DNA from: Microbacterium sp. SL75 | GTDB taxonomy: Bacteria; Actinomycetota; Actinomycetes; Actinomycetales; Microbacteriaceae | Assembly (NCBI RefSeq): GCF_026625865.1 | Contig: NZ_CP113067.1 | Location: forward strand, 1,798,001 to 1,862,000 | Length of the DNA: 64,000 nucleotides | Direction: 5' to 3' | In this document: piece after piece, positions 1-64,000 of the stretch | Position numbering within the stretch: position 1 is the stretch's first letter | How the letters are laid out: every line of letters begins with the position of its first letter | Translations under genes and position numbers: made by a program | Notes under the pieces: model-generated | Database searches by the model: none | Told to the model about the DNA's origin: nothing | The model's input: the letters and a program-made list of their open reading frames with translations, nothing else

Positions 1-474
1 CTGATCCTGCTCGTCCTCTTCGGCCCCTTCTTCGCCGTCGTGATCGCCAAGGCTCTCCGCCGCCGTGGACGTCGCCGGGATCCGGATCCCCGTTCGGCGA
101 TCGCCGGAGGCTGGGACGAGTACGTCGATGCGGGGATCGACGCGGGACGCACCGTTCCGCGCGCACCGACCCGACGCGAGGTGGCCGAGGCCTTCGCCAC
201 TGCCTCCGGGACCGTCCTGGCGGATGGAGCGGACCGCGCGGTGTTCTCGTCCGAGGACGTCGACCCCGACGAGGTCGGGGCCTTCTGGAGCATCGTCGAC
301 GAAGAACGACGCGCGCTGGCCCGTCAGCGGGGTTTCTGGCGGCGCCTGCGCGCGGCCGTATCGTTGAGATCGTTCCTGCGGTTCCTCGCCCCACGCCCCT
401 CGCGGCGGGGGTCGCCGCACCGCGACGAGAGGGGGAAGCGCTCCACCGCCCTGGTGGACCGCGACACGACATGA
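1..474 (+). CDS. C-terminal end of a transglutaminase-type membrane protein (TgpA/DUF4129-like), partial
   Basis: The reading frame is open from base 1 and the start lies outside the window. The first 13 residues are hydrophobic and form the end of a membrane segment. A basic stretch and a cytoplasmic tail of about 130 residues follow, with the spacing W-D-E ... G-R-T-V-P ... TRREVAE typical of the DUF4129-like tail of actinobacterial transglutaminase (DUF3488/TgpA) proteins. It overlaps the next gene by 4 nt (ATGA), so the two are probably translationally coupled. Such proteins often sit downstream of MoxR and DUF58 genes, which would lie outside this window. The family assignment rests on the tail alone and is moderate. 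Confidence 0.6.
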   Translation: MILLVLFGPFFAVVIAKALRRRGRRRDPDPRSAIAGGWDEYVDAGIDAGRTVPRAPTRREVAEAFATASGTVLADGADRAVFSSEDVDPDEVGAFWSIVDEERRALARQRGFWRRLRAAVSLRSFLRFLAPRPSRRGSPHRDERGKRSTALVDRDTT

Positions 475-2033
475 CCGATTCGACCATGGTGGTTCTCGGG
501 GCGACCTCGTTCGCTCTCGTCGTCGTGCTGTACGTCTGGCTCGCGATCGCCCTCGCGGCGCTCTTCCGCAAGATCGGCGAACCCGCCTGGAAGGCCTGGG
601 TTCCGGTCCTGAACGTGGCGACCGTGCTCAAAGCCGGCGGGTTCTCACCGTGGCTGGTCCTGCTGAACTTCGTTCCGATCTTCGGCTTCGTCGCCTTCGT
701 CGCGGTGTTCATCGTCGCGGTCCACCGCATCAACACCGGCTTCGGTGTCGGGGCCGGTCTCACCGTCGTGGGCGCCCTCTTCCCGGTCGTGTGGGCGAGC
801 ATCCTGGGCTTCGGCTCCGCGCGCTGGCACGGGGAACGCCGCACCGCACTCCCCGACGAGAACTCCGCGCCCGTCCGACGCGGCAAGGACTACGAGGGTC
901 CCTATGTGCCGCTGATCGGCGGATGGACACCCGAGCAGGTTCCCGAGCACTCGTCTCCGGATGCCGCCGCCCCCCTTCCACCGCTCGCGCCCGTGTCCGC
1001 GCCGGTCGCCGTCCCCTTCGCCGCGCCCTCCCCCTCCCTCGCGGACGCCGTGCCCTCGTCGAGCGACTGGGCTCCTCCGGCGCACGTCCCGCCTCCCGCC
1101 CCCGAGCGGGCTCGGGCCGACGAAGAGCATCGCGCCGAGTCACGGGATGTCGCTCCGGCCACCTCGGTCTTCGCCGTGCTCGACGCCCTCCGCGACGGGT
1201 CCCCCGAGGACGACCACCGTCCCGCTGCGCCCGCTGCGTCGGAGCCCCCGCGCCCCCACGTTCTCGATGCGCCCTCCGCGGCGGCTCCCGCGCCGATCTG
1301 GGCGCCTCCCGTGGCGCCCCCTGCGGTCCCCGAGGCGCGGGCGTCCTCCGAGCTGCCCGCCGAGGACGCCGAGGAGGATTCCGACGTCGTCGCGCCCTGG
1401 GCGAACCCACCGCGTCGCACGACGGCTGATGCCGGTCCCGCACCCATAGCGGATGTGCCCCTCACCCGGCCCGCGCCCGACGCCGTTCCGGCTCCCCATC
1501 CCTCGGTGGCAGCGACCATCGACGAGTTCCCCGAGTTGTCCGAGGCGGTCTCCGCCGTGGCGGAGGCCCCGGATGCCGGCTCCCCGCGCTCCGCCCGCAC
1601 CTCGGTGTCCGCGCTCTACACGCAGCCCGAGGTCCCCTCGGTCGCGGCCGATGAGGACTTCGACGCTCTCGACCGAACCGTCGTCACGCGGCGCAAACGC
1701 ATTCCGTGGGCGCTCGTGCCTCCGAGCGGGACGCCGATCGACCTCACCTCTGCTGTCGTCATCCTGGGTCGTCGCCCGGGCCCCGACTCCGCGTACCCCG
1801 ACGCGCAGCTCGTCCCGATCTCGGACGAGACGCGAACGGTCTCGAAGACCCACGCGCGACTCGAGCTTCGCGGTGACACCTGGTACGTCACCGACCTGCA
1901 CTCCACGAACGGCGTGCTGTTCGCCACGCTCATGGGCACCGAGGTCGAGGCGCCTCCCGGCGAGGAGATCGAAGCCGGTGAGCGCTTCTTCCTCGGTGAC
2001 GCGGAGGTGCGCCTCTCGCGGAGCGACGCGTGA
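471..2033 (+). CDS. Membrane-anchored FHA-domain protein
   Basis: The protein has 520 residues. Residues 1-125 hold three to four membrane segments with the motif EPAWKAWVPVLN, as in DUF5684-type membrane domains. Residues about 160-400 are a Pro/Ala/Glu-rich, probably disordered linker. Residues about 425-518 are a forkhead-associated domain with the signatures LGRRPG, SKTHARL and DLHSTNGV. FHA domains bind phosphothreonine, so a partner of Ser/Thr kinases is likely. Just before the domain is a Thr motif, DRTVVTRRKR, that resembles the repeats of the next protein. ATGA and GTGA overlaps couple the gene to both neighbours. The exact cellular role is unknown; a link to cell-envelope signalling is inference. 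Confidence 0.85.
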   Translation: MTDSTMVVLGATSFALVVVLYVWLAIALAALFRKIGEPAWKAWVPVLNVATVLKAGGFSPWLVLLNFVPIFGFVAFVAVFIVAVHRINTGFGVGAGLTVVGALFPVVWASILGFGSARWHGERRTALPDENSAPVRRGKDYEGPYVPLIGGWTPEQVPEHSSPDAAAPLPPLAPVSAPVAVPFAAPSPSLADAVPSSSDWAPPAHVPPPAPERARADEEHRAESRDVAPATSVFAVLDALRDGSPEDDHRPAAPAASEPPRPHVLDAPSAAAPAPIWAPPVAPPAVPEARASSELPAEDAEEDSDVVAPWANPPRRTTADAGPAPIADVPLTRPAPDAVPAPHPSVAATIDEFPELSEAVSAVAEAPDAGSPRSARTSVSALYTQPEVPSVAADEDFDALDRTVVTRRKRIPWALVPPSGTPIDLTSAVVILGRRPGPDSAYPDAQLVPISDETRTVSKTHARLELRGDTWYVTDLHSTNGVLFATLMGTEVEAPPGEEIEAGERFFLGDAEVRLSRSDA

Positions 2034-2968
2034 GCGGCCCGTACGACCGCGCCGAGGATCCCGACGAGGTGACCCTCTGGGCGGGTCGCCTGCGGGCCTG
2101 GCCGACGCCGCCCGCCGTCGAGGACGACGAGGTCGATGATGAGACGATCCTGACGCGCCGGGACGCTGCGGACGACGAGACCGTCTCCGGGACCGACGCT
2201 CCCGCGGACGAGACGGTGATCTCGCGTCGTATCGTGCCGGAGGACGACACGCTGCGCTCCGGGGCCGAGGCTCCCGCGGACGAGACGGTGATCTCGCGTC
2301 GTATCGTGCCAGAGGACGACACGTTGCTTTCCCGGGTCGACGTCCCCGACGACGAGACCGTGATCTCACGCATCGACACGCCTCACGACGGTGCCCTCTC
2401 CTCCCGCCCGACGCCCCCGGGGACGCCAGTGGCAGACGTCTTCGTCGACGAGGAGGTGGGTACGACCGCTCCTCGGAGCGCGGCGCCCCCCGTTCCGACC
2501 AGCTCGCTCGCCACCCCCGCCCCTGACGAAGAGACCCGTCGACGTCCTGCGGGCGGGGGAGGGGGCACCGAGGTCGACGAGACCACCCGCCGCCGGCCTT
2601 CGGCGGAACCCGCCGTCGACGAGGCCACGCGCGCACGGCCCGTCCCGGTGTCAGACGACGACACGGCATCGGGTTCCCGCCGCCGTCGCCGAGAAGTCGC
2701 CGAGGCCGCAGACGGCGCCGTCGGAGAGGGAGCCGTCCGGCAAGCACGCGTCCCCGACGCCCTGAGCCGCGAGTCGTACGGTGCCCGTCACGAGGGGCCC
2801 GCACGCGTCGAGCGTGCTCGCGTCGTCCGCGCTCCGTCATCCGAGGACGCCGCGGCCGTCCGCCCCCGGGCGCGCCGGGGCGCGGCCCGCGTGATCGTGC
2901 TCGCGGCGGTGATCGTCGTCGTGCTCGTCGCGTCAGCCATCGGGGCAGCGCTGCTGCTGCTCGGATGA
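2030..2968 (+). CDS. Thr-motif repeat protein with C-terminal membrane anchor
   Basis: This protein has 312 residues and starts at GTG, overlapping the FHA gene by GTGA. It is acidic and low in complexity. It carries at least seven copies of an Asp-Glu/Asp-Thr motif (DDETILTRR, ADETVISRR twice, DDTLLSR, DDETVISR and variants), then EETRRRP/ETTRRRP forms. One membrane segment closes the chain at about residues 288-311, so the repeat part probably faces the cytoplasm. No enzyme domain was recognised. Co-translation with an FHA protein suggests the Thr repeats could be kinase targets read by the FHA domain; this is inference. A 72-bp DNA duplication underlies two of the repeats. Confidence 0.75.
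   Translation: MSGPYDRAEDPDEVTLWAGRLRAWPTPPAVEDDEVDDETILTRRDAADDETVSGTDAPADETVISRRIVPEDDTLRSGAEAPADETVISRRIVPEDDTLLSRVDVPDDETVISRIDTPHDGALSSRPTPPGTPVADVFVDEEVGTTAPRSAAPPVPTSSLATPAPDEETRRRPAGGGGGTEVDETTRRRPSAEPAVDEATRARPVPVSDDDTASGSRRRRREVAEAADGAVGEGAVRQARVPDALSRESYGARHEGPARVERARVVRAPSSEDAAAVRPRARRGAARVIVLAAVIVVVLVASAIGAALLLLG
2198..2341 (+). repeat. Tandem 72-bp direct repeat inside the Thr-motif gene
   Basis: Two copies start at 2198 and 2270, so the period is 72 bp (24 codons). The first 50-odd bases match with one G/A difference and the rest diverges. It looks like a fairly recent in-frame duplication that adds one more motif unit. Confidence 0.8.
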
Positions 2969-3014
2969 CGAACGCGGCATCCGGGAGACTCCCAGTGACC
3001 GGTCCCGCACACGT

Positions 3015-3043
3015 TTGCCCGCGTCCCGGGGAACGCGTATCAT
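3015..3043 (+). promoter_or_regulatory. Probable str operon promoter
   Basis: TTGCCC (3015-3020) and TATCAT (3038-3043) are separated by 17 bp, a good sigma70-type match. They lie about 280 nt before the rpsL start, which leaves a long leader. The rest of the 2969-3322 gap holds no convincing gene. Confidence 0.5.
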
Positions 3044-3322
3044 TGACCGGGTGTGCGTTCACGCGCGCCGTGCGTCGTGCCCTCGGGTGAGTCGCTCGGA
3101 TCAACGCTCGCACCATCTCAGGGATCGGCCTGCGAACAGGTCGCCCCCACGGCATATCCACCACGAATCGCGCTAGATCATTCTGTCGCGCGGTGGATCA
3201 CACGTGAGCCCGACACGTCACGAATCGCAAGATGAGCGACATGACGGGGGAGACACGACGCTGTCACCGTGCAGCACCCTGGGCGCCACCGCGAGGAACG
3301 CCCAGCCAATCAAGGAGAGAAC

Positions 3323-3691
3323 GTGCCAACCATTCAGCAGTTGGTTCGCAAGGGCCGCTCGCCGAAGGTCTCGAAGACCAAGGCTCCCGCGCTGAAGTCG
3401 AACCCCCAGCAGGCCGGCGTGTGCACTCGCGTGTACACCACGACCCCCAAGAAGCCGAACTCGGCGATGCGCAAGGTCGCCCGCGTCAAGCTGCGCAACG
3501 GCACCGAGGTCACCGCCTACATCCCCGGCGAGGGCCACAACCTGCAGGAGCACTCGCTCGTGCTCGTCCGCGGTGGTCGCGTCAAGGACCTCCCCGGTGT
3601 CCGTTACAAGATCGTCCGCGGTGCGCTCGACACCCAGGCTGTCAAGAACCGTAAGCAGGCTCGTAGCCGCTACGGCGCGAAGAAGGGCTGA
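3323..3691 (+). CDS. rpsL: 30S ribosomal protein S12
   Basis: The 122-residue S12 sits in the decoding centre of the small subunit. The start is GTG at 3323, 5-6 nt after the ribosome binding site AAGGAGAG and giving the canonical [11 protein letters not shown] terminus; upstream in-frame codons are not part of the protein. Both Lys43 (TTPKKPN) and Lys88 (GGRVKDLPG), the classic streptomycin-resistance positions, are wild type, so this allele should be streptomycin sensitive. It opens the str operon and is followed after 5 nt by rpsG. Confidence 0.98.
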
Positions 3692-3696
3692 GAAAC

Positions 3697-4167
3697 ATGC
3701 CTCGTAAGGGTCCTGCCCCGAAGCGTCCCGTCGTCAACGACCCGGTTTACGGCGCTCCCGTCGTCACCCAGCTGGTCAACAAGATCCTCGTCGACGGCAA
3801 GAAGTCCATCGCCGAGTCGATCGTCTACGACGCCCTCAAGGGTGTCGAGGCGAAGAACAGCCAGGACGCCGTCGCCACGCTGAAGAAGGCGCTCGACAAC
3901 GTCCGTCCCACCCTCGAGGTCAAGAGCCGCCGCGTCGGTGGCTCGACCTACCAGGTTCCCGTCGAGGTCAAGCCGCACCGCGCGAACACCCTCGCGCTGC
4001 GCTGGCTCGTGAGCTACGCCAAGGGTCGTCGTGAGAAGACGATGACCGAGCGTCTGCAGAACGAGATCCTCGACGCCTCGAACGGCCTCGGTGCCGCGGT
4101 CAAGCGCCGCGAGGACACCCACAAGATGGCCGAGTCGAACCGCGCCTTCGCGCACTACCGCTGGTAA
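3697..4167 (+). CDS. rpsG: 30S ribosomal protein S7
   Basis: The 156-residue S7 starts with the usual [12 protein letters not shown]. It nucleates folding of the 16S rRNA 3' domain and contacts the E-site tRNA. Length and end (FAHYRW) match actinobacterial S7. It lies 5 nt after rpsL, and an 86-nt gap to fusA carries a G-rich stretch but no clear terminator, so the three genes are probably one transcript. Confidence 0.98.
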
Positions 4168-4253
4168 AACCCGCGGAGGGCCCGTGACCGACCCCGGTCG
4201 CGGACCCTCCGATGGGCCCGGCATCAACCTCCCAACAGGTAAGGAAGACACCC

Positions 4254-6368
4254 GTGGCACAAGACGTGCTCACCGACCTTCATAAGGTCCGCAACATCGG
4301 CATCATGGCCCACATCGATGCCGGCAAGACCACGACGACCGAGCGCATCCTGTTCTACACGGGCGTCAACCACAAGATCGGCGAGACGCACGATGGTGCG
4401 GCTACGACCGACTGGATGGAGCAGGAGCAGGAGCGTGGCATTACGATCACCTCCGCTGCTGTGACCTGCTTCTGGGACAAGAACCAGATCAACATCATCG
4501 ACACCCCCGGCCACGTCGACTTCACGGTCGAGGTCGAGCGCTCGCTGCGCGTGCTCGATGGCGCGGTCGCCGTCTTCGACGGCAAGGAGGGCGTCGAGCC
4601 CCAGTCCGAGACGGTGTGGCGTCAGGCTGACAAGTACGACGTCCCCCGCATCTGCTTCGTCAACAAGATGGACAAGCTGGGCGCCGACTTCTACTTCACG
4701 GTCGACACCATCGTCAACCGCCTGAAGGCCAAGCCGCTGGTCATCCAGCTGCCCATCGGTGCCGAGAACGACTTCGTCGGCGTCATCGACCTGGTCGAGA
4801 TGCGCGCACTGGTCTGGCCCGGCGACGCCAAGGGTGACGTGACCATGGGCGCGAAGTACGAGATCCAGGAGATCCCGGCCGACCTCGCCGACAAGGCCGC
4901 CGAGTACCGCCAGCAGCTCCTGGAGACCGTCGCCGAGTCCGACGACGCCCTCCTCGAGAAGTTCTTCGGCGGTGAGGAGCTCACGGTCGCCGAGATCAAG
5001 GGCGCCATCCGCAAGATGACGATCAACTCGGAGCTCTACCCGGTGCTCTGCGGTTCGGCGTTCAAGAACCGCGGCGTGCAGCCCATGCTCGACGCGGTCG
5101 TGGACTACCTGCCCTCGCCCCTGGACGTGCCCGCCATCGAGGCGCACGACCCCAAGGACGAAGAGATCGTCATCGAGCGCCACGCCGACCGTGAGGAGCC
5201 CTTCGCGGCTCTCGCGTTCAAGATCGTGACGCACCCGTTCTTCGGTCGCCTCACGTACATCCGCGTGTACTCGGGTCACCTCGACTCCGGTGCTCAGGTC
5301 GTCAACGCGACCAAGGGCAAGAAGGAGCGCATCGGGAAGATCTTCCAGATGCACGCCAACAAGGAGATGCCGGTCGACTCCGTCACCGCTGGCCACATCT
5401 ACGCGGTCATCGGTCTGAAGGACACCACCACCGGTGACACCCTCTGCGACCCGCAGAACCAGGTCGTCCTCGAATCGATGACGTTCCCGGAGCCGGTCAT
5501 CGAGGTCGCCATCGAGCCCAAGACCAAGGCCGACCAGGAGAAGCTGGGTGTCGCCATCCAGAAGCTCGCCGAAGAGGACCCGACGTTCCGCGTCGAGCAG
5601 AACTCCGAGACCGGTCAGACCGTCATCAAGGGCATGGGCGAGCTCCACCTCGACATCCTGGTCGATCGTATGAAGCGCGAGTTCAAGGTCGAGGCCAACG
5701 TCGGAAAGCCTCAGGTGGCGTACCGCGAGACCATCCGCAAGTCGGTCGAGCGTCACGACTACACCCACAAGAAGCAGACCGGTGGTTCGGGTCAGTTCGC
5801 GAAGATCCAGTTCGCGATCGAGCCTCTCGAGGTCACGGCCGACAAGACCTACGAGTTCGAGAACAAGGTCACCGGTGGTCGCATCCCGCGCGAGTACATC
5901 TCGCCGACCGACCAGGGCTTCCAGGACGCCATGAACGTCGGCGTGCTCGCCGGCTACCCCATGGTGGGCGTCAAGGCGATCCTCCTCGACGGTGCTTCGC
6001 ACGACGTCGACTCGTCCGAAATGGCGTTCAAGATCGCCGGCTCGATGGGCTTCAAAGAGGCCGTCCGCAAGGCGAACCCCACGATCCTCGAGCCGATCAT
6101 GGCCGTCGAGGTCCGTACTCCCGAGGAGTACATGGGCGACGTCATCGGCGACCTGAACTCGCGTCGTGGCCAGATCCAGTCGATGGAAGACGCCGCCGGC
6201 GTCAAGGTCGTCCGGGCCAACGTGCCGCTGTCCGAGATGTTCGGCTACATCGGTGACCTGCGCTCGAAGACCTCGGGTCGCGCCGTCTACTCGATGGAGT
6301 TCGACAGCTACGCCGATGTCCCGAAGGCCGTCGCCGACGAGATCATCCAGAAGAACAAGGGCGAGTAA
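4254..6368 (+). CDS. fusA: Elongation factor G
   Basis: EF-G, the GTPase that drives translocation, has 704 residues here. GTP-binding motifs are complete: G1 [10 protein letters not shown]3 DTPGHVD and G4 NKMD. All five EF-G domains are present to the end (IIQKNKGE). I chose the GTG at 4254 because it follows AAGGAA at 4241 and gives the family start [21 protein letters not shown]; an in-frame ATG 42 nt upstream adds residues not seen in the family. A separate gene for a FusB-type zinc-finger protein lies at 39403 in this window. Confidence 0.98.
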
Positions 6369-6380
6369 AACCGCTCTCAC

Positions 6381-6422
6381 GGATGCCGGGAACCCCGGGT
6401 TCTGCTCAGGTTCCCGGCATCC
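6381..6422 (+). terminator. Hairpin between fusA and tuf
   Basis: A perfect 14-bp inverted repeat (6381-6394 with 6409-6422) surrounds a 14-nt loop. There is no U-tract, so it may act as a partial terminator or processing site that lets tuf be expressed separately. Confidence 0.6.
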
Positions 6423-6529
6423 GCTCAAACTGAATACCGACTCTCTAGTAATCTGAGAACCATCCCCGCGAAGAACCGGTCGCAATCCAGTGCCCGAGAC
6501 CTCGCAACCAACGTCCTGAGGAGGACCCA

Positions 6530-7723
6530 GTGGCTAAGGCCAAGTTCGAGCGGACCAAGCCGCACGTGAACATCGGAACGATCGGTCACGTCGACCACGG
6601 CAAGACCACGCTCACCGCTGCCATCTCGAAGGTGCTCGCCGACAAGTTCCCGTCGGCCACCAACGTTCAGCGTGACTTCGCGTCGATCGACTCGGCGCCG
6701 GAAGAGCGTCAGCGCGGTATTACGATCAACATCTCGCACGTCGAGTACGAGACCCCGAAGCGTCACTACGCTCACGTCGACGCGCCCGGTCACGCCGACT
6801 ACATCAAGAACATGATCACCGGTGCCGCTCAGATGGACGGCGCGATCCTCGTGGTCGCCGCCACCGACGGTCCGATGGCTCAGACCCGTGAGCACGTTCT
6901 GCTCGCCAAGCAGGTCGGCGTTCCCTACCTGCTCGTCGCGCTGAACAAGAGCGACATGGTCGACGACGAGGAGATCCTGGAGCTCGTCGAGCTCGAGGTT
7001 CGCGAGCTGCTGTCGTCGCAGGACTTCGACGGCGACAACGCCCCCGTCGTTCGCGTCTCGGGCCTGAAGGCTCTCGAGGGTGACGAGCAGTGGGTCAACG
7101 CCATCGTCGAGCTCATGGAAGCCGTCGACGAGTCGATCCCCGACCCGGTGCGTGACAAGGACAAGCCCTTCCTCATGCCCATCGAGGACGTCTTCACGAT
7201 CACCGGTCGTGGCACGGTCGTCACCGGCCGCGCCGAGCGCGGTACCCTCGCGATCAACTCCGAGGTTGAGATCGTCGGCATCCGCCCGACGCAGAAGACC
7301 ACGGTCACCGGTATCGAGATGTTCCACAAGCAGCTCGACGAGGCCTGGGCCGGCGAGAACTGCGGTCTGCTCCTTCGCGGCACCAAGCGTGACGACGTCG
7401 AGCGCGGCCAGGTCGTCGTCAAGCCCGGTTCGGTCACCCCGCACACCAACTTCGAGGGCACGGCGTACATCCTGTCCAAGGAAGAGGGCGGCCGCCACAA
7501 CCCGTTCTTCACGAACTACCGCCCGCAGTTCTACTTCCGCACCACCGACGTGACCGGCGTCATCACGCTGCCCGAGGGCACCGAGATGGTCATGCCCGGT
7601 GACACCACGGAGATGTCGGTCGAGCTCATCCAGCCGATCGCCATGGAAGAGGGCCTCGGCTACGCGATCCGTGAGGGTGGCCGCACCGTCGGTGCCGGTA
7701 CCGTCACCAAGATCCTCAAGTAA
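6530..7723 (+). CDS. tuf: Elongation factor Tu
   Basis: EF-Tu delivers aminoacyl-tRNA to the ribosome. The 397 residues contain the G1 motif [10 protein letters not shown]3 DAPGHADY and G4 NKSD, followed by domains 2 and 3 to the end [10 protein letters not shown]. The start is GTG at 6530 behind a strong GAGGAGG. The 160-nt gap after fusA, a hairpin there, and an AT-rich box TAGTAAT at 6446-6452 suggest a tuf-specific promoter in addition to read-through, as expected for such an abundant protein. Confidence 0.98.
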
Positions 7724-7748
7724 GTCCTTCCAGACTTCACTCGGCACA

Positions 7749-7773
7749 GGCCGGGCCTTCGGGCCCGGCCTTT
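7749..7773 (+). terminator. Terminator of the str operon
   Basis: A perfect 9-bp stem (7749-7757 with 7762-7770) is closed by a UUCG tetraloop and followed by TTTG. This is the clear 3' end of the tuf transcript. Confidence 0.85.
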
Positions 7774-7901
7774 GTCGTTCCCGGATGTGCTCTACACCAG
7801 TCGCACCCGACGCCCGCGGGGGTTTCGGTTGCCGCTACCCCGCGGTCAGAATCGAACCGGGGTCGGCGTGCCAGCCGACCGAGTCTGCGAAGGAGACGCA
7901 C

Positions 7902-8117
7902 ATGGGAGTGGACGACATCATCGCCAAGGGCAAGAAGCTCCTCGACGAGAACCGCGACAAGATCGAAGAGGCGCTCAAGAGCGAGAAGGCCGAAGAGGTC
8001 AGCGACAAGGTGCTCGACGGAGCGGCCGACGCGATCAAGAAGATCGTTCCGGCGGAACATCACGCGAAGGTCGACGAGACGCGCGCGAACGTGGACAAGC
8101 ACATCGGGAACGCGTGA
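7902..8117 (+). CDS. MT0933-like antitoxin family small protein
   Basis: This 71-residue charged, helical protein matches the pattern of the MT0933/Rv0909-type antitoxin family (PF14013): a DDIIAKGKKLLDEN start, alternating Lys/Glu helices and an AADAIKKI segment. The ATG at 7902 follows AAGGAGA. No toxin gene is adjacent, so it seems solitary and its role as an antitoxin is doubtful. Two hairpins (7814-7845 and 7861-7880) precede it in the leader and could affect its expression. It sits between the str and S10 operons as an independent unit. Confidence 0.7.
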   Translation: MGVDDIIAKGKKLLDENRDKIEEALKSEKAEEVSDKVLDGAADAIKKIVPAEHHAKVDETRANVDKHIGNA

Positions 8118-8134
8118 CCAGAGGCGAAGTCATC

Positions 8135-8184
8135 GGCGCCGCTCCCTGTTTCGGGGGCGGCGCCGCTGCTGTCGGCGGGGGTTT
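8135..8184 (+). terminator. Terminator after the MT0933-like gene
   Basis: A 12-bp stem with one G-U pair (8135-8146 with 8153-8164) is followed at a distance by a TTTT run. It separates the small gene from the S10 operon. Confidence 0.55.
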
Positions 8185-8218
8185 TACTGAGGATCAGCCG
8201 CGCGCGACACGCCCGGGT

Positions 8219-8247
8219 TTGCGACATGACCGGGGCGTACGTAGACT
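8219..8247 (+). promoter_or_regulatory. Probable S10 operon promoter
   Basis: TTGCGA (8219-8224) and TAGACT (8242-8247) are spaced by 17 bp. Transcription from here would give a leader of about 300 nt before rpsJ. Confidence 0.6.
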
Positions 8248-8459
8248 AGTCCAGTTCCACATTCCGGTGCGTGCTCGGCGCGCGCCAGGATCACTGTCAG
8301 GGCAGTGCACAGGCGGCGCGAGAGCGCAGGGTCCTGGGCCGCGGGCAGCAGAACACACACCGAAACCCCTTCATCCCCTTGTGGGATTCGTGCGCGTGCG
8401 TGCGAGGGGCGGGCCGGATGCCGAGTCTTCCGGTTTGACAGCTGAACAGGGTGCAGCAT

Positions 8460-8501
8460 CCCTCGCGCGAGCGAGGGGAAGTGCCAGGGCGCGATAGCGC
8501 C
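8460..8501 (+). promoter_or_regulatory. Structured leader hairpins upstream of rpsJ
   Basis: Two adjacent perfect hairpins lie in the rpsJ leader: 8460-8477 (7-bp stem with a GCGA tetraloop) and 8488-8501 (5-bp stem with a GATA loop). In other bacteria the S10 operon leader is the target of autoregulation by L4. Here that function is only inferred from position. Confidence 0.4.
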
Positions 8502-8557
8502 ACCGTGCGTCCAATGCCCCAGGTCGGGTAAGACGCGAGAAAGAGAGAGAGCAGACA

Positions 8558-8866
8558 ATGGCGGGACAGAAGATCCGCATTCGCCTGAAGTCGTACGACC
8601 ACGCTGGGCTCGACTCGTCGGCCCGCAAGATCGTCGACACCGTGACCCGTGCCGGCGCCACCGTGGTGGGCCCGGTTCCCCTGCCGACCGAGAAGAACGT
8701 CGTGTGCGTCATCCGGTCGCCCCACAAGTACAAGGACAGCCGCGAGCACTTCGAGATGCGCACCCACAAGCGCCTCATCGACATCATCGACCCGACGCCC
8801 AAGGCCGTCGACTCGCTGATGCGCCTCGACCTTCCTGCCGATGTCAACATCGAGATCAAGCTCTGA
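8558..8866 (+). CDS. rpsJ: 30S ribosomal protein S10
   Basis: This 102-residue S10 belongs to the 30S head and doubles as the NusE antitermination factor. The N-terminus [13 protein letters not shown] and the motif [13 protein letters not shown] are standard. It is the first gene of the long S10-spc transcript and follows a leader of about 300 nt. The next gene, rplC, starts 8 nt downstream. Confidence 0.98.
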
Positions 8867-8874
8867 GGTTCGAC

Positions 8875-9534
8875 ATGGCTGACATCAACTCCAAGATCTC
8901 CAAGGGCCTCCTCGGCACCAAGCTCGGCATGACCCAGGTGTGGGACGAGAACGGCAAGCTCGTTCCCGTCACCGTCATCGAGGTCGCGCCGAACGTCGTG
9001 ACCCAGCTGCGTTCGCTCGAGAAGGACGGCTACAACGCCGTTCAGATCGGCTACGGCCAGATCGACCCCCGCAAGGTGAACAAGCCCCTCACGGCGCACT
9101 TCGACGCCGCGGGTGTCACCCCTCGCCGCCACCTCACCGAGGTGCGCACGGCTGACGCCGCAGACTACGCGCTGGGCCAGGAGCTCACCGTCGACGGTCT
9201 GTTCGAAGCCGGTCAGCTGGTCGACGTCGTCGGCACCAGCAAGGGCAAGGGCACCGCCGGTGTCATGAAGCGTCACAACTTCAAGGGTGTGTCCGCTTCG
9301 CACGGTGCGCACCGCAACCACCGCAAGCCCGGCTCCATCGGCGCGTCGTCGACTCCGAGCCGCGTCTTCAAGGGCATGCGCATGGCCGGCCGTATGGGTG
9401 GCGAGCGCGTGACCGTCCTCAACCTCACGGTGCACGCCGTCGACGCCGAGAAGGGACTCATGCTCGTCAAGGGCGCCGTCCCCGGTGCCCGTGGCCGCAT
9501 CGTCTACGTCCGCAACGCAGTGAAGGGTGCCTGA
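8875..9534 (+). CDS. rplC: 50S ribosomal protein L3
   Basis: The 219-residue L3 helps organise the peptidyl transferase centre. The ATG at 8875 gives [20 protein letters not shown], the expected L3 start; in-frame codons further upstream lie inside rpsJ. The loop with [20 protein letters not shown], which reaches towards the catalytic centre, is intact. It is spaced 2 nt from rplD. Confidence 0.97.
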
Positions 9535-9536
9535 TC

Positions 9537-10199
9537 ATGGCTGACTCGACTCTCGCGCTCGACGTCGTGAAGGCCGACGGCAACAAGGCCGGCTCTGTCG
9601 AGCTGCCCGCCGCGCTCTTCGACGTCAAGACGAACATCCCGCTTATCCACCAGGTCGTCGTGGCGCAGCGCGCCGCGGCTCGCCAGGGCACGCACTCGAC
9701 CAAGCGTCGTGGCGAGGTCTCGGGTGCCGGCCGCAAGCCCTTCAAGCAGAAGGGCACGGGTAACGCCCGTCAGGGCTCGATCCGCGCGCCGCACATGACC
9801 GGTGGTGGCATCGTCCACGGTCCCAAGCCCCGCGACTACAGCCAGCGCACCCCCAAGAAGATGATCGCTGCCGCCCTTCTGGGCGCGCTCAGCGACCGTG
9901 CTCGCGGACAGCGTCTGCACATCGTCGACAGCTTCGCCATCGAGGGTGCCCCCTCGACCAAGGCCGCTGCCGCCGCGCTGAAGGCCTTCGGTGCCGTCAA
10001 GAACGTGCTCGTGGTCATCGACCGCGATGACGAGCTCACGATCAAGAGCGTGCGCAACCTCGCGTACGTCCACGTGCTGACCGTCGGCCAGCTGAACACC
10101 TACGACGTGATCGTCTCCGACGACATCGTCTTCACCAAGGCCGCCTACGACGCCTTCGTCGCGTCGAAGTCGGGCGCCACCGAGGAGGTCTCGGCATGA
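9537..10199 (+). CDS. rplD: 50S ribosomal protein L4
   Basis: The 220-residue L4 lines the peptide exit tunnel and is the autorepressor of the S10 operon in enterobacteria. The extended loop with [19 protein letters not shown] is present and shows no sign of macrolide-resistance deletions. It overlaps rplW by 4 nt (ATGA), which favours coupled translation. Confidence 0.97.
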
Positions 10200-10495
10200 C
10201 CACCGTCAACAAGGACCCGCGCGACATCATCCTGAAGCCGGTCGTCTCCGAGAAGAGCTACTCGCTCATCGACGAGGGCAAGTACACCTTCCTGGTGGAC
10301 CCCCGCTCGTCGAAGACCGAGATCAAGCTCGCGATCGAGAAGATCTTCGGCGTCAAGGTCGCTTCGGTCAACACGATCAACCGCGTGGGCAAGGCCCGTC
10401 GCACCCGCTTCGGCATCGGCAAGCGCAAGGACACCAAGCGCGCCATCGTCTCGCTGAAGTCGGGCACCATCGACATCTTCACGTCTGTCGGCTGA
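10196..10495 (+). CDS. rplW: 50S ribosomal protein L23
   Basis: The 99-residue L23 lies at the exit of the peptide tunnel, where trigger factor and the signal recognition particle dock. Motifs [11 protein letters not shown] and [11 protein letters not shown] are typical. It overlaps rplD by ATGA and is separated from rplB by 24 nt carrying AGAGGACAAG as ribosome binding site. Confidence 0.97.
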
Positions 10496-10519
10496 CGGTC
10501 GGGATAGAGGACAAGAACA

Positions 10520-11359
10520 ATGGCTATTCGCAAGTACAAGCCCACGACCCCCGGTCGCCGCGGCTCGTCGGTGGCCGACTTCGCCGAGATCACCCGATCG
10601 ACGCCTGAGAAGTCGCTGCTGCGCCCGCTGTCGAAGACCGGTGGCCGCAACAACCAGGGCCGCATCACCACGCGTCACATCGGTGGTGGACACAAGCGTC
10701 AGTACCGTCTGATCGACTTCCGTCGTAACGACAAGGACGGCATCGACGCCAAGGTCGCTCACATCGAGTACGACCCCAACCGCACCGCGCGCATCGCGCT
10801 GCTGCACTACGCGGACGGCGAGAAGCGCTACATCCTCGCCCCGGCGAAGCTGTCGCAGGGTGACGTCGTGGAGTCGGGAGCCGGCGCTGACATCAAGCCC
10901 GGTAACAACCTGCCGCTGCGCAACATCCCCACCGGTACCGTGATCCACGCGATCGAGCTGCGTCCCGGAGGAGGTGCGAAGATGGCCCGTTCGGCCGGCG
11001 CATCCGTGCGTCTGGTCGCGAAGGACGGCCCCTACGCGCAGCTTCGTCTGCCCTCGGGTGAGATCCGCAACGTCGACGTGCGCTGCCGCGCGACGATCGG
11101 CGAGGTCGGCAACGCCGAGCAGTCGAACATCAACTGGGGCAAGGCCGGCCGTATGCGCTGGAAGGGTGTCCGCCCGACCGTGCGTGGTGTCGCCATGAAC
11201 CCGGTAGACCACCCGCACGGTGGTGGTGAGGGTAAGACCTCCGGTGGTCGTCACCCTGTTTCGCCGTGGGGTAAGGCCGAAGGCCGCACCCGCCACGCGA
11301 ACAAGGAGAGCGACAAGCTCATCGTCCGCCGTCGCACCGCCGGCAAGAAGCGCAAGTAG
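10520..11359 (+). CDS. rplB: 50S ribosomal protein L2
   Basis: The 279-residue L2 is needed for subunit association and peptidyl transfer. The conserved region around [13 protein letters not shown], which contains the functionally important histidine, is intact. It starts [14 protein letters not shown]. The length equals that of actinobacterial orthologues. rpsS follows after 12 nt. Confidence 0.98.
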
Positions 11360-11371
11360 GAGTAGAGGAAG

Positions 11372-11653
11372 ATGCCTCGCAGCCTTAAGAAGGGCCCCTT
11401 CGTCGACGAGCACCTGCTTCGCAAGGTCGTCTCGCAGAACGAAGCCGGTTCGAAGAACGTCATCAAGACCTGGTCGCGCCGTTCGATGATCATCCCCGCC
11501 ATGCTGGGACACACCATCGCCGTGCACGACGGACGCAAGCACATCCCCGTGTTCGTGACCGAGACCATGGTCGGCCACAAGCTGGGCGAGTTCTCGCCCA
11601 CCCGCACCTTCCGCGGCCACGTGAAGGACGACAAGAAGGGCCGTCGCCGCTAA
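11372..11653 (+). CDS. rpsS: 30S ribosomal protein S19
   Basis: The 93-residue S19 forms a complex with S13 on the 30S head near the A site. The start [15 protein letters not shown] and the end [14 protein letters not shown] are standard. It lies between rplB and rplV; an AGGAGGAGAG Shine-Dalgarno for rplV follows it. Confidence 0.98.
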
Positions 11654-11675
11654 GGCGACCGAGGAGGAGAGAGAA

Positions 11676-12074
11676 ATGGTGGAGTCCATCGCACGTGTGC
11701 GACACATCCGCGTGACCCCTCAGAAGGCTCGTCGCGTCGTCGCCCTCATCAAGGGCAAGCAGGCCGAAGAGGCCCTCGCGATCCTGAAGTTCGCGCCGCA
11801 GGGCGCGAGCGAGCCGATCTACAAGCTCGTCGCCTCGGCCATCGCGAACGCTCGCGTCACGGCTGACAAGACGAACGAGTACCTGGATGACGCCGACCTG
11901 TACGTGAAGAACGCGTACGTCGACGAGGGCACGACGCTCAAGCGTTTCCAGCCCCGCGCTCAGGGTCGCGCCTTCCAGATCAAGAAGCGCACGAGCCACA
12001 TCACGGTCGTGCTCGCGACGCCCGAGACCGCTGAGGCGGCCCCGGCTCGCGCCAACAAGAAGGCGAGCAAGTAA
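11676..12074 (+). CDS. rplV: 50S ribosomal protein L22
   Basis: The 132-residue L22 lines the exit tunnel. The core with [11 protein letters not shown] and the tip loop ending in [11 protein letters not shown] are intact. A Lys/Ala-rich tail of about 15 residues extends beyond the E. coli protein. Its TAA stop shares one base with the rpsC start (TAATG), the first of four such one-base overlaps in a row. Confidence 0.97.
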
Positions 12075-12832
12075 TGGGACAGAAAGTCAACCCGTACGGC
12101 TTCCGCCTCGGCATCACGACCGACCACGTGTCGCGGTGGTTCTCGGACTCGACGAAGGCTGGTCAGCGTTACGCCGACTACCTCGCCGAGGACATCAAGA
12201 TCCGTCGCCTGCTGACCACCTCGCTTGACCGCGCCGGTGTCAGCAACATCGAGATCGAGCGCACGCGTGACCGTGTCCGCGTCGACATCCACACCGCCCG
12301 CCCGGGCATCGTGATCGGTCGCCGCGGCGCCGAGGCCGAGCGCATCCGTGCCGACCTCGAGAAGCTCACCGGAAAGCAGATCCAGCTGAACATCCTCGAG
12401 GTGAAGAACCCCGAGGCCGATGCTCAGCTCGTCGCTCAGGGTGTCGCCGAGCAGCTCACCGCTCGCGTGGCTTTCCGCCGCGCGATGCGCAAGGGTCTTC
12501 AGGGCGCGCAGCGTGCCGGCGCCAAGGGTGTCCGCATCCAGGTGTCGGGCCGCCTCGGCGGCGCCGAGATGAGCCGCTCGGAGTTCTACCGCGAAGGCCG
12601 TGTGCCCCTGCACACCCTTCGCGCGAACATCGACTACGGCTTCTACGAGGCGAAGACCACCTTCGGCCGCATCGGCGTGAAGGTCTGGATCTACAAGGGC
12701 GACCTCACCAACAAGGAGCTCGCCCGCGAGCAGGCCAACGCGCCCAAGTCGCGCGGTCGTGACGACCGCGGTGGCGACCGTCGTCGTAGCCCTCGCAACG
12801 AGGCCCCCGTGGCAGAAGGAGCGTCGGCGTAA
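12074..12832 (+). CDS. rpsC: 30S ribosomal protein S3
   Basis: The 252-residue S3 surrounds the mRNA entry channel and has helicase activity together with S4 and S5. The KH domain motif [14 protein letters not shown] and the C-terminal domain (ISGRLGG-type region at [12 protein letters not shown]) are present. A basic/acidic tail of about 30 residues follows. TAATG overlaps join it to rplV and to rplP. Confidence 0.98.
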
Positions 12833-13251
12833 TGCTCATCCCCCGCAAGGTCAAGTACCGCAAGCAGCACCACCCCGGCCGTTCGGGCCAGGCCACCGGT
12901 GGCACCCAGGTGTCGTTCGGTGAGTTCGGGATCCAGGCGCTGACCCCCGCTTACGTGACCAACCGTCAGATCGAGTCCGCTCGTATCGCCATGACGCGTC
13001 ACATCAAGCGTGGCGGAAAGGTGTGGATCAACATCTACCCCGACCGTCCTCTCACCAAGAAGCCCGCCGAAACCCGCATGGGTTCGGGTAAGGGTTCCCC
13101 CGAGTGGTGGGTCGCCAACGTCAAGCCGGGCCGCGTCCTCTTCGAGGTCGCGGGTGTCGACGAGCAGCTCGCTCGTGAGGCCCTGACCCGAGCAATTCAC
13201 AAGCTGCCCCTGAAGGCACGCATCATCAAGCGCGAGGAGGGCGACGCGTAA
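12832..13251 (+). CDS. rplP: 50S ribosomal protein L16
   Basis: The 139-residue L16 contacts the A-site tRNA elbow. It has the typical start [13 protein letters not shown] and the [13 protein letters not shown] motif. It lies in the tightly packed rplV-rpsC-rplP-rpmC-rpsQ block, each junction being TAATG. Confidence 0.98.
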
Positions 13252-13562
13252 TGGCGATCGGCACCAAGCAGCTCGCCCCGAGCGAGCTCGATACGTTCGA
13301 AGACCAGCGCCTCGTCGAGGAGCTGCGTAAGGCCAAGGAAGAGCTGTTCAACCTGCGCTTCCAGTCGGCCACCGGCCAGCTCGAGAGCCACGGTCGCATC
13401 CGTGCAGTCAAGCGCGACATCGCGCGTCTGTACACCGTGATCCGTGAGCGCGAGCTCGGCATCCGCGCCACCCCGGCCCCGGTCGAGGCGACGAAGGCGA
13501 AGAAGAGCAAGGCGAAGAAGGCGGAATCCGCTGACGACGCCGCGAAGGAAGAGGCGGAGTAA
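13251..13562 (+). CDS. rpmC: 50S ribosomal protein L29
   Basis: L29 lies near the tunnel exit beside L23. The core of about 70 residues ([16 protein letters not shown]) is followed by a Lys/Ala/Glu-rich tail, giving 103 residues against about 63 in E. coli. Such tails are common in Microbacteriaceae. TAATG junctions on both sides. Confidence 0.96.
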
Positions 13563-13888
13563 TGGCTACCGCGAAGAAGGCCGAGGCGCAGGTCGCCGGT
13601 CACGAGCACGCCGAGAACGACGTCCGCGACGAGAACGCCCGCGGTTACCGCAAGGCGCGTCGTGGCTACGTCGTCAGCGACAAGATGGACAAGACCATCG
13701 TCGTCGAGGTCGAGGACCGCGTGAAGCACCCGCTCTACGGCAAGGTCATCCGCCGCACCTCGAAGGTCAAGGCGCACGACGAGTCCAACTCGGCGGGCAT
13801 CGGCGACCTCGTCGTCATCAACGAGACCCGTCCGCTCAGCGCCACCAAGCGCTGGCGCCTGGTCGAGATCCTCGAGAAGGCCAAGTAA
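13562..13888 (+). CDS. rpsQ: 30S ribosomal protein S17
   Basis: The 108-residue S17 binds 16S rRNA early in assembly. The OB-fold core begins at [16 protein letters not shown]; about 30 hydrophilic residues precede it, more than in E. coli (84 residues). The stop codon lies within a perfect 11-bp hairpin, marking the border between the S10 and spc parts of the cluster. Confidence 0.97.
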
Positions 13889-13917
13889 GCCTCGCGGCTT
13901 ACTTGGAATCCAAGGAG
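13881..13917 (+). promoter_or_regulatory. Hairpin pair over the rpsQ stop and the rplN ribosome binding site
   Basis: Stem A is perfect: 13881-13891 pairs with 13896-13906 around a TCGC loop and covers the rpsQ stop. Stem B is short: 13902-13906 pairs with 13910-13914 and would cover part of AAGGAG, the rplN ribosome binding site at 13912-13917. The two share bases and cannot form together. No U-tract follows, so attenuation or translational control is more likely than termination. Confidence 0.5.
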
Positions 13918-13923
13918 TAAAAA

Positions 13924-14292
13924 GTGATTCAGAACGAATCCCGGCTGAAGGTCGCCGACAACACCGGCGCCAAGGAGCTGCTCACCATCCGCGTGCTCGG
14001 CGGCTCCAACCGTCGTTACGCCGGCCTGGGCGACGTCATCGTCGCCACGGTCAAGGACGCGATCCCGGGTGGAAACGTCAAGAAGGGCGACGTGGTCAAG
14101 GCCGTCGTCGTCCGTGTCGTGAAGCAGACCCGCCGTCCCGACGGCTCTTACATCAAGTTCGACGAGAACGCCGCCGTGATCCTGAAGAACGACGGGGAGC
14201 CCCGCGGCACCCGCATCTTCGGGCCGGTCGGTCGTGAGCTTCGCGACAAGAAGTTCATGAAGATCGTCTCGCTCGCCCCGGAGGTCATCTGA
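13924..14292 (+). CDS. rplN: 50S ribosomal protein L14
   Basis: The 122-residue L14 forms intersubunit bridges with 16S rRNA. It starts at GTG (13924) with [17 protein letters not shown] and ends [12 protein letters not shown], both standard. It opens the spc part of the cluster behind the hairpin at the end of rpsQ; rplX follows after 2 nt. Confidence 0.98.
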
Positions 14293-14294
14293 TC

Positions 14295-14654
14295 ATGGCG
14301 AAAATCAAAAAGGGCGACCTGGTTCAGGTCATCTCGGGCGCCAAGCCCGAGCGTGGCGGCGACCGCGGCAAGCAGGGTAAGGTCCTCGAGGTCCTCACCG
14401 AGCAGAACCGCGTCATCGTCGAGGGCGTGAACTACGTCACCAAGCACAACCGCGTGGGCCAGTCCCAGCGCGGAACCAAGACCGGTGGCATCGAGACCTT
14501 CGAGGCCCCGATCCACATCTCCAACGTCGCGCTCGTCGACCCCTCGACCAAGAAGCCGACGCGTGTCGGCCACCGTGTCGAGGAGCAGGTGAAGGACGGC
14601 GTCAAGCGCACCGTCCGCGTGCGCTTCGCGAAGAAGTCAGGCAAGGACCTCTGA
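14295..14654 (+). CDS. rplX: 50S ribosomal protein L24
   Basis: The 119-residue L24 is an assembly initiator that binds the 5' end of 23S rRNA. The KOW motif region [27 protein letters not shown] is clear. The length is slightly above the E. coli protein. It is 2 nt from both neighbours. Confidence 0.97.
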
Positions 14655-14656
14655 AC

Positions 14657-15247
14657 ATGAGCACCTCGACTGCCGCGGCGGCTGGCAAGATCCAGCCCCG
14701 CCTCAAGCAGAAGTACAACGCCGAGATCAAGAAGGCGCTGCAGGACGAGTTCGGCTACGAGAACGTCATGCAGATCCCCGGTCTGGTCAAGGTGGTCGTG
14801 AACACCGGTGTCGGCGAGGCAGCTCGAGACAGCAAGGTGATCGATGGTGCGGTCGACGACCTCACCAAGATCACCGGTCAGAAGCCCATCGTCACCAAGG
14901 CCCGCAAGTCCATCGCGCAGTTCAAGCTGCGTGAGGGCCAGGCCATCGGTGCGCACGTCACCCTTCGTGGTGACCGTGCGTGGGAGTTCGTCGACCGCCT
15001 CGTCAACCTCGCGCTGCCCCGCATCCGCGACTTCCGCGGGCTGTCGGCCAAGCAGTTCGACGGCAACGGCAACTACACCTTCGGTCTCCAGGAGCAGTCC
15101 GTGTTCCACGAGATCGACCAGGACCGCATCGACCGCGTGCGTGGTTTCGACATCACCATCGTCACCACCGCGAAGTCCGACGACGAGGGCCGCTCGCTGC
15201 TGCGTCAGCTCGGCTTCCCGTTCCAGTCGGCCGACGCGCAGGCCTGA
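14657..15247 (+). CDS. rplE: 50S ribosomal protein L5
   Basis: The 196-residue L5 contacts 5S rRNA and the P-site tRNA. Conserved segments [30 protein letters not shown] and [10 protein letters not shown] are present. In many bacteria rpsN (S14) follows directly; here a hairpin and a 93-nt gap lead to rpsH instead. Confidence 0.98.
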
Positions 15248-15253
15248 CCCCCA

Positions 15254-15280
15254 GGGCCCCCGGGGTTTCCGGGGGCCCTT
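15254..15280 (+). terminator. Terminator-like hairpin between rplE and rpsH
   Basis: A perfect 10-bp GC stem (15254-15263 with 15269-15278) with a 5-nt loop is followed by TTCAT. It lies where rpsN is usually found. Downstream genes presumably need read-through or an extra promoter in the 60 nt before rpsH. Confidence 0.6.
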
Positions 15281-15340
15281 CATCGAAGGTCGACTGTCGC
15301 GTAACGGCAGCCGAAACCTCATGACCGAAAGAAGCAACAC

Positions 15341-15739
15341 ATGACGATGACAGACCCGGTCGCAGACATGCTGACCCGTCTGCGCAACGCGAACTCGGCG
15401 CACCACGACTCCGTGTCGATGCCGAGCTCGAAGCTCAAGACGAACATCGCCGCCATCCTCAAGCAGGAGGGTTACATCGCCGACTGGAACGTCGAAGACG
15501 CTCGTGTCGGCCAGACCCTCAACATGACGCTGAAGTACGGCCCGAACCGCGAGCGGTCGATCGCCGGCATCAAGCGCGTGTCGAAGCCCGGCCTCCGCGT
15601 TTACGCGAAGTCGACCGAGGTCCCCACGGTCCTCGGTGGCCTCGGCGTTGCCATCCTGTCCACCTCCTCCGGTCTCCTCACCGACCGTCAGGCCGAGCAG
15701 AAGGGCGTCGGCGGGGAAGTCCTCGCCTACGTGTGGTGA
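15341..15739 (+). CDS. rpsH: 30S ribosomal protein S8
   Basis: The 132-residue S8 binds the central domain of 16S rRNA and in E. coli represses the spc operon. It begins [17 protein letters not shown] and carries the C-terminal [12 protein letters not shown] motif. It follows the gap where S14 is missing; rplF starts 6 nt later. Confidence 0.98.
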
Positions 15740-15745
15740 TCTGAC

Positions 15746-16282
15746 ATGTCGCGTATTGGACGTCTTCCCATCGACATCCCCGCCGGCGTCACCGTTTCGG
15801 TGAACGGCCGGGAGGTCTCCGTCAAGGGCCCCAAGGGCGAGCTCGCGCTCACCGTGGCACAGCCTCTCGAGGTGTCGGTCGAGGAGAACCAGGTTCTCGT
15901 CACCCGCCCCGACGACGAGCGCGAGTCGCGGTCGCTCCACGGCCTGACCCGCACGCTCATCAACAACAACATCATCGGTGTCACCCAGGGCTACACCAAG
16001 GGCCTCGAGGTCGTCGGTACGGGTTACCGCGTGGCGCAGAAGGGCAGCTCGGTCGAGTTCGCCCTCGGCTTCTCGCACCCCGTTCTCATCGACCCGCCCG
16101 CAGGGATCACCCTCACGGTCGAAGGCAACAACAAGCTCACCGTGAGCGGCATCGACAAGCAGGCCGTCGGCGAGGCCGCCGCCAACATCCGTAAGATCCG
16201 CAAGCCCGAGCCCTACAAGGGCAAGGGTGTGCGGTATGCGGGCGAGGTCGTGCGCCGCAAGGCCGGAAAGAGTGGTAAGTAG
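15746..16282 (+). CDS. rplF: 50S ribosomal protein L6
   Basis: The 178-residue L6 lies near the factor-binding centre. It begins [15 protein letters not shown] and ends with the conserved [13 protein letters not shown] region and a basic tail. rplR follows after 2 nt. Confidence 0.98.
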
Positions 16283-16284
16283 CC

Positions 16285-16644
16285 ATGGCTGTCAAGACAA
16301 AGTCCGTCGCCCGCTCGCGTCGCCACCTGCGTCTTCGCAAGAAGATCGTCGGTACCGAGCTGCGCCCCCGCCTCGTGGTGACGCGTTCCGCCCGCCACGT
16401 CTTCGTCCAGGTCGTGGACGACAGCAAGGGCCACACCGTGGCCTCCGCCTCCACCCTCGAGACCGACCTGCGCGGCTTCGACGGTGACAAGACCGCCAAG
16501 GCCCGCAAGGTCGGCGAGCTCGTCGCCGAGCGTGCCAAGGCCGCTGGCGTGTCCGACGTCGTGTTCGACCGCGGCGGTAACCGTTACGCCGGTCGTGTCG
16601 CCGCGATCGCCGACGGAGCTCGCGAAGGAGGGCTGAACCTGTGA
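16285..16644 (+). CDS. rplR: 50S ribosomal protein L18
   Basis: The 119-residue L18 binds 5S rRNA with L5. A basic N-terminus ([14 protein letters not shown]) precedes the core, which ends [24 protein letters not shown]. The last four bases overlap the GTG start of rpsE. Confidence 0.98.
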
Positions 16645-17321
16645 GTGACAACAAGGAGACCGAAGTGACCGAGCAGACTGCACCGGCTGAGGGTGCGGCT
16701 GCGGCTCAGGCCCCCGCCGAGCGTGAGCGCGAGCCGCGTCGCGGTGGTCGCGAGCGCAACACCAACCAGCGCGACCGTGGTTCGCGCGACCGCAACGAGA
16801 GCCAGTTCCTCGAGCGCGTCGTGACGATCAACCGCGTGTCGAAGGTGGTCAAGGGTGGCCGTCGCTTCAGCTTCACGGCGCTCGTCGTCGTGGGCGATGG
16901 CAACGGCGTCGTGGGTGTCGGCTACGGCAAGGCCCGCGAAGTCCCCCTCGCCATCTCGAAGGGTGTCGAAGAGGCCAAGCGCAACTTCTTCCGCGTCCCC
17001 CGCTCGGGCTCGACCATCCCTCACCCCGTCCAGGGCGAGGCCGCTGCCGGTGTGGTGCTCCTGCGCCCCGCCGCCGCCGGTACCGGTGTTATCGCCGGTG
17101 GTCCCGTCCGCGCCGTCCTCGAGTGCGCCGGCATCCACGATGTCCTCTCGAAGTCGCTCGGCTCGTCGAACACGATCAACATCGTGCACGCGACCGTCGA
17201 GGCGCTGAAGTCGCTCGAAGAGCCCCGCGCCGTGGCTGCTCGCCGTGGCCTGGAGTTCGACCAGGTAGCTCCGGCCCGCCTCGTGCGCGCCGAGGCCGCT
17301 GCTCAGAAGGTAGGTGCCTGA
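16641..17321 (+). CDS. rpsE: 30S ribosomal protein S5
   Basis: S5 works in decoding accuracy and mRNA unwinding. At 226 residues it is longer than the E. coli protein (167) because of about 50 charged N-terminal residues before the dsRNA-binding domain ([19 protein letters not shown]). GTG start within the rplR stop (GTGA). It overlaps rpmD by TGATG. Confidence 0.97.
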
Positions 17322-17506
17322 TGGCCGAGCGTCTGAAGGTCACGCAGATCAAGTCCAAGGTGAGCGAGAAGCAGAACCAGCGCGACACGCTGCGTTCGCT
17401 CGGTCTCAAGCGGATCGGCGACTCAGTCGTCCGTCCCGACGACGCGCAGACGCGCGGTTACGTCAAGACCGTCGCCCACCTCGTCAAGGTTGAGGAGATC
17501 GACTAA
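17321..17506 (+). CDS. rpmD: 50S ribosomal protein L30
   Basis: This 61-residue L30 starts at the ATG that shares a base with the rpsE stop; longer in-frame extensions lie inside rpsE. Motifs [11 protein letters not shown] and [16 protein letters not shown] are standard. The TAA stop shares one base with rplO. Confidence 0.97.
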
Positions 17507-18039
17507 TGGCTGCCAAGAAGGACGAGACCGCTACGGTCGACGCCCCGAAGAAGGCATCGGCCCGTAAGACGGCCGAGAAGAACGAAGCGCCCGCGGCGCG
17601 CCCCGGCGTGCTCAAGGTCCACCACCTGCGTCCCGTCCCGGGAGCTCGTACCGCAAAGACCCGTGTCGGTCGCGGTGAGGGCTCCAAGGGTAAGACGGCC
17701 GGTCGCGGTACCAAGGGAACGAAGGCTCGTTACCAGGTCCGTGTGGGCTTCGAGGGTGGGCAGATGCCTCTGCACATGCGCACCCCGAAGCTCCGTGGCT
17801 TCAAGAACCCGTTCCGCGTCGAGTACCAGGTCGTGAACCTGGACAAGCTCGGCGAGCTCTACCCGCAGGGTGGCGACGTGACCGTCGCCGACCTGGTGGC
17901 CAAGGGCGCTGTCCGCAAGAACGAGAAGGTCAAGGTGCTCGGCACCGGCGACATCTCGGTCGCGCTGACCGTCTCGGTCGACAAGGTCTCCGGCTCCGCT
18001 GAGCAGAAGATCGTCGCCGCTGGCGGCTCCGTCAACTGA
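17506..18039 (+). CDS. rplO: 50S ribosomal protein L15
   Basis: The 177-residue L15 stabilises 23S rRNA late in assembly. The usual start [20 protein letters not shown] follows about 35 extra Lys/Ala-rich residues. The central Gly/Arg-rich region and [10 protein letters not shown] are conserved. It is the last ribosomal gene before secY, and a hairpin terminator follows. Confidence 0.97.
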
Positions 18040-18053
18040 CGCCCGACCCTTGA

Positions 18054-18086
18054 GGGGCCGGCGGCCTTATGGCCGTCGGCCCCTTC
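18054..18086 (+). terminator. Hairpin between rplO and secY
   Basis: A 13-bp stem with one G-U pair (18054-18066 with 18071-18083) has a TTAT loop and a short TTCT tail. It probably reduces read-through from the ribosomal genes into secY. Confidence 0.6.
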
Positions 18087-18147
18087 TGGGTTAGTCTGAT
18101 TTGGTGTGCGCCCTGTCGCGTGCCGAGATCGTTCTGGAGGAATCCCC

Positions 18148-19470
18148 TTGTTCAGCGCCATAGCGCGGGTTTTCCGCACGCCCGACCTGAGGCGGAAGAT
18201 CGCCTTCACGCTGGGCATCATCGCCATTTACCGGCTGGGTGCCCACGTGCCGACACCGTTCGTCGACTTCCCGAACGTTCAGCAGTGTCTGAACCAGTCG
18301 GGTGGTACCGAGGGCCTGCTGTCCCTGGTCAACCTTTTCTCCGGTGGCGCGCTTCTGCAGCTGTCGATCTTCGCCCTGGGCGTCATGCCGTACATCACGG
18401 CGACCATCATCGTGCAGCTGCTGCGCGTGGTGATCCCGCACTTCGAGACCCTGTACAAAGAGGGCCAGGCGGGTCAGGCCAAGCTCACGCAGTACACCCG
18501 TTACCTCACGATCGCGCTTGCGCTCCTGCAGTCGACGACGCTTGTCACGGTTGCCCGTTCGGGTCAGCTCTTCGGCTCGGCCGGAGTGCCCGAGTGCCAG
18601 CAGCTCCTGACGAACGACATCTGGTGGGCCCAGCTGCTCATGATCATCACGATGACCGCCGGTACGGGCCTGGTCATGTGGTTCGCCGAGCTCGTCACCG
18701 AGCGCGGCGTCGGCAACGGCATGTCGATCCTGATCTTCACCTCGATCGCCGCCACCTTCCCCGGCGCCATGATCTCGATCCTCAACGCCCGCGGTGTCGA
18801 GGTCTTCCTCCTCGTGCTCGCCGTCAGCATCGTGATCGTCGCCCTCGTGGTGTTCGTCGAGCAGTCTCAGCGACGGATCCCGGTGCAGTACGCCAAACGG
18901 ATGGTCGGTCGCCGCACGTACGGCGGCACCAACACCTACATTCCGATCAAGGTCAACATGGCCGGCGTCGTCCCCGTGATCTTCGCCTCGTCGCTTCTGT
19001 ACATCCCGGCGCTCATCGCGCAGTTCAATCAGCCTCAGGCCGGCCAGGAGCCGGCCGCCTGGGTCACGTGGATCTCGCAGTACCTCACGCGCGGAGACCA
19101 CCCGCTCTATATGCTCGTCTACTTCCTGCTGATCATCGGGTTCGCCTACTTCTACGTCGCGATCACGTTCAACCCGGTCGACGTGGCGGACAACATGAAG
19201 AAGTACGGCGGATTCATCCCCGGTATCCGCGCCGGCCGCCCGACTGCCGAGTACCTCGACTACGTGCTCACGCGCATCACGCTTCCGGGCTCGATCTACC
19301 TGGGTCTGATCGCGCTGCTTCCTCTCGTGGCCCTGGCCACCGTGGGCGCGAACCAGAACTTCCCGTTCGGCGGAGCGTCGATCCTCATCATCGTGGGTGT
19401 CGGTCTCGAGACGGTGAAGCAAATCGACGCGCAGCTTCAGCAGCGTCACTACGAAGGGCTGCTGCGATGA
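18148..19470 (+). CDS. secY: Protein translocase subunit SecY
   Basis: SecY forms the protein-conducting channel in the plasma membrane. The 440 residues contain ten membrane segments, the N-terminal FRTPDLRRKIAFTLGII motif and the plug/pore segments. I place the start at TTG 18148: it sits 7 nt after GGAGG and gives the family start FSAIARVFRTPDL; the in-frame GTG 42 nt upstream lacks a binding site. An AT-rich TAGTCT at 18092-18097 could be a -10 box. secY overlaps adk by ATGA, so secY, adk, map and the next gene form one operon. Confidence 0.95.
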   Translation: MFSAIARVFRTPDLRRKIAFTLGIIAIYRLGAHVPTPFVDFPNVQQCLNQSGGTEGLLSLVNLFSGGALLQLSIFALGVMPYITATIIVQLLRVVIPHFETLYKEGQAGQAKLTQYTRYLTIALALLQSTTLVTVARSGQLFGSAGVPECQQLLTNDIWWAQLLMIITMTAGTGLVMWFAELVTERGVGNGMSILIFTSIAATFPGAMISILNARGVEVFLLVLAVSIVIVALVVFVEQSQRRIPVQYAKRMVGRRTYGGTNTYIPIKVNMAGVVPVIFASSLLYIPALIAQFNQPQAGQEPAAWVTWISQYLTRGDHPLYMLVYFLLIIGFAYFYVAITFNPVDVADNMKKYGGFIPGIRAGRPTAEYLDYVLTRITLPGSIYLGLIALLPLVALATVGANQNFPFGGASILIIVGVGLETVKQIDAQLQQRHYEGLLR

Positions 19471-20063
19471 CCGCTCGCCTTCTGATCGTCGGCCCACAGG
19501 GCTCGGGCAAGGGGACGCAGGGCGTCCGTGTCGGCGAAGCCTTCGGCATCCCGGTCGTCTCGACGGGCGACGTGTTCCGCGCCAACGTCAAGGACGGCAC
19601 GGAGCTCGGCCTCCAGGTGAAGTCGATCATCGACGCCGGAGATCTCGTCCCTGACGAATTGACCAGCGCTGTCGTCCGCGATCGCCTCGCGCAGGCGGAC
19701 GCTGCAGAGGGCTTCCTGCTCGACGGGTACCCCCGCAACCTCGCTCAGGTGCTGCACCTCGACGAGTTCCTGGAGGGACGCGACGAGTCGCTCGATGCCG
19801 TGATCGCACTCGTCGTGCCGCGTGAGGAGTCTCTGGCACGGCTGACCGCGCGCGCCGCCGAGCAGGGGCGCGCCGACGACACCGAAGAGGCCATCGCCAC
19901 CCGCCTGGGCATCTACGAGCGTGAGACGGCTCCCATCCTCGATGTCTACGGCACGCGCGGGATCGTCGATGAGATCGACGGCGTCGGCAGCCTCGACGAT
20001 GTCACGGCCCGGATTTTCGCCGCGCTCGAAGCGCGCGGTCTCGGCGCGACCCCGGCCACCTGA
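19467..20063 (+). CDS. adk: Adenylate kinase
   Basis: Adk converts ATP and AMP to two ADP in the cytoplasm. The 198 residues start with the P-loop GPQGSGKGTQ (the common form is GPPGAGKGTQ) and include LLDGYPRN of the AMP site. The LID is the short type without the zinc insert, as usual in Actinobacteria. The ATG lies inside the secY stop (ATGA). Confidence 0.96.
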   Translation: MTARLLIVGPQGSGKGTQGVRVGEAFGIPVVSTGDVFRANVKDGTELGLQVKSIIDAGDLVPDELTSAVVRDRLAQADAAEGFLLDGYPRNLAQVLHLDEFLEGRDESLDAVIALVVPREESLARLTARAAEQGRADDTEEAIATRLGIYERETAPILDVYGTRGIVDEIDGVGSLDDVTARIFAALEARGLGATPAT

Positions 20064-20064
20064 C

Positions 20065-20904
20065 GTGGGGCTGCGCTCCTCGATCTACAAGAAGCCCGCA
20101 CAGCTGCGGTCGATGATCGAACCCGGTCTGATCACCGCGGATGCTCTGGCTGCCGTGCGATCGCTCATTGCGCCCGGCGTGACGACGCTCGAACTCGACG
20201 CGGCCGCGTCCGCGTCGATCGCGGCGCGGGGGGCGAAGTCCAACTTCCAGATGGTTCGCGGCTATCGACACACGATCTGCGCCTCGGTGAACGAGCAGGT
20301 GGTTCACGGCATCCCGAATGACCGCCCGCTGCAGGCGGGAGACATCCTCTCGGTCGACGCGGGAGCCGAGTTCCAGGGGTGGAACGGCGACTCCGCTTTT
20401 ACGGTCATCGTGCCAGGGGAGGCTCCCGAGGCGCTCGTGGCTCCGCGCAGGAGACTCTCGGAGGTGACCGAGGGGTCGCTCTGGGCCGGTATCGCCGCGC
20501 TGAGCCGGGCGAGCCATCTCTCCGAGGTCGGCGCCGCCATCGAGCAATACATCGAGGACAACGCACCCGAGGGGGGCTACGGCATCCTTCGCGATTATGT
20601 GGGTCATGGCATCGGCCGGAAGATGCACGAATCGCCGAGCATCTTCAACTACGCCGTCGCCGATCGCGGCCCCGAGGTGCGCCCCGGCCTGGCCGTGGCG
20701 ATCGAGCCGATGGTCGTCATCGGTGACCAAGAGACGTTCACCGAGGACGATGGGTGGACCGTTTCGACGGTGGACGGCACAGCCGGCTCCCACTGGGAAC
20801 ATAGTGTCGCCGTGCATGATGGAGGCATCTGGGTCCTCACCGCGCACGATGGCGGTGCCGAGAAACTGGCGCCTTTCGGTGTGGTGCCGAAGGAGATCGA
20901 CTGA
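20065..20904 (+). CDS. map: Methionine aminopeptidase, type I
   Basis: This enzyme removes the N-terminal Met from new proteins. All five metal ligands of the pita-bread fold can be placed: the two Asp in SVDAGAEFQGWNGDSA, His in VGHGIGRKMHE, Glu in AIEPMV and Glu in HWEHSVAV. The substrate-binding His is in VVHGIP. The start is GTG at 20065, one base after the adk stop, giving GLRSSIYKKPAQL and 279 residues. It overlaps the following thioredoxin-like gene by one base. Confidence 0.95.
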   Translation: MGLRSSIYKKPAQLRSMIEPGLITADALAAVRSLIAPGVTTLELDAAASASIAARGAKSNFQMVRGYRHTICASVNEQVVHGIPNDRPLQAGDILSVDAGAEFQGWNGDSAFTVIVPGEAPEALVAPRRRLSEVTEGSLWAGIAALSRASHLSEVGAAIEQYIEDNAPEGGYGILRDYVGHGIGRKMHESPSIFNYAVADRGPEVRPGLAVAIEPMVVIGDQETFTEDDGWTVSTVDGTAGSHWEHSVAVHDGGIWVLTAHDGGAEKLAPFGVVPKEID

Positions 20905-21608
20905 TGATGATGGCCGCTGCGCGCAAGACCACGAACTGGTTCGCGATCGGGGTGACCGCTGCCGCGCTGGTGGTGGTCCTGATCGTCGGGGGAGTTGTGT
21001 GGTTCGCCAACAGCCAGGCCACCTCGCCGGGTACGCTGCCGCAGGCTTCGGCCGTGGACACCGAGACCGGGGCGATCTCCGTCGGTAGCGGAGACAAGAC
21101 CGTCGACACCTACATCGACTTCATGTGCCCCGTGTGCAATTCGTTCGAGCAGGCCTACGGTCCGACCCTGCAGCAGCTCGTCGACGACAGCACCATCACG
21201 CTGAAGATCCACCCGATTGCGATCCTCGACCGGCTGTCCCAGGGGACGCAGTACTCGACACGTGCGGCCAATGCCGCCTACTGCGTCGCGGTGGACGACT
21301 CCGCGAACATCCCCGCCTTCGTGAAGGCGCTGTATGCGCAGCAGCCCAAGGAGAACACCGCGGGACTCGACGACACCACCCTCGCCTCCATCGCCACGTC
21401 GGCCGGGGCATCGGATGCCGTGTCCTCGTGCATCACGTCGGGCACCTACACGAAGTTCGTGACCGCGATGACGCAGAAGACCCCGTTGCAGCCGAACGCG
21501 ACGAGCGTGGCCACCCCGACGATCGCGGTGAACGGCACCGTCCTGCAGAACCAGACCGACCTCTCGGGTGATCCGCAGAAGGACATCGTCGCGCGCCTGA
21601 ACGGCTGA
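20904..21608 (+). CDS. Membrane-anchored DsbA-family thioredoxin-like protein
   Basis: The 234-residue protein has one N-terminal membrane anchor (residues about 14-36), then a thioredoxin-fold domain with the redox motif CPVC (FMCPVCNSFEQAY) and the cis-Pro segment SVATPTIAVNG. It should act outside the membrane as a disulfide oxidase or isomerase. Two more Cys (YCVAV and SSCITS) could form a structural disulfide. Three ATGs stand in a row at 20904-20912; the first overlaps the map stop. Its place between map and infA suggests co-expression with secY; a role in folding exported proteins is inference. Confidence 0.85.
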   Translation: MMMAAARKTTNWFAIGVTAAALVVVLIVGGVVWFANSQATSPGTLPQASAVDTETGAISVGSGDKTVDTYIDFMCPVCNSFEQAYGPTLQQLVDDSTITLKIHPIAILDRLSQGTQYSTRAANAAYCVAVDDSANIPAFVKALYAQQPKENTAGLDDTTLASIATSAGASDAVSSCITSGTYTKFVTAMTQKTPLQPNATSVATPTIAVNGTVLQNQTDLSGDPQKDIVARLNG

Positions 21609-21624
21609 CTCGGCTCCCGGCGAG

Positions 21625-21653
21625 TTGCCGGGTCGGGCATTACCACGTATGCT
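21625..21653 (+). promoter_or_regulatory. Probable infA promoter
   Basis: TTGCCG (21625-21630) and TATGCT (21648-21653) are spaced by exactly 17 bp, directly after the stop of the preceding gene and about 95 nt before infA. Confidence 0.6.
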
Positions 21654-21749
21654 TGATCTTTGGTGCGTTGCGCCTTCATTGGCGTGTCGACGTATCGAAC
21701 CCCCATCCACCGCAGACCGGCCGGTCTGCAACTGAGCGTGAGCGAGTTT

Positions 21750-21971
21750 ATGGCGAAGAAAGACGGTGTCATCGAGATCGAGGGCACGGTGTCCGAAGCA
21801 CTGCCCAACGCGATGTTCCGTGTCGAGCTGACGAACGGGCACAAAGTGCTCGCAACCATCTCGGGCAAGATGCGGCAGAACTACATCCGCATCATCCCGG
21901 AGGACCGCGTCGTCGTCGAACTGAGCCCCTACGACCTCACCCGTGGTCGTATCGTCTACCGCTACCGCTGA
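21750..21971 (+). CDS. infA: Translation initiation factor IF-1
   Basis: IF-1 has 73 residues and an S1/OB fold that occupies the ribosomal A site during initiation. The ATG at 21750 gives [22 protein letters not shown]; codons upstream in the same frame are leader. The end GRIVYRYR is standard. It starts a new transcript with rpmJ, rpsM and rpsK. Confidence 0.97.
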
Positions 21972-22030
21972 GTCCGGCCGAGAAGTAACGACCGCAACCG
22001 CGAGTCGAAGACAGCGAAATCAGGAACATC

Positions 22031-22147
22031 ATGAAGGTCAACCCCTCCGTCAAGCCCATCTGCGACCACTGCAAGGTGATCCGTCGTCACGGGCGCGTGA
22101 TGGTGATCTGCAAGAGCAACCCGCGCCACAAGCAGCGCCAGGGCTGA
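22031..22147 (+). CDS. rpmJ: 50S ribosomal protein L36
   Basis: The 38-residue L36 is of the zinc-binding type: Cys11, Cys14, Cys27 and His33 form the C4H-like ribbon (CDHC ... CKSNPRH). It starts [14 protein letters not shown] and lies 59 nt after infA, the order usual in Actinobacteria. Confidence 0.96.
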
Positions 22148-22289
22148 GCTTCCAGCTCGACACCTTTCCAACTGAATACACAACGGCAGGATCAGATCCC
22201 ATCCGCTCGCGCGGTCGGGGGACACCTCGGGTCGGAGGCCCGAGCACCGGTCCTGCTCCACACCTCCAACACACTCTGAGGAGAGCCGC

Positions 22290-22664
22290 ATGGCACGTCT
22301 TGCCGGCGTCGACATCCCGCGCGATAAGCGCGTGGTGATCGCACTTACTTACATCTACGGCGTGGGTCGCACCCGCTCCGTCGAGATCCTGAACGCAACG
22401 GACATCAGCCAGGACATCCGCGTCAAGGACCTCACCGACGACCAGTTGGTCGCTCTGCGCGACCACATCGAAGGCACCTACAAGGTGGAGGGTGACCTCC
22501 GTCGCGAGGTCGCCGCCGACATCCGCCGCAAGGTCGAGATCGGTTCCTACGAGGGCCTGCGCCACCGCCGCGGCCTCCCCGTGCGCGGCCAGCGCACGAA
22601 GACGAACGCGCGTACCCGCAAGGGCCCCAAGCGCACGGTCGCCGGCAAGAAGAAGGCGCGCTAG
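22290..22664 (+). CDS. rpsM: 30S ribosomal protein S13
   Basis: The 124-residue S13 lies in the 30S head and contacts L5 and the P-site tRNA. It begins [14 protein letters not shown] and ends with the basic [19 protein letters not shown] segment. A 142-nt gap with an inverted repeat around 22231-22252 separates it from rpmJ; an internal promoter or leader is possible. Confidence 0.98.
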
Positions 22665-22698
22665 GCCTCCGCCGGCGCAGGATTCAGGAGAACCGCAC

Positions 22699-23097
22699 AT
22701 GGCACAGGCCAAGTCCGCCGCGCGCAAGCCGCGTCGCAAAGAGAAGAAGAACATCGCCGTGGGTCAGGCCCACATCAAGTCGACGTTCAACAACACCATC
22801 GTTTCGATCACCGACCCCTCGGGTGCCGTCATCAGCTGGGCTTCGTCCGGCGGTGTCGGGTTCAAGGGCTCGCGCAAGTCGACGCCGTACGCCGCAGGCA
22901 TGGCCGCGGAGTCGGCCGCTCGCCAGGCACAGGAGCACGGCGTCAAGAAGGTCGACGTCTTCGTGAAGGGTCCGGGTTCGGGTCGTGAGACCGCGATCCG
23001 TTCGCTGACCGCGGCCGGCCTCGAGGTCGGTTCGATCCAGGACGTGACGCCCCAGGCCCACAACGGCTGCCGTCCGCCCAAGCGTCGCCGCGTCTGA
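22699..23097 (+). CDS. rpsK: 30S ribosomal protein S11
   Basis: The 132-residue S11 forms the platform with S6 and S18. The ATG at 22699 follows CAGGAGAA and gives [17 protein letters not shown]; the end [18 protein letters not shown] is conserved. In many bacteria rpsD (S4) comes next; here a terminator and rpoA follow. Confidence 0.98.
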
Positions 23098-23105
23098 CGC
23101 GATCC

Positions 23106-23138
23106 GTTCCCGGGGAGTGCTCGCCACTCCCCGGGAAC
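23106..23138 (+). terminator. Terminator after rpsK
   Basis: A perfect 14-bp stem (23106-23119 with 23125-23138) has a 5-nt loop. No U-tract follows. It separates the infA-rpsK unit from rpoA, which has its own leader of about 150 nt including the palindrome ACACGTGT (23246-23253). Confidence 0.7.
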
Positions 23139-23287
23139 GCCGCGCTCACGCGCGACCTCAGACTTCCGGATGCCGCGACGCACCCTCGACGCCATCGTCG
23201 GGGTTCACGGCATCCCGCGAGTACAACTCAACACCTCACCCCATTACACGTGTCATATAGCGGGCACGTGATCGAAAGGAACACATA

Positions 23288-24277
23288 GTGCTCATCGCAC
23301 AGCGTCCCACTCTGACCGAGGAGAAGATCGGGGAGTTCCGCAGCCGTTTCGTCATCGAGCCGCTGGAGCCCGGCTTCGGTTACACGATCGGCAACGCGCT
23401 GCGTCGCAGCCTCCTGTCGTCGATCCCCGGCGCGGCCGTCACGAGCATCCGCATCGACGGCGTCCTGCACGAGTTCAGCACGATCCCGGGCGTGAAGGAA
23501 GACGTCACCGAGATCATCCTGAACATCAAGCAGCTGGTCGTCTCGAGCGAGCGCGACGAGCCCATCACGGCGTACCTGCGCAAGACCGGCGCCGGTGAGG
23601 TCACCGCCGCCGACATCTCCGCTCCCGCGGGTGTCGAGGTGCACAACCCCGAGCTGGTCATCGCCACGCTGAACGACACGGCGAAGTTCGAGCTCGAGCT
23701 CACCATCGAGCGTGGCCGCGGCTACGTCTCGGCGACCCAGAACCGCAACGAGTACGCCGAGGCCGGTCAGATCCCGATCGACTCGATCTACTCGCCCGTG
23801 CTCAAGGTCAGCTACCGCGTCGACGCCACCCGTGCCGGTGAGCGTACCGACTTCGACAAGCTCGTCCTCGACGTCGAGTCGAAGGCCTCGATCGCCCCGC
23901 GCGACGCCGTGGCCTCCGCCGGTCGCACCCTCGTCGAGCTCTTCGGCCTCGCCCGTGAGCTGAACGTCGAGGCCGAGGGCATCGAGATCGGCCCCGCGCC
24001 GGTCGAGACCGTCCTCTCCAACGAGCTGTCGATGCCGATCGAGGATCTCGATCTGTCGGTCCGCTCGTACAACTGCCTCAAGCGCGAGGGCATCAACACC
24101 GTTTCGGAGCTGGTCGCCCTTTCCGAGACGCAGTTGATGAACATCCGCAACTTCGGTCAGAAGTCGGTCGACGAGGTGCGCGACAAGCTCACCTCCCTCG
24201 GCCTGTCGCTCAAGGACTCGGTGCCCGGCTTCGACGGCGCCCAGTTCTACAGCGGCTACGACGAAGAAACCGTCTGA
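23288..24277 (+). CDS. rpoA: RNA polymerase alpha subunit
   Basis: The 329-residue alpha subunit starts at GTG 23288 after GAAAGGA. The N-terminal assembly domain ([20 protein letters not shown]) and the C-terminal DNA-binding domain ([19 protein letters not shown] ... LRNFGQKS-like [13 protein letters not shown]) are complete, with the flexible linker at about residue 235. It is followed by rplQ after 41 nt. Confidence 0.98.
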
Positions 24278-24318
24278 CCCTGTCGGACCCGACCGAACCT
24301 CTCCTGGAGTAATACGAC

Positions 24319-24849
24319 ATGCCTAAGCCCACGAAGGGTCCCCGCCTCGGAGGCGGCCCGGCCCACGAGCGTCTGCTTCTCGCGAACCTCGCGGCAGCTC
24401 TTTACACGCACAAGTCCATCAAGACGACCGAGACCAAGGCCAAGCGCCTGCGTCCGCTCGCCGAGCGCCTCATCACCTTCGCCAAGCGTGGCGACCTCCA
24501 CGCGCGTCGTCGCGTGCTGAGCGTCATCGGCGACAAAGAGGTCGTGCACACCCTCTTCACCGAGATCGCGCCGCTGGTGGCCGAGCGTGACGGCGGGTAC
24601 ACCCGCATCACCAAGGTCGGCAACCGCAAGGGCGACAACGCTCCCATGGCCGTGATCGAGCTCGTCCTCGAGCCCGTCGCGAAGAAGGCGTCCAACAAGG
24701 CTGCTGCGGCTCCCGCCGCCGTGGCTGCGCCGGCCGCCGAGGAGACCTCCACGGACGAGGCCGCCGCCGCCGGCGCCGAGTCGCCCGAGGAAGGCGCCGC
24801 CGCCGAGGCTGCAGCCGACGACGCCGTCCAGGACGACGCCAAGGCCTGA
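24319..24849 (+). CDS. rplQ: 50S ribosomal protein L17
   Basis: The L17 core ([20 protein letters not shown] ... [19 protein letters not shown]) is about 125 residues long. An Ala/Glu/Asp-rich acidic tail of about 50 residues brings it to 176, a feature common in high-GC actinobacteria. It is the last gene of the translation supercluster and is followed by a strong terminator. Confidence 0.97.
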
Positions 24850-24864
24850 GCCTTCTCGCTCGCA

Positions 24865-24905
24865 CGAAGCCCCCACCCGACTCGGGTGGGGGCTTCGTCG
24901 TCTTC
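24865..24905 (+). terminator. Terminator at the end of the translation cluster
   Basis: A perfect 15-bp stem (24865-24879 with 24883-24897), a 3-nt loop and a TCGTCTTC tail. Confidence 0.85.
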
Positions 24906-24933
24906 GCTGTGCGCGCGCTCTTAGGCTTGACCC

Positions 24934-25791
24934 GTGCGCATCCGACTCGACATCGCCTACGACGGCTCGCATTTCCGCGGGTGGGCCCGTCAACCAGGGC
25001 TACGGACAGTGCAGGGAGAGCTGGAAAGCGCTCTTGCTCGCGTCGTCGGAGGCGATCCGCGACTCGTCGTCGCCGGGCGGACCGATGCGGGAGTGCACGC
25101 TACGGGCCAGGTCGCCCATCTCGACCTCGATGAGGAGCAGGCGGCCCGTCTGCCGCGGCGCCGTCGGGACAACGACGAACTCGACGCGATCGCGGCCCTC
25201 GCGGGTCGTCTTCGCGGCATCCTGGGCGGGTACGCCGACGTGACGGTCTTGCGGACCTCGCTCGCCCCCGCCGGATTCGATGCGCGGTTCTCGGCCGTCT
25301 GGCGGCGGTACAGCTATCGTCTCGCCGACGCCACGGCGGGTTACGACCCGCTCGAAAGGCAGTGGACGACGTACGTTCGAAGCATCCTCGATGGACAGGC
25401 GATGGATGCCGCGGCCTCACGCCTCATCGGCCTCCACGATTTCGCCGCCTACTGCAAGGCCCGCGAGGGCGCGACGACCATTCGGACGCTTCTCGAATAC
25501 GACTGGCATCGGGACGACACCGGGGTGCTGGTGGCGAACGTCCGGGCCGATGCCTTCTGTCACAGCATGGTGCGCGCTCTCGTGGGTGCGTGTGTCGCGG
25601 TGGGGGAGGGGCGCATCGGGATCGACGACGTGGTCGCGATCCGGGAGGCGCGCATGCGGATTCCGGAGACGAAGGTCCTGGCCGCGCGGGGCCTGGTTCT
25701 CGCCGAAGTGGGTTATCCCGCGGACGAGCTGCTCGCCGCTCGCGCGGAGCAGACGCGGAACCGTCGCGATGCCGAGGATACGGCTCCCTGA
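24934..25791 (+). CDS. truA: tRNA pseudouridine synthase A
   Basis: TruA makes pseudouridine at positions 38-40 of tRNA anticodon stems. The catalytic Asp is in AGRTDAGVHATGQV, and the N-terminus RIRLDIAYDGSHFRGWARQ is typical. An insert of about 20 residues (EEQAARLPRRRRDNDELD) follows the active-site strand, and the total is 285 residues. The GTG start lies 6 nt after TAGGCT (24922-24927), which suggests a leaderless transcript that starts just after the rplQ terminator. Confidence 0.95.
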   Translation: MRIRLDIAYDGSHFRGWARQPGLRTVQGELESALARVVGGDPRLVVAGRTDAGVHATGQVAHLDLDEEQAARLPRRRRDNDELDAIAALAGRLRGILGGYADVTVLRTSLAPAGFDARFSAVWRRYSYRLADATAGYDPLERQWTTYVRSILDGQAMDAAASRLIGLHDFAAYCKAREGATTIRTLLEYDWHRDDTGVLVANVRADAFCHSMVRALVGACVAVGEGRIGIDDVVAIREARMRIPETKVLAARGLVLAEVGYPADELLAARAEQTRNRRDAEDTAP

Positions 25792-25859
25792 TCTCGTCGG
25801 GAGAACCATGTGCAACCCCTCGGTGATCCTGCTGCGGGCGGACGTATGCTGACATCGCC

Positions 25860-26552
25860 ATGAAGGTCATCTCGTACAACCTCAACAAGCACCGGGCCGC
25901 CGGTGAGCTCGTCGCCCTCGTAGAGAATCACGAGGCCGATGTTCTCTGCCTGCAGGAATGCGACAGTACGGACATCCCGGATCACATCGGCGGGCTCCGT
26001 TTGGCGGAGGCGACGCAGCGCAACCGTCTCGGCCTGGCCCTCTACTACCGGGAGAACACGTTCCGGGCCGAGGACGTCCGTGCGATCGGTTTGAAAAAGT
26101 CTCTGCACGACCGTGTGCTCAAGCCCGCGGAAGAGCGCATGCTCGGCGTGCGGTTGCGCGACATCGACCACGGGCGCGACGTCATCGTGGCATCGTTCCA
26201 CGCCGCGCCACTGACGGCGCTCAACTCTCTGCGCCGACACCAGATCCGCACCGCGCTGTCGGAGCTGCAGAACCTCGGACCGGGTCTTCCCGCGCTCATG
26301 GTCGGGGACTACAACTACCCGGTCTTCAAGGAGAACCTCGGGCAGAAGGTCCGTGATCAGGGCTACGAGCTGACGCTCAGCGATACCCGCACCTACACGC
26401 GCTACCGGTTCTTCCGAGGACATTACGATTTCGCGACGTCCATCGGGTTCGACATCGCGCACATCAAGACACTGCCTCAGGGACTCAGCGACCACCTACC
26501 GATCCTCATCACCGCCGACGTGACGCAGGCACGCGGGTCCGGGACCGTCTGA
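25860..26552 (+). CDS. Endonuclease/exonuclease/phosphatase family protein
   Basis: The 230-residue protein has the metal-dependent EEP fold: Asn in ISYNLNKHR, Glu in CLQECDS, Asp/Asn in VGDYNYPV and the terminal SDHLPI. There is no signal peptide, so it should be cytoplasmic. Substrates in this superfamily range from DNA repair sites to phospholipids, and the sequence does not decide between them. TATGCT at 25845-25850 lies 9 nt before the ATG, so its leader is very short or absent. Confidence 0.85.
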   Translation: MKVISYNLNKHRAAGELVALVENHEADVLCLQECDSTDIPDHIGGLRLAEATQRNRLGLALYYRENTFRAEDVRAIGLKKSLHDRVLKPAEERMLGVRLRDIDHGRDVIVASFHAAPLTALNSLRRHQIRTALSELQNLGPGLPALMVGDYNYPVFKENLGQKVRDQGYELTLSDTRTYTRYRFFRGHYDFATSIGFDIAHIKTLPQGLSDHLPILITADVTQARGSGTV

Positions 26553-26727
26553 GCGGCGGTGCGCCCGTGGGCTCCGCCCGCCGAGGCCGTCAGGATGCTC
26601 CCTTCGTCCGTCGTTAGCGGACCGACCCGTCGGCCCGGGGTGTTGCATACGGAGAGAACGCGGGGGAGACCGACCGCCCTCATCCTCCGGCCACCTACAC
26701 TGGGGGAAACGATCCGGGGGAGGATTC

Positions 26728-27357
26728 ATGGTGCTCGCAGGGCGTCGCGGCAGGGCAGTGATCGGCGTTGCCGTGGCGGTGTCGGCCCTCCTCGGTCTCA
26801 CCGGATGTGGAGCGCCGCCGTGGGCCCAGGGTGGCGGTGAGTCCCCGGAGTCGCCCTCGCCGTCGGCGACGGTGACGACCGCGCCGCAGCCTGTCCGTAA
26901 CGACCTGTCGAGTGGCTCCACGCAGCGTGCGCTGACGGCCGGCTCGGTGGCCGCAACGGTGAACTACTGGTCGACCCTGTCGATGGATCGTTGGACGGCG
27001 ACGGCTCTCAAACCCGTGAACCTGTCGATGGAGACGACGGTGACGCCCAACGACGGGCAGAAGGTGTATCTCCAGCGCGCCACGATGACAGCTGTTCCGG
27101 GGAACGCGTCGCAGTCCTTCTCGGCGCTCGCCCCGCAGAGCGATCAGACGGATGCGCCCGGCTACCTCGTCCTGTCGCCCTACAGCTACTCGCAGACCTT
27201 CAACGTCGGCGAGGTGCCCGCGGAGGCGACGTTCGTCACCTTGCAGTTCACGTTCGAGTTCCTCGTGCAGACCACCCCGACCTCCAACGAGTTCGCGAAG
27301 CAGACGGCGAGTGACACACTGACCGTCGCGATCGCCGGCGGGGCCGCCGCCGGTTGA
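26728..27357 (+). CDS. Secreted lipoprotein A of the glucan-type locus
   Basis: The 209-residue protein starts with a lipoprotein signal ending in the lipobox LTGC (Cys about residue 27) and a Ser/Pro-rich linker. The rest is a beta-rich domain of about 150 residues with no family I recognise. It is a paralogue of the lipoprotein at 30314: both have a WTAT segment, a KVYLQRA/RRVYVSS strand and a final strand pattern FVTLQFTFEF/YGITLEFALN. The start ATG 26728 follows GGGGGAGGA; TACACT at 26696-26701 may be the -10 box. The stop directly abuts the stop of the convergent membrane protein (TGATCA). Confidence 0.75.
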   Translation: MVLAGRRGRAVIGVAVAVSALLGLTGCGAPPWAQGGGESPESPSPSATVTTAPQPVRNDLSSGSTQRALTAGSVAATVNYWSTLSMDRWTATALKPVNLSMETTVTPNDGQKVYLQRATMTAVPGNASQSFSALAPQSDQTDAPGYLVLSPYSYSQTFNVGEVPAEATFVTLQFTFEFLVQTTPTSNEFAKQTASDTLTVAIAGGAAAG

Positions 27358-28476
27358 TCAGGGTCGGACGCGCTCCCAGCGATCGCCGCCCTGACGGGTG
27401 GCCTCACCGGCCGCGGCATCCGCATCGACGATGAGCGCAGCGAGGTCGTAGTCGGCTGTTTCCGCCGGCACCCACCCGATGCTCGCCGAGAGCTGGATGT
27501 CGATGCAGGAGGAGACATCGAGCTCCGTGATCTGTCGAAGAAGGGTACGCACGTGCTCGCGCAACACCGAGTCGGGGCGTGAGACGACGACGACCACTCG
27601 TCCTCGGACCTCCCGGCCCAGGTCCGCCTCGGCGGGGAAAGTGTCGGCGACGAGGGCCTCGAACTGACTCACGAGACGTAGCCAACCGCTTTCGCCGGCG
27701 GCGCTGCGCAGCTGAGCGGGGTCGTCGAGCCGAACCGTCAGCACTGCCCACGACTCTTCTCGTGCGCGGCGGGCTCGAGCCAGACGGTCTGACGCGGTGA
27801 CGATGAAATGCGGCCAACTCGATGCCGCGCGACGCCCGCTGGGCGATACCGACGTGAAGTACAGAAGGGATACGGTCGCGCACACCAGGAAGATGAGCAT
27901 TCCGAGCCCGTTGAGCACTCGAGGCAGCGCGAGGTCGCCCAGGGTCGTGGGCGCGGCGAGCCCCGACACGAGCGTGCCGATGCCGAGTGCGACGAAGGCG
28001 GACGAGACCACCGTCAGAGGCAGGGCGAGCCTCTCGAGACGGTCGGCCGCACGTCGCAGCTCCCACACGGTGAGCCCGGCGAACACGGATGACCCGAGGA
28101 AAGCCAAGCGGAATGCGAGGCCGTAGGCGCTGATCTCGTCCACGAGCACGAAGACGGCGGCGGTCGTCACTGCTTGGACTGCGCCCACCCAGGAGAAGGC
28201 AGGTGCACCGCGACGCGCGCGGAAACCCGACCAGATCAGTGCGGGTGCGCCGAGCATGAGGCCGAGACCCGCGCGGCGGATGGTCTCATCGTTCATGATC
28301 CCGCCCGTCACCGAGACCCAGGTGCTCGACATCGCCAGAACGAACGCCAGGGACCACAGAAGGGCGGAGCGAGAGGGGCGGTGCAGAAATCCCAGACCGA
28401 TGATCATGAGGCTGCCGAGAGTGGCGACCGTGGCCTGAGCCAAACCCAGGTTCGTCAGGACATCGGACGGCATCAC
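27358..28476 (-). CDS. Integral membrane protein with degenerate GGDEF domain (A)
   Basis: The 372 residues comprise six to seven membrane segments (about 1-210) and a cytoplasmic domain. That domain ends with the GGDEF-family hallmark SASIGWVPAE ... ADAAAGEATRQGGDR. At the place of the signature the protein reads REVRGRVVVVV instead of RxGGDEFxxxx, so both metal and substrate residues are lost and it cannot be a diguanylate cyclase. No RxxD I-site is visible. It could be a nucleotide receptor or a scaffold. The GTG start overlaps the kinase stop (GTGA), so kinase and this protein are co-translated. Confidence 0.75.
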   Translation of the reverse strand: MMPSDVLTNLGLAQATVATLGSLMIIGLGFLHRPSRSALLWSLAFVLAMSSTWVSVTGGIMNDETIRRAGLGLMLGAPALIWSGFRARRGAPAFSWVGAVQAVTTAAVFVLVDEISAYGLAFRLAFLGSSVFAGLTVWELRRAADRLERLALPLTVVSSAFVALGIGTLVSGLAAPTTLGDLALPRVLNGLGMLIFLVCATVSLLYFTSVSPSGRRAASSWPHFIVTASDRLARARRAREESWAVLTVRLDDPAQLRSAAGESGWLRLVSQFEALVADTFPAEADLGREVRGRVVVVVSRPDSVLREHVRTLLRQITELDVSSCIDIQLSASIGWVPAETADYDLAALIVDADAAAGEATRQGGDRWERVRP

Positions 28477-30140
28477 GGTGTTCCGGCCTCGACGCGGGAG
28501 GGGAGGATGACCGTCACCGTCGTGCCGGCACCCAACTCGCTCTCGAGGAAGAGAGAACCTCCCTGTTCCTCGACGATGCTCCGGATGATGCCCATACCGA
28601 GTCCGGTGCCGGGGGTGGGGCTCTCTCGCACCGACTGCGCGCGGAAGTACGGGTCGAAGACTCGCTCGAGGTCGTCGGGATGGATGCCGATGCCGGTGTC
28701 GGCGAAGTGGAGGACGACGTCGTCTGGTGAGAGTTCGCCGGAGATGCGGATCATGCCTCCCGCGGGCGTGTACTTGATCGCGTTGCTCAGGATGTTGTCG
28801 AACGCCTGCCGAAGGCGGAATGCGTCCCCGACCACCTCGGCGGTGTCGGGCAGGTCGTCCACCACGCTCACGCGGCGTGCCGCCGCTGCGGGGCGGAAAG
28901 ACGCCAGCGACGAGGCGATGATGCGGCTGGCATCGGCGGCGCCGGGGGAGGAGGATTCGCGGAACACCCCCCTCGAGGTGGCGAGGATCTCGGAGATGAG
29001 CTTCTGCATGCGCTCGCCGGCGCCGGCGATCACCTCGAGCTGCTCTCGCACCTTGGGTGAGAGGTCGGGGTCGTCGAGGGCGAGATCGGCGTGGCCGATG
29101 ATGGCGGTCAGCGGGTTACGCAACTCATGAGACACCGTCGCCGCGAGGCGCTCGCGCGCACGTTCGGACTCGATCAGCGCGGTGATGTCGTGGACGATGA
29201 GCAGCGTGCTCTCGGGCTCGTCGGAGGAGACGAGTCGGCGTGTCGATGCCGAGAGCGCGTGCCATTCGCCGTGGGGATCGAAGAGCCAGACGCGCTCGTC
29301 GTCGAACTGCTCTCCGCGCGATGCCCGCGCGAAGGGACGCTCGGCCTCGGGGAGGGGCTCTCCGCGGAGCGTCGCGTATTCGACCGCTGCCCCCGGACGC
29401 TGCGGTTCGTCGCGTTCGACCCCGTACAGGGCGACATACGTGTCGTTCAGCGCCAGCACTTCGCCGTCCACGGACAGGCGGGCGATGCCGGTGTCGAGCC
29501 CGTTCAGCATCTGCGACACCCGGCGTTCCTGGCCGGACACGCGCTGGAGGGTTCCCTGGAGTCGGCTGGCCTGGCGCCGCAGCAATTGCTTGAACGCCCT
29601 CGTCTGCCGCGCTGAGAGGAAGGAGGTGATGCCGATGAACGTCAGGGAGAGCAGAACGACGATCAGTCTGAGCGCTGTCACCGGGCCGGAGGCGTTCACC
29701 GTGGCGTCCACCACGATGATCATGCCGACCGTGCTGAGCGCGGAGATGAGGTACACGAGGGTGAAGTGGGTGGCGATCCAGATGATGGGAAAGACCCAGA
29801 AGAAACCGAAGCGCAGATCTGTGCCGAAGCTCAGAAGACCGATGCCGAGGATGTCGCCGAACGGAACGGCCGCGACCACGGACCGGGGGATCTTCTGCCA
29901 GGGCACGACGATCGCTATCGCCGTCAGGGCGATGATGACGCCCACGCCGGAGGAGAACGGCCACAGGGAGAACAGGGACGGCTCGAGAGCCTGGACCAGC
30001 AGGACCGTGATGACGACGCTCGCCCCCAGAACGAGCTGAAGAAGCCAAATCGACCGGGTGCGGCTGCCCGGGTTGGTCGCGTCATCGTCGGGGATGCCCT
30101 CCGAAGGAATCGCCGGAGGAACACTCCTCATGGATGCCAT
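28473..30140 (-). CDS. Sensor histidine kinase with membrane-embedded N-terminus
   Basis: The 555 residues hold about six membrane segments (residues 30-190), a PAS-like domain (about 210-320), the HisKA box VSHELRNPLTAIIGH (His about 337) and an ATPase domain with NILSNAIKYTP, ADTGIGIHPDD and GTGLGMGI. No HAMP or large extracellular domain is present, so the signal is probably sensed in or near the membrane. The start ATG 30140 lies 6 nt after TACACT (30152-30147), a leaderless layout. No response regulator is adjacent, but an OmpR-type one lies 4 kb away in the same locus and is the natural candidate partner. Confidence 0.9.
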   Translation of the reverse strand: MASMRSVPPAIPSEGIPDDDATNPGSRTRSIWLLQLVLGASVVITVLLVQALEPSLFSLWPFSSGVGVIIALTAIAIVVPWQKIPRSVVAAVPFGDILGIGLLSFGTDLRFGFFWVFPIIWIATHFTLVYLISALSTVGMIIVVDATVNASGPVTALRLIVVLLSLTFIGITSFLSARQTRAFKQLLRRQASRLQGTLQRVSGQERRVSQMLNGLDTGIARLSVDGEVLALNDTYVALYGVERDEPQRPGAAVEYATLRGEPLPEAERPFARASRGEQFDDERVWLFDPHGEWHALSASTRRLVSSDEPESTLLIVHDITALIESERARERLAATVSHELRNPLTAIIGHADLALDDPDLSPKVREQLEVIAGAGERMQKLISEILATSRGVFRESSSPGAADASRIIASSLASFRPAAAARRVSVVDDLPDTAEVVGDAFRLRQAFDNILSNAIKYTPAGGMIRISGELSPDDVVLHFADTGIGIHPDDLERVFDPYFRAQSVRESPTPGTGLGMGIIRSIVEEQGGSLFLESELGAGTTVTVILPSRVEAGTP

Positions 30141-30313
30141 TCTCCGAGTGTATAGAGAGTGGTGTAGTCTTCTGCGCGCCATCCTGTCTCTGCTCGCCCC
30201 GCGTGGTCCCGATCACGCCGTCCGGTCAGACTCCCCCTGAGGCCTGCATCCCGCAGTGTGATGGTCGATCATCGACCTCCCGCGCGTTTCGCGCCCTTCC
30301 TCAGGAGACACCT

Positions 30314-31117
30314 GTGAGCATGCCCTCTCGCCGTCGTGTGCGCGCAGCAGCCGCGACCGTCGCCCTCGCCCTCGCCCTGCCGACTGTCCTGTCCGGTTGC
30401 AGCCAGATCACCGATGTGCTCGGTGCGTTCCCCGGGCAGGCGGGGAGCAACCAGTCCGTCGTCGTGGCGACGCCCGCGCCGCAGGCCTCGGCGGGGACCA
30501 AGCCTTTCGACTCCCAGTTCACCTACGACGGGTCGGTGCGGCTGACCTCGGAGGTCGCCGACGGCCTCGAGCTGCGCCTCGATGTCTGGGCGGTCGACCC
30601 CAAGCGCACGATGGAGTGGACCGCGACGAACGAGAAGCAGCTCGGTTTCGCTGTCAACATCGTCGACGATCGCGTCGACGAGAAGGCGGTCCTCGCGCAG
30701 AAGCGGCGCGTCTACGTGTCGTCCATCTCCATCACCTCGCAGACCGCTCAGACCGGCGGCCAGGTCTCGAACCCGTTCCAGTTCAGCGCCGATCCGCGAA
30801 CGCTGGTCCCTTCGGACACCCTGCGTTCGGACCGGGGGCTTCTCCTCAACAGCTTCCAGGGCGGACTCCTGGTGCCGACGACGTCCATCCGCCAGCTCCC
30901 GGCAGACACGTACGGCATCACGCTGGAGTTCGCACTGAACGTGGCTGTCGAGGGCGCCGCGAACACGGACTCCTCCTTCAGCCAGCAGACCGTGTACCAG
31001 TACCTCCCCATCGCGATCTTCGCGGACGAGGGACAGTCCTCGAGCGGCACCAGCACGGGCACATCGAGCTCGACCGGGCGCGCTCCGGGCTGGGGCACGT
31101 CGACCGACCAGGGCTGA
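30314..31117 (+). CDS. Secreted lipoprotein B of the glucan-type locus
   Basis: This protein has 267 residues with a lipoprotein signal (lipobox LSGC) and a Gln/Ser/Pro linker. A beta-rich domain of about 190 residues and a Ser/Thr/Gly-rich tail complete it. The domain resembles that of lipoprotein A at 26728 over its whole length, so the two arose by duplication. The GTG at 30314 sits 6 nt after CAGGAGA; the ATG at 30320 is an alternative. Its stop is 6 nt from the stop of the convergent membrane protein B, the same arrangement as in pair A. Confidence 0.75.
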   Translation: MSMPSRRRVRAAAATVALALALPTVLSGCSQITDVLGAFPGQAGSNQSVVVATPAPQASAGTKPFDSQFTYDGSVRLTSEVADGLELRLDVWAVDPKRTMEWTATNEKQLGFAVNIVDDRVDEKAVLAQKRRVYVSSISITSQTAQTGGQVSNPFQFSADPRTLVPSDTLRSDRGLLLNSFQGGLLVPTTSIRQLPADTYGITLEFALNVAVEGAANTDSSFSQQTVYQYLPIAIFADEGQSSSGTSTGTSSSTGRAPGWGTSTDQG

Positions 31118-31123
31118 CCCGCC

Positions 31124-32203
31124 TCAGTCGGCTCTCGGCTGCCGCAGGCGAGGCCGCGCCCGGCGGCTCTCCATGAGCCACGAGAGATCGTCGACGTCCC
31201 TCAGAAGGTAGTGCTCGAAGACGAGGTCGGGGACGTCGTCGTAGTCGATCGAGGGCATGCGTCGCGCGAATGCGCGTCGCAAAGACTCCTCGACCTCTGC
31301 CGCAGCTGTCGCGGCGGGGTGGACGAGGAAGACCGCGTCGCGGGTGGGCATCCCGGTCACGACATCGGGTACGACGTCGGCGGCGGCGTCCGACACGGTG
31401 CGCAGCATCGTTTCGCCGAGCTCGCTGCTGTGGGCAGCGCGGATCAGATTGATCTCGGGAACGCGCACGAGGGTCGCCCGCACACCGGGGTGCTCGACGA
31501 GGAGTCGGGCGGTCTCGCGACGCAGAGTTCCACGGTCGTGCGCACGGGTGCCGGGAGCGGGGTCGTCGTCGAGCTGACGGCCGATCCATACGGCGCCGAC
31601 CGAGACCAGCGCGATCGCGATCGCGCTGACCGCAGCCGTGGTCTCGGGGGAGACGGGGCCCTGACGCAGCAGCGGCGCCATACCGGAGACGGCGGCGGCG
31701 GCCAGGCGGGCGAGGTTGTAGAGCGCGTACAGGCTCAGGGTCCAGGAGAGCAGACGAGCTCCGCTCAGTCGCCCCACGGGAGAGCGAGCGCACTCGAGCG
31801 CACCGAGAGCCGAGAACACGACGAGGCCGGCCGTCTTCAGGAGGGTTGCATCGTCGAGGGGCACGAGGAAGGTCAAGCCCAAGAGCAGGATGCCACCGGC
31901 GCCGGTGCTGATCGCGCCGATCGCGCGCCGACCGTTCAGTCGTCGCGCGCCCGCCCAGAGAAGACCGACCGCCATGACGTTGGTCGCGTTCCCGGCGGCC
32001 GCGGCTGCCACGGAGTCCCACGCGGTCTCCATCACGTTCAGCGCTCCGCACAGTAAAGCGGCGATGGCCGCCATGCCGAAGTACCGGACCATGTCCGCGC
32101 GTGGTCCGCCGCGGTCGTCCTCGGGTCGCCCGTGCGCCAGGAACAGCATGGTGAGGGCGACGCCCGCGGCGGCGATGGATGCCAGCAGAGCGAGGACGAT
32201 CAC
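31124..32203 (-). CDS. Integral membrane protein, possible degenerate GGDEF relative (B)
   Basis: The 359-residue protein has about seven membrane segments (1-215) and a cytoplasmic domain of about 140 residues. Size, topology and convergent position opposite a lipoprotein match membrane protein A. The cytoplasmic domain could be a further eroded GGDEF fold (TGMPTRDAVFLV at the place of the signature), but it lacks the ending that makes A recognisable, so this is uncertain. The GTG start follows GAAGGAG. Confidence 0.6.
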   Translation of the reverse strand: MIVLALLASIAAAGVALTMLFLAHGRPEDDRGGPRADMVRYFGMAAIAALLCGALNVMETAWDSVAAAAAGNATNVMAVGLLWAGARRLNGRRAIGAISTGAGGILLLGLTFLVPLDDATLLKTAGLVVFSALGALECARSPVGRLSGARLLSWTLSLYALYNLARLAAAAVSGMAPLLRQGPVSPETTAAVSAIAIALVSVGAVWIGRQLDDDPAPGTRAHDRGTLRRETARLLVEHPGVRATLVRVPEINLIRAAHSSELGETMLRTVSDAAADVVPDVVTGMPTRDAVFLVHPAATAAAEVEESLRRAFARRMPSIDYDDVPDLVFEHYLLRDVDDLSWLMESRRARPRLRQPRAD

Positions 32204-32347
32204 GGACGGTCGTCTCCTTCAGGTGCCCGTCGCAATCTTGCGGAAATCTTGCGGGGACGGTGGTCGTGTGCATCGGTCGTCTTGCGGCGAACCTACCAGA
32301 GTGGAACTCGGCCGATACGCCGCGAGAACCGACAGGAAGACACCGCC

Positions 32348-33817
32348 ATGACCGATGCGCGCAGCTTCACCCCCCACGCCCGGGACTTCGATATGCACCC
32401 GGGCGCGCTGGGAGCCGCCGGCGAGCACGGCTTCGCCGATGACTTCGCCGCGGTGCTCGAGAACACGTCGGTGCACCGTTCCACGATCGGTTGCGTCATC
32501 CCCGCCTACAACGAGGAAGAGTCGATCGCCGACGTCATCGAGGCGTTGCTCGCTCAGACCCGCGTGCCGGACGTCATCCACGTGGTCGTCAACAACACCT
32601 CCGACGCCACGGTGAAGATCGCTTCGGAGTACAGCGGCCCGCACGAGCTGAGCACCGAGCTCGGGGAGCAGTTCACCGAGGTCTTCGTCCACGACATCGG
32701 CAAGAACCCCGACAAGAAGGTCGGCGCGCTCAACTACGGGTACTCCCTCGTCGAGGGGTACGACTATCTCCTCGGCGTCGACGGAGACACCATCGCCGAC
32801 AGCAAGGCCGTCGAGTACCTCGAGACCGAGGCGATCTCCGACTCCCGCATCGGCGGTATCTCTGCGATCTACACGATCGACGACAAGCCCATCAAGGGCC
32901 TCGTCGCCCGGTTCCTCACCGCCGGCCAGCGCACGCAGTTCGCGGCGTTCAACCTGCAGAACATGCTGCGCGGTCGCAACATGGCGGTGCTCGGCGGTCA
33001 GTTCTCGATCTTCTCCACCAACGCCCTGCGCGACGCGATGAAACAGAACCACCAGAGCACCCCGTGGGTGAAGGACTCCGAGGTCGAGGACTCCCTGCTG
33101 TCCCTGCAGATCAAGAGCGCGGGCTACTTGACCAAGATCAGCCCGTACGCTCGCGCCGATGTGGGCGGCATGACCACGCTCTCCGGTTACGACGCCCAGC
33201 AGGTGAAGTGGACCTATGGCGCCATCGAGCTGATGTGGCCCGGACAGCGCGGCGACACCAAGGGGCAACCGTTCCACCCGAACCTCCGTCTGCGTTGGTT
33301 CGAGAACTTCGGCATGCTCACGAACCTCTTCGTCCGCGTGGCCTTCCTGACCCTTCTCGCCGGGTCGCTGACGATCCACGCCTTCGTCTTCTCGCCGATG
33401 TGGCTCATCCCGCCGGTGATCGCCATGCTGCTGAACCTCCGCATCGCCCGCACGATGAAGAACGTCGACCGCACAGACGTCCTGTTCGCGGTGCTGTTCT
33501 TCCCCGCGGAGATCTTCATGTGGATCCGTATCAGTCACTTCGTCCGCTCGTGGACCCGATTCCTCTCGCGCAAGAAGGTCGACAACTGGGCGATGCAGGC
33601 CAAGGCCGAGCGCGGTGGGGGACTCGGACACTGGACGCCGATGGTCGTGCTCATCGCCGTCGCCATCGCCCTCGCGGTGATCTGGGTCATGGTCGGCCCC
33701 ATGGTGCAGTCGTCGATCCTGTGGATCGGTTGGCCCATCGTCGGCGTCGTGACCGTTCTTCAGACGCTCCTCATGTTCTCCAAGCTCGTCCGTCGCCACC
33801 ACGGCTTCAAGGTCTGA
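32348..33817 (+). CDS. Family 2 processive glycosyltransferase (cellulose synthase-like)
   Basis: The 489-residue membrane enzyme has the GT2 pattern: nucleotide-binding PAYNEEES (52-59), DGD (145-147) for the metal, the acceptor-site Glu-Asp in SEVEDSLLSLQ (247-248) and QQVKW (284-288) in place of the classical QxxRW. Two to three membrane segments lie at about 330-410 and two at 450-480. There is no PilZ domain. Processive beta-glycan synthesis (glucan or N-acetylglucosamine polymer) fits. ATG at 32348 follows AGGAAGA. The GH6 enzyme 1 kb away points to a beta-1,4-glucan product; this is inference. Confidence 0.85.
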   Translation: MTDARSFTPHARDFDMHPGALGAAGEHGFADDFAAVLENTSVHRSTIGCVIPAYNEEESIADVIEALLAQTRVPDVIHVVVNNTSDATVKIASEYSGPHELSTELGEQFTEVFVHDIGKNPDKKVGALNYGYSLVEGYDYLLGVDGDTIADSKAVEYLETEAISDSRIGGISAIYTIDDKPIKGLVARFLTAGQRTQFAAFNLQNMLRGRNMAVLGGQFSIFSTNALRDAMKQNHQSTPWVKDSEVEDSLLSLQIKSAGYLTKISPYARADVGGMTTLSGYDAQQVKWTYGAIELMWPGQRGDTKGQPFHPNLRLRWFENFGMLTNLFVRVAFLTLLAGSLTIHAFVFSPMWLIPPVIAMLLNLRIARTMKNVDRTDVLFAVLFFPAEIFMWIRISHFVRSWTRFLSRKKVDNWAMQAKAERGGGLGHWTPMVVLIAVAIALAVIWVMVGPMVQSSILWIGWPIVGVVTVLQTLLMFSKLVRRHHGFKV

Positions 33818-33855
33818 CGGACGCAAGATCTGATACGCCCGAACGCATCAGAAAC

Positions 33856-33893
33856 ACGGATGCCTCGGCCCTGGGGAGGGTCGAGGCATCCGT
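33856..33893. terminator. Bidirectional terminator between glycosyltransferase and response regulator
   Basis: A 16-bp stem with one wobble pair (33856-33871 with 33878-33893) and a 6-nt loop lies between the convergent stops. Confidence 0.75.
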
Positions 33894-33908
33894 CATGTGT
33901 GCGGGGCG

Positions 33909-34850
33909 TCAGGGAGTGGAGAGCAACTCCGAGGTGAGGCGATAGCCCACCCCACGTACCGTTTCGATGTAACGCGGGTTGGCCGGGTTGTCGCCGAGCT
34001 TGCGGCGCAGGTTTGTCATGTGCGCCTCGATCGCCCGCTTGTCGGCTTCTCCGACGAAGTAGCTCGTCACGTACGACTCGCCGCGCAGGACCAGAGTGAG
34101 GTCGGCCTTGCTGCGCACCCGCCGCTTGGACTCCATCAGGGTCGCGAGCAGGTCGAACTCCGTGCGGGTGAGTTCCAGCTCCTCCCCGCCGACGCGCACG
34201 AGGCGGCTGTCGGGATCGAGCAGCAGATCTCGGTGAGCCACCCAGGCGCCACCGGTGGGCGTGAGTTCTCCGGCCGCCGAGCGGGGGACGATCTCGCCAC
34301 CCGGCGCCGCCTCGCGCGGCTCCGGGCCCTGGGAGGACGGCACGATGACGGCCGCCGTGGAAGGGGCGTTCGCCGCCTGCGGTGCGACGGGTGCCTCAGG
34401 GCGCCCGGCGGGGAAGGACGGGCCCACGCTGTCTTGGCGGGGGGCCGAGGAAACGGCGGACTCCCCGGCGCGGGGGCGGCGGAGCAGCGCTTCGATGCGC
34501 GCGCGAAGCTCGCGGGGGCGGAACGGTTTCACGACGTACTCGTCGGCGCCGGCGCCGAGGCCGAGCACGACGTCGGCCTCTTCTTCGAGACCGGTGAGCA
34601 TGATGATGTAGGTGTCGCTCTTCTGACGAATCCGACGCGCGGCTTCGAAGCCGTCGATGCCCGGCATGTTGACGTCCAGCGTGGTGATCAGCGGCTGATA
34701 CGCGATGACGGCGCGAACCCCGTCGATGCCGTTGCCGACGGAGACGGTCGAGAACCCCGCAGACTCGAGCACTTCGACAAGCAGGTGGCGGATATCGGGA
34801 TCGTCTTCCACGATCACGGCTGTTTTCAGCATCTCGGTGCTGTCGCTCAT
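33909..34850 (-). CDS. OmpR-type response regulator with long linker
   Basis: The 313-residue protein begins with a receiver domain (acidic pair EDD 15-17, phospho-acceptor Asp59 in TTLDVNMPG, Lys in VVKPFRP). A Pro/Ala-rich linker of about 90 residues follows, about five times the usual length, then a winged-helix DNA-binding domain (TRTEFDLLATLMES ... HMTNLRRKLGDNP ... VRGVGYRL). Start ATG 34850 gives SDSTEMLKTAVIVEDD. It is convergent with the glycosyltransferase and upstream of the GH6 gene's 3' end. Partnership with the kinase at 28473 is inferred from co-location. Confidence 0.9.
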   Translation of the reverse strand: MSDSTEMLKTAVIVEDDPDIRHLLVEVLESAGFSTVSVGNGIDGVRAVIAYQPLITTLDVNMPGIDGFEAARRIRQKSDTYIIMLTGLEEEADVVLGLGAGADEYVVKPFRPRELRARIEALLRRPRAGESAVSSAPRQDSVGPSFPAGRPEAPVAPQAANAPSTAAVIVPSSQGPEPREAAPGGEIVPRSAAGELTPTGGAWVAHRDLLLDPDSRLVRVGGEELELTRTEFDLLATLMESKRRVRSKADLTLVLRGESYVTSYFVGEADKRAIEAHMTNLRRKLGDNPANPRYIETVRGVGYRLTSELLSTP

Positions 34851-34971
34851 GTCACCCACTCTTCCGGCTTCGCACGGGACCGTGCCCGCGTTCTTCCCCG
34901 AGTCGCGGCGTCGCAGCGCGACGAGCGCAATTTTGGCACACATCGCGGCTGCGACGCGGTCGACTCGGAGC

Positions 34972-35997
34972 TCAGCGCTGTTCGCGTGTCAGTTCCGCTG
35001 CCGCGGCAGGCCACCACACGCCCGCGGCGGGACCGCCGTTGCACTCGCCGTCGCTCTCGCCTGCAGGCTTGATCCATAGGTTGGTGTCGACGACGTCGTC
35101 GCCGTACGAGCCGCCCGGGCTGCCGACCAGGCGGTCGGAGGGATTGCACCATTCCGAGCCCGCCGGTCCTGCGCCGTTGCGCGAGGTGTCGATCACGGCG
35201 TGAGTGCCTCCGAGAAGATCGGACAGGGCGTGCGCGTAGGCGAACTCGGCGGCAGTGTCCTGGTAGTTCGAGACGTTCAGGGCGACGCCGCGCACTTCGG
35301 GCAGAATCCCCATCGCCCGGATGAGCCCCGCCATTTCAGCGGCAGGGTGCCAGGCGGAGTGGCCGCCGTCGATGTAGACCCACGTGTTGGTGCCACGGAT
35401 GTTCTCGACAGCTTGCTGCAAGTACCCGGCGCGATCGCTCACGGACCCGCACGAGGAGGACAAAGCGATGCTGTCGGGCTCGAGCACCACGATCTTCTGG
35501 AGGTCCGACGCGTTGCGCAGGGCATCGCCGATGCGTTTCGTCCATTGCGCGTACGACGAGGGGTCGAGGCCTCCGGCCGAGTGGTTTCCGCAGTCACGGT
35601 CGGGCAGCCCGTAGACCGCTATCGAGAGCGACGCCTTCTGATCGCGAGCCTCCGCTGCGAGGTGTGCGATGCGGTCCCACACCTCGTCGACGGGGTCGAT
35701 CTCGGGGGTGAGCCAGTAGGTGGTGGGCTGCAAGGAGAGCCACTGCGCGGCGGCGACCTCGTCGGCGTCCCCGCCGCCCGAGCGAGCAGCCTGGGCGGCC
35801 TTGGACTCGTTCGGTGCGACGATCCGGGTGTCGACGGCCGGTGGTTTCGCCGACAGAGTCTGGAAGAGAGTGGTCACCAGGCTTCCGACGACGCCGATTC
35901 CCGCGATGACCGCCACGATCGCGACGACTGCGCCAGCGACGAGAAGCGCGCGGGGGAGCCGTCGTCGGGGCCGCTTCGGCCGAGATGATCTCGCCAC
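34972..35997 (-). CDS. Membrane-anchored glycoside hydrolase family 6 (endoglucanase-like)
   Basis: The 341-residue protein has a basic N-terminus and one membrane anchor (residues about 16-40), then a GH6 domain. Signatures are VYGLPDRDCGNHSAGG (region of the catalytic acid), VVLEPDSIAL, YIDGGHSAWHP, NVSNYQ, DTSRNGAGP and LWIKPAGESDG. GH6 enzymes cut beta-1,4-glucans by inversion. A dedicated endoglucanase is a normal companion of cellulose synthases. The GTG at 35997 follows TAGAGT (36010-36005) by 7 nt, a leaderless start; an in-frame ATG at 36105 would place the promoter inside the gene. Confidence 0.9.
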   Translation of the reverse strand: MARSSRPKRPRRRLPRALLVAGAVVAIVAVIAGIGVVGSLVTTLFQTLSAKPPAVDTRIVAPNESKAAQAARSGGGDADEVAAAQWLSLQPTTYWLTPEIDPVDEVWDRIAHLAAEARDQKASLSIAVYGLPDRDCGNHSAGGLDPSSYAQWTKRIGDALRNASDLQKIVVLEPDSIALSSSCGSVSDRAGYLQQAVENIRGTNTWVYIDGGHSAWHPAAEMAGLIRAMGILPEVRGVALNVSNYQDTAAEFAYAHALSDLLGGTHAVIDTSRNGAGPAGSEWCNPSDRLVGSPGGSYGDDVVDTNLWIKPAGESDGECNGGPAAGVWWPAAAAELTREQR

Positions 35998-36072
35998 GTT
36001 CGGAACTCTAGTCGAGGTGGCACCCGCCGGGGTCGAGGTAGTTAATCGGGTGAAGCGATATAGACTCACTTC

Positions 36073-36393
36073 GTGGGAAAACTGGTTTACAACACCGCGG
36101 GTCATTCATTCGATATCGAAGATCGGACGCTCTCCCACCTACGCATGGTCTTCATGAACAAGCTGCGTAGAGGCGAGTCGTTCATGTTCCACTTCCCGAT
36201 GGGCGACGGCAGCGGCACGCGTACGCTCTGGATCTCTCCGTCCATCCCGCTCGTCTTTCACTTCTACGGCAGTCGTGCGCCGCAGCTGAATCGTCGGTGG
36301 ATCGAGGACCTCATGGACGAAGCCAGCTCCCCGCAAGGACTCAGCGTCACGGCCGAGCCCGACCCCGAGTCCGTCCTGACGTCGTCGGGCTGA
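36073..36393 (+). CDS. DUF7882 family small protein, copy 1
   Basis: The 106-residue protein starts MGKLVYNTAGHSFDIEDRTL and contains the two motifs shared by all three copies in this window: KLRRGESF and LWISPSIPL. Members were once mislabelled as ATP-dependent DNA ligase; no ligase motif is present and the function is unknown. The start is GTG 36073, 6 nt after TAGACT (36061-36066), so it is probably leaderless and divergent from the GH6 gene. It is the most distant of the three copies. Its stop is 6 nt from that of the convergent MarR gene. Confidence 0.8.
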   Translation: MGKLVYNTAGHSFDIEDRTLSHLRMVFMNKLRRGESFMFHFPMGDGSGTRTLWISPSIPLVFHFYGSRAPQLNRRWIEDLMDEASSPQGLSVTAEPDPESVLTSSG

Positions 36394-36399
36394 GCCGAC

Positions 36400-36855
36400 T
36401 CAGGCGCATTCGGCGTCGACGACCTCTCGGACACGGTCAAGGAATGCGGCGATCTGGTCGGCGGTGTCGCTGGGCAGTCCCAGGGCGAACTCGCGGACGC
36501 GGGCTGTCACAGGGTCGATCGCATCCGGGTCTGTGTCGCGATCGAACGGGACGACGAACTTGCTCCGGCGGTCCGACGGGTTGGCGACGAAGTCGACGAG
36601 GCCGCCCGCGCGCAGGCGGTCGAGCATTCCTGTCACCGACGCTGTGGAGATGCCCAAGGACTGCGCGATCTCGGTCGGAGTCAGGCTTCCCCCGGCATCC
36701 GCGCGTTCCAGGATGAGCCTCATCGCCGCGCGGGCGTTCTCGCTGGGGCCGCAATCGGACTGCCGGCGACGAGCAAGCCGCGCTTCCGCCAAGCGGAGCC
36801 GTTCTACCGCGCGCGCTGCCGTCTTCGCGTGATCGTGTTCGGTCTCGAGCGTCAT
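36400..36855 (-). CDS. MarR-family regulator linked to DUF7882 genes (1)
   Basis: The 151-residue protein has a MarR winged helix: recognition helix region EIAQSLGISTASVTGMLDRL and wing NPSDRRSKFVVP. ATG 36855 follows GAGGAGA; codons further upstream in frame are leader. TAGAAT (36892-36887) is a likely -10 box and overlaps CTAGTTAGG. The gene is flanked by two DUF7882 genes, one convergent and one divergent, so it probably controls at least the divergent one and itself. A second MarR gene at 48670 has the same arrangement. Confidence 0.85.
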   Translation of the reverse strand: MTLETEHDHAKTAARAVERLRLAEARLARRRQSDCGPSENARAAMRLILERADAGGSLTPTEIAQSLGISTASVTGMLDRLRAGGLVDFVANPSDRRSKFVVPFDRDTDPDAIDPVTARVREFALGLPSDTADQIAAFLDRVREVVDAECA

Positions 36856-36983
36856 AGGTCTCCTCGGGGTTGGGCCCCGTCTGAGCATTCTAGTTAGGTT
36901 GCCGAGATTCCAGCCGACCGGCTTATTCCGGCTCGAGTCCAACAATCTGGGGTCGCGTAGAGACTTCTTTCTCGGTTCATATG

Positions 36984-37008
36984 CACGACGGTCGTGATCT
37001 CGTATCAT
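36984..37008 (+). promoter_or_regulatory. Possible operator and -10 box of DUF7882 copy 2
   Basis: A 13-bp inverted repeat, CACGAC-G-GTCGTG (36984-36996), lies 6 bp upstream of TATCAT (37003-37008), a good -10 box for the gene at 37042. It could bind the divergent MarR regulator. Confidence 0.4.
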
Positions 37009-37041
37009 TTCCGGCAGGACGCACCCGGGAAGGAGAGGCCG

Positions 37042-37368
37042 ATGGGCTCACTGTTCTACGGGTCTTCCGCGAGTCCGATCCGCATGCCCGACCGCATCCT
37101 CGCTCACATCAAAGTCGTCGTCGCGACCAAGCTGCGGCGCGGGGAGAGCTTCACGATGTCATGGCGGCATCCCTCCGGTGAACCGACCGGCCGGAGCACC
37201 CTGTGGATACAGCCGTCCATTCCGCTGCGATTCGTCTTCGCCTCCGCGGAAGCCGAGGTCCTCGACCCGGCGCTCCTTCACTCGCTCGCGAATTCCGCGA
37301 ACTCTTCCGGAGGCCTGACTCTCGAGCTCGACGACATCACCGAGGCCGTCATCTCCGACGCGCGCTGA
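37042..37368 (+). CDS. DUF7882 family small protein, copy 2
   Basis: The 108-residue protein begins MGSLFYGSSASPIRMPDRIL and has KVVVATKLRRGESFTMSW and LWIQPSIPLRFVF. It is much closer to copy 3 (49341) than to copy 1. ATG 37042 follows AAGGAGAGG. No membrane segment, signal peptide or Cys pair is present, so a cytoplasmic single-domain protein is likely. Function unknown. It is divergent from the MarR gene at 36400. Confidence 0.85.
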   Translation: MGSLFYGSSASPIRMPDRILAHIKVVVATKLRRGESFTMSWRHPSGEPTGRSTLWIQPSIPLRFVFASAEAEVLDPALLHSLANSANSSGGLTLELDDITEAVISDAR

Positions 37369-37380
37369 ATCGTCGAGATC

Positions 37381-37674
37381 TCAGCGGTGCGCTCGCGCGT
37401 GCCGGTGGGCGATCGACGACACCCACTCGACGCCCGGGCACGGGGGAGCGGTTCGCCCTCGCATGCGTTCCCACGCTTCGACGTAGATCCCCTCGAGCAG
37501 AGTGTCAGCGATCCCCGCGACACCCGTCAGCGACAACAGCACCGCATAGATCCGCGGTGCCGTCGCGTCGTAGAACTCCACGAAAGCATCGCAGTCGCCC
37601 ATCGCCGCGCGGACGAGGAGGGCGTCCAGATCCTGCTCCCGGCTCTCGCGGGTCGCGGGGTCGGTCATGGTCAC
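37381..37674 (-). CDS. Sigma-70 region 2-like protein without region 4
   Basis: This 97-residue protein resembles region 2 of ECF sigma factors (LLVRAAMGDCDAFVEFYDAT, then an IADTLLEGIYVEAWERM helix like the DNA-melting/-10 helix) but ends at WVSSIAHRHARAHR without linker or region 4. It may be a remnant, or a small protein that binds core polymerase or an anti-sigma factor. The GTG at 37674 lies 6 nt after a full AAGGAGG, so it is well translated. It is convergent with DUF7882 copy 2. Confidence 0.6.
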   Translation of the reverse strand: MTMTDPATRESREQDLDALLVRAAMGDCDAFVEFYDATAPRIYAVLLSLTGVAGIADTLLEGIYVEAWERMRGRTAPPCPGVEWVSSIAHRHARAHR

Positions 37675-37842
37675 GGTGCACCTCCTTCGTCTGGTGACAG
37701 TCAATCGCCGCGCGACGTGGGAGGCCTGGGGTTGCGCAATCGGGACGTGTGTCGTAGCGGTCGGCGATGGCCGGGCGGGACGTCCGTCGCGGGTGCCGTC
37801 AAGCCCGACCTGTGCGACAGACGGGCACCCTACGGTGAGTCC

Positions 37843-38220
37843 ATGAAATCTGTTGTGCGCTGGGCTCTCGCCCTGGCGATGATGTTCGCCGGTGTCTCAC
37901 ACCTGACCTTCGCGCGTCGGGACTTCCAGGCGCAGGTGCCCGACGCTCTCGTGGAGAAAGGTCCTCTCGATCGCGACGCCGTGGTCGTGGCATCCGGGGT
38001 CGTGGAGGCCGCATTCGGACTATCGCTGCTGGTCCTTCCCAAAGAGCGGCGCCGCATCGGTGCTGCGCTCGCGGCTTTCTTCGTGGCCATCTTCCCCGGC
38101 AACATCGATCAATGGCGGAAGGGACGCTCGGCGTTCGGGCTCGACACCGATAAGAAGCGCTTCGGGCGGCTGTTCTTCCAGCCGCTGCTCGTGGCGGCCG
38201 CGTGGTGGTCGACCCGGTGA
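37843..38220 (+). CDS. DoxX-like small integral membrane protein
   Basis: The 125-residue protein has four membrane segments and DoxX-type features (FAGVSHLTFARRDFQAQVP near the N-terminus, GVVEAAFGLSLLV, FFVAIFPGNIDQW). The family is linked to membrane redox functions, but the exact role is unclear. The ATG lies 6 nt after TACGGT (37831-37836), a leaderless layout. The next two genes follow closely in the same direction and may share its transcript. Confidence 0.75.
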   Translation: MKSVVRWALALAMMFAGVSHLTFARRDFQAQVPDALVEKGPLDRDAVVVASGVVEAAFGLSLLVLPKERRRIGAALAAFFVAIFPGNIDQWRKGRSAFGLDTDKKRFGRLFFQPLLVAAAWWSTR

Positions 38221-38227
38221 CTCCTCG

Positions 38228-38770
38228 ATGACGGACGTCGTCAGCCTCGAGCTCGTCTTCGATGACGAGACCGACGCCGCCGTCCGCGCGGAGTGGGATG
38301 CCCTGCTCGCCGCGGACCTGCCGAGCCAGGCGCGGCATCGGGGAGAGAGCAACCGGCCCCACGTGACGTTGCTCGTCCGATCCGCACTGGCACCGTTCGA
38401 CGCTGCCGTCCTGCAAGAGATCTTCCCCCTCTCGCTGGTGCTCGGTGCCCCGGTGCTCTTCGGTGCGGGACGGCATCGTGTCATCGCTCGCACGGTCGTA
38501 CCCTCGCCGGCGCTGCTGGCTCTGCACACCCGCATCCACGAGCTCGCCGGACCCGGTGCCGACGTCGACCACACGGTGCCGGGCGCGTGGACCGCGCATG
38601 TCACCCTGGCTCGGCGGGTTCCGCTGGAGCGCATGGGCGAGGCGCTGGGTGTCCTCGCGGACAACGGCGGGAGAGACATCTCGGGCCGGGCCGTCGGGAT
38701 TCGACGATGGGATGCCGCCGACAAGACGGTCGCCGACCTCGTCGGACGTGGCACCCTGGAACAGTGCTGA
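38228..38770 (+). CDS. 2'-5' RNA ligase / 2H phosphoesterase family protein
   Basis: The 180-residue protein has the two His-x-Thr motifs of the 2H superfamily, RPHVTLLV (His45) and TAHVTLAR (His124), spaced as expected. Such enzymes cleave or form 2'-5' or cyclic phosphodiester bonds; the natural substrate is not known. ATG 38228 lies 7 nt after the preceding stop; no strong ribosome binding site is seen, which suggests coupling. The last bases overlap the next gene. Confidence 0.8.
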   Translation: MTDVVSLELVFDDETDAAVRAEWDALLAADLPSQARHRGESNRPHVTLLVRSALAPFDAAVLQEIFPLSLVLGAPVLFGAGRHRVIARTVVPSPALLALHTRIHELAGPGADVDHTVPGAWTAHVTLARRVPLERMGEALGVLADNGGRDISGRAVGIRRWDAADKTVADLVGRGTLEQC

Positions 38771-39141
38771 CCGACGACGCCCTCTCCTTCCTCCGCGAGT
38801 ACCACCTGGCCACCCTGTCGACCGTGGGGCGCTCGGGTCGCGTGCACGCGGTGCCCGTCGGGTTCACCTACGAGGACGGTGTCGTCCGGGTGATCGGATC
38901 GCGCGGGACGCAGAAGTTCGTCAATGCCGAGCGCAGCGGCCGCGCCTCGATCTGCTCTGTCGACGGCGCGCAGTGGATCAGCTTCGAGGGCGCTGCTCGG
39001 GTGAGCGATGATCCGGATGCCGTGGCGCACGCGGTCGAGCTGTACGCGGCGCGCTACCGCCAGCCGCGCCCCAACCCCGACCGCGTCGTCCTCGAGATGG
39101 CCGTCGAGCGTGTGCTCGGTTCGGCAGCGTTTCGCGCCTGA
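38764..39141 (+). CDS. Pyridoxamine 5'-phosphate oxidase-like (F420/flavin split-barrel) protein
   Basis: The 125-residue protein has the split-barrel pattern LATLSTVGRSGRVHAVPVGF and GTQKFVNAERSGRASICSVDG, as in TIGR03618-type F420-dependent or flavin-binding proteins. The GTG start at 38764 overlaps the preceding stop by 7 nt. With the F420-type oxidoreductase at 41527 it hints that the organism uses coenzyme F420. Cofactor choice cannot be settled from this sequence alone. Confidence 0.8.
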   Translation: MLTDDALSFLREYHLATLSTVGRSGRVHAVPVGFTYEDGVVRVIGSRGTQKFVNAERSGRASICSVDGAQWISFEGAARVSDDPDAVAHAVELYAARYRQPRPNPDRVVLEMAVERVLGSAAFRA

Positions 39142-39159
39142 TCGGCGTATCCTGGGGCC

Positions 39160-39264
39160 ATGTCCCCCATCACCTCGTCGATGCCCTCCGGGCGTGAGGG
39201 GGTCGTCGGCGTGTGGAGCGCCGACGGCACAGGCACTGTCCAGGCCGTCTTCCTCGCCGGGTGA
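39160..39264 (+). CDS. Possible leaderless 34-residue ORF
   Basis: An ATG at 39160 lies 6 nt after TATCCT (39148-39153) and opens a frame of 34 codons (MSPITSSMPSGREGVVGVWS and 14 more residues). No similarity was recognised. The box may instead be the promoter of the FBP gene at 39403, with this ORF in its leader. Moderate to low confidence. Confidence 0.35.
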   Translation: MSPITSSMPSGREGVVGVWSADGTGTVQAVFLAG

Positions 39265-39402
39265 CCGGCGCGGGTGCCCCGCTCTGCCGGGTGAGCGCCC
39301 TCCTCGCTCGTCCTCTTCGTGACGGGCGCATCGCCGCGCGATCCGATCGCGCGTTCGTCGCCGCGCCGCCGCGCGCGCCGCGGCCCATCGACTGGACGTC
39401 CC

Positions 39403-39894
39403 ATGCACGCTCTCTCTTCTTCCGCCATTCGATCCAGCTTCGTGAACGTCTCGCTCCGCGAACGCAGCTCGATCGTCGTTCCCGCCGACCTCGACGCCAC
39501 CGCGTGGGACCGTCTCGACTACTTCGGTTGGCGCGACGCCAAGACCCCGCTGCTCGGCTTCGTGATCGCCGAGATCGACGGAAGCCCCGTCGGCCTGCAA
39601 CTTCGGCAGACCGAGCAGCCCACACGCACGCGACCGCAGTGCTCATGGTGTTCCGATGTCACGCTGCCGAACGACGTCGTGTTCTTCTCCGCGCGTCGGG
39701 CGGGCAAGGCCGGACGCGCGGGGAACACCGTCGGCACCCTGGTGTGCGCGCGGTTCGAATGCTCCCGCAACGCGCGGCGTCTGGATCCACCGGCCTACCT
39801 CGGTCACGATGCGGCTGCGGCTCGCGACCGCCGGGTGGAGGCGCTGCGCACTCACGTCGACACGTTCTTCCGCGACCTGCGCGACGGCGTGTGA
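39403..39894 (+). CDS. FBP-type treble-clef zinc-finger protein (EF-G-binding domain)
   Basis: The 163-residue protein matches the C-terminal treble-clef zinc finger of elongation factor G-binding proteins (PF16571), with Cys80 and Cys83 (QCSWCSD) and Cys115 and Cys120 (LVCARFEC). FusB-type proteins bind EF-G and release it from fusidic-acid-stalled ribosomes. Only this domain is present, so resistance cannot be assumed; a general EF-G or ribosome role is possible. The start MHALSSSAIRSSFVNVSLRE at 39403 fits the family, and the codons upstream look like leader. Confidence 0.8.
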   Translation: MHALSSSAIRSSFVNVSLRERSSIVVPADLDATAWDRLDYFGWRDAKTPLLGFVIAEIDGSPVGLQLRQTEQPTRTRPQCSWCSDVTLPNDVVFFSARRAGKAGRAGNTVGTLVCARFECSRNARRLDPPAYLGHDAAAARDRRVEALRTHVDTFFRDLRDGV

Positions 39895-39898
39895 GAGC

Positions 39899-39931
39899 GG
39901 CTGACCGGCGTGTGAGAGCCGCCGGTCAGCC
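39899..39931. terminator. Bidirectional hairpin between FBP gene and GH114-like pseudogene
   Basis: A perfect 12-bp stem (39899-39910 with 39920-39931) overlaps the last codons of the pseudogene on the minus strand and follows the FBP stop. A 13-base direct repeat (GGCGTGTGAGAGC, at the FBP stop and in the loop) shows a small local duplication. Confidence 0.7.
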
Positions 39932-40347
39932 CGACCGATCCGCGCACGCGGCGAAGACGTAGTCGGGATCCGTCGGCGTCGAGAGCTTCCGATCGCGCAG
40001 GACCGTCGAAGCCGGGGTCGCGGCATCCGCGCACACGTCGGCGAAGGTTCGCGGGAGTCGATCGGCGTACTCGATATCGATGACCTGGTCGCCGTACACC
40101 CCGGTGTAGGCGTCGCACTCCGCGAAAGCGGCGCATTCCTCGGCGACGGCGAAGTCGAAGCCCGCCGCGGGTCGCGAACCACGATCTGTACGGAATCCGG
40201 CGGGTCGTAGGGGCCGCCCAGCTGGTAGTCGATCGCGACTCGGGGTGGGAGAGCGGCGGAGGGCGGGACGGAGGGGACCTCAGCCGAGCAGGAGGAGAGG
40301 GCCACGACCCCGGTGATGACCCCGGCGAGGAGCGAGGGGCGGCGCAT
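39926..40347 (-). pseudogene. GH114-like (endo-alpha-1,4-polygalactosaminidase family) lipoprotein pseudogene, internal deletion
   Basis: The first half encodes a lipoprotein signal (ALSSCSAE) and the GH114-family N-terminus PPRVAIDYQLGGPYDPPDSV ending VVRD. The next stretch in another frame encodes the family C-terminus: AGFDFAVAEEC ... AYTGVYGDQVIDIEYADRLP ... FADVCADAATPASTVLRDRKL ... YVFAACADRSG and a stop. The two halves meet near 40165-40175 and are out of frame. About 120-140 central residues, including the catalytic core, are missing. The joint lies at a short repeat-like CGCGAC, as expected for a microhomology deletion. A leaderless promoter box TAAGGT (40359-40354) is still intact 6 nt before the ATG. 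Confidence 0.75.
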
Positions 40348-40456
40348 GCGCCCACCTTATTCGGCAGGTCGGGCCGTCGGGCGAGCGCCGGACGCGATAG
40401 TGTTCAGTGTCTCCCCCGGACACGAGTCGACGTATCTACGTCCGAGGGGGAGAACG

Positions 40457-40600
40457 GTGTCGGCAGAAGCGCTCGGCGCGGGGGACGCACGTCCCCCGGT
40501 CCGCCGTCAGTATCTCGTCGAGGGAACGAGCATTCGGGGCGCGCAGATCGCCGAACGGGGGCCGTACACCTCGTCAGATCGTCCCGCGGGGGAGCGATGA
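40457..40600 (+). CDS. Small hypothetical protein coupled to XRE regulator
   Basis: A GTG at 40457 behind GAGGGGGAGA opens 47 codons (SAEALGAGDARPPVRRQYLV start). The stop overlaps the ATG of the XRE gene (ATGA), so the pair should be co-translated. No family was recognised; a small partner or translational regulator of the XRE protein is possible. Confidence 0.55.
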   Translation: MSAEALGAGDARPPVRRQYLVEGTSIRGAQIAERGPYTSSDRPAGER

Positions 40601-41493
40601 CCCACGTGACCACCGACGTCCGCCTCGATGCTGTGCTGAACGCGCTCGCCGATCGCGTGCGCGAACTGCGGCGCGAGCGCGATCTCAGCGTCGTCGCCCT
40701 GTCGTTCGAGGCGGGGATCTCGGAATCCCGCGTACGCGCGATCGAGTCCGGGCGCTCGACGGCATCGCTTGCGACCCTCGTGGCCCTCGCGGAGGCCTTC
40801 GAGATCGAACTCTCGGAGCTTTTCGGCGAGACCGCGCGAGGCGGCTTCGATCGCGATGAGTCGAGCCGTCCTGACGTGTCGCACGAGGTGACGTGGGGCG
40901 GGGAGCTTCCGCCCGCGCCATGGATGTCCGCCTCTTCCGAAGTCCCCGCGCCGAGCCCCTACGTGGTTCCGAGCGAGGTGGTGTGGGGCGACGAACTCCC
41001 CGCCGCTTCATGGACCACAGCGAGGGCCGGTGCCGATATGCCGGAGCTGGTCGGTCTCGCGCAGCCGAGCGCGCCCGAGTCGGCACCGATCCCGTCGACC
41101 CAGAAGATCGGGGGAGGCCCGCTTCCGCCGGCGCCGTGGGTCGCGGAAGCGGACGCCACCATCGTGCACGCATCGGATACCGATCAGCCTCCGGCCCCGT
41201 CAGCCGCAGCTTCGGGGGTTCACGTTTCCGCGTCCCGCCAGGGCGGGAAGGGGAGTCCCCGCTACGTGCTCGTCGCGCCGAGCGCTGCCGCCGCACCGCG
41301 GGAACCTCGCACATTTTCGGATCTACGTGAGGGAATCCTCGCGGGGCGTGATTTCGATTCGCTCCGCGAGTTCGCGGTGGCCGCCGTCGCCGAGGCCGGC
41401 CACTCGGTCGTCACCGTCGCGCGGATCTTCCGTCTTCCCGTGTGGAAGCTCGAACGATGGGTCGCCGAGGCGGGATACGTCGGCCGTCGGTGA
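40597..41493 (+). CDS. XRE-family HTH regulator with internal W-G-ELPPAPW repeats
   Basis: The 298-residue protein has an XRE helix-turn-helix at about residues 15-75 (LRRERDLSVVALSFEAGISE ... RAIESGRSTASLATLVALA). The middle part carries three related short motifs, VTWGGELPPAPW, VVWGDELPAASW and KIGGGPLPPAPW, about 33-40 residues apart. A second helical domain ends the protein (FAVAAVAEAGHSVVTVARIF), which itself resembles a small HTH. The spaced Trp-Pro motifs look like peptide ligands for a partner. The target genes are unknown. Confidence 0.75.
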   Translation: MTHVTTDVRLDAVLNALADRVRELRRERDLSVVALSFEAGISESRVRAIESGRSTASLATLVALAEAFEIELSELFGETARGGFDRDESSRPDVSHEVTWGGELPPAPWMSASSEVPAPSPYVVPSEVVWGDELPAASWTTARAGADMPELVGLAQPSAPESAPIPSTQKIGGGPLPPAPWVAEADATIVHASDTDQPPAPSAAASGVHVSASRQGGKGSPRYVLVAPSAAAAPREPRTFSDLREGILAGRDFDSLREFAVAAVAEAGHSVVTVARIFRLPVWKLERWVAEAGYVGRR

Positions 41494-41524
41494 GTTCGGG
41501 GTGCGCGTGGAGAGCACCCCGAAC
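41494..41524. terminator. Bidirectional terminator
   Basis: A perfect 11-bp stem (41494-41504 with 41514-41524) lies between the convergent XRE and oxidoreductase genes. Confidence 0.75.
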
Positions 41525-41526
41525 CA

Positions 41527-42492
41527 TCAGAGAGCTCGAAGCTTCTCGAGCAGGGGTGCGGCGATCTCGTCGACGAAACGCTGTTGCTGCGCGTCACCCA
41601 CCTGAACGATGGCGATGTCGGTGAAGCCCGCGTCGATGAAGGGACGCACGCTCTCGGCGAGCTCGTCGAGGTCGGGACCGCACGCGATGGACTCGGCCAC
41701 ATCTTCCGGCCGGACGAACTGCGACGCGCCCGCGAAGCCGGCCGGCGTGGGCAGATCGGCATTCACGGCCCACCCGCCCGCGAACCATCGGAACTGGTCG
41801 TGGGCTCGGGCGATCGCGGTCTCCTTGTCGGGGTCCCAGCTGATGGGGATCTGACCGATCTTGCGAGACGCGCCCTCGTGGTGCTCGTCCCAGCCCTGGA
41901 TCAGCTCGCCGTCGGGCTCGGTGGTGATGAGGTGGTCGCCGAGAGGGGCGAAGCGCGCGATCGAGTGCTCGCCGGAGACGGCGACACCGATCGGGACGCC
42001 GCCCTCGGGGGCGTCCCACACGCGAGCCGAGTCGACGCGGAAGTACTCGCCGTCGTAGGTGACCAGATCCCCGGTGTGCAGAGCACGGATGATCTCGATC
42101 GCCTCGACGAGCATGTCCTGCCGCGCGTGGACGGCCGGCCACCCCTCGCCCACCACGTGCTCGTTCAGGTTCTCACCCGAGCCGAGCCCCAGCGTGAAGC
42201 GGCCGTCGGACAGCAGCTGCAGGGTGGCGGCCTTCTGAGCGACGACGGCGGGGTGATACCGGACCGTCGGGCAGGTGACGTAGGTCATCAACTCGACATC
42301 GGTGGTGGCCTGCGCGACCGCTCCGAGCACGGTCCAGGCGTAAGGCGCGTGGCCCTGGCTGGTCAGCCACGGGGAGTAGTGGTCGCTCGAGACGAGGAAG
42401 TCGTAGCCGGCGCGTTCCGCGCCGACGGCGTAGTCGACGAGGGCTTTGGGGCCGCTCTGCTCGGTCATGAGGGTGTAGCCGAATCGCGTCAT
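41527..42492 (-). CDS. LLM-class F420-dependent oxidoreductase (TIGR03557-like)
   Basis: The 321-residue luciferase-like TIM-barrel protein resembles F420-dependent glucose-6-phosphate dehydrogenase-type enzymes: SSDHYSPWLTSQGHAPYAW, CPTVRYHPAVVAQKAATL, LGLGSGENLNEHVVG and the C-terminal FTDIAIVQVG. Its substrate is not defined by sequence. The ATG at 42492 lies 7 nt after TACCGT (42505-42500), a leaderless layout; the upstream in-frame ATG would lie before the promoter box. Confidence 0.85.
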   Translation of the reverse strand: MTRFGYTLMTEQSGPKALVDYAVGAERAGYDFLVSSDHYSPWLTSQGHAPYAWTVLGAVAQATTDVELMTYVTCPTVRYHPAVVAQKAATLQLLSDGRFTLGLGSGENLNEHVVGEGWPAVHARQDMLVEAIEIIRALHTGDLVTYDGEYFRVDSARVWDAPEGGVPIGVAVSGEHSIARFAPLGDHLITTEPDGELIQGWDEHHEGASRKIGQIPISWDPDKETAIARAHDQFRWFAGGWAVNADLPTPAGFAGASQFVRPEDVAESIACGPDLDELAESVRPFIDAGFTDIAIVQVGDAQQQRFVDEIAAPLLEKLRAL

Positions 42493-42564
42493 GTCGGCCA
42501 CGGTAGAGCGGCGGTGCCCGCCGATCGCCGGGGTTGCGCTCACCGCGGGGATGCGGCAGGAACG

Positions 42565-42600
42565 ACGAAGGGCCCGCGGCCGTCGCCGCGGGCCCTTCGT
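42565..42600 (-). terminator. Terminator of the terC transcript
   Basis: A perfect 16-bp stem (42565-42580 with 42585-42600) with a 4-nt loop lies 8 nt after the terC stop on the minus strand, followed by CGTTCCT. Confidence 0.85.
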
Positions 42601-42607
42601 TCGGACG

Positions 42608-43630
42608 TCAGTCCTCGGGGGCGTGGATGACCTTCTCGCCGTCGAAGGTCTCGCGATCCTTCTTCTTGTCGTCGTTGCGGGTCTTGCGGAGGCTGAGGAA
42701 CGTCGCCACGGCCACCGTTCCCGCGATGAACAGCAACGAGAACCAGATGGGGATCTCCGGAACCCACAGCAGCGGTTGCCCGCCGTTGACGAAGGGCAGC
42801 TCGTTGACGTGGAGAGCGTGGAAGACGAGTTTCACGCCGATGAACGCCAGGATGACGGCGAGGCCCTGTGCGAGGTAGACGAGACGCTCCAGCAGGCCGC
42901 CGATGAGGAAGTACAGCTGGCGCAGCCCCATGAGTGCGAAGGCGTTGGCGGTGAAGACGATGTATGCCTCGTTCGTCAGGCCGTAGATGGCCGGAATCGA
43001 GTCGACGGCGAAGACGAGGTCGATGAAGCCGATCGCGATGATGACCAGCAGCATCGGGGTGACGAAGCGCTTTCCGTTCTTGCGGACGGTCAGCTTGTCG
43101 TCGTTGTACTCCTCGCTCACGGGGAGGATGCGACGGACGAAGCGCATGAACTTGCCGTTGGCGGGGTCGCTCTCGCCGTGCGAGAAGGCCTGGCGGTAGG
43201 CGAGGAAGAGCAGCAGTGCACCGAAGATGTAGAAGATCCAGGAGAAGTTCTCGATCAACGCCGCGCCCACCGCGATGAACGCGCCGCGCATGATCAGCGC
43301 GATGACGATGCCGATCATCAGCACCTTCTGCTGGTAGATCTTCGGCACCGCGAACCCCGTCATGATGATCAGGAACACGAAGAGGTTGTCGATCGAGAGG
43401 GCCTTCTCAGTCAGGTACCCGGCGAAGTACTCCCCGCCGTAGGTCCATCCGGAGAACACGCCGATCCCGACGCCGAACAGCAGGGCCAGGCCGATGTAGA
43501 AAGCCGACCAGCGGGCCGACTCGGCGATCGAGGGCTCGTGGGGCTTGCGGACGTGGGCGAAGAATTCGAACACGAAGAACGCGATGGTGATCGCGATCGT
43601 GATGATCCAGATCAAAGGGGTGACGCCCAT
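42608..43630 (-). CDS. TerC-family manganese exporter
   Basis: The 340-residue protein has about nine membrane segments with the TerC motifs EKALSIDNLFVFLIIM and GFIDLVFAVDSIPAIYGLT, each with the acidic residues thought to bind metal. TerC/Alx proteins export manganese and may load metal onto secreted proteins. ATG 43630 follows TTGGAGG by 5 nt. The leader carries a yybP-ykoY riboswitch, which fits manganese control. A basic/acidic segment after TM6 (VSEEYNDDKLTVRKNGKRF) is cytoplasmic. Confidence 0.92.
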   Translation of the reverse strand: MGVTPLIWIITIAITIAFFVFEFFAHVRKPHEPSIAESARWSAFYIGLALLFGVGIGVFSGWTYGGEYFAGYLTEKALSIDNLFVFLIIMTGFAVPKIYQQKVLMIGIVIALIMRGAFIAVGAALIENFSWIFYIFGALLLFLAYRQAFSHGESDPANGKFMRFVRRILPVSEEYNDDKLTVRKNGKRFVTPMLLVIIAIGFIDLVFAVDSIPAIYGLTNEAYIVFTANAFALMGLRQLYFLIGGLLERLVYLAQGLAVILAFIGVKLVFHALHVNELPFVNGGQPLLWVPEIPIWFSLLFIAGTVAVATFLSLRKTRNDDKKKDRETFDGEKVIHAPED

Positions 43631-43667
43631 GGCGACCTCCAAGGGTGAGTAGGTGTGCGACAAGACA

Positions 43668-43766
43668 CCAAGGTCTCCTCCACCCGGGAAACGGGCCGAC
43701 GTCCCGGGCTCACGATGGCGTGATCCGTATTGACGAGAACGTCGCGGTGGGAGTACTCCCCTTGCT
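43668..43766 (-). ncRNA. yybP-ykoY manganese riboswitch
   Basis: On the minus strand the leader contains the conserved L1 sequence AAGGGGAGTA (around 43763-43754), the internal GTCAATACG, a GC-rich hairpin with CCCGGGACG and CCCGGG arms, and the L3 sequence GGAGACCTTGG closing P1 with CAAGG (43764-43760 with 43673-43669). TACAAT (43779-43774) is a fitting -10 box just upstream. AGACCT of P1 could also pair with AGGTC at the terC ribosome binding site (43638-43634), so metal binding would free the site: translational activation is likely. Confidence 0.85.
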
Positions 43767-43858
43767 GAACACGATTGTACGTCATGCGACTGTGCGCGCC
43801 CGGTCTGGACGTCGGCTTCGCCGTTGTGGTATCCGGATGTCGCGACCCGGCCGATCTC

Positions 43859-44428
43859 TCAGTGCGGGGGAGCGCTGCCCACGATGGCGTCGACGAGGGT
43901 GAGCATGTCTTCTGCGTCGAACTCCTCGCGGCTCAGAGCCCGCAGGATCACGGCTCCGAGCAGGGCGTCGGCGGCGGCGTGCAGTCGGGGGCCGGTGACG
44001 CCGCCCATGGCCCGCGAGAGGCTTTCGGTGAGCGGGGCGGCGAGGATCTCGGCCCGGAGCCGTCGACCGGTCTCGGCGCTGCCCGCCGCGGCGGCCACGA
44101 GAGATCGCAGCAAGCCTTCTCCGTCGGGACTCGCTCGCAGGGTGAAGAGGTCCGTCAGCCAGGCGGCGAGATCGGTTCGGGGGTCGCCCGTGTCGGGCAG
44201 CTCTCGCTGACCGCCGAGGATGCGCCCCTCGAGGATGGCCTCGGCGATGACGTCGCCCTTGCTCGCCCACCACCGGTAGATGGTCTGTTTGCCCACGCCC
44301 GCACGTCGAGCGATGCCCTCGATCGTGAGGTGGTCGTAGCCGCGCTCGACGAACAGTGCGACGGCCGCGTCGAGGATCGCCAGGCGTGCCGCCTCGCTGC
44401 GGACGGGTCCACTGCGCGGAAGGGTCAT
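43859..44428 (-). CDS. TetR-family transcriptional regulator
   Basis: The 189-residue protein has the TetR HTH (RLAILDAAVALFVERGYDHL and IARRAGVGKQTIYRWWASKG) and a helical C-terminal ligand domain. ATG 44428 gives TLPRSGPVRSEA; a CAGAAT box lies 7 nt before it, so it may be leaderless. It is divergent from the MMPL transporter and is the likely repressor of that gene; the 119-bp gap has a GAGACGAGACG tandem that could hold the operator. Confidence 0.88.
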   Translation of the reverse strand: MTLPRSGPVRSEAARLAILDAAVALFVERGYDHLTIEGIARRAGVGKQTIYRWWASKGDVIAEAILEGRILGGQRELPDTGDPRTDLAAWLTDLFTLRASPDGEGLLRSLVAAAAGSAETGRRLRAEILAAPLTESLSRAMGGVTGPRLHAAADALLGAVILRALSREEFDAEDMLTLVDAIVGSAPPH

Positions 44429-44547
44429 GACACACATTCTGAACGATCGCGCCGCAAAACGAGACGAGACGGTGCGTGTTATCTTTGCCCGGACTTGTCG
44501 GAGCCGACGGTGCTCCCTCGCGTGCACCGCACGAGAGGAACATCCCC

Positions 44548-47109
44548 ATGGCTGAACTGCTGCACCGCCTCGGAACGTTCGCGGCGCGCCGCGCGTGGAC
44601 GGTGATCGTCGCCTGGGCCGTGATCCTCGGCGTCGTCGTGGGCGGCTTCCTCGTCGGGTACAAGGGGCTCAGCTCGAGTTTCGACATCCCGGGGACGGCC
44701 TCCGGGGACGTGATCTCCGAACTGCAGGGCGAGCTCCCCGATTTCGCCGGCGCATCCGGAGCGGTGGTGTTCCGCACCGATGACGGCTCCGCTCTCACCG
44801 ACGAGCAGAAGACCGAGATCTCGGCCCTGGTGGCCTCGGCGAGCGACCTGCCCGATGTGGCCCGCGTCACCGATCCGTTCACCGCCCAGCAGCACCTCGA
44901 GGATCAGCGCCAGCAGGTCGTCGATGGTCGCCAGCAGCTCGAGCAGGCCCGCGCTCAGGCGGAGTCGGGCCAGCAGCAGCTGGACGCGGGGAGGGCGCAG
45001 CTCGAGGCCGGACAACAGCGGCTCGACCAGGGGAAGGCGCAGATCGAAGCCGCGCCGCTGCCCTCCGCCCAGAAGCAGGCGCAGCTCTCCGCCCTCGAGG
45101 CGCAGCAGCAGCAGATCGACCAGCAGCGCTCCGCTCTCGAGCAGCAGCAGACGCAGCTGACCGAAGGCCTCGCCCAGATCGACGCCCAGCAGACCCAGCT
45201 CGATGACGGCTCCGAGCTGCTGAGCTTCGCGGATGCCATCCGGCTGGTGTCGGAGGACGGCTCGACGGCGATCGTCAACGTCTCGTTCGACAAGCCGCGT
45301 CTCGAGCTCACCGAGGCGTCGAAAGAAGCGGTCGTGGAGCATTTCACCGCGAAGGCGGTCGCCGGCGTGGACGTGGCGTTCAACACCGAGATCTCCCAGG
45401 GAGTGCCCGAGATCTTCGGGGTGGGCGAGATCGTGGGCGTGGCCATCGCCGGCATCGTCCTCGTCGTCGTGCTGGGGTCGCTGCTCGCGGCGTCCTTCCC
45501 GATCGCCACGGCGATCATCGGCGTCGCCATCGGTGCCATGGCGACGTTGTCGTTCTCGGGTGTCATTCAGATGGCATCCGTCACGCCCTTCCTCGGGGTC
45601 ATGCTCGGCCTCGCGGTCGGCATCGACTACGCGCTCTTCATCCTCTACCGCCACCGCAGGCAGCTCCTGGCGGGCGCGGATGTCCGCGAATCGATCGGGC
45701 TCGCCAACGGGACGGCGGGCAACGCCGTCGTCTTCGCCGGGTCCACGGTCATCGTCGCGTTGCTGGCGCTGAACATCACCGGCATCCCGTTCCTCGGTCT
45801 GATGGGAACCGCGGGGGCCGTGAGCGTCCTGGTCGCGGTGCTGATCGCCGTCTCGCTGACCCCCGCCCTGCTCGGGCTCGCGGGCATGCGCATCCTCAGC
45901 CGCAGGGCGCGCGCTCGCGCGACCGCCGCATCCGGCGCCGTCGAGCACCCGCGCCGCGCCGCCCGAGCCGAGACCGGCCCGGTCGCGACGAACGGGCGGG
46001 CCGTGCGCCCGATGTCGACGGTGCGCGCCACCGTGACGATGCTCGTGGCGACGGTGGTGCTTCTCGTGATCGCCATCCCCGCTCTCTCGATGCGCCTGGG
46101 GTTGCCCGACGGCGGTAGCGAAGCCGAGGATTCCACCGGGTACAAAGCCTTCACCTGGAGCGAGGAGGCTTTCGGCGCCGGATCCAACGCCCCGCTTCTC
46201 GTGACGGCCGCGCTCCCCGCCGGTACCGCCGAGGCCGACGTCCAGGGCCTGCAGCTCGACGTGGCCCGCGAGCTCTTCTCTCAGGACGACGTGGTGGCGG
46301 TGGCACCCGTCGCGGTGTCCGAGGACCGCACGCTCGCCGCGTTCCAGGTCATCCCCGCCGAGGGACCGAACGCGGTGTCCACCGATCGGCTGGTGCGCGA
46401 CCTGCGTTCGCTCCCCCCGGTCGACGGAGACATCGACCTCGGCGTCGCGGGCGCGGCGGCCATCAACATCGACATCTCCGAGGGGTTGGCGGACGTTCTG
46501 CCGATCTACCTCGTGGTCGTCGTCGGTCTGTCGTTCCTCATCATGGTCATGGTCTTCCGCTCTCTGCTCGTACCGCTGATCGCCACCCTCGGCTTCGTGC
46601 TGTCCCTGTTCGCGACGTACGGAGCAGTCACCGCGGTCTTCCAGTGGGGATGGCTCGGCGGCCTGTTCGGGGTACACAACCCCGGACCGATCCTGAGCTT
46701 CCTGCCGGTGATCCTGGTCGGCATCCTGTTCGGCCTGGCGATGGACTACCAGCTGTTCCTGACCACCGGCATGCGTGAGGCCTGGGCGCACGGCGCCGCC
46801 CCGCGGCTGGCCGTGGCGCAGGGCTTCCGGGCGGGCCGCACCGTGGTGATCGCTGCGGCGATCATCATGATCTCGGTGTTCTCGGGCTTCATCACCTCGG
46901 AGGCCGTCATCATCAAATCGTTCGGTCTGGGGCTCGGCCTCGGAGTGCTCTTCGACGCGTTCATCGTTCGTATGCTGCTGATGCCCGCGATCATGCACGT
47001 GCTGGGCGGCGCCGCCTGGTGGCTGCCCAAGTGGCTCGACCGCGTCGTGCCGAACGTCGACGTCGAAGGCTCGGCGCTCGAGCGTCGCCATCCGGGACAC
47101 CACGGGTAG
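44548..47109 (+). CDS. MMPL-family RND transporter with Gln-rich coiled coil
   Basis: The 853-residue transporter has twelve predicted membrane segments in two sets of one plus five, each preceded by an extracytoplasmic loop, and MMPL motifs such as GLAVGIDYALFILYRHR and GLAMDYQLFLTTGMREAWA. The first loop (residues about 120-240) is a Gln-rich heptad region that should form a long coiled coil outside the membrane. Export of lipids or hydrophobic drugs is likely. ATG 44548 follows GAGAGGA. Regulation by the divergent TetR gene is inferred. Confidence 0.9.
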   Translation: MAELLHRLGTFAARRAWTVIVAWAVILGVVVGGFLVGYKGLSSSFDIPGTASGDVISELQGELPDFAGASGAVVFRTDDGSALTDEQKTEISALVASASDLPDVARVTDPFTAQQHLEDQRQQVVDGRQQLEQARAQAESGQQQLDAGRAQLEAGQQRLDQGKAQIEAAPLPSAQKQAQLSALEAQQQQIDQQRSALEQQQTQLTEGLAQIDAQQTQLDDGSELLSFADAIRLVSEDGSTAIVNVSFDKPRLELTEASKEAVVEHFTAKAVAGVDVAFNTEISQGVPEIFGVGEIVGVAIAGIVLVVVLGSLLAASFPIATAIIGVAIGAMATLSFSGVIQMASVTPFLGVMLGLAVGIDYALFILYRHRRQLLAGADVRESIGLANGTAGNAVVFAGSTVIVALLALNITGIPFLGLMGTAGAVSVLVAVLIAVSLTPALLGLAGMRILSRRARARATAASGAVEHPRRAARAETGPVATNGRAVRPMSTVRATVTMLVATVVLLVIAIPALSMRLGLPDGGSEAEDSTGYKAFTWSEEAFGAGSNAPLLVTAALPAGTAEADVQGLQLDVARELFSQDDVVAVAPVAVSEDRTLAAFQVIPAEGPNAVSTDRLVRDLRSLPPVDGDIDLGVAGAAAINIDISEGLADVLPIYLVVVVGLSFLIMVMVFRSLLVPLIATLGFVLSLFATYGAVTAVFQWGWLGGLFGVHNPGPILSFLPVILVGILFGLAMDYQLFLTTGMREAWAHGAAPRLAVAQGFRAGRTVVIAAAIIMISVFSGFITSEAVIIKSFGLGLGLGVLFDAFIVRMLLMPAIMHVLGGAAWWLPKWLDRVVPNVDVEGSALERRHPGHHG

Positions 47110-47201
47110 TGAGCATCCGCGGCCGGGGGAGCGCAAGCCCCGGCCACTGACGCCCTCGAGGCCGCAGGATGCCGGAAACGACCTGTTCGAGGAGGACCAC
47201 G

Positions 47202-47393
47202 ATGACCGATCGCGAAGAGACGCAGGACGCCCCCGTCATGGACGGCGCGACCGACGCGGGCGTGGAAGAGAAGAAGGCGGGCGCGCAGCAGCAGCGTGCC
47301 GCCGACGCCGCAGTCCACGAGGACGACGACCCCGCGCAGCGAGAGCTCGAAGACGACATCCGCAGCATCCGCGGCTACGGCGAAGACAGCTGA
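47202..47393 (+). CDS. Small acidic hypothetical protein
   Basis: The 63-residue protein (start MTDREETQDAPVMDGATDAG) is rich in Asp, Glu and Gln and ends IRSIRGYGEDS. ATG 47202 follows GAGGAGGA, a strong site. It is probably disordered. No family recognised. It lies 92 nt after the MMPL gene and is followed by a 12-bp hairpin. Confidence 0.65.
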   Translation: MTDREETQDAPVMDGATDAGVEEKKAGAQQQRAADAAVHEDDDPAQRELEDDIRSIRGYGEDS

Positions 47394-47399
47394 CCCGGA

Positions 47400-47457
47400 C
47401 GACGACTCCCGTCCGGAGCCCCGTGTGGGGGGCGGGCTCGACGGGCGGGAGTCGTCG
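47400..47457 (+). terminator. Hairpin after the small acidic gene
   Basis: A perfect 12-bp inverted repeat (47400-47411 with 47446-47457) encloses a 34-nt GC-rich loop with further pairing. Confidence 0.5.
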
Positions 47458-47561
47458 GAGACGCCGAGATCGACGTCGTCCGCGCCGGCGATGCCGGGGC
47501 CGGGTACCGGAAGGCTACGCCGCTGCCGACGGTGCCGAGCGTCCTCTCAGGTAATGCGAAG

Positions 47562-47593
47562 GAGGCCCCGTGCATGCGCACGGGGCCTCTTCT
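47562..47593 (-). terminator. Terminator, probably for the minus-strand gene at 47604
   Basis: A perfect 12-bp stem (47562-47573 with 47578-47589) has an ATGC loop and TTCT on the plus side. It may work in both directions. The remaining part of 47394-47603 shows no gene. Confidence 0.7.
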
Positions 47594-47603
47594 CGTCCGC
47601 GGC

Positions 47604-47846
47604 TCAGGAGCCCGTGGGGATTTCGCCCGCCGCGATGGCGTCCGCGTACGTACGGATGTCCGGGCCGGGCTCGTAGTCGATGAAGCGATCCTTGATGCGC
47701 GCATTGATCTGCGCGAACGCCTCGTCCGACGAGATCCCGTCGCTGTCACGGGCGATCGCGACGACGGCCTCGCGCAGCACGGCGTCGGCGTCGTCGAGGA
47801 TCTTCTGGCGGGCGGGCTCGTTCCAGCGGATGTCTGAGATGTCCAT
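47604..47846 (-). CDS. Small hypothetical protein
   Basis: The 80-residue protein (start MDISDIRWNEPARQKILDDA) is mainly helical and soluble. Pattern and length recall small uncharacterised actinobacterial proteins; no family name can be given. The ATG at 47846 lies 6 nt after TACCGT (47858-47853), a leaderless layout; another ATG 6 nt upstream would overlap the box. It is divergent from the hydrolase gene at 47958. Confidence 0.7.
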   Translation of the reverse strand: MDISDIRWNEPARQKILDDADAVLREAVVAIARDSDGISSDEAFAQINARIKDRFIDYEPGPDIRTYADAIAAGEIPTGS

Positions 47847-47957
47847 GGCCATACGGTACGGTCGACCCCGATTCGCTGATCCCGGGGTTGCATCGCACGG
47901 CTCGATGTGTGCGGCAACCCGCCCGGCCCGCGTGCGTCGGCGCGGCACGATGAAGGA

Positions 47958-48662
47958 ATGTCGAAGGACGCCGTGACCACCGTGCCGCAGCGGATCCGTA
48001 CCGTTCTGCGCGACGCGGGATGGTGGGCGCGCGACTACGTCTACGCGATTCGCGCCCAGGCACGGGCTCTTCTCGGCCGCGACGCTGCGGACCTCCTCGC
48101 CGAGGGCGAAGGCACGCCGGTCGTCCTGCTCCCGGGCATCTACGAGACCTGGCGCTTCCTCGAGCCGCTCGCGCGGGCCCTGCACGAACGCGGCCACCCC
48201 GTGCACGTCGTGACGGAACTCGGCGGCAACCGGCGACCGATCGCGGAATCCGCCGGACGGGTTGCCGCCCTGCTGTTCTCTCGGGGTCTTAATGACGTGG
48301 TGCTCGTCGCGCACAGCAAGGGCGGACTCATCGGCAAGCACGTCATGGCCTTCAGCCCTGCCGGTGAGCGCGTGCGTGCGATGGTCGCGGTCGCCACTCC
48401 GTTCGGCGGGTCTCGGTACAGCCGCCTCATGCCGACGCCTTCGCTGCGTGCCTTCGCCTCGGGCGACGCGACGATGAAGGCGCTCGCCGCGTCGGGCGCG
48501 GTGAATACGCGCATCGTCTCTGTGTTCGGTCCGTTCGACCCGCATATCCCCGAGGGAAGCGAGCTCGCCGGTGCCCGCAACGTCGTGCTCGCCGGCGGCG
48601 GGCACTTCCGCGTGCTCGCCGACCCGCGTGTGATCGCCGAGGTGATCCGCGTCGCGGAGTGA
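47958..48662 (+). CDS. Alpha/beta hydrolase (lipase/esterase-like)
   Basis: The 234-residue protein has the alpha/beta hydrolase pattern: oxyanion region VVLLPGIYETWRFLEPLA, nucleophile elbow VAHSKGGLIG (Ser nucleophile, Lys at x2), an acid near GPFDPHIPEGSE and the final His in GGGHFRVL. No signal peptide. The substrate is unknown; the elbow resembles that of PGAP1/lipase-like proteins. ATG 47958 is preceded by GAAGGA with almost no spacing and by CACGAT 6 nt before it. Confidence 0.85.
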   Translation: MSKDAVTTVPQRIRTVLRDAGWWARDYVYAIRAQARALLGRDAADLLAEGEGTPVVLLPGIYETWRFLEPLARALHERGHPVHVVTELGGNRRPIAESAGRVAALLFSRGLNDVVLVAHSKGGLIGKHVMAFSPAGERVRAMVAVATPFGGSRYSRLMPTPSLRAFASGDATMKALAASGAVNTRIVSVFGPFDPHIPEGSELAGARNVVLAGGGHFRVLADPRVIAEVIRVAE

Positions 48663-48669
48663 CCGCCCG

Positions 48670-49260
48670 TCAGGCGGCGTTCGGGGGAGCGATGTCCCCG
48701 GCGGAACGGACGATGGGAGCGTCCGCCCGCTCCGCGATCAGCGCACAGCACGAGGGGCCCGCCGTGTCGCACACGTCGGCGACGGCGCATCGCATGCGCT
48801 GAAGAAAAGCGGTGACCGCTACGGTCTCGCTCTCGGTCATACCGCGAGTGGCCTGCATCATGCGGTCGTGCATGGAGGCGAGGGTGTCCCGCATCTCCTC
48901 ATCGGCGTGGGAGGTGGTGGAGACGAGAACCTTCCGCCGGTCGGAGGGGTGCGGGCGGCGCTCCAGATGCCCGGATCGCTCGAGTCGGTCCAGGAGGGCG
49001 GTCACGGAGGCCGTGGAGACACCGAGGTGACGCGCCAGATCGACCGGAGTGACATCGCGGCCTGAGGAGGTGGCCCTGGTCAGGAACCGAAGCACGAGCA
49101 GCTCGTTCTCTCCCATGGCCATCGAGCCCTGCGTGCGCCGGCGCATCGCCATCTCGGCCGAACGGTAGGCCCGCATCGCCTCCATGACCCGCGCTCCACG
49201 CTCATCGTCGGTGCTGTCGCTGTACCAGTACGACGGAGGTGCCGTCTTCTCGATCGACAT
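48670..49260 (-). CDS. MarR-family regulator linked to a DUF7882 gene (2)
   Basis: The 196-residue protein has a winged helix (DLARHLGVSTASVTALLDRL and HPSDRRKVLVSTT) closely similar to the MarR protein at 36400. It has an extra N-terminal part of about 30 residues. Five Cys stand near the C-terminus (MRCAVADVCDTAGPSCCAL has four of them in a row of 19 residues), which might sense redox state or metal. ATG 49260 follows AGGAG. It is divergent from DUF7882 copy 3, the second instance of this pairing in the window. Confidence 0.85.
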   Translation of the reverse strand: MSIEKTAPPSYWYSDSTDDERGARVMEAMRAYRSAEMAMRRRTQGSMAMGENELLVLRFLTRATSSGRDVTPVDLARHLGVSTASVTALLDRLERSGHLERRPHPSDRRKVLVSTTSHADEEMRDTLASMHDRMMQATRGMTESETVAVTAFLQRMRCAVADVCDTAGPSCCALIAERADAPIVRSAGDIAPPNAA

Positions 49261-49279
49261 CGCGCTCCTAATATCTCGC

Positions 49280-49309
49280 TTGCCTATTCGCTAGTCTACC
49301 TAGTAAGTT
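49280..49309 (+). promoter_or_regulatory. Promoter and possible MarR operator before DUF7882 copy 3
   Basis: TTGCCT (49280-49285) and TAAGTT (49304-49309) are 18 bp apart. The spacer holds CTAG-TCTAC-CTAG (49291-49303), a candidate MarR operator. A related CTAGTTAGG lies at the -10 region of the first MarR gene. Confidence 0.45.
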
Positions 49310-49340
49310 AAATTGCGAGCAACGATCAGAGGGGTACATC

Positions 49341-49715
49341 ATGGCGAAGCTTTACTACGGCACGACAACCGAGCCGATCAGCATCGACGACCGCATGTTG
49401 GCGCACGTCAAGGTCGTCGTCGCGACCAAGCTCCGCCGGGGAGAGAGCTTCACCCTGTCGTGGGTCCACGGGCAGGACGAGCCGACCGGTCGTTCGACCA
49501 TCTGGCTGCAGCCGTCGATCCCCCTGCGCTTCGTCTTCGATTCGGAACAGCCCGAGGCGCTCGATCAGAACCTGCTGAAGCGCATGGCCAACGACGCCAA
49601 CTCGTCGCGCGGTCTCAGCCTCGACATCGCTCTCGACGAGCCCGCCGCGACGTCCGCTCCGGTGCGGACGGCTGCGACGTCGAAACCGACGCGCTCCCTC
49701 GTCCGCGCGGCGTGA
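49341..49715 (+). CDS. DUF7882 family small protein, copy 3
   Basis: The 124-residue protein starts MAKLYYGTTTEPISIDDRML and shares KVVVATKLRRGESF and LQPSIPLRFVF with copy 2 almost residue for residue. It has an extra tail of about 20 Ala/Thr/Arg-rich residues. Unknown function. ATG 49341 follows AGAGGGG. It overlaps the next ORF by GTGA, starting a chain of three coupled genes. Confidence 0.85.
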   Translation: MAKLYYGTTTEPISIDDRMLAHVKVVVATKLRRGESFTLSWVHGQDEPTGRSTIWLQPSIPLRFVFDSEQPEALDQNLLKRMANDANSSRGLSLDIALDEPAATSAPVRTAATSKPTRSLVRAA

Positions 49716-50020
49716 TCCTGTCCGCGCCCCGTCCCCTCGTCGGGGCGATCGTCTGGTCGCGGCTCGACGACGACCTCTCGGTCGCCCGGCGGGACGGGGA
49801 CTTCGCCGGCTACGTGGATCGCTGCTCGCCCGAGGCGTTCTTCGTGTTCGACTGTCACGCGCGATACGTCGGCACGTACGCCGACGCGGCCACCGCTCGG
49901 TCGGCGTTGGGCGAGTCCGCCCCGTCTCGGCGCGCATCCTGCACCGTGTCCTGGTCTCGGGTACTCCGAGCCCTCAGCTCTCGGCTCACGCCCTCGAATC
50001 CGTCACAGGAGCAGATGTGA
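49712..50020 (+). CDS. Hypothetical protein coupled to DUF7882 copy 3
   Basis: A GTG at 49712, inside the stop of the DUF7882 gene, opens 102 codons (ILSAPRPLVGAIVWSRLDDD start). The segment EAFFVFDCHARYVGTYADAATA looks like a folded core; the C-terminal third is basic. No family recognised. Translational coupling on both sides (GTGA twice) supports that it is a real gene. Confidence 0.55.
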   Translation: MILSAPRPLVGAIVWSRLDDDLSVARRDGDFAGYVDRCSPEAFFVFDCHARYVGTYADAATARSALGESAPSRRASCTVSWSRVLRALSSRLTPSNPSQEQM

Positions 50021-50103
50021 AGACCCTTCCGACGTGGGATGTACCCACCGAACCGATCTCGATCCTCAGCCCTGAAGAGATCGCCGCTCTCAGCGATCGC
50101 TGA
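50017..50103 (+). CDS. 28-residue micro-ORF coupled to the preceding gene
   Basis: A GTG at 50017 overlaps the preceding stop (GTGA) and has AGGAG at 50007-50011. The peptide (KTLPTWDVPTEPISILSPEE and seven more residues) has a Pro-rich start and a short helix. Its last 14 bases overlap the convergent membrane protein gene. Low to moderate confidence. Confidence 0.4.
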   Translation: MKTLPTWDVPTEPISILSPEEIAALSDR

Positions 50104-50317
50104 CGTCGTCGTCCGAACGCGGCTCCGGGGCCCGCGCGGCGGGCTCTCGACGAATCCGTAGAACGGCGAGAGCGAAGATGATCGCTCCGGCGGCGGCGAA
50201 GACGAGTTTGGGCTCGGTCGGGGAATCGGCGGGAAGGACGAGCGTCGGGGCGGCCAGCACCATCACCGCGACGACGCAGAGCGCGAACCCGATCGGGCGT
50301 GGAGACCGCGAGTCCAT
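50090..50317 (-). CDS. Small membrane protein
   Basis: The 75-residue protein has two membrane segments (about 8-28 and 38-56) and a charged cytoplasmic tail (RIRREPAARAPEPRSDDDV). ATG 50317 follows GGAGGAAGG. No family recognised. Confidence 0.65.
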   Translation of the reverse strand: MDSRSPRPIGFALCVVAVMVLAAPTLVLPADSPTEPKLVFAAAGAIIFALAVLRIRREPAARAPEPRSDDDVSDR

Positions 50318-50465
50318 CGCACCCCTTCCTCCGGTTGCGGGCTTGTCGACAGCCTATGCGCGGAGTGGCTGCGAAGGTCATACCGGTTGCGGGCGGCCGC
50401 GTCTACCACCGCTCGGGAGGGGCCGTCGCTGGTTACCGTAGCGGCTCCGACGAAGGGATCCGTCC

Positions 50466-50810
50466 GTGCGCTCCATCACCACCGCGCTGTCCGCCACCGC
50501 CCTCATCGCTGCGCTGTTCCTCCTTCCCTCGGGGCCTGCCGATGCCGTGGTTCCGACGCAGGTCGTCCGCGACAGCGGCACCGCGTCGCTCCACGAGGAC
50601 AGTACGGCGAGCCCGACGGCGCGTGGAATCAGCTTCTCGATCAGCTCGGGTGAGTCCCTTGTCGCGGGCGCGGTGCAGGAGAAGCCCGCCCCGGAAGCCG
50701 AGGCGGGGCGGTTCGCCTTCGTCTTGATCCCGCTCCTGGCGGCGGCCGTCATCGTCGTCGGCGCGGTCTTCGTCATCTCGCGAGGACGCCGTCGGCGTCG
50801 CGGCGATTGA
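50466..50810 (+). CDS. Small secreted or surface protein with C-terminal membrane anchor
   Basis: The 114-residue protein has a signal peptide (cleavage near GPADAVV), an extracellular stretch of about 55 residues rich in Ser/Thr/Glu, a membrane segment (FVLIPLLAAAVIVVGAVFVI) and an Arg-rich end. The layout recalls small sortase-like or anchor proteins without an LPxTG motif. GTG start at 50466 after GAAGGGA; TACCGT at 50435-50440 may be the -10 box. Confidence 0.65.
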   Translation: MRSITTALSATALIAALFLLPSGPADAVVPTQVVRDSGTASLHEDSTASPTARGISFSISSGESLVAGAVQEKPAPEAEAGRFAFVLIPLLAAAVIVVGAVFVISRGRRRRRGD

Positions 50811-50835
50811 GCATCGCGCAGAGGCGGTGGGTGAG

Positions 50836-50933
50836 CAATGGGCGCGGGCAGAGAACCAGCGTCGAACAGTGCGGCCCCCCGGCACGCACGTGAGGCTGTT
50901 CTCTGCCCGCACAGAACAGCATCATCCCCATTG
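50836..50933. repeat. 98-bp element with nested inverted repeats
   Basis: CAATGGG (50836-50842) and CCCATTG (50927-50933) are the outer ends. Inside, 50844-50860 and 50895-50910 form a 16-bp arm with a single bulge, ending GCGGGCAGAGAAC. It lies in a 240-bp gap without a gene. It could be a small mobile-type repeat or a large hairpin terminator. Confidence 0.45.
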
Positions 50934-51051
50934 ACGCTGATCGTCGGCTTCAGCGCCCGGATATCACCCCCGCAGGCCCACAGATCACCCCGATGCCGGG
51001 TGCAGCGAGGGCGAGACGATAGTGTGGCCGAGCCCGCTGGAGGAGGAGCCG

Positions 51052-51738
51052 ATGACCGAGACAGTCGAGCGGCCCGTCACGCGGGTAGCCCGGACGCAAA
51101 CCTCACCCGTCGCCCGCTTGGCGACGGCCGGGGGTATCGCGGCTTTCCTCAGCGCGGTGCTCATCTGGGTCTGTCGCTTGTGGGAGCCGAGCGTGCAGTA
51201 CGTCAGCCAGCTCGGCGCCACGTCGATGCCGACCGCGCCCCTGTTCAACACGGCTCTTCTCCTGCTCGCGATCGCCGCCGTCCTCGTCGACCGGTCCTTG
51301 GCGTTTCGGGGAGGGGGATATGTCGTCGGGTGGCCCGTCGCCACGACGCTGCTCGTGTGCGGGTTGTGCTTCGGGGTGGCATCTGTCGTCACCTGCTCGC
51401 CCGGATGCCCCATTCCCTTCACGGAGGGAGCCCTCCCTCAGGATCTGATCCACATCTCTTTCGCCGTCCTCGGGTTCGTCTTGGCGATCGTCGCGATGGG
51501 GCAGGTCGCCGCCATCCGGCGGCGCCCCTGGATGCGCGCGGCTTCCGTCGTCACGCTCGTCGCTGTCGGTCTGACATCGTTCAGTGGCGCGATGATCGCT
51601 CTCTCCCGGGGCGACACGACGCTCGGTGGGAACCTCGAGTTCACCGCCGCCACCTTGGCCATCGCGTGGTTCGGGGTGTTCGGTCTGCAGGTCGCCGCCG
51701 ACGAACGACGAGCCCGCGCGAAGATGCCCGACGTGTGA
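51052..51738 (+). CDS. DUF998-like integral membrane protein
   Basis: The 228-residue protein has six membrane segments and the family features SVQYVSQLGAT in the first outer loop and SPGCPIPFTEGALPQDLIHI in the third. Function unknown. ATG 51052 follows GAGGAGGAG; TAGTGT at 51020-51025 is a possible -10 box. Confidence 0.75.
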   Translation: MTETVERPVTRVARTQTSPVARLATAGGIAAFLSAVLIWVCRLWEPSVQYVSQLGATSMPTAPLFNTALLLLAIAAVLVDRSLAFRGGGYVVGWPVATTLLVCGLCFGVASVVTCSPGCPIPFTEGALPQDLIHISFAVLGFVLAIVAMGQVAAIRRRPWMRAASVVTLVAVGLTSFSGAMIALSRGDTTLGGNLEFTAATLAIAWFGVFGLQVAADERRARAKMPDV

Positions 51739-51756
51739 CGCATTAGCGTGGGAGCC

Positions 51757-51972
51757 GTGACCCTCCGACGATTGCTCCGCGTCCTCGCCTGGCTGGCGCC
51801 CGTGGCCGCTTTCGTCGTTATTCTCGCCGTCCTTCGGGGAGCGGGCGTGCCGCTGTCGGTTCCCGGCATCCTGGTCGTCGTCGTGCTGCTCGCTGCCGCG
51901 CGCCTGATGATGGGGCGGTCACGCCGACGGCGGCGAGACCGCACCGTCACGCGTCCAGGTCGTTCTCGATGA
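51757..51972 (+). CDS. Small membrane protein
   Basis: The 71-residue protein has two membrane segments and an Arg-rich tail. I chose GTG 51757 because TAGCGT (51744-51749) lies 7 nt before it, the leaderless pattern seen at many genes here; an in-frame GTG at 51748 would overlap that box. The 3' end overlaps the convergent LuxR gene by 26 bp. Confidence 0.6.
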   Translation: MTLRRLLRVLAWLAPVAAFVVILAVLRGAGVPLSVPGILVVVVLLAAARLMMGRSRRRRRDRTVTRPGRSR

Positions 51973-54418
51973 GCCCCCAGGCGTGTGCGGCGCGAATCGC
52001 ACTCGAGCGGTCCGACACCTCGAGCTTGCGATAGAGACTCTGCAGCTGCGTCTTGACGGTGTTCGGCGACACGACGAGCGCACGTGCGATGTCGGCGATC
52101 GTCGAGGTCGGAGTGAGCTGGCTCAACACCACCTGCTCGCGCTTGGTCAGACGGGGCACGCTGACCGAGGACGCGAACAACGACGTCCTCGCCTCGATCT
52201 GCTCGCGTGACGAAGACGAGAGGATCTTGGTGACCCGTGCGCGGTCCTCGGGCGCGACAGCGCTCCATGGGCTCCACAGGTCATGCCGGATGCTCAAAGC
52301 CTCGGCGCGTTGAACGGTGGAGCGGTGTGAGCTGACGCCGTTCAGTCGCACGTCGGCCACGACGCTCACGACCAAGCTTTCGAGAGCAGCCCGCGGGGAG
52401 GGCTCGTGGTGGAGCCCCCACTTGACGCTCATGACGAACGCCTCGTGTGATCGCCCGGCGTACAGCTGCGACAGGGCGATAGCGGGAGCGGTGAGAGGGG
52501 AGAGCGCGAAAGGGCCCTCGAACAGCGCGAGCGCCTCTCGTGCCTGCCGGAGCGCGATCAGCACTTTCGCCCGCGTCATGAGGATCTGCACCGACTGATA
52601 GTGCGATGGCGGGGTGCTTCGGGATCGTGCCATCCAGGTGCGGAAGAGCCCGAGTGCGTCGGAAGCTGCGCCCGACAGCAGGCACGACAGGATGTGGGTC
52701 GAGGCAGCGAAGGGCCACAATTCCCGGGCCGCGGAGGTCGCGGGCAGAGCGTCGAGAAGGGCGCGGGCTTCTCCGGCTTCTCCGGCTTCGAGCAGAACCC
52801 ACGCGGATGCCAGCCGGAGCCCTTCTCCCCAGGGCGAGGCCCCCCAGCTGTCTGTGCTGTTCTCCTCCACGATGGAGCGCGCCGTGCGGACGTCGCCCTC
52901 GAGGAGGGCGATGACGGCCAGCGCTCCGCGAGCACGGAGCCTGTGGGCGGGCGGCGCGACTCGATCGGAGAGCGTCATGGACACGCTCGCGTCCCGCAGT
53001 CTGCCCATCGCGAGGAAGGTCATCGCGACCTGATACCACCCCTCCGCCGCCGTCTCGGGATCGAGGTCCTGCGCTCCGCGGAGGGCGTCGGACAGCATGC
53101 CGGACGCTTCGCCGGCGAGAGCGAACCGCCCCGCGGCGCGGTGCAGGCTTGCGCGCATGATGAGGGCCTCGGCATCCCCCACGGCGACGCTCTTGGCGTC
53201 GGGAAGGTCACTGAGGACGGAGGCGGCGAGCGACGGGGTCTCCGGGGACGCTGCGGTATCGGGGTCGAGCGCGAGCAGTGCGTCAACGACGACCGGCGAG
53301 ACCGAAGAGTTGGACCTGAGCTGGCCGAGCATGCGCGAGAAGGCGTCGGCGTTGCGTGCCCAGATCTCCGGCCCCGACCGTCGAAGGACGCGGGCCAGGG
53401 TCGTCCACTGCCGTGCGTCTGCCGCGAGCTGGGCCGCGAGGAGCGGCTCCCCTCCCGACATGAGATGGTCGAGCAGACGCAGCCTCGCCGCGGACACGAG
53501 CGCAGGCTGCCGAGCGGAGATCTCCTCCAGCCAGCGCTCGCGAACCGGCTCGGCCAGGAGAACGCGCGTCGCGCTGGGCCAGACGAAGCCCGCGCTCTGG
53601 AGGTGATCGAGGAGGTGACGCGTCGTACCCGTCGTCGAGTCGAGGCCCAGGGCGTCCGCGAGCGACTCGGTGATGTACGGGGCGACCGCCAGCAAGCGGA
53701 CGTCGTCTGTCACCGGCATGGCCAGACGCTCTTCCATGTCGTGGGTGAAGGTGGTGCCCGCATACGCCGCCGCGGCGGCGGCTTCGGCTCGCGTGCGCAG
53801 GGGGAGGCCCTCCAAGCGCAGTCGTGCGCTCGCCAGCTGGACGAGGGCGGGCCACCCGTGGGTGAGCGCCACCAGCTCGTCGACGGCGATCTCGGTCGAT
53901 TCGACCCCGTTCAGGGCCAGGACGGATGCCACCTCGTCGCGGGTCATGAGCAAGTCGCACGCGGGCAGCACCTGCACATCGAACTCGAGAGCGATGAGCG
54001 GGCTCTCGAGGCCGGTCGGCTGACGGGTGGCGACCACGATTCGAAGGCTGCTGTCGGCACGCAGGAGGTGGAGGAGGTGATCGGTCGAGAGTCCGAGTCC
54101 CTCGACGTGATTGTCGATCAGCAGGACATGGGAGGCGGGCCCGTCCGCGAAGGCTTCGACGATGCGGGGGAGGGCCTCCGGTGAGGTGAGGCTGCCGTCG
54201 ATGGATTGGACGCCGCGCTCCGGGTCTGCGTCGAGCGTGGCCGCGAACTGACGCAGAAGCGACGTCTTCCCGACGCCGGCCGGACCGCGAAGCAGGACGA
54301 CGTCACTGCCCAAGGCCGCTTCGAGGCGGTCCAGTGCCTCAGGGCGTGGCGCCCAGAACCGGCTCGTGCGGCGGGCGGCTCGTGCGCCGGTGGGAGCGGC
54401 ATCCGCGTCGATCAACAT
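51947..54418 (-). CDS. Large LuxR-family (LAL/MalT-like) transcriptional regulator
   Basis: The 823-residue protein has an ATPase domain near the N-terminus (Walker A RGPAGVGKTSLL, Walker B-like HVLLIDNHVE), a long helical TPR-like region, and a C-terminal LuxR HTH (LTKREQVVLSQLTP ... IADIARALVVSPNTVKTQLQ). Such regulators are activated by a ligand, often a sugar or inducer. The start ATG 54418 has a perfect GGAGG 5 nt upstream; another ATG at 54430 lies before that site. It has no obvious neighbour target; the 54431-55122 gap separates it from the XRE gene. Confidence 0.88.
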   Translation of the reverse strand: MLIDADAAPTGARAARRTSRFWAPRPEALDRLEAALGSDVVLLRGPAGVGKTSLLRQFAATLDADPERGVQSIDGSLTSPEALPRIVEAFADGPASHVLLIDNHVEGLGLSTDHLLHLLRADSSLRIVVATRQPTGLESPLIALEFDVQVLPACDLLMTRDEVASVLALNGVESTEIAVDELVALTHGWPALVQLASARLRLEGLPLRTRAEAAAAAAYAGTTFTHDMEERLAMPVTDDVRLLAVAPYITESLADALGLDSTTGTTRHLLDHLQSAGFVWPSATRVLLAEPVRERWLEEISARQPALVSAARLRLLDHLMSGGEPLLAAQLAADARQWTTLARVLRRSGPEIWARNADAFSRMLGQLRSNSSVSPVVVDALLALDPDTAASPETPSLAASVLSDLPDAKSVAVGDAEALIMRASLHRAAGRFALAGEASGMLSDALRGAQDLDPETAAEGWYQVAMTFLAMGRLRDASVSMTLSDRVAPPAHRLRARGALAVIALLEGDVRTARSIVEENSTDSWGASPWGEGLRLASAWVLLEAGEAGEARALLDALPATSAARELWPFAASTHILSCLLSGAASDALGLFRTWMARSRSTPPSHYQSVQILMTRAKVLIALRQAREALALFEGPFALSPLTAPAIALSQLYAGRSHEAFVMSVKWGLHHEPSPRAALESLVVSVVADVRLNGVSSHRSTVQRAEALSIRHDLWSPWSAVAPEDRARVTKILSSSSREQIEARTSLFASSVSVPRLTKREQVVLSQLTPTSTIADIARALVVSPNTVKTQLQSLYRKLEVSDRSSAIRAAHAWGLIENDLDA

Positions 54419-54430
54419 TCGAACCTCCAT

Positions 54431-55070
54431 GTGGGGAAGGACCGCCGCCCCTTCGGGTGGGTGGGCGGTCGACGTGGCGAAGCGACGCCTCGTCGAGACG
54501 ATCCTGGGGGTGATGCGCGCGACGAGGTGGCGAATGTGACCTCTTTCACCCCCCGCGTCATCCCCTTCTCACCCCTTCCGCATCACCCTCTCCACGTCGC
54601 TCTCCGTCCTTCCCGGAAGCAGGCGAGTGTGGATGTCGCCGGCGGATCGGGGGTGTGGGCGGACGCGCTCACCGGGCGTCGGCACCCGCGACCCCGCCGA
54701 GGGGCGTCGATGTCCGGGACGCGAAGACGGCGCCGTCAGGGGGTGAGCCGCGGTCGGGGTTCAGGCGACTCGGTGAGTGAGACGCACAGCGCTGAGCGCT
54801 CCCCGTTCGCCGCCCGGAGGGCTCCCCGGGAGCCCTGTTCCGCGGACGGGAGCCCGATGGGCGGCGGACTCTTGTGCCTCGGTCGGGTGCCCGGCCCCGG
54901 CGCCTGATCGTGCGCTGTCGGGGGAAACCGGCGTAAGCCGCGTGTCGTCCGCGCGCACGCCCCGAGACCGCGAACCCCCGACGCCCCGATGCTCACCCGC
55001 CACCTCACCCGGCTGCGCAGGCGTGCCACCCGTTCGGGTCGCCGCCACGGAGAGCCTCGCGTGACGACGG
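54431..55070. other. Gap of about 640 bp without a recognisable gene
   Basis: Frames on both strands are open because of high GC, but none has a family signal, good start site or conserved pattern. Seen are a hairpin in the LuxR leader (GACCGCC 54440-54446 with GGCGGTC 54464-54470) and a short palindromic stem at 54818-54836. It probably holds the promoter of the LuxR gene. Confidence 0.5.
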
Positions 55071-55074
55071 GAGG

Positions 55075-55093
55075 CATGTAAACATGTTCATGT
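55075..55093 (+). promoter_or_regulatory. Triple CATG operator-like site
   Basis: CATG occurs at 55075, 55083 and 55089; the last two form the perfect inverted repeat ACATG-TT-CATGT (55082-55093). It lies 30 bp before the XRE gene and is unusually AT-rich for the window, so it may be the operator of that regulator. Confidence 0.45.
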
Positions 55094-55122
55094 GAGCGTT
55101 GACCGCCGATCAAGCTGGTCTC

Positions 55123-55398
55123 ATGAACGACGCGCCCGACCCCTGGACAGAGTTCGCCCGCGAGTTGGGCGTGCGAATGATCCGCGCCCGCGCCGAGAAG
55201 CGAATGTCCCAGGAGCAGGTCGCCCACGCGGCGGGCCTCGCGACCTTCACCTATCGGAAGCTCGAGAAGGGCGAGTCCAATCCCGGCACCGCCGCGAATC
55301 CGCGCCTTCGGACCCTCGTCGCGCTCTCGGACGTGCTCGGCATCCCGCTTCGCGACCTGATCCCCGCCCCGCCGAAGGGTCTCCCTCCCGGTCGGTGA
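55123..55398 (+). CDS. Small XRE-family HTH regulator
   Basis: The 91-residue protein consists almost only of an XRE HTH (MIRARAEKRMSQEQVAHAAG ... FTYRKLEKGESNPGTAANPR), with an Arg-rich end. ATG 55123 was chosen; an in-frame TTG at 55099 is possible. No strong ribosome binding site is visible. Autoregulation through the CATG site upstream is inferred. Confidence 0.8.
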   Translation: MNDAPDPWTEFARELGVRMIRARAEKRMSQEQVAHAAGLATFTYRKLEKGESNPGTAANPRLRTLVALSDVLGIPLRDLIPAPPKGLPPGR

Positions 55399-55489
55399 GG
55401 GCGGTGTCGGAGGTTCGCGATGTAATGCGTTCGTGCCCACCGGTTTCAGGGTCGCCGACAGCGGCGGCCCCGACAGAGAGGTGTCAGGC

Positions 55490-55840
55490 ATGACTGCACG
55501 GCGAAACGAACAGATCCGAGACGCCCGGGGGTGTGTTTTCGCCTGGTGCGTCACCGAGCACGGCGCAACCGTTCATCCCGACGATGAAGACCACCGCAGC
55601 GCGGGTATCGGGGTCAGCGCTCGCGTGCGCGACTCCGTGGTGCGCGGCGTCGGCGTCGCCACCGAGGTGGAGATCGGCCTGCTGCGGCGAGCCGCAGACG
55701 TCGAGACCTGGGTCATCGTGGAGACCGGGGTCGGCGTATCCGTGTCCGTCCCGGTGCACGCCGCCCGCGCACTCGTGGCCGGTGTTTGGAGCGACGCCGA
55801 GATCAGCGGCCTCCTCGTACCGGAGCGCGACATCGACTGA
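55490..55840 (+). CDS. Hypothetical protein
   Basis: The 116-residue protein (start MTARRNEQIRDARGCVFAWC) alternates hydrophobic and charged strands (VETWVIVETGVGVSVSVPVH), suggesting a small beta-rich domain. ATG 55490 was chosen; a GTG at 55433 in frame is an alternative. No family recognised. It is convergent with the VanZ-like gene. Confidence 0.55.
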   Translation: MTARRNEQIRDARGCVFAWCVTEHGATVHPDDEDHRSAGIGVSARVRDSVVRGVGVATEVEIGLLRRAADVETWVIVETGVGVSVSVPVHAARALVAGVWSDAEISGLLVPERDID

Positions 55841-55851
55841 CCCCGGCGAAC

Positions 55852-56286
55852 TCAGCGACGTGGTCGAGTGCGTCGGCCGATGAGGAGGCCTCGTCCCAGA
55901 GCCATCGCGGCCGCCCCGATGAGAGCGCCCAGCGCGTTGGCGACCACATCGACAACGCTGCTCGTACGCCCGGGGAGGAAGACCCCTTGGAAGATCTCGA
56001 CGAGAAGCGGGACGGCGCAGGCGATACCGAGGAGCCGCCATGGGTGTCCTCTGAGGACCACCCCCAGGACGACGCCGAAAGGGACGAACAGGACGACGTT
56101 GAGACCGAAGTCCATGGTTCGGGGGGTCGCCCCGGGGAAGAGCTCGTAGAGGACGGCGTAGGCGGCGCCCGCCTTGCGGTCGAGGTGGTCGGGCCAGAGC
56201 AGGATGACGCCCAGGGCGGCGAGATAGACGGCCGTCACCGCCGTCGCGACGTAGCGGCGACGGGAAGGCGATCGATCGGCGGGCAC
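55852..56286 (-). CDS. VanZ-like integral membrane protein
   Basis: The 144-residue protein has four to five membrane segments and the VanZ-like pattern LNVVLFVPFGVVLGVV and EIFQGVFLPGRTSSVVDVVANALGALIG. VanZ relatives can modify glycopeptide susceptibility, but most, as this one probably, are uncharacterised. GTG 56286 lies 5 nt after TACAGT (56297-56292), a leaderless layout. Confidence 0.85.
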   Translation of the reverse strand: MPADRSPSRRRYVATAVTAVYLAALGVILLWPDHLDRKAGAAYAVLYELFPGATPRTMDFGLNVVLFVPFGVVLGVVLRGHPWRLLGIACAVPLLVEIFQGVFLPGRTSSVVDVVANALGALIGAAAMALGRGLLIGRRTRPRR

Positions 56287-56343
56287 GGAACACTGTAGAC
56301 ACGCGTCGCCCGTTCCGAGAGAGTGCTCCCGGGTGCGCCGGCC

Positions 56344-58350
56344 TCAGCCGCGGCGGCCGAACGTTCTGCGCACGATACGAAGGAGACCGAGGAAGCCGAA
56401 GAGCCCGACCACCGCGCCGAGCACCGCGAACAACGTGATGGATCCCCCGAGGACGGGGCCTCCCCCCGCGATCACCAGGACCACGGCGATGACCACCGCT
56501 GCGATCGAGACCAGGGTGGAGGCGATCTCGCCCGTGGCCCGACCGAGGATGCCGCTGACGTCCTCTCCGTCGGCGCTGCGAAGGGTGATGCCGATGGAGC
56601 CCTTCTCAACCCCGGTGAGCAGCGCATCGAGGCGGCGCGGTATCTGTTCGAGACGAGCGAGGGCGATGACCGCCTGGGCCTGGGCGTCGGTGGCCATGCG
56701 TTTGACCGACACCGTCCGGCGCAGCAGGGTCGGCATGAGGGGAAGCGCTCGGCCGACCATGTCGAACTCGTCGACGATGACCCGGAGACAGCCCTCGAGA
56801 GTGGCGAAACTGCGGAAGGCGGACGCCAGCTCGCCCGGCAGAGCGATGTGATGCTGGCGGATCACGTCGACCATTCGGGTGAAGATCGAGCCGTGACCGG
56901 TCGTGCGCAGATGCTCCGTGGTCAGGACGACGCCGATGTCGTGCCGGAAGGCCTCCAGATCCACGTCTTCGGGCGCATCGACGATGAGCAGGAGCGCGTC
57001 GGTGGCCGCGACATCGTTCTCGCTGAGAGCGGCGAGAAGGAAAGCCGTCATGTGCTGGCGTCGGCTGCGCTCGATGATGCCGACGGCGCCGAAATCGATG
57101 AGGCCGAGGGTGCCGTCGGTCTTCAGTACGACGTTGCCCGGGTGCAGGTCGGCGTGGAAGACCCCGTAGACCAGGATCTGCTCGAGGACCGTCGCCATCA
57201 GTGTCTCCGCGAGGCGATCGCGCTGGGCGGGGTCGAGGAGGGCGATTCGAGCCGCCGAGTCGCTCAGAGCTGTTCCGTCGACGAGCCCCATCGTGAGCAC
57301 TCGCTGGCCGGAGGCCTCGGAGAAGATGTCCGGGACGGTGATGAGGCCTCGTCGGTCGGGCTCCGCGCGATCGATCAGTTCGAGGGTCGATCCGATCATC
57401 TGGGTGTTGCGTGCCTCGATGCGATAGTCGAGCTCTTCGAGAAGAGTGGCGGTGAATCCGCGGGCGACGGACTCGATTCGGAGGTCGCGACCGACGCGCG
57501 TGCGCGCCTCGGCTCGATGAGCGAGACGCCCGATGATGTCGGCATCCGCCTCCACTTGCGCGCGAGCCGCGGGTCGCTGCACTTTGACGACCACGGCCGT
57601 GCCGTCGAGCAGTCGGGCCCGGTGCACCTGTGCGACCGAGGCTGCGGCGAGGGGGAGGGGATCGACCTCGGCGAACACGGAGTCGATGGATCGCCCCAGG
57701 TCTGCTTCGATGACCGATCGCACCGTATCCCAGGGGAGGGTCGTCGCATTCGTCTGCAGGGAGGCGAGGGCGCTCAGGTACGGCTCCGGCACGAGGTCTC
57801 GTCGGGTGGACAGCACCTGGCCCAGCTTGACGAAGCTGACGCCGGCGTCGTTCAGGGTCGCCACGATGGCGCGGGCACGTTCCTCGGAGGTGCTGAGCTG
57901 CTCCTCCACGCGGGCGCGGCCGCCGTGGAAGAGCCAACCTACGCCGTGGCGCGAGGCGATCGCGAGGATCTCCAGATACCGTCGGGTCCGCTTGCGCTGG
58001 CGGAGCGCGGCCCGGACCACATCGATCGGGTTGGGCAGCGGACGGGTCGGGAAGATCGCCTCGCTCGCCACGAGGGCGGCGACCCCGAGGGCGAAGACCC
58101 ACGCGAGCGAGAGCGTGATCAATCCCGCCCAGATCCACACGTCTTCGGAGGGAATGGATGCCGAGGCATCGGGCAAGCCCGTCTGCCGCAGGGTCCACCC
58201 CGCCGACGGCACTCCCAGGAGGAAGACCAGGAGTCCCACGACGATGCTTCGCGGCCAACCGACCGCGGTCCCGAGGACCCGACGCGCGACGAACCCGACG
58301 AGTACCGCCGAGACGACGGCGGTGATCGAGATCAGGATGCTGGCCATCAC
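56344..58350 (-). CDS. UbiB/ABC1 atypical kinase family protein
   Basis: The 668-residue protein has two N-terminal and two C-terminal membrane segments around an ADCK/UbiB domain: VSFVKLGQVLS (KxGQ motif), AAASVAQVHRA (Ala-rich nucleotide loop), VVVKVQRP (Lys), EELDYRIEARN, FHADLHPGNVV and LIDFGAVG (metal Asp). UbiB proteins support isoprenoid quinone synthesis or lipid transport; here menaquinone or another isoprenoid is possible. GTG 58350 lies 6 nt after TACGCT (58362-58357), so it is probably leaderless. A zinc-ribbon gene ends 24 nt upstream. Confidence 0.9.
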   Translation of the reverse strand: MMASILISITAVVSAVLVGFVARRVLGTAVGWPRSIVVGLLVFLLGVPSAGWTLRQTGLPDASASIPSEDVWIWAGLITLSLAWVFALGVAALVASEAIFPTRPLPNPIDVVRAALRQRKRTRRYLEILAIASRHGVGWLFHGGRARVEEQLSTSEERARAIVATLNDAGVSFVKLGQVLSTRRDLVPEPYLSALASLQTNATTLPWDTVRSVIEADLGRSIDSVFAEVDPLPLAAASVAQVHRARLLDGTAVVVKVQRPAARAQVEADADIIGRLAHRAEARTRVGRDLRIESVARGFTATLLEELDYRIEARNTQMIGSTLELIDRAEPDRRGLITVPDIFSEASGQRVLTMGLVDGTALSDSAARIALLDPAQRDRLAETLMATVLEQILVYGVFHADLHPGNVVLKTDGTLGLIDFGAVGIIERSRRQHMTAFLLAALSENDVAATDALLLIVDAPEDVDLEAFRHDIGVVLTTEHLRTTGHGSIFTRMVDVIRQHHIALPGELASAFRSFATLEGCLRVIVDEFDMVGRALPLMPTLLRRTVSVKRMATDAQAQAVIALARLEQIPRRLDALLTGVEKGSIGITLRSADGEDVSGILGRATGEIASTLVSIAAVVIAVVLVIAGGGPVLGGSITLFAVLGAVVGLFGFLGLLRIVRRTFGRRG

Positions 58351-58374
58351 GTGGTCAGCGTAGCCGGGTGCGGC

Positions 58375-58539
58375 TCAGTCGATTCGAGCGAGGCCGCATC
58401 GATGACAGTGCCACCAGGCTGCGCGTCCCCGCTGGAGGGGTTCGACGGTGCCCCCGCACGACCGGCATGGTGGTGCGAATCCTGCGAGGAGGTCGTCGAG
58501 GTCGGTGGCAGGAGTGAGGCGGGGTGTTATCGCAAGCAT
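58375..58539 (-). CDS. 54-residue zinc-ribbon protein
   Basis: This short gene encodes MLAITPRLTPATDLDDLLAG followed by a CRSCGG pair, a linker with AAWWHC and a CHRCGL pair: two CxxC motifs 18 residues apart, as in a rubredoxin-like or ribbon zinc finger. The ATG at 58539 lies just after an AT-rich TATAAA box, the most AT-rich spot nearby. It is upstream of and in the same direction as the UbiB gene. Function unknown. Confidence 0.6.
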   Translation of the reverse strand: MLAITPRLTPATDLDDLLAGFAPPCRSCGGTVEPLQRGRAAWWHCHRCGLARID

Positions 58540-58790
58540 GCCTATTTATACATGCGCACGTGAGGCAACGGCCGATTGTCCACAGACGTTCCGGCGCGGA
58601 TGAACGACGGCAGGCGCTGCCGGAGGGCGGCTCCGACAGAGGCGATGAGTGGTGGGCCCCGCGACGGCCATCGCAGCGACGACCCCGCTCGGGTCCACAC
58701 GCCGCCGCACGGCGGCACAGACCGAGCGGGCGCGAGGAGGCCCCTGCCCGGTCCGACCTCCGCAGTGGCCGTGCCCGGTCGCGTCCGGGG

Positions 58791-59015
58791 CTACTTCCGG
58801 AGATCGCGCAGCGCCCTCCGGGCGCGCTTCTCAGCGGCGCCGGCCGCCTTCTTCGCGGCCTTGTGGCGGCGCTTGCGGGCGCGTGGGTCGTTCCACAGAC
58901 GCACCACCTGGTGGCCCACCGATTCGCGACTCTTGACCTGGACGCGCGGGCTGCGGGTGCCGATCACGTAGGCGAGCAGGGCGACGGCACCGATCACGAT
59001 GAGCTTGTTGCGCAT
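58791..59015 (-). CDS. Small membrane-anchored basic protein
   Basis: The 74-residue protein has one N-terminal membrane segment (KLIVIGAVALLAYVIGT) and a helical, strongly basic cytoplasmic part (RARKRRHKAAKKAAGAAEKR). ATG 59015 follows AAGGAGGA. No family recognised; a nucleic-acid or envelope role is only a guess. The gap 58540-58790 shows nothing clear. Confidence 0.65.
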   Translation of the reverse strand: MRNKLIVIGAVALLAYVIGTRSPRVQVKSRESVGHQVVRLWNDPRARKRRHKAAKKAAGAAEKRARRALRDLRK

Positions 59016-59188
59016 GGCATCCTCCTTGTCGATGAGGACCTCGGGGTTTCGGCGGCCGGGGGCCGCGGCGCGAGATCCGTCACGACGAAGACGTGCCGCA
59101 CGGGGGTTTCGTCACGAGTGATCGCCGAAGAGTCGGGAACAGCGGCGAGGGTCGGTCTCGTACGAGCGGCGCCGGTCCCTCTGCCTCG

Positions 59189-60514
59189 TCAGGGGCGACC
59201 CATGCCGTGGTAGGTCCATCCCGCGGCGCGCCACGCCACCGGATCGAGGCAGTTGCGACCGTCGATCACGATACGGCCGCGCGCCAACGAGGCCGCGTGT
59301 TCGGGGCTGAGGTGCCGACGGTACTCGTCCCACTCGGTCACGACGATGACCGCGTCCGCGTCCCGAAGGGTGGCATCGAGGTCCGCATCGTAGGTGAGTT
59401 GCGGGTGCATACGGCGGGCGTTGTCGATCGCCGCGGGGTCCGTCAGGGTGACCCGGGCCCCCAGGCCGTGCAGTCGGACGGCGACGTCGAGCGCCGGGGA
59501 GTCGCGGATGTCGTCGCTGTGCGGTTTGAAAGCGGCTCCTAGGACGGCGATCTTCGCACCGAAGACGCTGCCGCCCAGCGCGCTGGTGGCGAGCTCGACA
59601 GCGCGGTCTCGGCGGCGGAGGTTGATGGCGTCGATCTCGCGCAGGAATGCGACGGACTCTCCGCGACCGAGCTCCTCGGCGCGCGCCGAGAAGGCTCGGA
59701 TGTCCTTCGGGAGGCACCCGCCCCCGAACCCGATGCCCGCTCCGAGGAAGCGGCGCCCGATTCGGGCGTCGTGACCGATGGCGTCGGCCAAGGTGGTCAC
59801 ATCGGCACCCGTCACCTCGGCGATCTCGGCCATGGCGTTGATGAAGCTGATCTTGGTGGCGAGGAAGGCGTTCGCGGCGACCTTCACCAGTTCGGCCGTC
59901 GCGTAGTCGGTGACGATGAAGGGCGTGCCCTTGGCGATGGACGGGTGGTAGACCTCGCGGAGGATCTCGGCGGTGCGCTCGCCTTCGTCGGTGGGGGACC
60001 CGTCGCTCGAGGGGACGCCGGCGACCAACCGATCGGGGTCGACGGTGTCTTGAACCGCCCACCCCTCCCGCAGGAACTCCGGGTTCCACACCAGCACCGC
60101 GCCGCGCTCGGCCACCCGAGGCGCCAGACGAGCGGCGGTGCCGACCGGGACCGTCGACTTGCCGGCGACCACATCACCCGGGGAGAGGAAGGGGACGAGC
60201 GCATCGACGGCCGCGTCGACGTAGGTCAGATCTGCCGCATGCCCGCCGGATTGCTGCGGCGTGCCGACGCCGATGAAGTGCACCGCCGCCCCTCGCGCAG
60301 CGGACATGTCGGTCGTGAAGGACAGCCGACCCGAGGCGATGCCCTCGGTGAGGATCTCCTGCAGTCCGGGTTCGAAGAACGGCGCCTGGCCCCTCGAGAG
60401 CGTCTCGATCTTCCGCTCGTCGACGTCGATTCCCACCACTTCGTGACCGATCGAGGCCATTGCCGCCGCGTGAACGGCTCCCAAGTATCCGCAACCTACG
60501 ACAGACAGACGCAC
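59189..60514 (-). CDS. UDP-glucose 6-dehydrogenase
   Basis: The 441-residue enzyme oxidises UDP-glucose to UDP-glucuronate for capsule or exopolysaccharide. It has the NAD-binding VVGCGYLGAVHAAAMA, EFLREGWAVQD, the catalytic Cys in GFGGGCLPKD (residue about 265) and the C-terminal AFKPHSDDIRDSPAL. The start is GTG 60514 with GAAAGG upstream. It lies 78 nt after the sugar transferase in the same direction and is probably in its operon. Confidence 0.93.
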   Translation of the reverse strand: MRLSVVGCGYLGAVHAAAMASIGHEVVGIDVDERKIETLSRGQAPFFEPGLQEILTEGIASGRLSFTTDMSAARGAAVHFIGVGTPQQSGGHAADLTYVDAAVDALVPFLSPGDVVAGKSTVPVGTAARLAPRVAERGAVLVWNPEFLREGWAVQDTVDPDRLVAGVPSSDGSPTDEGERTAEILREVYHPSIAKGTPFIVTDYATAELVKVAANAFLATKISFINAMAEIAEVTGADVTTLADAIGHDARIGRRFLGAGIGFGGGCLPKDIRAFSARAEELGRGESVAFLREIDAINLRRRDRAVELATSALGGSVFGAKIAVLGAAFKPHSDDIRDSPALDVAVRLHGLGARVTLTDPAAIDNARRMHPQLTYDADLDATLRDADAVIVVTEWDEYRRHLSPEHAASLARGRIVIDGRNCLDPVAWRAAGWTYHGMGRP

Positions 60515-60592
60515 GATGAGAGCCTTTCAGATTTCCGCGGAAAGAACCGACGGCGATAGGAGCAGGGCAGGCAACGGGCGGCGCAGACTGCG

Positions 60593-62182
60593 TCACGCAG
60601 CGGTCTCGCCGGGAGCGAGTGCTGCGCGAGCCGTCTTGCCGAGGATGACGAAATCGCCCAGAAGCGTCCAGTTTTCCACGTACGACAGATCGAGTCGTAC
60701 CGAATCCTCCCAGGAGAGGGATGATCGCCCGCTGACCTGCCAGAGGCCGGTGATACCGGGCTTGGCGAGAAAACGTCTGTGGACGTGGTCGGCGTAGACC
60801 GCCACCTCTGACGGCAAGGGGGGACGCGGTCCGACCAGCGACATCGATCCACCGATCACATTGAAGAGCTGGGGGAGCTCGTCGAGGCTGAATTTCCGCA
60901 TCACGCGCCCGATGGGCGTGACCCGCGGATCGTTCTTCATCTTGAACAGCACCTCGTTGCCGGAATCCCGCTGCTGGGCGGTGAGCTGCGCGCGCAACTC
61001 CTCGGCGTTGACGACCATCGAGCGGAACTTGAACATGGTGAACTCCCGCCCGCGAAAGCCGACGCGGATCTGGCGGAAGAGGACCGGCCCCTCGCTCGAC
61101 AGCCTCACCGCGACGGTCAGGAACAGCAGGACCGGGCTGAGGAGCACCAGTCCGATGCTCGCAGCCACGAGGTCGACGGACCTCTTCAGGAAGCTCTGCC
61201 CCCTCGAGAACTTCGGCGTCTCGACGTGGATGAGGGGCAGGCCGGCGACGGGTCTGGTGTGCAGGCGCGGGCCGGCGATGTCGACGATGCTCGGGGCGAG
61301 GACGAGATGCTGACGACCGGCCTCCAGGCTCCACGAGATCTCCTTCACCTTCTCGGCGGGGAGCTCGTCCGCGCTGGTGATCGCGACCGTGTCGGCCCCC
61401 GTCGCGTGCAGTGCGCGCGTCACGTCGCCGACATGTCCCATGATCGGGACCACCGAGCCGGGGATGGTGTCGGCGATCCGTCCGTTCGGCACGCAGGCAC
61501 CGACGACGCGGTATCCCGCGCTGGGGCTGCGGGCGAACTCCCGGGCGAGTTGCGTCACGGAGGGGAGCGACCCGACCAGGAGCACGTGCGCGGAGTACCG
61601 ACCACGGGAGCGTTGGACGACGAGCCACTGCCGCCACATCCAGCGGGTGAAACAGAGGACCAGGATGCCGAGCGGCAGGCTCACCAGCAGGTAGCCCCGC
61701 GCGACATCGATCTGCGTCAGGAAGGCGATGATGGCGACGGTTCCGAACAGCCGGAAGCTGGCGTCGGCGATGCGCACGTACTCCGTGGAACCCGTGCCGA
61801 TAGCGCGGTCGCTGCGCGAATCGACGAAGGCGAGGGCCCACATCCAGGTGACGATGAGGATCGCGGAGAAGGCCCAGTACGACAGGTCGCTGATGCGGCT
61901 GTCACGCCCCGCGGCGAGCTGCGCATTCCCCAGCCCGAACCAGAGGAGCTGGGTGCCGTAGACGACCCAGACGAGGGCAGCGAAGTCGGTGAGCACGAGG
62001 TTGCGTCGGTATCGTCCGCGCCAGGGGTCGCGAACGTGCTCGGGAGGCGTCGAGGCCGCGGAGGGCACCGATGTCATGGTCGACACGGACTCCTCCGCAG
62101 GGTTCTGGTCGAGTGCGGGGGCGGTTCCGTCGGGGTCGGCGTCAGAGGGCGACGCGCCGGGGCGTAGGCCAGATGTCGCCAT
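60593..62182 (-). CDS. Polyprenyl-phosphate sugar-1-phosphate transferase (exopolysaccharide priming)
   Basis: The 529-residue protein has four to five N-terminal membrane segments, a CoA-binding-like nucleotide domain (HVLLVGSLPSVTQLAREF) and a C-terminal bacterial sugar transferase domain: KRSVDLVAASIGLVLLSP, FTMFKFRSMVVNAEE, FSLDELPQLFNVI and LVGPRPPLPSE. It moves a sugar-1-phosphate to undecaprenyl phosphate, the first step of capsule or EPS units. ATG 62182 follows GGGGAGAGGGG. A promoter (TTGACG, 16 bp, TACTGT) lies at 62258-62231. Confidence 0.92.
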   Translation of the reverse strand: MATSGLRPGASPSDADPDGTAPALDQNPAEESVSTMTSVPSAASTPPEHVRDPWRGRYRRNLVLTDFAALVWVVYGTQLLWFGLGNAQLAAGRDSRISDLSYWAFSAILIVTWMWALAFVDSRSDRAIGTGSTEYVRIADASFRLFGTVAIIAFLTQIDVARGYLLVSLPLGILVLCFTRWMWRQWLVVQRSRGRYSAHVLLVGSLPSVTQLAREFARSPSAGYRVVGACVPNGRIADTIPGSVVPIMGHVGDVTRALHATGADTVAITSADELPAEKVKEISWSLEAGRQHLVLAPSIVDIAGPRLHTRPVAGLPLIHVETPKFSRGQSFLKRSVDLVAASIGLVLLSPVLLFLTVAVRLSSEGPVLFRQIRVGFRGREFTMFKFRSMVVNAEELRAQLTAQQRDSGNEVLFKMKNDPRVTPIGRVMRKFSLDELPQLFNVIGGSMSLVGPRPPLPSEVAVYADHVHRRFLAKPGITGLWQVSGRSSLSWEDSVRLDLSYVENWTLLGDFVILGKTARAALAPGETAA

Positions 62183-62230
62183 GTGTGCCCCTCTCCCCAT
62201 CCCCCGCGTGCGCGGGGACTCTCCCGCGAA

Positions 62231-62258
62231 CAGTAACAGGCAAAATTCACCCGTCAAC
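62231..62258 (-). promoter_or_regulatory. Promoter of the sugar transferase gene
   Basis: On the minus strand TTGACG (62258-62253) and TACTGT (62236-62231) are spaced by 16 bp, about 50 nt before the start codon. Confidence 0.6.
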
Positions 62259-62287
62259 TCACCCTGTTTCTCTTGTCATACGCGGGA

Positions 62288-62299
62288 AACGTGAACGTT
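62288..62299. promoter_or_regulatory. AACGT-GA-ACGTT inverted repeat between divergent promoters
   Basis: A perfect 5-bp-arm inverted repeat lies between the two divergent promoters, upstream of both -35 boxes. It could serve a regulator that controls both the sugar transferase and the deacetylase. Confidence 0.4.
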
Positions 62300-62331
62300 C
62301 GTGGTTCGGGCTCGTATCGGCCGACGACAGG

Positions 62332-62361
62332 TTGGTCGGGCGGTGGGCGTTCCCCTACACT
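62332..62361 (+). promoter_or_regulatory. Promoter of the PIG-L deacetylase gene
   Basis: TTGGTC (62332-62337) and TACACT (62356-62361) are spaced by 18 bp, about 80 nt before the start codon. Confidence 0.5.
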
Positions 62362-62444
62362 CGGGCGCGGATCAGCCGTGATCGGCTGCCGCGAGATCGT
62401 GCCGCACGGCGGGGTCGCCACTGCCGCCCGCACGAAAGGTTCCG

Positions 62445-63524
62445 ATGCCCCGCACCGCGTCGCCGCCGCGTCGCCCTCTCCGGGTGCAGGCCGGTCTGAT
62501 CGCGGCGATCGCGATCGCCGCTCTCGTGGTGACCGCCGTCGCCGGTGTCTTCGCGTTCGCGCTGCTTCGGCCCGAGCCCGCGGCGACCTCGTCGCCCGCA
62601 CCGGCTCACGAGACGACCTCTTCTCCCGCCCCGTCGCTGTCGACGTCGGCGACACCCACGCCGCCCCCGGCGCCCCCGGCGCCGCCGGTCTCGCCGGCCG
62701 CCCAGGGATGCGAGGGGTCGTCGACGCTGATGACGATCTGGGCGCATCCCGACGATGACATCATCTTCGCCAACCCCACCATCTCGGATGCGATCGCCGC
62801 CGGCCGGTGCGTGCGCACCGTGTTCGTCACGGCGGGAGACGCGGGGAAGGGAATGGACTACGTGCGGGCACGGGAGCTCGGCATCCTGCGCGCGTACAAC
62901 GCCATGCGCGGCAAGGACGGCGAGTGGGATGCCACGGAGATCGCCCTCGGTACCGGCGTGCACGTGCGGCGGCTGACGCCGAGGGACGACGCGCGTCTGT
63001 CGGTGCTCTATCTGCGGCTGCCGGACGGCAACATCACGGGCGCCGGGTTCGATGCGACCGCGCACGCGACCCTGAGCAAGCTCTACGATGGAACCGAGGC
63101 CTCGCTCGCCCCGGTCGACGGGGGAGTGGCGGTGACGCGGGATCAGCTCGTGGGTTCGATCCGGGAACTGGCTTCCGCGTTCGCTCCGCAGAGCACCCTC
63201 ACCCATATCCCCCGGGGCAGCGCTTTCGCCCCCGGCGACCACCCCGATCATTCGGCCGTCGGCACTCTCGTCCGTGACACGCTGACCTCGGACGCGGCCG
63301 TAGGCCCCGGCATCCGGTACTTCGTGGGGTACCCCTCCGAGGACCTGCCTCGGAACCTGGAAGGGGCGGTGCTCGACACCAAGGTCGACACGTACCGCAT
63401 CTACACGCAGCAGGACCAGGTGATCCGCTGCGCCGATCGCAACGCATGTCTGAAGACCCGCAAGTTCGGCGAGTGGCTCCAGAGGTCCTACCCCAAGACC
63501 GAAGCCGAACTCCAGATGGGCTGA
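62445..63524 (+). CDS. Secreted PIG-L family deacetylase
   Basis: The 359-residue protein has one N-terminal membrane anchor (residues about 17-40), a long Pro/Ser/Thr linker and a LmbE/PIG-L domain: AHPDDD (100-105) as zinc and catalytic motif and GDHPDHS near the C-terminus. Family members remove N-acetyl groups from sugars such as GlcNAc conjugates. Facing outward and divergent from a polysaccharide-priming gene, it may modify cell-surface glycans. ATG 62445 follows CGAAAGG. Confidence 0.88.
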   Translation: MPRTASPPRRPLRVQAGLIAAIAIAALVVTAVAGVFAFALLRPEPAATSSPAPAHETTSSPAPSLSTSATPTPPPAPPAPPVSPAAQGCEGSSTLMTIWAHPDDDIIFANPTISDAIAAGRCVRTVFVTAGDAGKGMDYVRARELGILRAYNAMRGKDGEWDATEIALGTGVHVRRLTPRDDARLSVLYLRLPDGNITGAGFDATAHATLSKLYDGTEASLAPVDGGVAVTRDQLVGSIRELASAFAPQSTLTHIPRGSAFAPGDHPDHSAVGTLVRDTLTSDAAVGPGIRYFVGYPSEDLPRNLEGAVLDTKVDTYRIYTQQDQVIRCADRNACLKTRKFGEWLQRSYPKTEAELQMG

Positions 63525-63548
63525 GACGCTCCGGCGTTCGCCGCGGGC

Positions 63549-63770
63549 TCAGGACTCGCTCGAGAGCGAATCCTCGACCGCTGCTCGTGCTTCGCGCTCG
63601 GCGATGATGTCGACGAAGTCCTTCACGGGCGCGTCGGCGTACTTGTCGACCGCGACGACGGCCTCTTCGTGCACCACTCCCGGTTCCGCATCGGGGAAGC
63701 GCGCTTGAAGGCGCTCCTCGACCCCGGTGATGGTCTGGTCCTTGTCGAAACCCTCGCCGCGCTCGGTCAT
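63549..63770 (-). CDS. Three-helix bundle dimerization domain protein
   Basis: The 73-residue protein has the pattern of a small three-helix bundle family of actinobacteria: VEERLQARFPDAEPGVVHEE followed by VAVDKYADAPVKDFVDIIAE and an acidic end. It probably dimerises; its role is unknown. ATG 63770 has GAGG 8 nt upstream. Longer upstream codons in frame are not convincing. Confidence 0.7.
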   Translation of the reverse strand: MTERGEGFDKDQTITGVEERLQARFPDAEPGVVHEEAVVAVDKYADAPVKDFVDIIAEREARAAVEDSLSSES

Positions 63771-63780
63771 GATCCGAACC

Positions 63781-64000
63781 TCAGTGCCGGTAGGTGCCGT
63801 GGAGGATCGCCCGACCGAGCGTTTTGAACGCCAGGTTGAACGAGACGACGGCCGGGGTGGCATCGGCGTCGACGCCGAGCGATTCCTCGCTCACGGCGTG
63901 CACGACGAAAAAGTAGCGGTGGGGCTGGTCGCCCTGCGGGGGAGCGGCTCCGAGGAAGCCTGCCTCGCCGCCGTCGTTGCGGACGTGGAAGGCGTGGCCC
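63781..64000 (-). CDS. YbhB/YbcL (PEBP) family protein, C-terminal part
   Basis: The frame enters from beyond base 64000 and ends at 63781. Seen are [31 protein letters not shown] and [10 protein letters not shown], which match the second half of bacterial phosphatidylethanolamine-binding proteins (Raf kinase inhibitor-like). The stop is 10 nt from the start of the following small gene, so the two are likely co-transcribed. Confidence 0.85.

Follow-up and report, generated by a model that had tools for sequence, protein, structure and literature searches.

In the Bcs cellulose synthase system, a processive GT2 enzyme is accompanied by BcsZ, a dedicated beta-1,4-glucanase; glucanases of this specificity also make up most of the GH6 family. 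In the Pss exopolysaccharide cluster of Listeria (pssA-E), the GT2 enzyme is PssC. The degenerate GGDEF protein of this cluster, PssE, is reported to retain the I-site RxxD and to bind c-di-GMP (PMC4125290). Streptomyces makes a cellulose-like tip glycan with its CslA-GlxA-CslZ system. This actinobacterial system has a membrane-bound GH6 lipoprotein, CslZ, encoded near the GT2 CslA (PMC9040799). Here we analyze a 64,000-nt window of Microbacterium sp. SL75 (GCF_026625865.1, NZ_CP113067.1, positions 1,798,001-1,862,000, forward strand), for which a preliminary description had listed eight components within about 9 kb. ORF calls located eight genes at 26728-36105, roughly where they had been placed, and all the components were confirmed: a GT2 synthase, a membrane-anchored GH6 endoglucanase, lipoproteins A and B, a sensor histidine kinase, an OmpR-type response regulator and two membrane proteins with a GGDEF fold (GGDEF1 and GGDEF2). 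No description of this gene set was found in the titles and abstract openings searched, a coverage that leaves out most subscription journals. We propose that these genes direct the synthesis of a surface glycan with beta-1,4 linkages, most probably a beta-glucan, under the control of a two-component system, and give this reading a probability of about 0.58.

The GT2 synthase gene (32348..33817, plus strand) codes for a protein of 489 aa lacking an N-terminal TM segment and having about 4-5 C-terminal ones, with the motifs D, DxD, ED and QQVKW, which were unchanged in 24/24 aligned rows. The motif layout of a processive GT2 and the dedicated beta-1,4-glucanase are common to the locus and Bcs. 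Pfam searches at E 1 returned solely GT2 families and no PilZ for this protein, an NCBIfam search at E 0.1 listed 11 families, none of them a BcsA model, and no BcsB family was present among the ten proteins scanned. The first two results ruled out a BcsA identity, and the enzyme does not belong to the BcsA line. The top NCBIfam match, and nearest named GT2 model, was PgaC_IcaA (E 1.2e-13), with a score of 50.8 bits, far under the cut-off of 422.3; the match says nothing in favor of a glucan product. Named plasmid matches reached 22-26% identity, PgaC/IcaA enzymes carry QxxRW whereas the locus enzyme carries QxxKW, and no deacetylase family was detected among the ten proteins scanned. The synthase fell in a QxxKW clade, separate from PgaC/IcaA, together with phage genes, its companions being uncharacterized phage and Lacticaseibacillus enzymes. 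GT2s of Microbacterium, Brevibacterium and Lactobacillus phages shared QxxKW in all four aligned rows and showed 25-31% identity to the locus enzyme among the matches listed (10 of 32 records); within 3-4 kb of them no lipoprotein, GH6 or two-component gene was annotated, in three stretches where most neighbors are labeled 'hypothetical protein'. A PDB sequence search found nothing close to the synthase and no characterized close relative was found; its AlphaFold model was of low quality, with a mean pLDDT of 50.8.

The GH6 gene (34972..36105, minus strand) was assigned by Pfam (PF01341, E 4.9e-49), and the nearest solved structure was that of endoglucanase E-2 (1tml). Four Asp residues that aligned with those of 1tml, which we take to be catalytic in that enzyme, were conserved in 66/66 rows. 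A hydropathy scan predicted a single TM segment at residues 55-73. The end previously given for the region, 35997, corresponds to a GTG at codon 37 of the longer ORF; this GTG may be the true start, since a reading frame opening there does not run into the divergently oriented gene at 36073. The presence of GH6 had been thought to set the locus apart from CslZ. This was mistaken, CslZ itself being described as GH6, and both systems combine an actinobacterial GT2 with a neighboring membrane-bound GH6 glucanase (PMC9040799). The likeness is one of gene content. The locus differs in the anchoring of GH6, by a TM segment as against the lipobox reported for CslZ, and in the addition of a lipoprotein, a two-component system and a GGDEF-fold protein. 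Neither a GlxA-type radical copper oxidase nor an LPMO was identified by Pfam among the ten proteins scanned, so a GlxA reading was rejected.

Lipoprotein A (26728..27357, plus strand; 209 aa) has the lipobox LTGC and a predicted beta sandwich, and is homologous to lipoprotein B (30314..31117, plus strand), a protein of 267 aa when read from the GTG at 30314, upstream of which lies a Shine-Dalgarno-like AGGAG. A permissive lipobox pattern was present in 70/72 rows for A and 53/55 for B. PDB sequence searches with both proteins returned nothing close, and a fold search with A retrieved only a common sandwich, perhaps of the Ig-like/arrestin-C-like kind, with no bacterial glycan-synthesis partner standing out among the 50 matches listed. 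Lipoprotein B was found in 8/150 genomes of the family and was linked to GT2 solely in the SL75 genome; it is not a fixed component of the locus. The 'paired lipoproteins' of the preliminary description are both real, but are better regarded as paralogs of one component. As GGDEF1 and GGDEF2 are likewise homologous, the sequences indicate one ancestral gene set in which two components, the lipoprotein and the GGDEF-fold protein, have been doubled.

Conservation of the locus was determined in three samples. Among 80 named relatives, 62 loci had at least 9 kb on either side and were counted: GT2, the OmpR regulator and GH6 were linked in every one (62/62) and were accompanied by lipoprotein A in 61/62, in 13 different gene contents or orders. 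Dispersal of the genes among relatives, which had been named beforehand as evidence against a system, was therefore not seen. Much of this synteny lies within one broad genus, and truA and EEP also occurred within 10 kb in 53/62 loci. The truA, EEP, MarR and DUF7882 flanks were labeled in 0/20 loci from other genera or families (17 of them centered on a GT2). The kinase, the GGDEF-fold membrane protein, the lipoprotein, GT2, the regulator and GH6 were kept in other genera in differing orders. Since the synteny counts are high and the flanking genes are not kept outside the genus, conservation of the locus exceeds chance. In the family sample of 150 genomes, GT2 was counted at 500 bits or more in 23 (a 24th, G134, with 214 bits, was dropped); lipoprotein A lay within 6 kb of GT2 in 21/23 and GH6 in 19/23, a GH6 match being wholly absent in 3/23. 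In a third sample, of eleven genomes from other families, a lipoprotein gene adjoined GT2 in 10/11, with a 4-nt overlap in five (script-chosen starts), and GH6 and the regulator accompanied GT2 in 8/11, while a kinase/GGDEF pair was not found near GT2 in 8/11. GH6 and the kinase/GGDEF pair are thus each dispensable to GT2. The GT2-lipoprotein pair was kept across families more often than GH6; in G155, G040 and G060 the pair was present where GH6 was missing. In one genome, G356, GT2 is separate from its two lipoprotein genes. These results upheld the earlier view of a real system joining a processive-type GT2, a glucanase, lipoproteins and two-component control, conserved across relatives, genera and families.

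The nature of the polymer is a separate matter, since GH6 is the one component that would point to a beta-glucan. GT2 could instead synthesize an amino-sugar glycan or the backbone of a heteroglycan, still as a surface polymer, and the beta-1,4 bond cut by GH6 would then be a different or mixed one. The distant PgaC_IcaA match, the lack of a BcsA model among the families listed and the grouping with uncharacterized phage and Lacticaseibacillus enzymes are consistent with this, and GH6 members are also reported to act on xylan or chitin (PMC9040799). However, GH6 stays with GT2 in all 62 loci of relatives and in eight of the eleven genomes of other families, its family acts chiefly on beta-1,4-glucans, and its nearest structures are endoglucanases. 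We therefore consider a different polymer rather unlikely, though deserving serious attention. The surface glucan under two-component control of the preliminary description gained partial support from conserved gene linkage, its glucan part depending on GH6.

The sensor histidine kinase (28473..30182, minus strand) has about 5-6 TM helices (hydropathy scan), a weak PAS match, and HisKA and HATPase domains above the Pfam cut-off. In the response regulator (33909..34943, minus strand; its true start is perhaps an inner ATG near 34850), Pfam placed the receiver at residues 43-151 and Trans_reg_C at 253-336, which leaves a linker of about 100 residues, as the earlier wording 'long-linker' implied. 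The phospho-acceptor His of the kinase was conserved in 58/58 rows and the phospho-acceptor Asp of the regulator in 64/64, so that His, Asp and Trans_reg_C, as expected of an OmpR-type two-component system, were all present. The kinase and GGDEF1 genes overlap by 4 nt, and this overlap recurred in 40/54 same-strand pairs, in line with the proposed translational tie between a membrane-sensing kinase and a degenerate GGDEF gene. No DNA word common to the regions upstream of lipoproteins A and B, GT2 and GH6 exceeded random stretches in 61 genomes and the window; consequently, we claim no binding site for the regulator and infer its regulon.

GGDEF1 (27358..28476, minus strand; 372 aa) is a multi-spanning membrane protein with a degenerate GGDEF fold, scoring 18.1 bits against a Pfam cut-off of 23.8; its membrane paralog GGDEF2 (31124..32203, minus strand) had no Pfam match, and three orthologs from other genera scored above the cut-off (58.9, 44.9 and 35.9 bits). 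Profiles of both window copies matched one same gene in 8/9 loci, which refined the 'two membrane proteins' first described, both real, to paralogs of one GGDEF-fold component. The GGDEF/GGEEF signature and the I-site RxxD were kept in 0/114 GGDEF-fold rows, in comparison to 4/4 intact yardsticks keeping both. Some rows contained GGDDF/SGDDL strings (8 rows) or RxxD...GGD strings (4 rows), but a check of all rows by column placed these outside the signature slot, and they were not accepted as intact motifs. Profile searches of the SL75 genome detected no EAL domain; they found a single additional GGDEF protein (PF00990, E 0.001), degenerate too, and no intact diguanylate cyclase gene. The locus shares with Pss a GT2-type exopolysaccharide cluster and a degenerate GGDEF protein, but has lost the I-site that PssE is reported to keep (PMC4125290), and contains its own two-component system. 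A c-di-GMP-gated system with these folds as receptors would be favored by an intact GGDEF-EAL gene beside GH6 in four family genomes, at 4 to 58 nt in G011, G026 and G093 and, in G090, some 640 nt away across a small ORF. However, the loss of I-site and signature in 114/114 rows extends to these four genomes, and an EAL match is absent in 11/23 GT2-bearing family genomes. The receptor role was therefore rejected, the likening to PssE does not hold, and c-di-GMP gating is very improbable. Hardly credible is a locus for sensing and degrading plant cellulose, in which GH6 feeds the cell and GT2 is a bystander: plant cellulose is a common substrate of GH6 cellulases from soil actinobacteria and some loci are in strains plant-associated by name (e.g., Leaf151 and Leaf288), but this GH6 is TM-anchored and the GT2-lipoprotein pair outlasts GH6 across families.

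For the two-component-controlled surface glycan locus, we propose that GT2 would polymerize the chain, probably processively, and extrude it through its own membrane helices, while lipoproteins on the outer face beside it would receive, guide or anchor the chain and the membrane-anchored GH6 would trim or release it. The kinase and the GGDEF-fold membrane protein, products of overlapping genes, may form one sensor unit as a physical complex, with the GGDEF fold, devoid of cyclase signature and I-site, probably serving as a protein partner, and the OmpR regulator would control expression of the synthesis genes. More tentatively, and with considerable doubt, the locus might represent an undescribed Actinomycetes class of synthase-dependent surface-glycan machine, in which a QxxKW GT2 without N-terminal TM works with its own sandwich-fold lipoprotein (from an overlapping gene in some families) in place of BcsB/PgaB, c-di-GMP control has been supplanted by a kinase overlap-tied to a GGDEF-fold membrane protein turned pure protein-protein signaling part, and a reduced version of GT2, carried by phages that infect these hosts, remodels the same polymer.

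GGDEF folds would thus have been kept for signaling in a genome where no intact GGDEF/EAL enzyme of c-di-GMP turnover was found, and the lipoproteins of the locus stand out as a family likely to partner the GT2 synthase outside the cell. In the literature searched, little is known of the surface-polysaccharide genetics of Microbacterium and related bacteria, which serve as hosts to many collected phages, and the locus offers a compact, testable gene set for its study in these bacteria.

Eight genes were confirmed at 26728-36105 of the window by the ORF list and family scans, in the order lipoprotein A (+), GGDEF1 (-), histidine kinase (-), lipoprotein B (+), GGDEF2 (-), GT2 (+), response regulator (-), and GH6 (-). 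The GGDEF1 and histidine kinase genes, both on the minus strand, overlap by 4 nt. The genome containing the window consists of one contig of 3.44 Mb.

Conservation was analyzed around 80 GT2 relatives fetched by name, the majority titled Microbacterium (nearest titled isolates: M. testaceum, 98-99%). The 62 loci with at least 9 kb on either side of GT2 were used, leaving out 18, and searched by tblastn (E 1e-4) within 10 kb of GT2. The response regulator and GH6 were found in all 62 and lipoprotein A in 61, followed by the kinase (50, some of which may be other kinases), GGDEF1 (50), lipoprotein B (46), and GGDEF2 (22), in 13 different contents or orders. Among neighboring genes used as controls, truA and EEP were each found in 53 of these loci, and DUF7882 and MarR in 19; none of the four was labeled in 20 loci of other genera or families (17 of them GT2-centered). 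Beside the locus, a MarR-like gene lies between two small DUF7882 (PF25355) proteins (36073-36393 and 36994-37368), the first of which was left out of the locus because of that low linkage. One contig bearing the locus is titled Stenotrophomonas maltophilia P13 and is probably contamination of that assembly.

GT2 was present in 24 of 150 genomes of the family sample; one (G134, 214 bits) was dropped, and 23 were counted. Lipoprotein A lay within 6 kb of GT2 in 21 of them (exceptions G029 and G097), and GH6 was present in 19, being absent from G040, G060, and G097; in G033 a contig end cuts off the locus. The class sample yielded GT2 in 15 of 296 genomes, 11 of them outside the family: a lipoprotein gene adjoined GT2 in 10 of the 11 (exception G356), with a 4-nt overlap in five (script-chosen starts), GH6 and the regulator were present in eight (G272 being cut by a contig end), and a kinase plus GGDEF gene in three. 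The phylum sample (396 genomes) gave three GT2 matches, all already known and none outside the class. GT2 and the lipoprotein are the most persistent pair across families. Neither GT2 nor lipoprotein A was matched in three genomes of the same genus (G106, G284, and G314); some members of the genus have thus lost the locus or never had it.

Lipoproteins A and B aligned over 205 columns in a profile-profile comparison (probability 96, E 1.4e-9), and in some genomes the A profile weakly matched the B kind and vice versa; the two are thus paralogues. The copy beside GT2 is A-like in other genera of the family; outside the family, nine genomes have a B-like copy there and one has an A-like copy. 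Lipoprotein B occurred in only eight of the 150 family-sample genomes, linked to GT2 only in the window's own, which speaks against the fixed A/B pair suggested by the preliminary description. Lipoprotein A was modeled, with confidence beginning at about residue 56 (mean pLDDT 84.2), as a beta sandwich similar to those of arrestin C-domains, ApaG, and transglutaminases; this shape is common and gives no indication of function.

The GT2 residues D86, D145-x-D147, E247-D248, and QQVKW (284-288) were conserved in 24/24 rows. This is the motif layout of processive GT2s, but with Lys replacing the Arg of QxxRW. A hydropathy scan gave no N-terminal and about four or five C-terminal membrane segments, and the top named model, PgaC_IcaA, reached 50.8 bits (cut-off 422.3). 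A 23-row tree separated PgaC/IcaA from the GT2s of the locus together with four from phages and one from a Lacticaseibacillus plasmid; deep placement is unsure because four rows (PgaC, IcaA, G134, and the second GT2 of G040) are long branches. QxxKW was common to the locus, phage, and Lacticaseibacillus rows, whereas PgaC and IcaA had QxxRW, as did the second G040 GT2; G134, a distant row, had QQVKR. The phage relatives with QxxKW come from Microbacterium, Brevibacterium, and Lactobacillus phages (L199:3998-5074, L200:4004-5077, L201:2914-4404, and L204:644-2128 of the fetched stretches); 32 phage records matched the locus GT2, 11 from Microbacterium phages. The more distant second GT2 of G040 (L133:11784-13382) adjoins its GT2-lipoprotein pair, and no GH6 or two-component genes of the locus kind were found at that site.

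GH6 matched PF01341 (E 4.9e-49) and endoglucanase E-2 (1tml; E 4.5e-44) and has a single TM segment. The four Asp aligned to the catalytic Asp residues of endoglucanase E-2 were conserved in 66/66 rows. The pairing of GT2 with GH6 is not new, since it is known from Streptomyces CslA/CslZ (PMC9040799). Among the titles and abstract openings surveyed, there was no description of these lipoproteins or of kinase-GGDEF control.

The phosphorylation sites were conserved throughout (kinase His 58/58, regulator Asp 64/64 rows). In eight of nine loci from other genera, a single GGDEF-fold gene was matched by both GGDEF1 and GGDEF2 profiles, and three such genes scored 36-59 bits against Pfam GGDEF. Neither the GGDEF signature nor the I-site residues R and D were kept in any of 114 aligned GGDEF-fold rows (58 GGDEF1, 31 GGDEF2, 24 from other genera or families, and one from a second locus of the window's genome); four intact domains used as yardsticks kept both (4/4). 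That one row is the only further GGDEF match in this genome, where no EAL match was found. The second, unlinked locus (L146:4230-7441; about 3428229-3431440 of contig C1) has the same build, with a receiver-only regulator (52.5% identity to its window paralogue), a GGDEF-fold membrane protein, and a kinase (35%), and adjoins genes that, judged by eye, resemble coaE and uvrB. Because the kinase-GGDEF pair recurs there with its 4-nt overlap, it looks like a self-contained signaling unit.

Four family genomes (G011, G026, G090, and G093) encode, beside the GH6 gene, a protein with a GGDEF signature and RxxD (L161:12769-15240, L162:12635-15094, L193:4528-6975, and L142:1433-3706); three of these proteins were scanned, and each gave GGDEF and EAL domains above the Pfam cut-off. 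No relative of this protein was found in 79 Microbacterium-type loci, and 11 of the 23 family genomes carrying GT2 had no EAL match. Since even in those four genomes the GGDEF-fold proteins of the locus are without an I-site, c-di-GMP looks like a local add-on rather than the common control.

In the mechanism we propose, the kinase and GGDEF-fold protein would sense the state of the membrane or wall, and expression would be set by the OmpR regulator through a putative regulon, for which a promoter search was negative. GT2 would most likely make and extrude a beta-1,4-glycan, on which the lipoproteins may act outside the cell and which GH6 would trim; as GH6 accompanies GT2, this glycan is probably a glucan.
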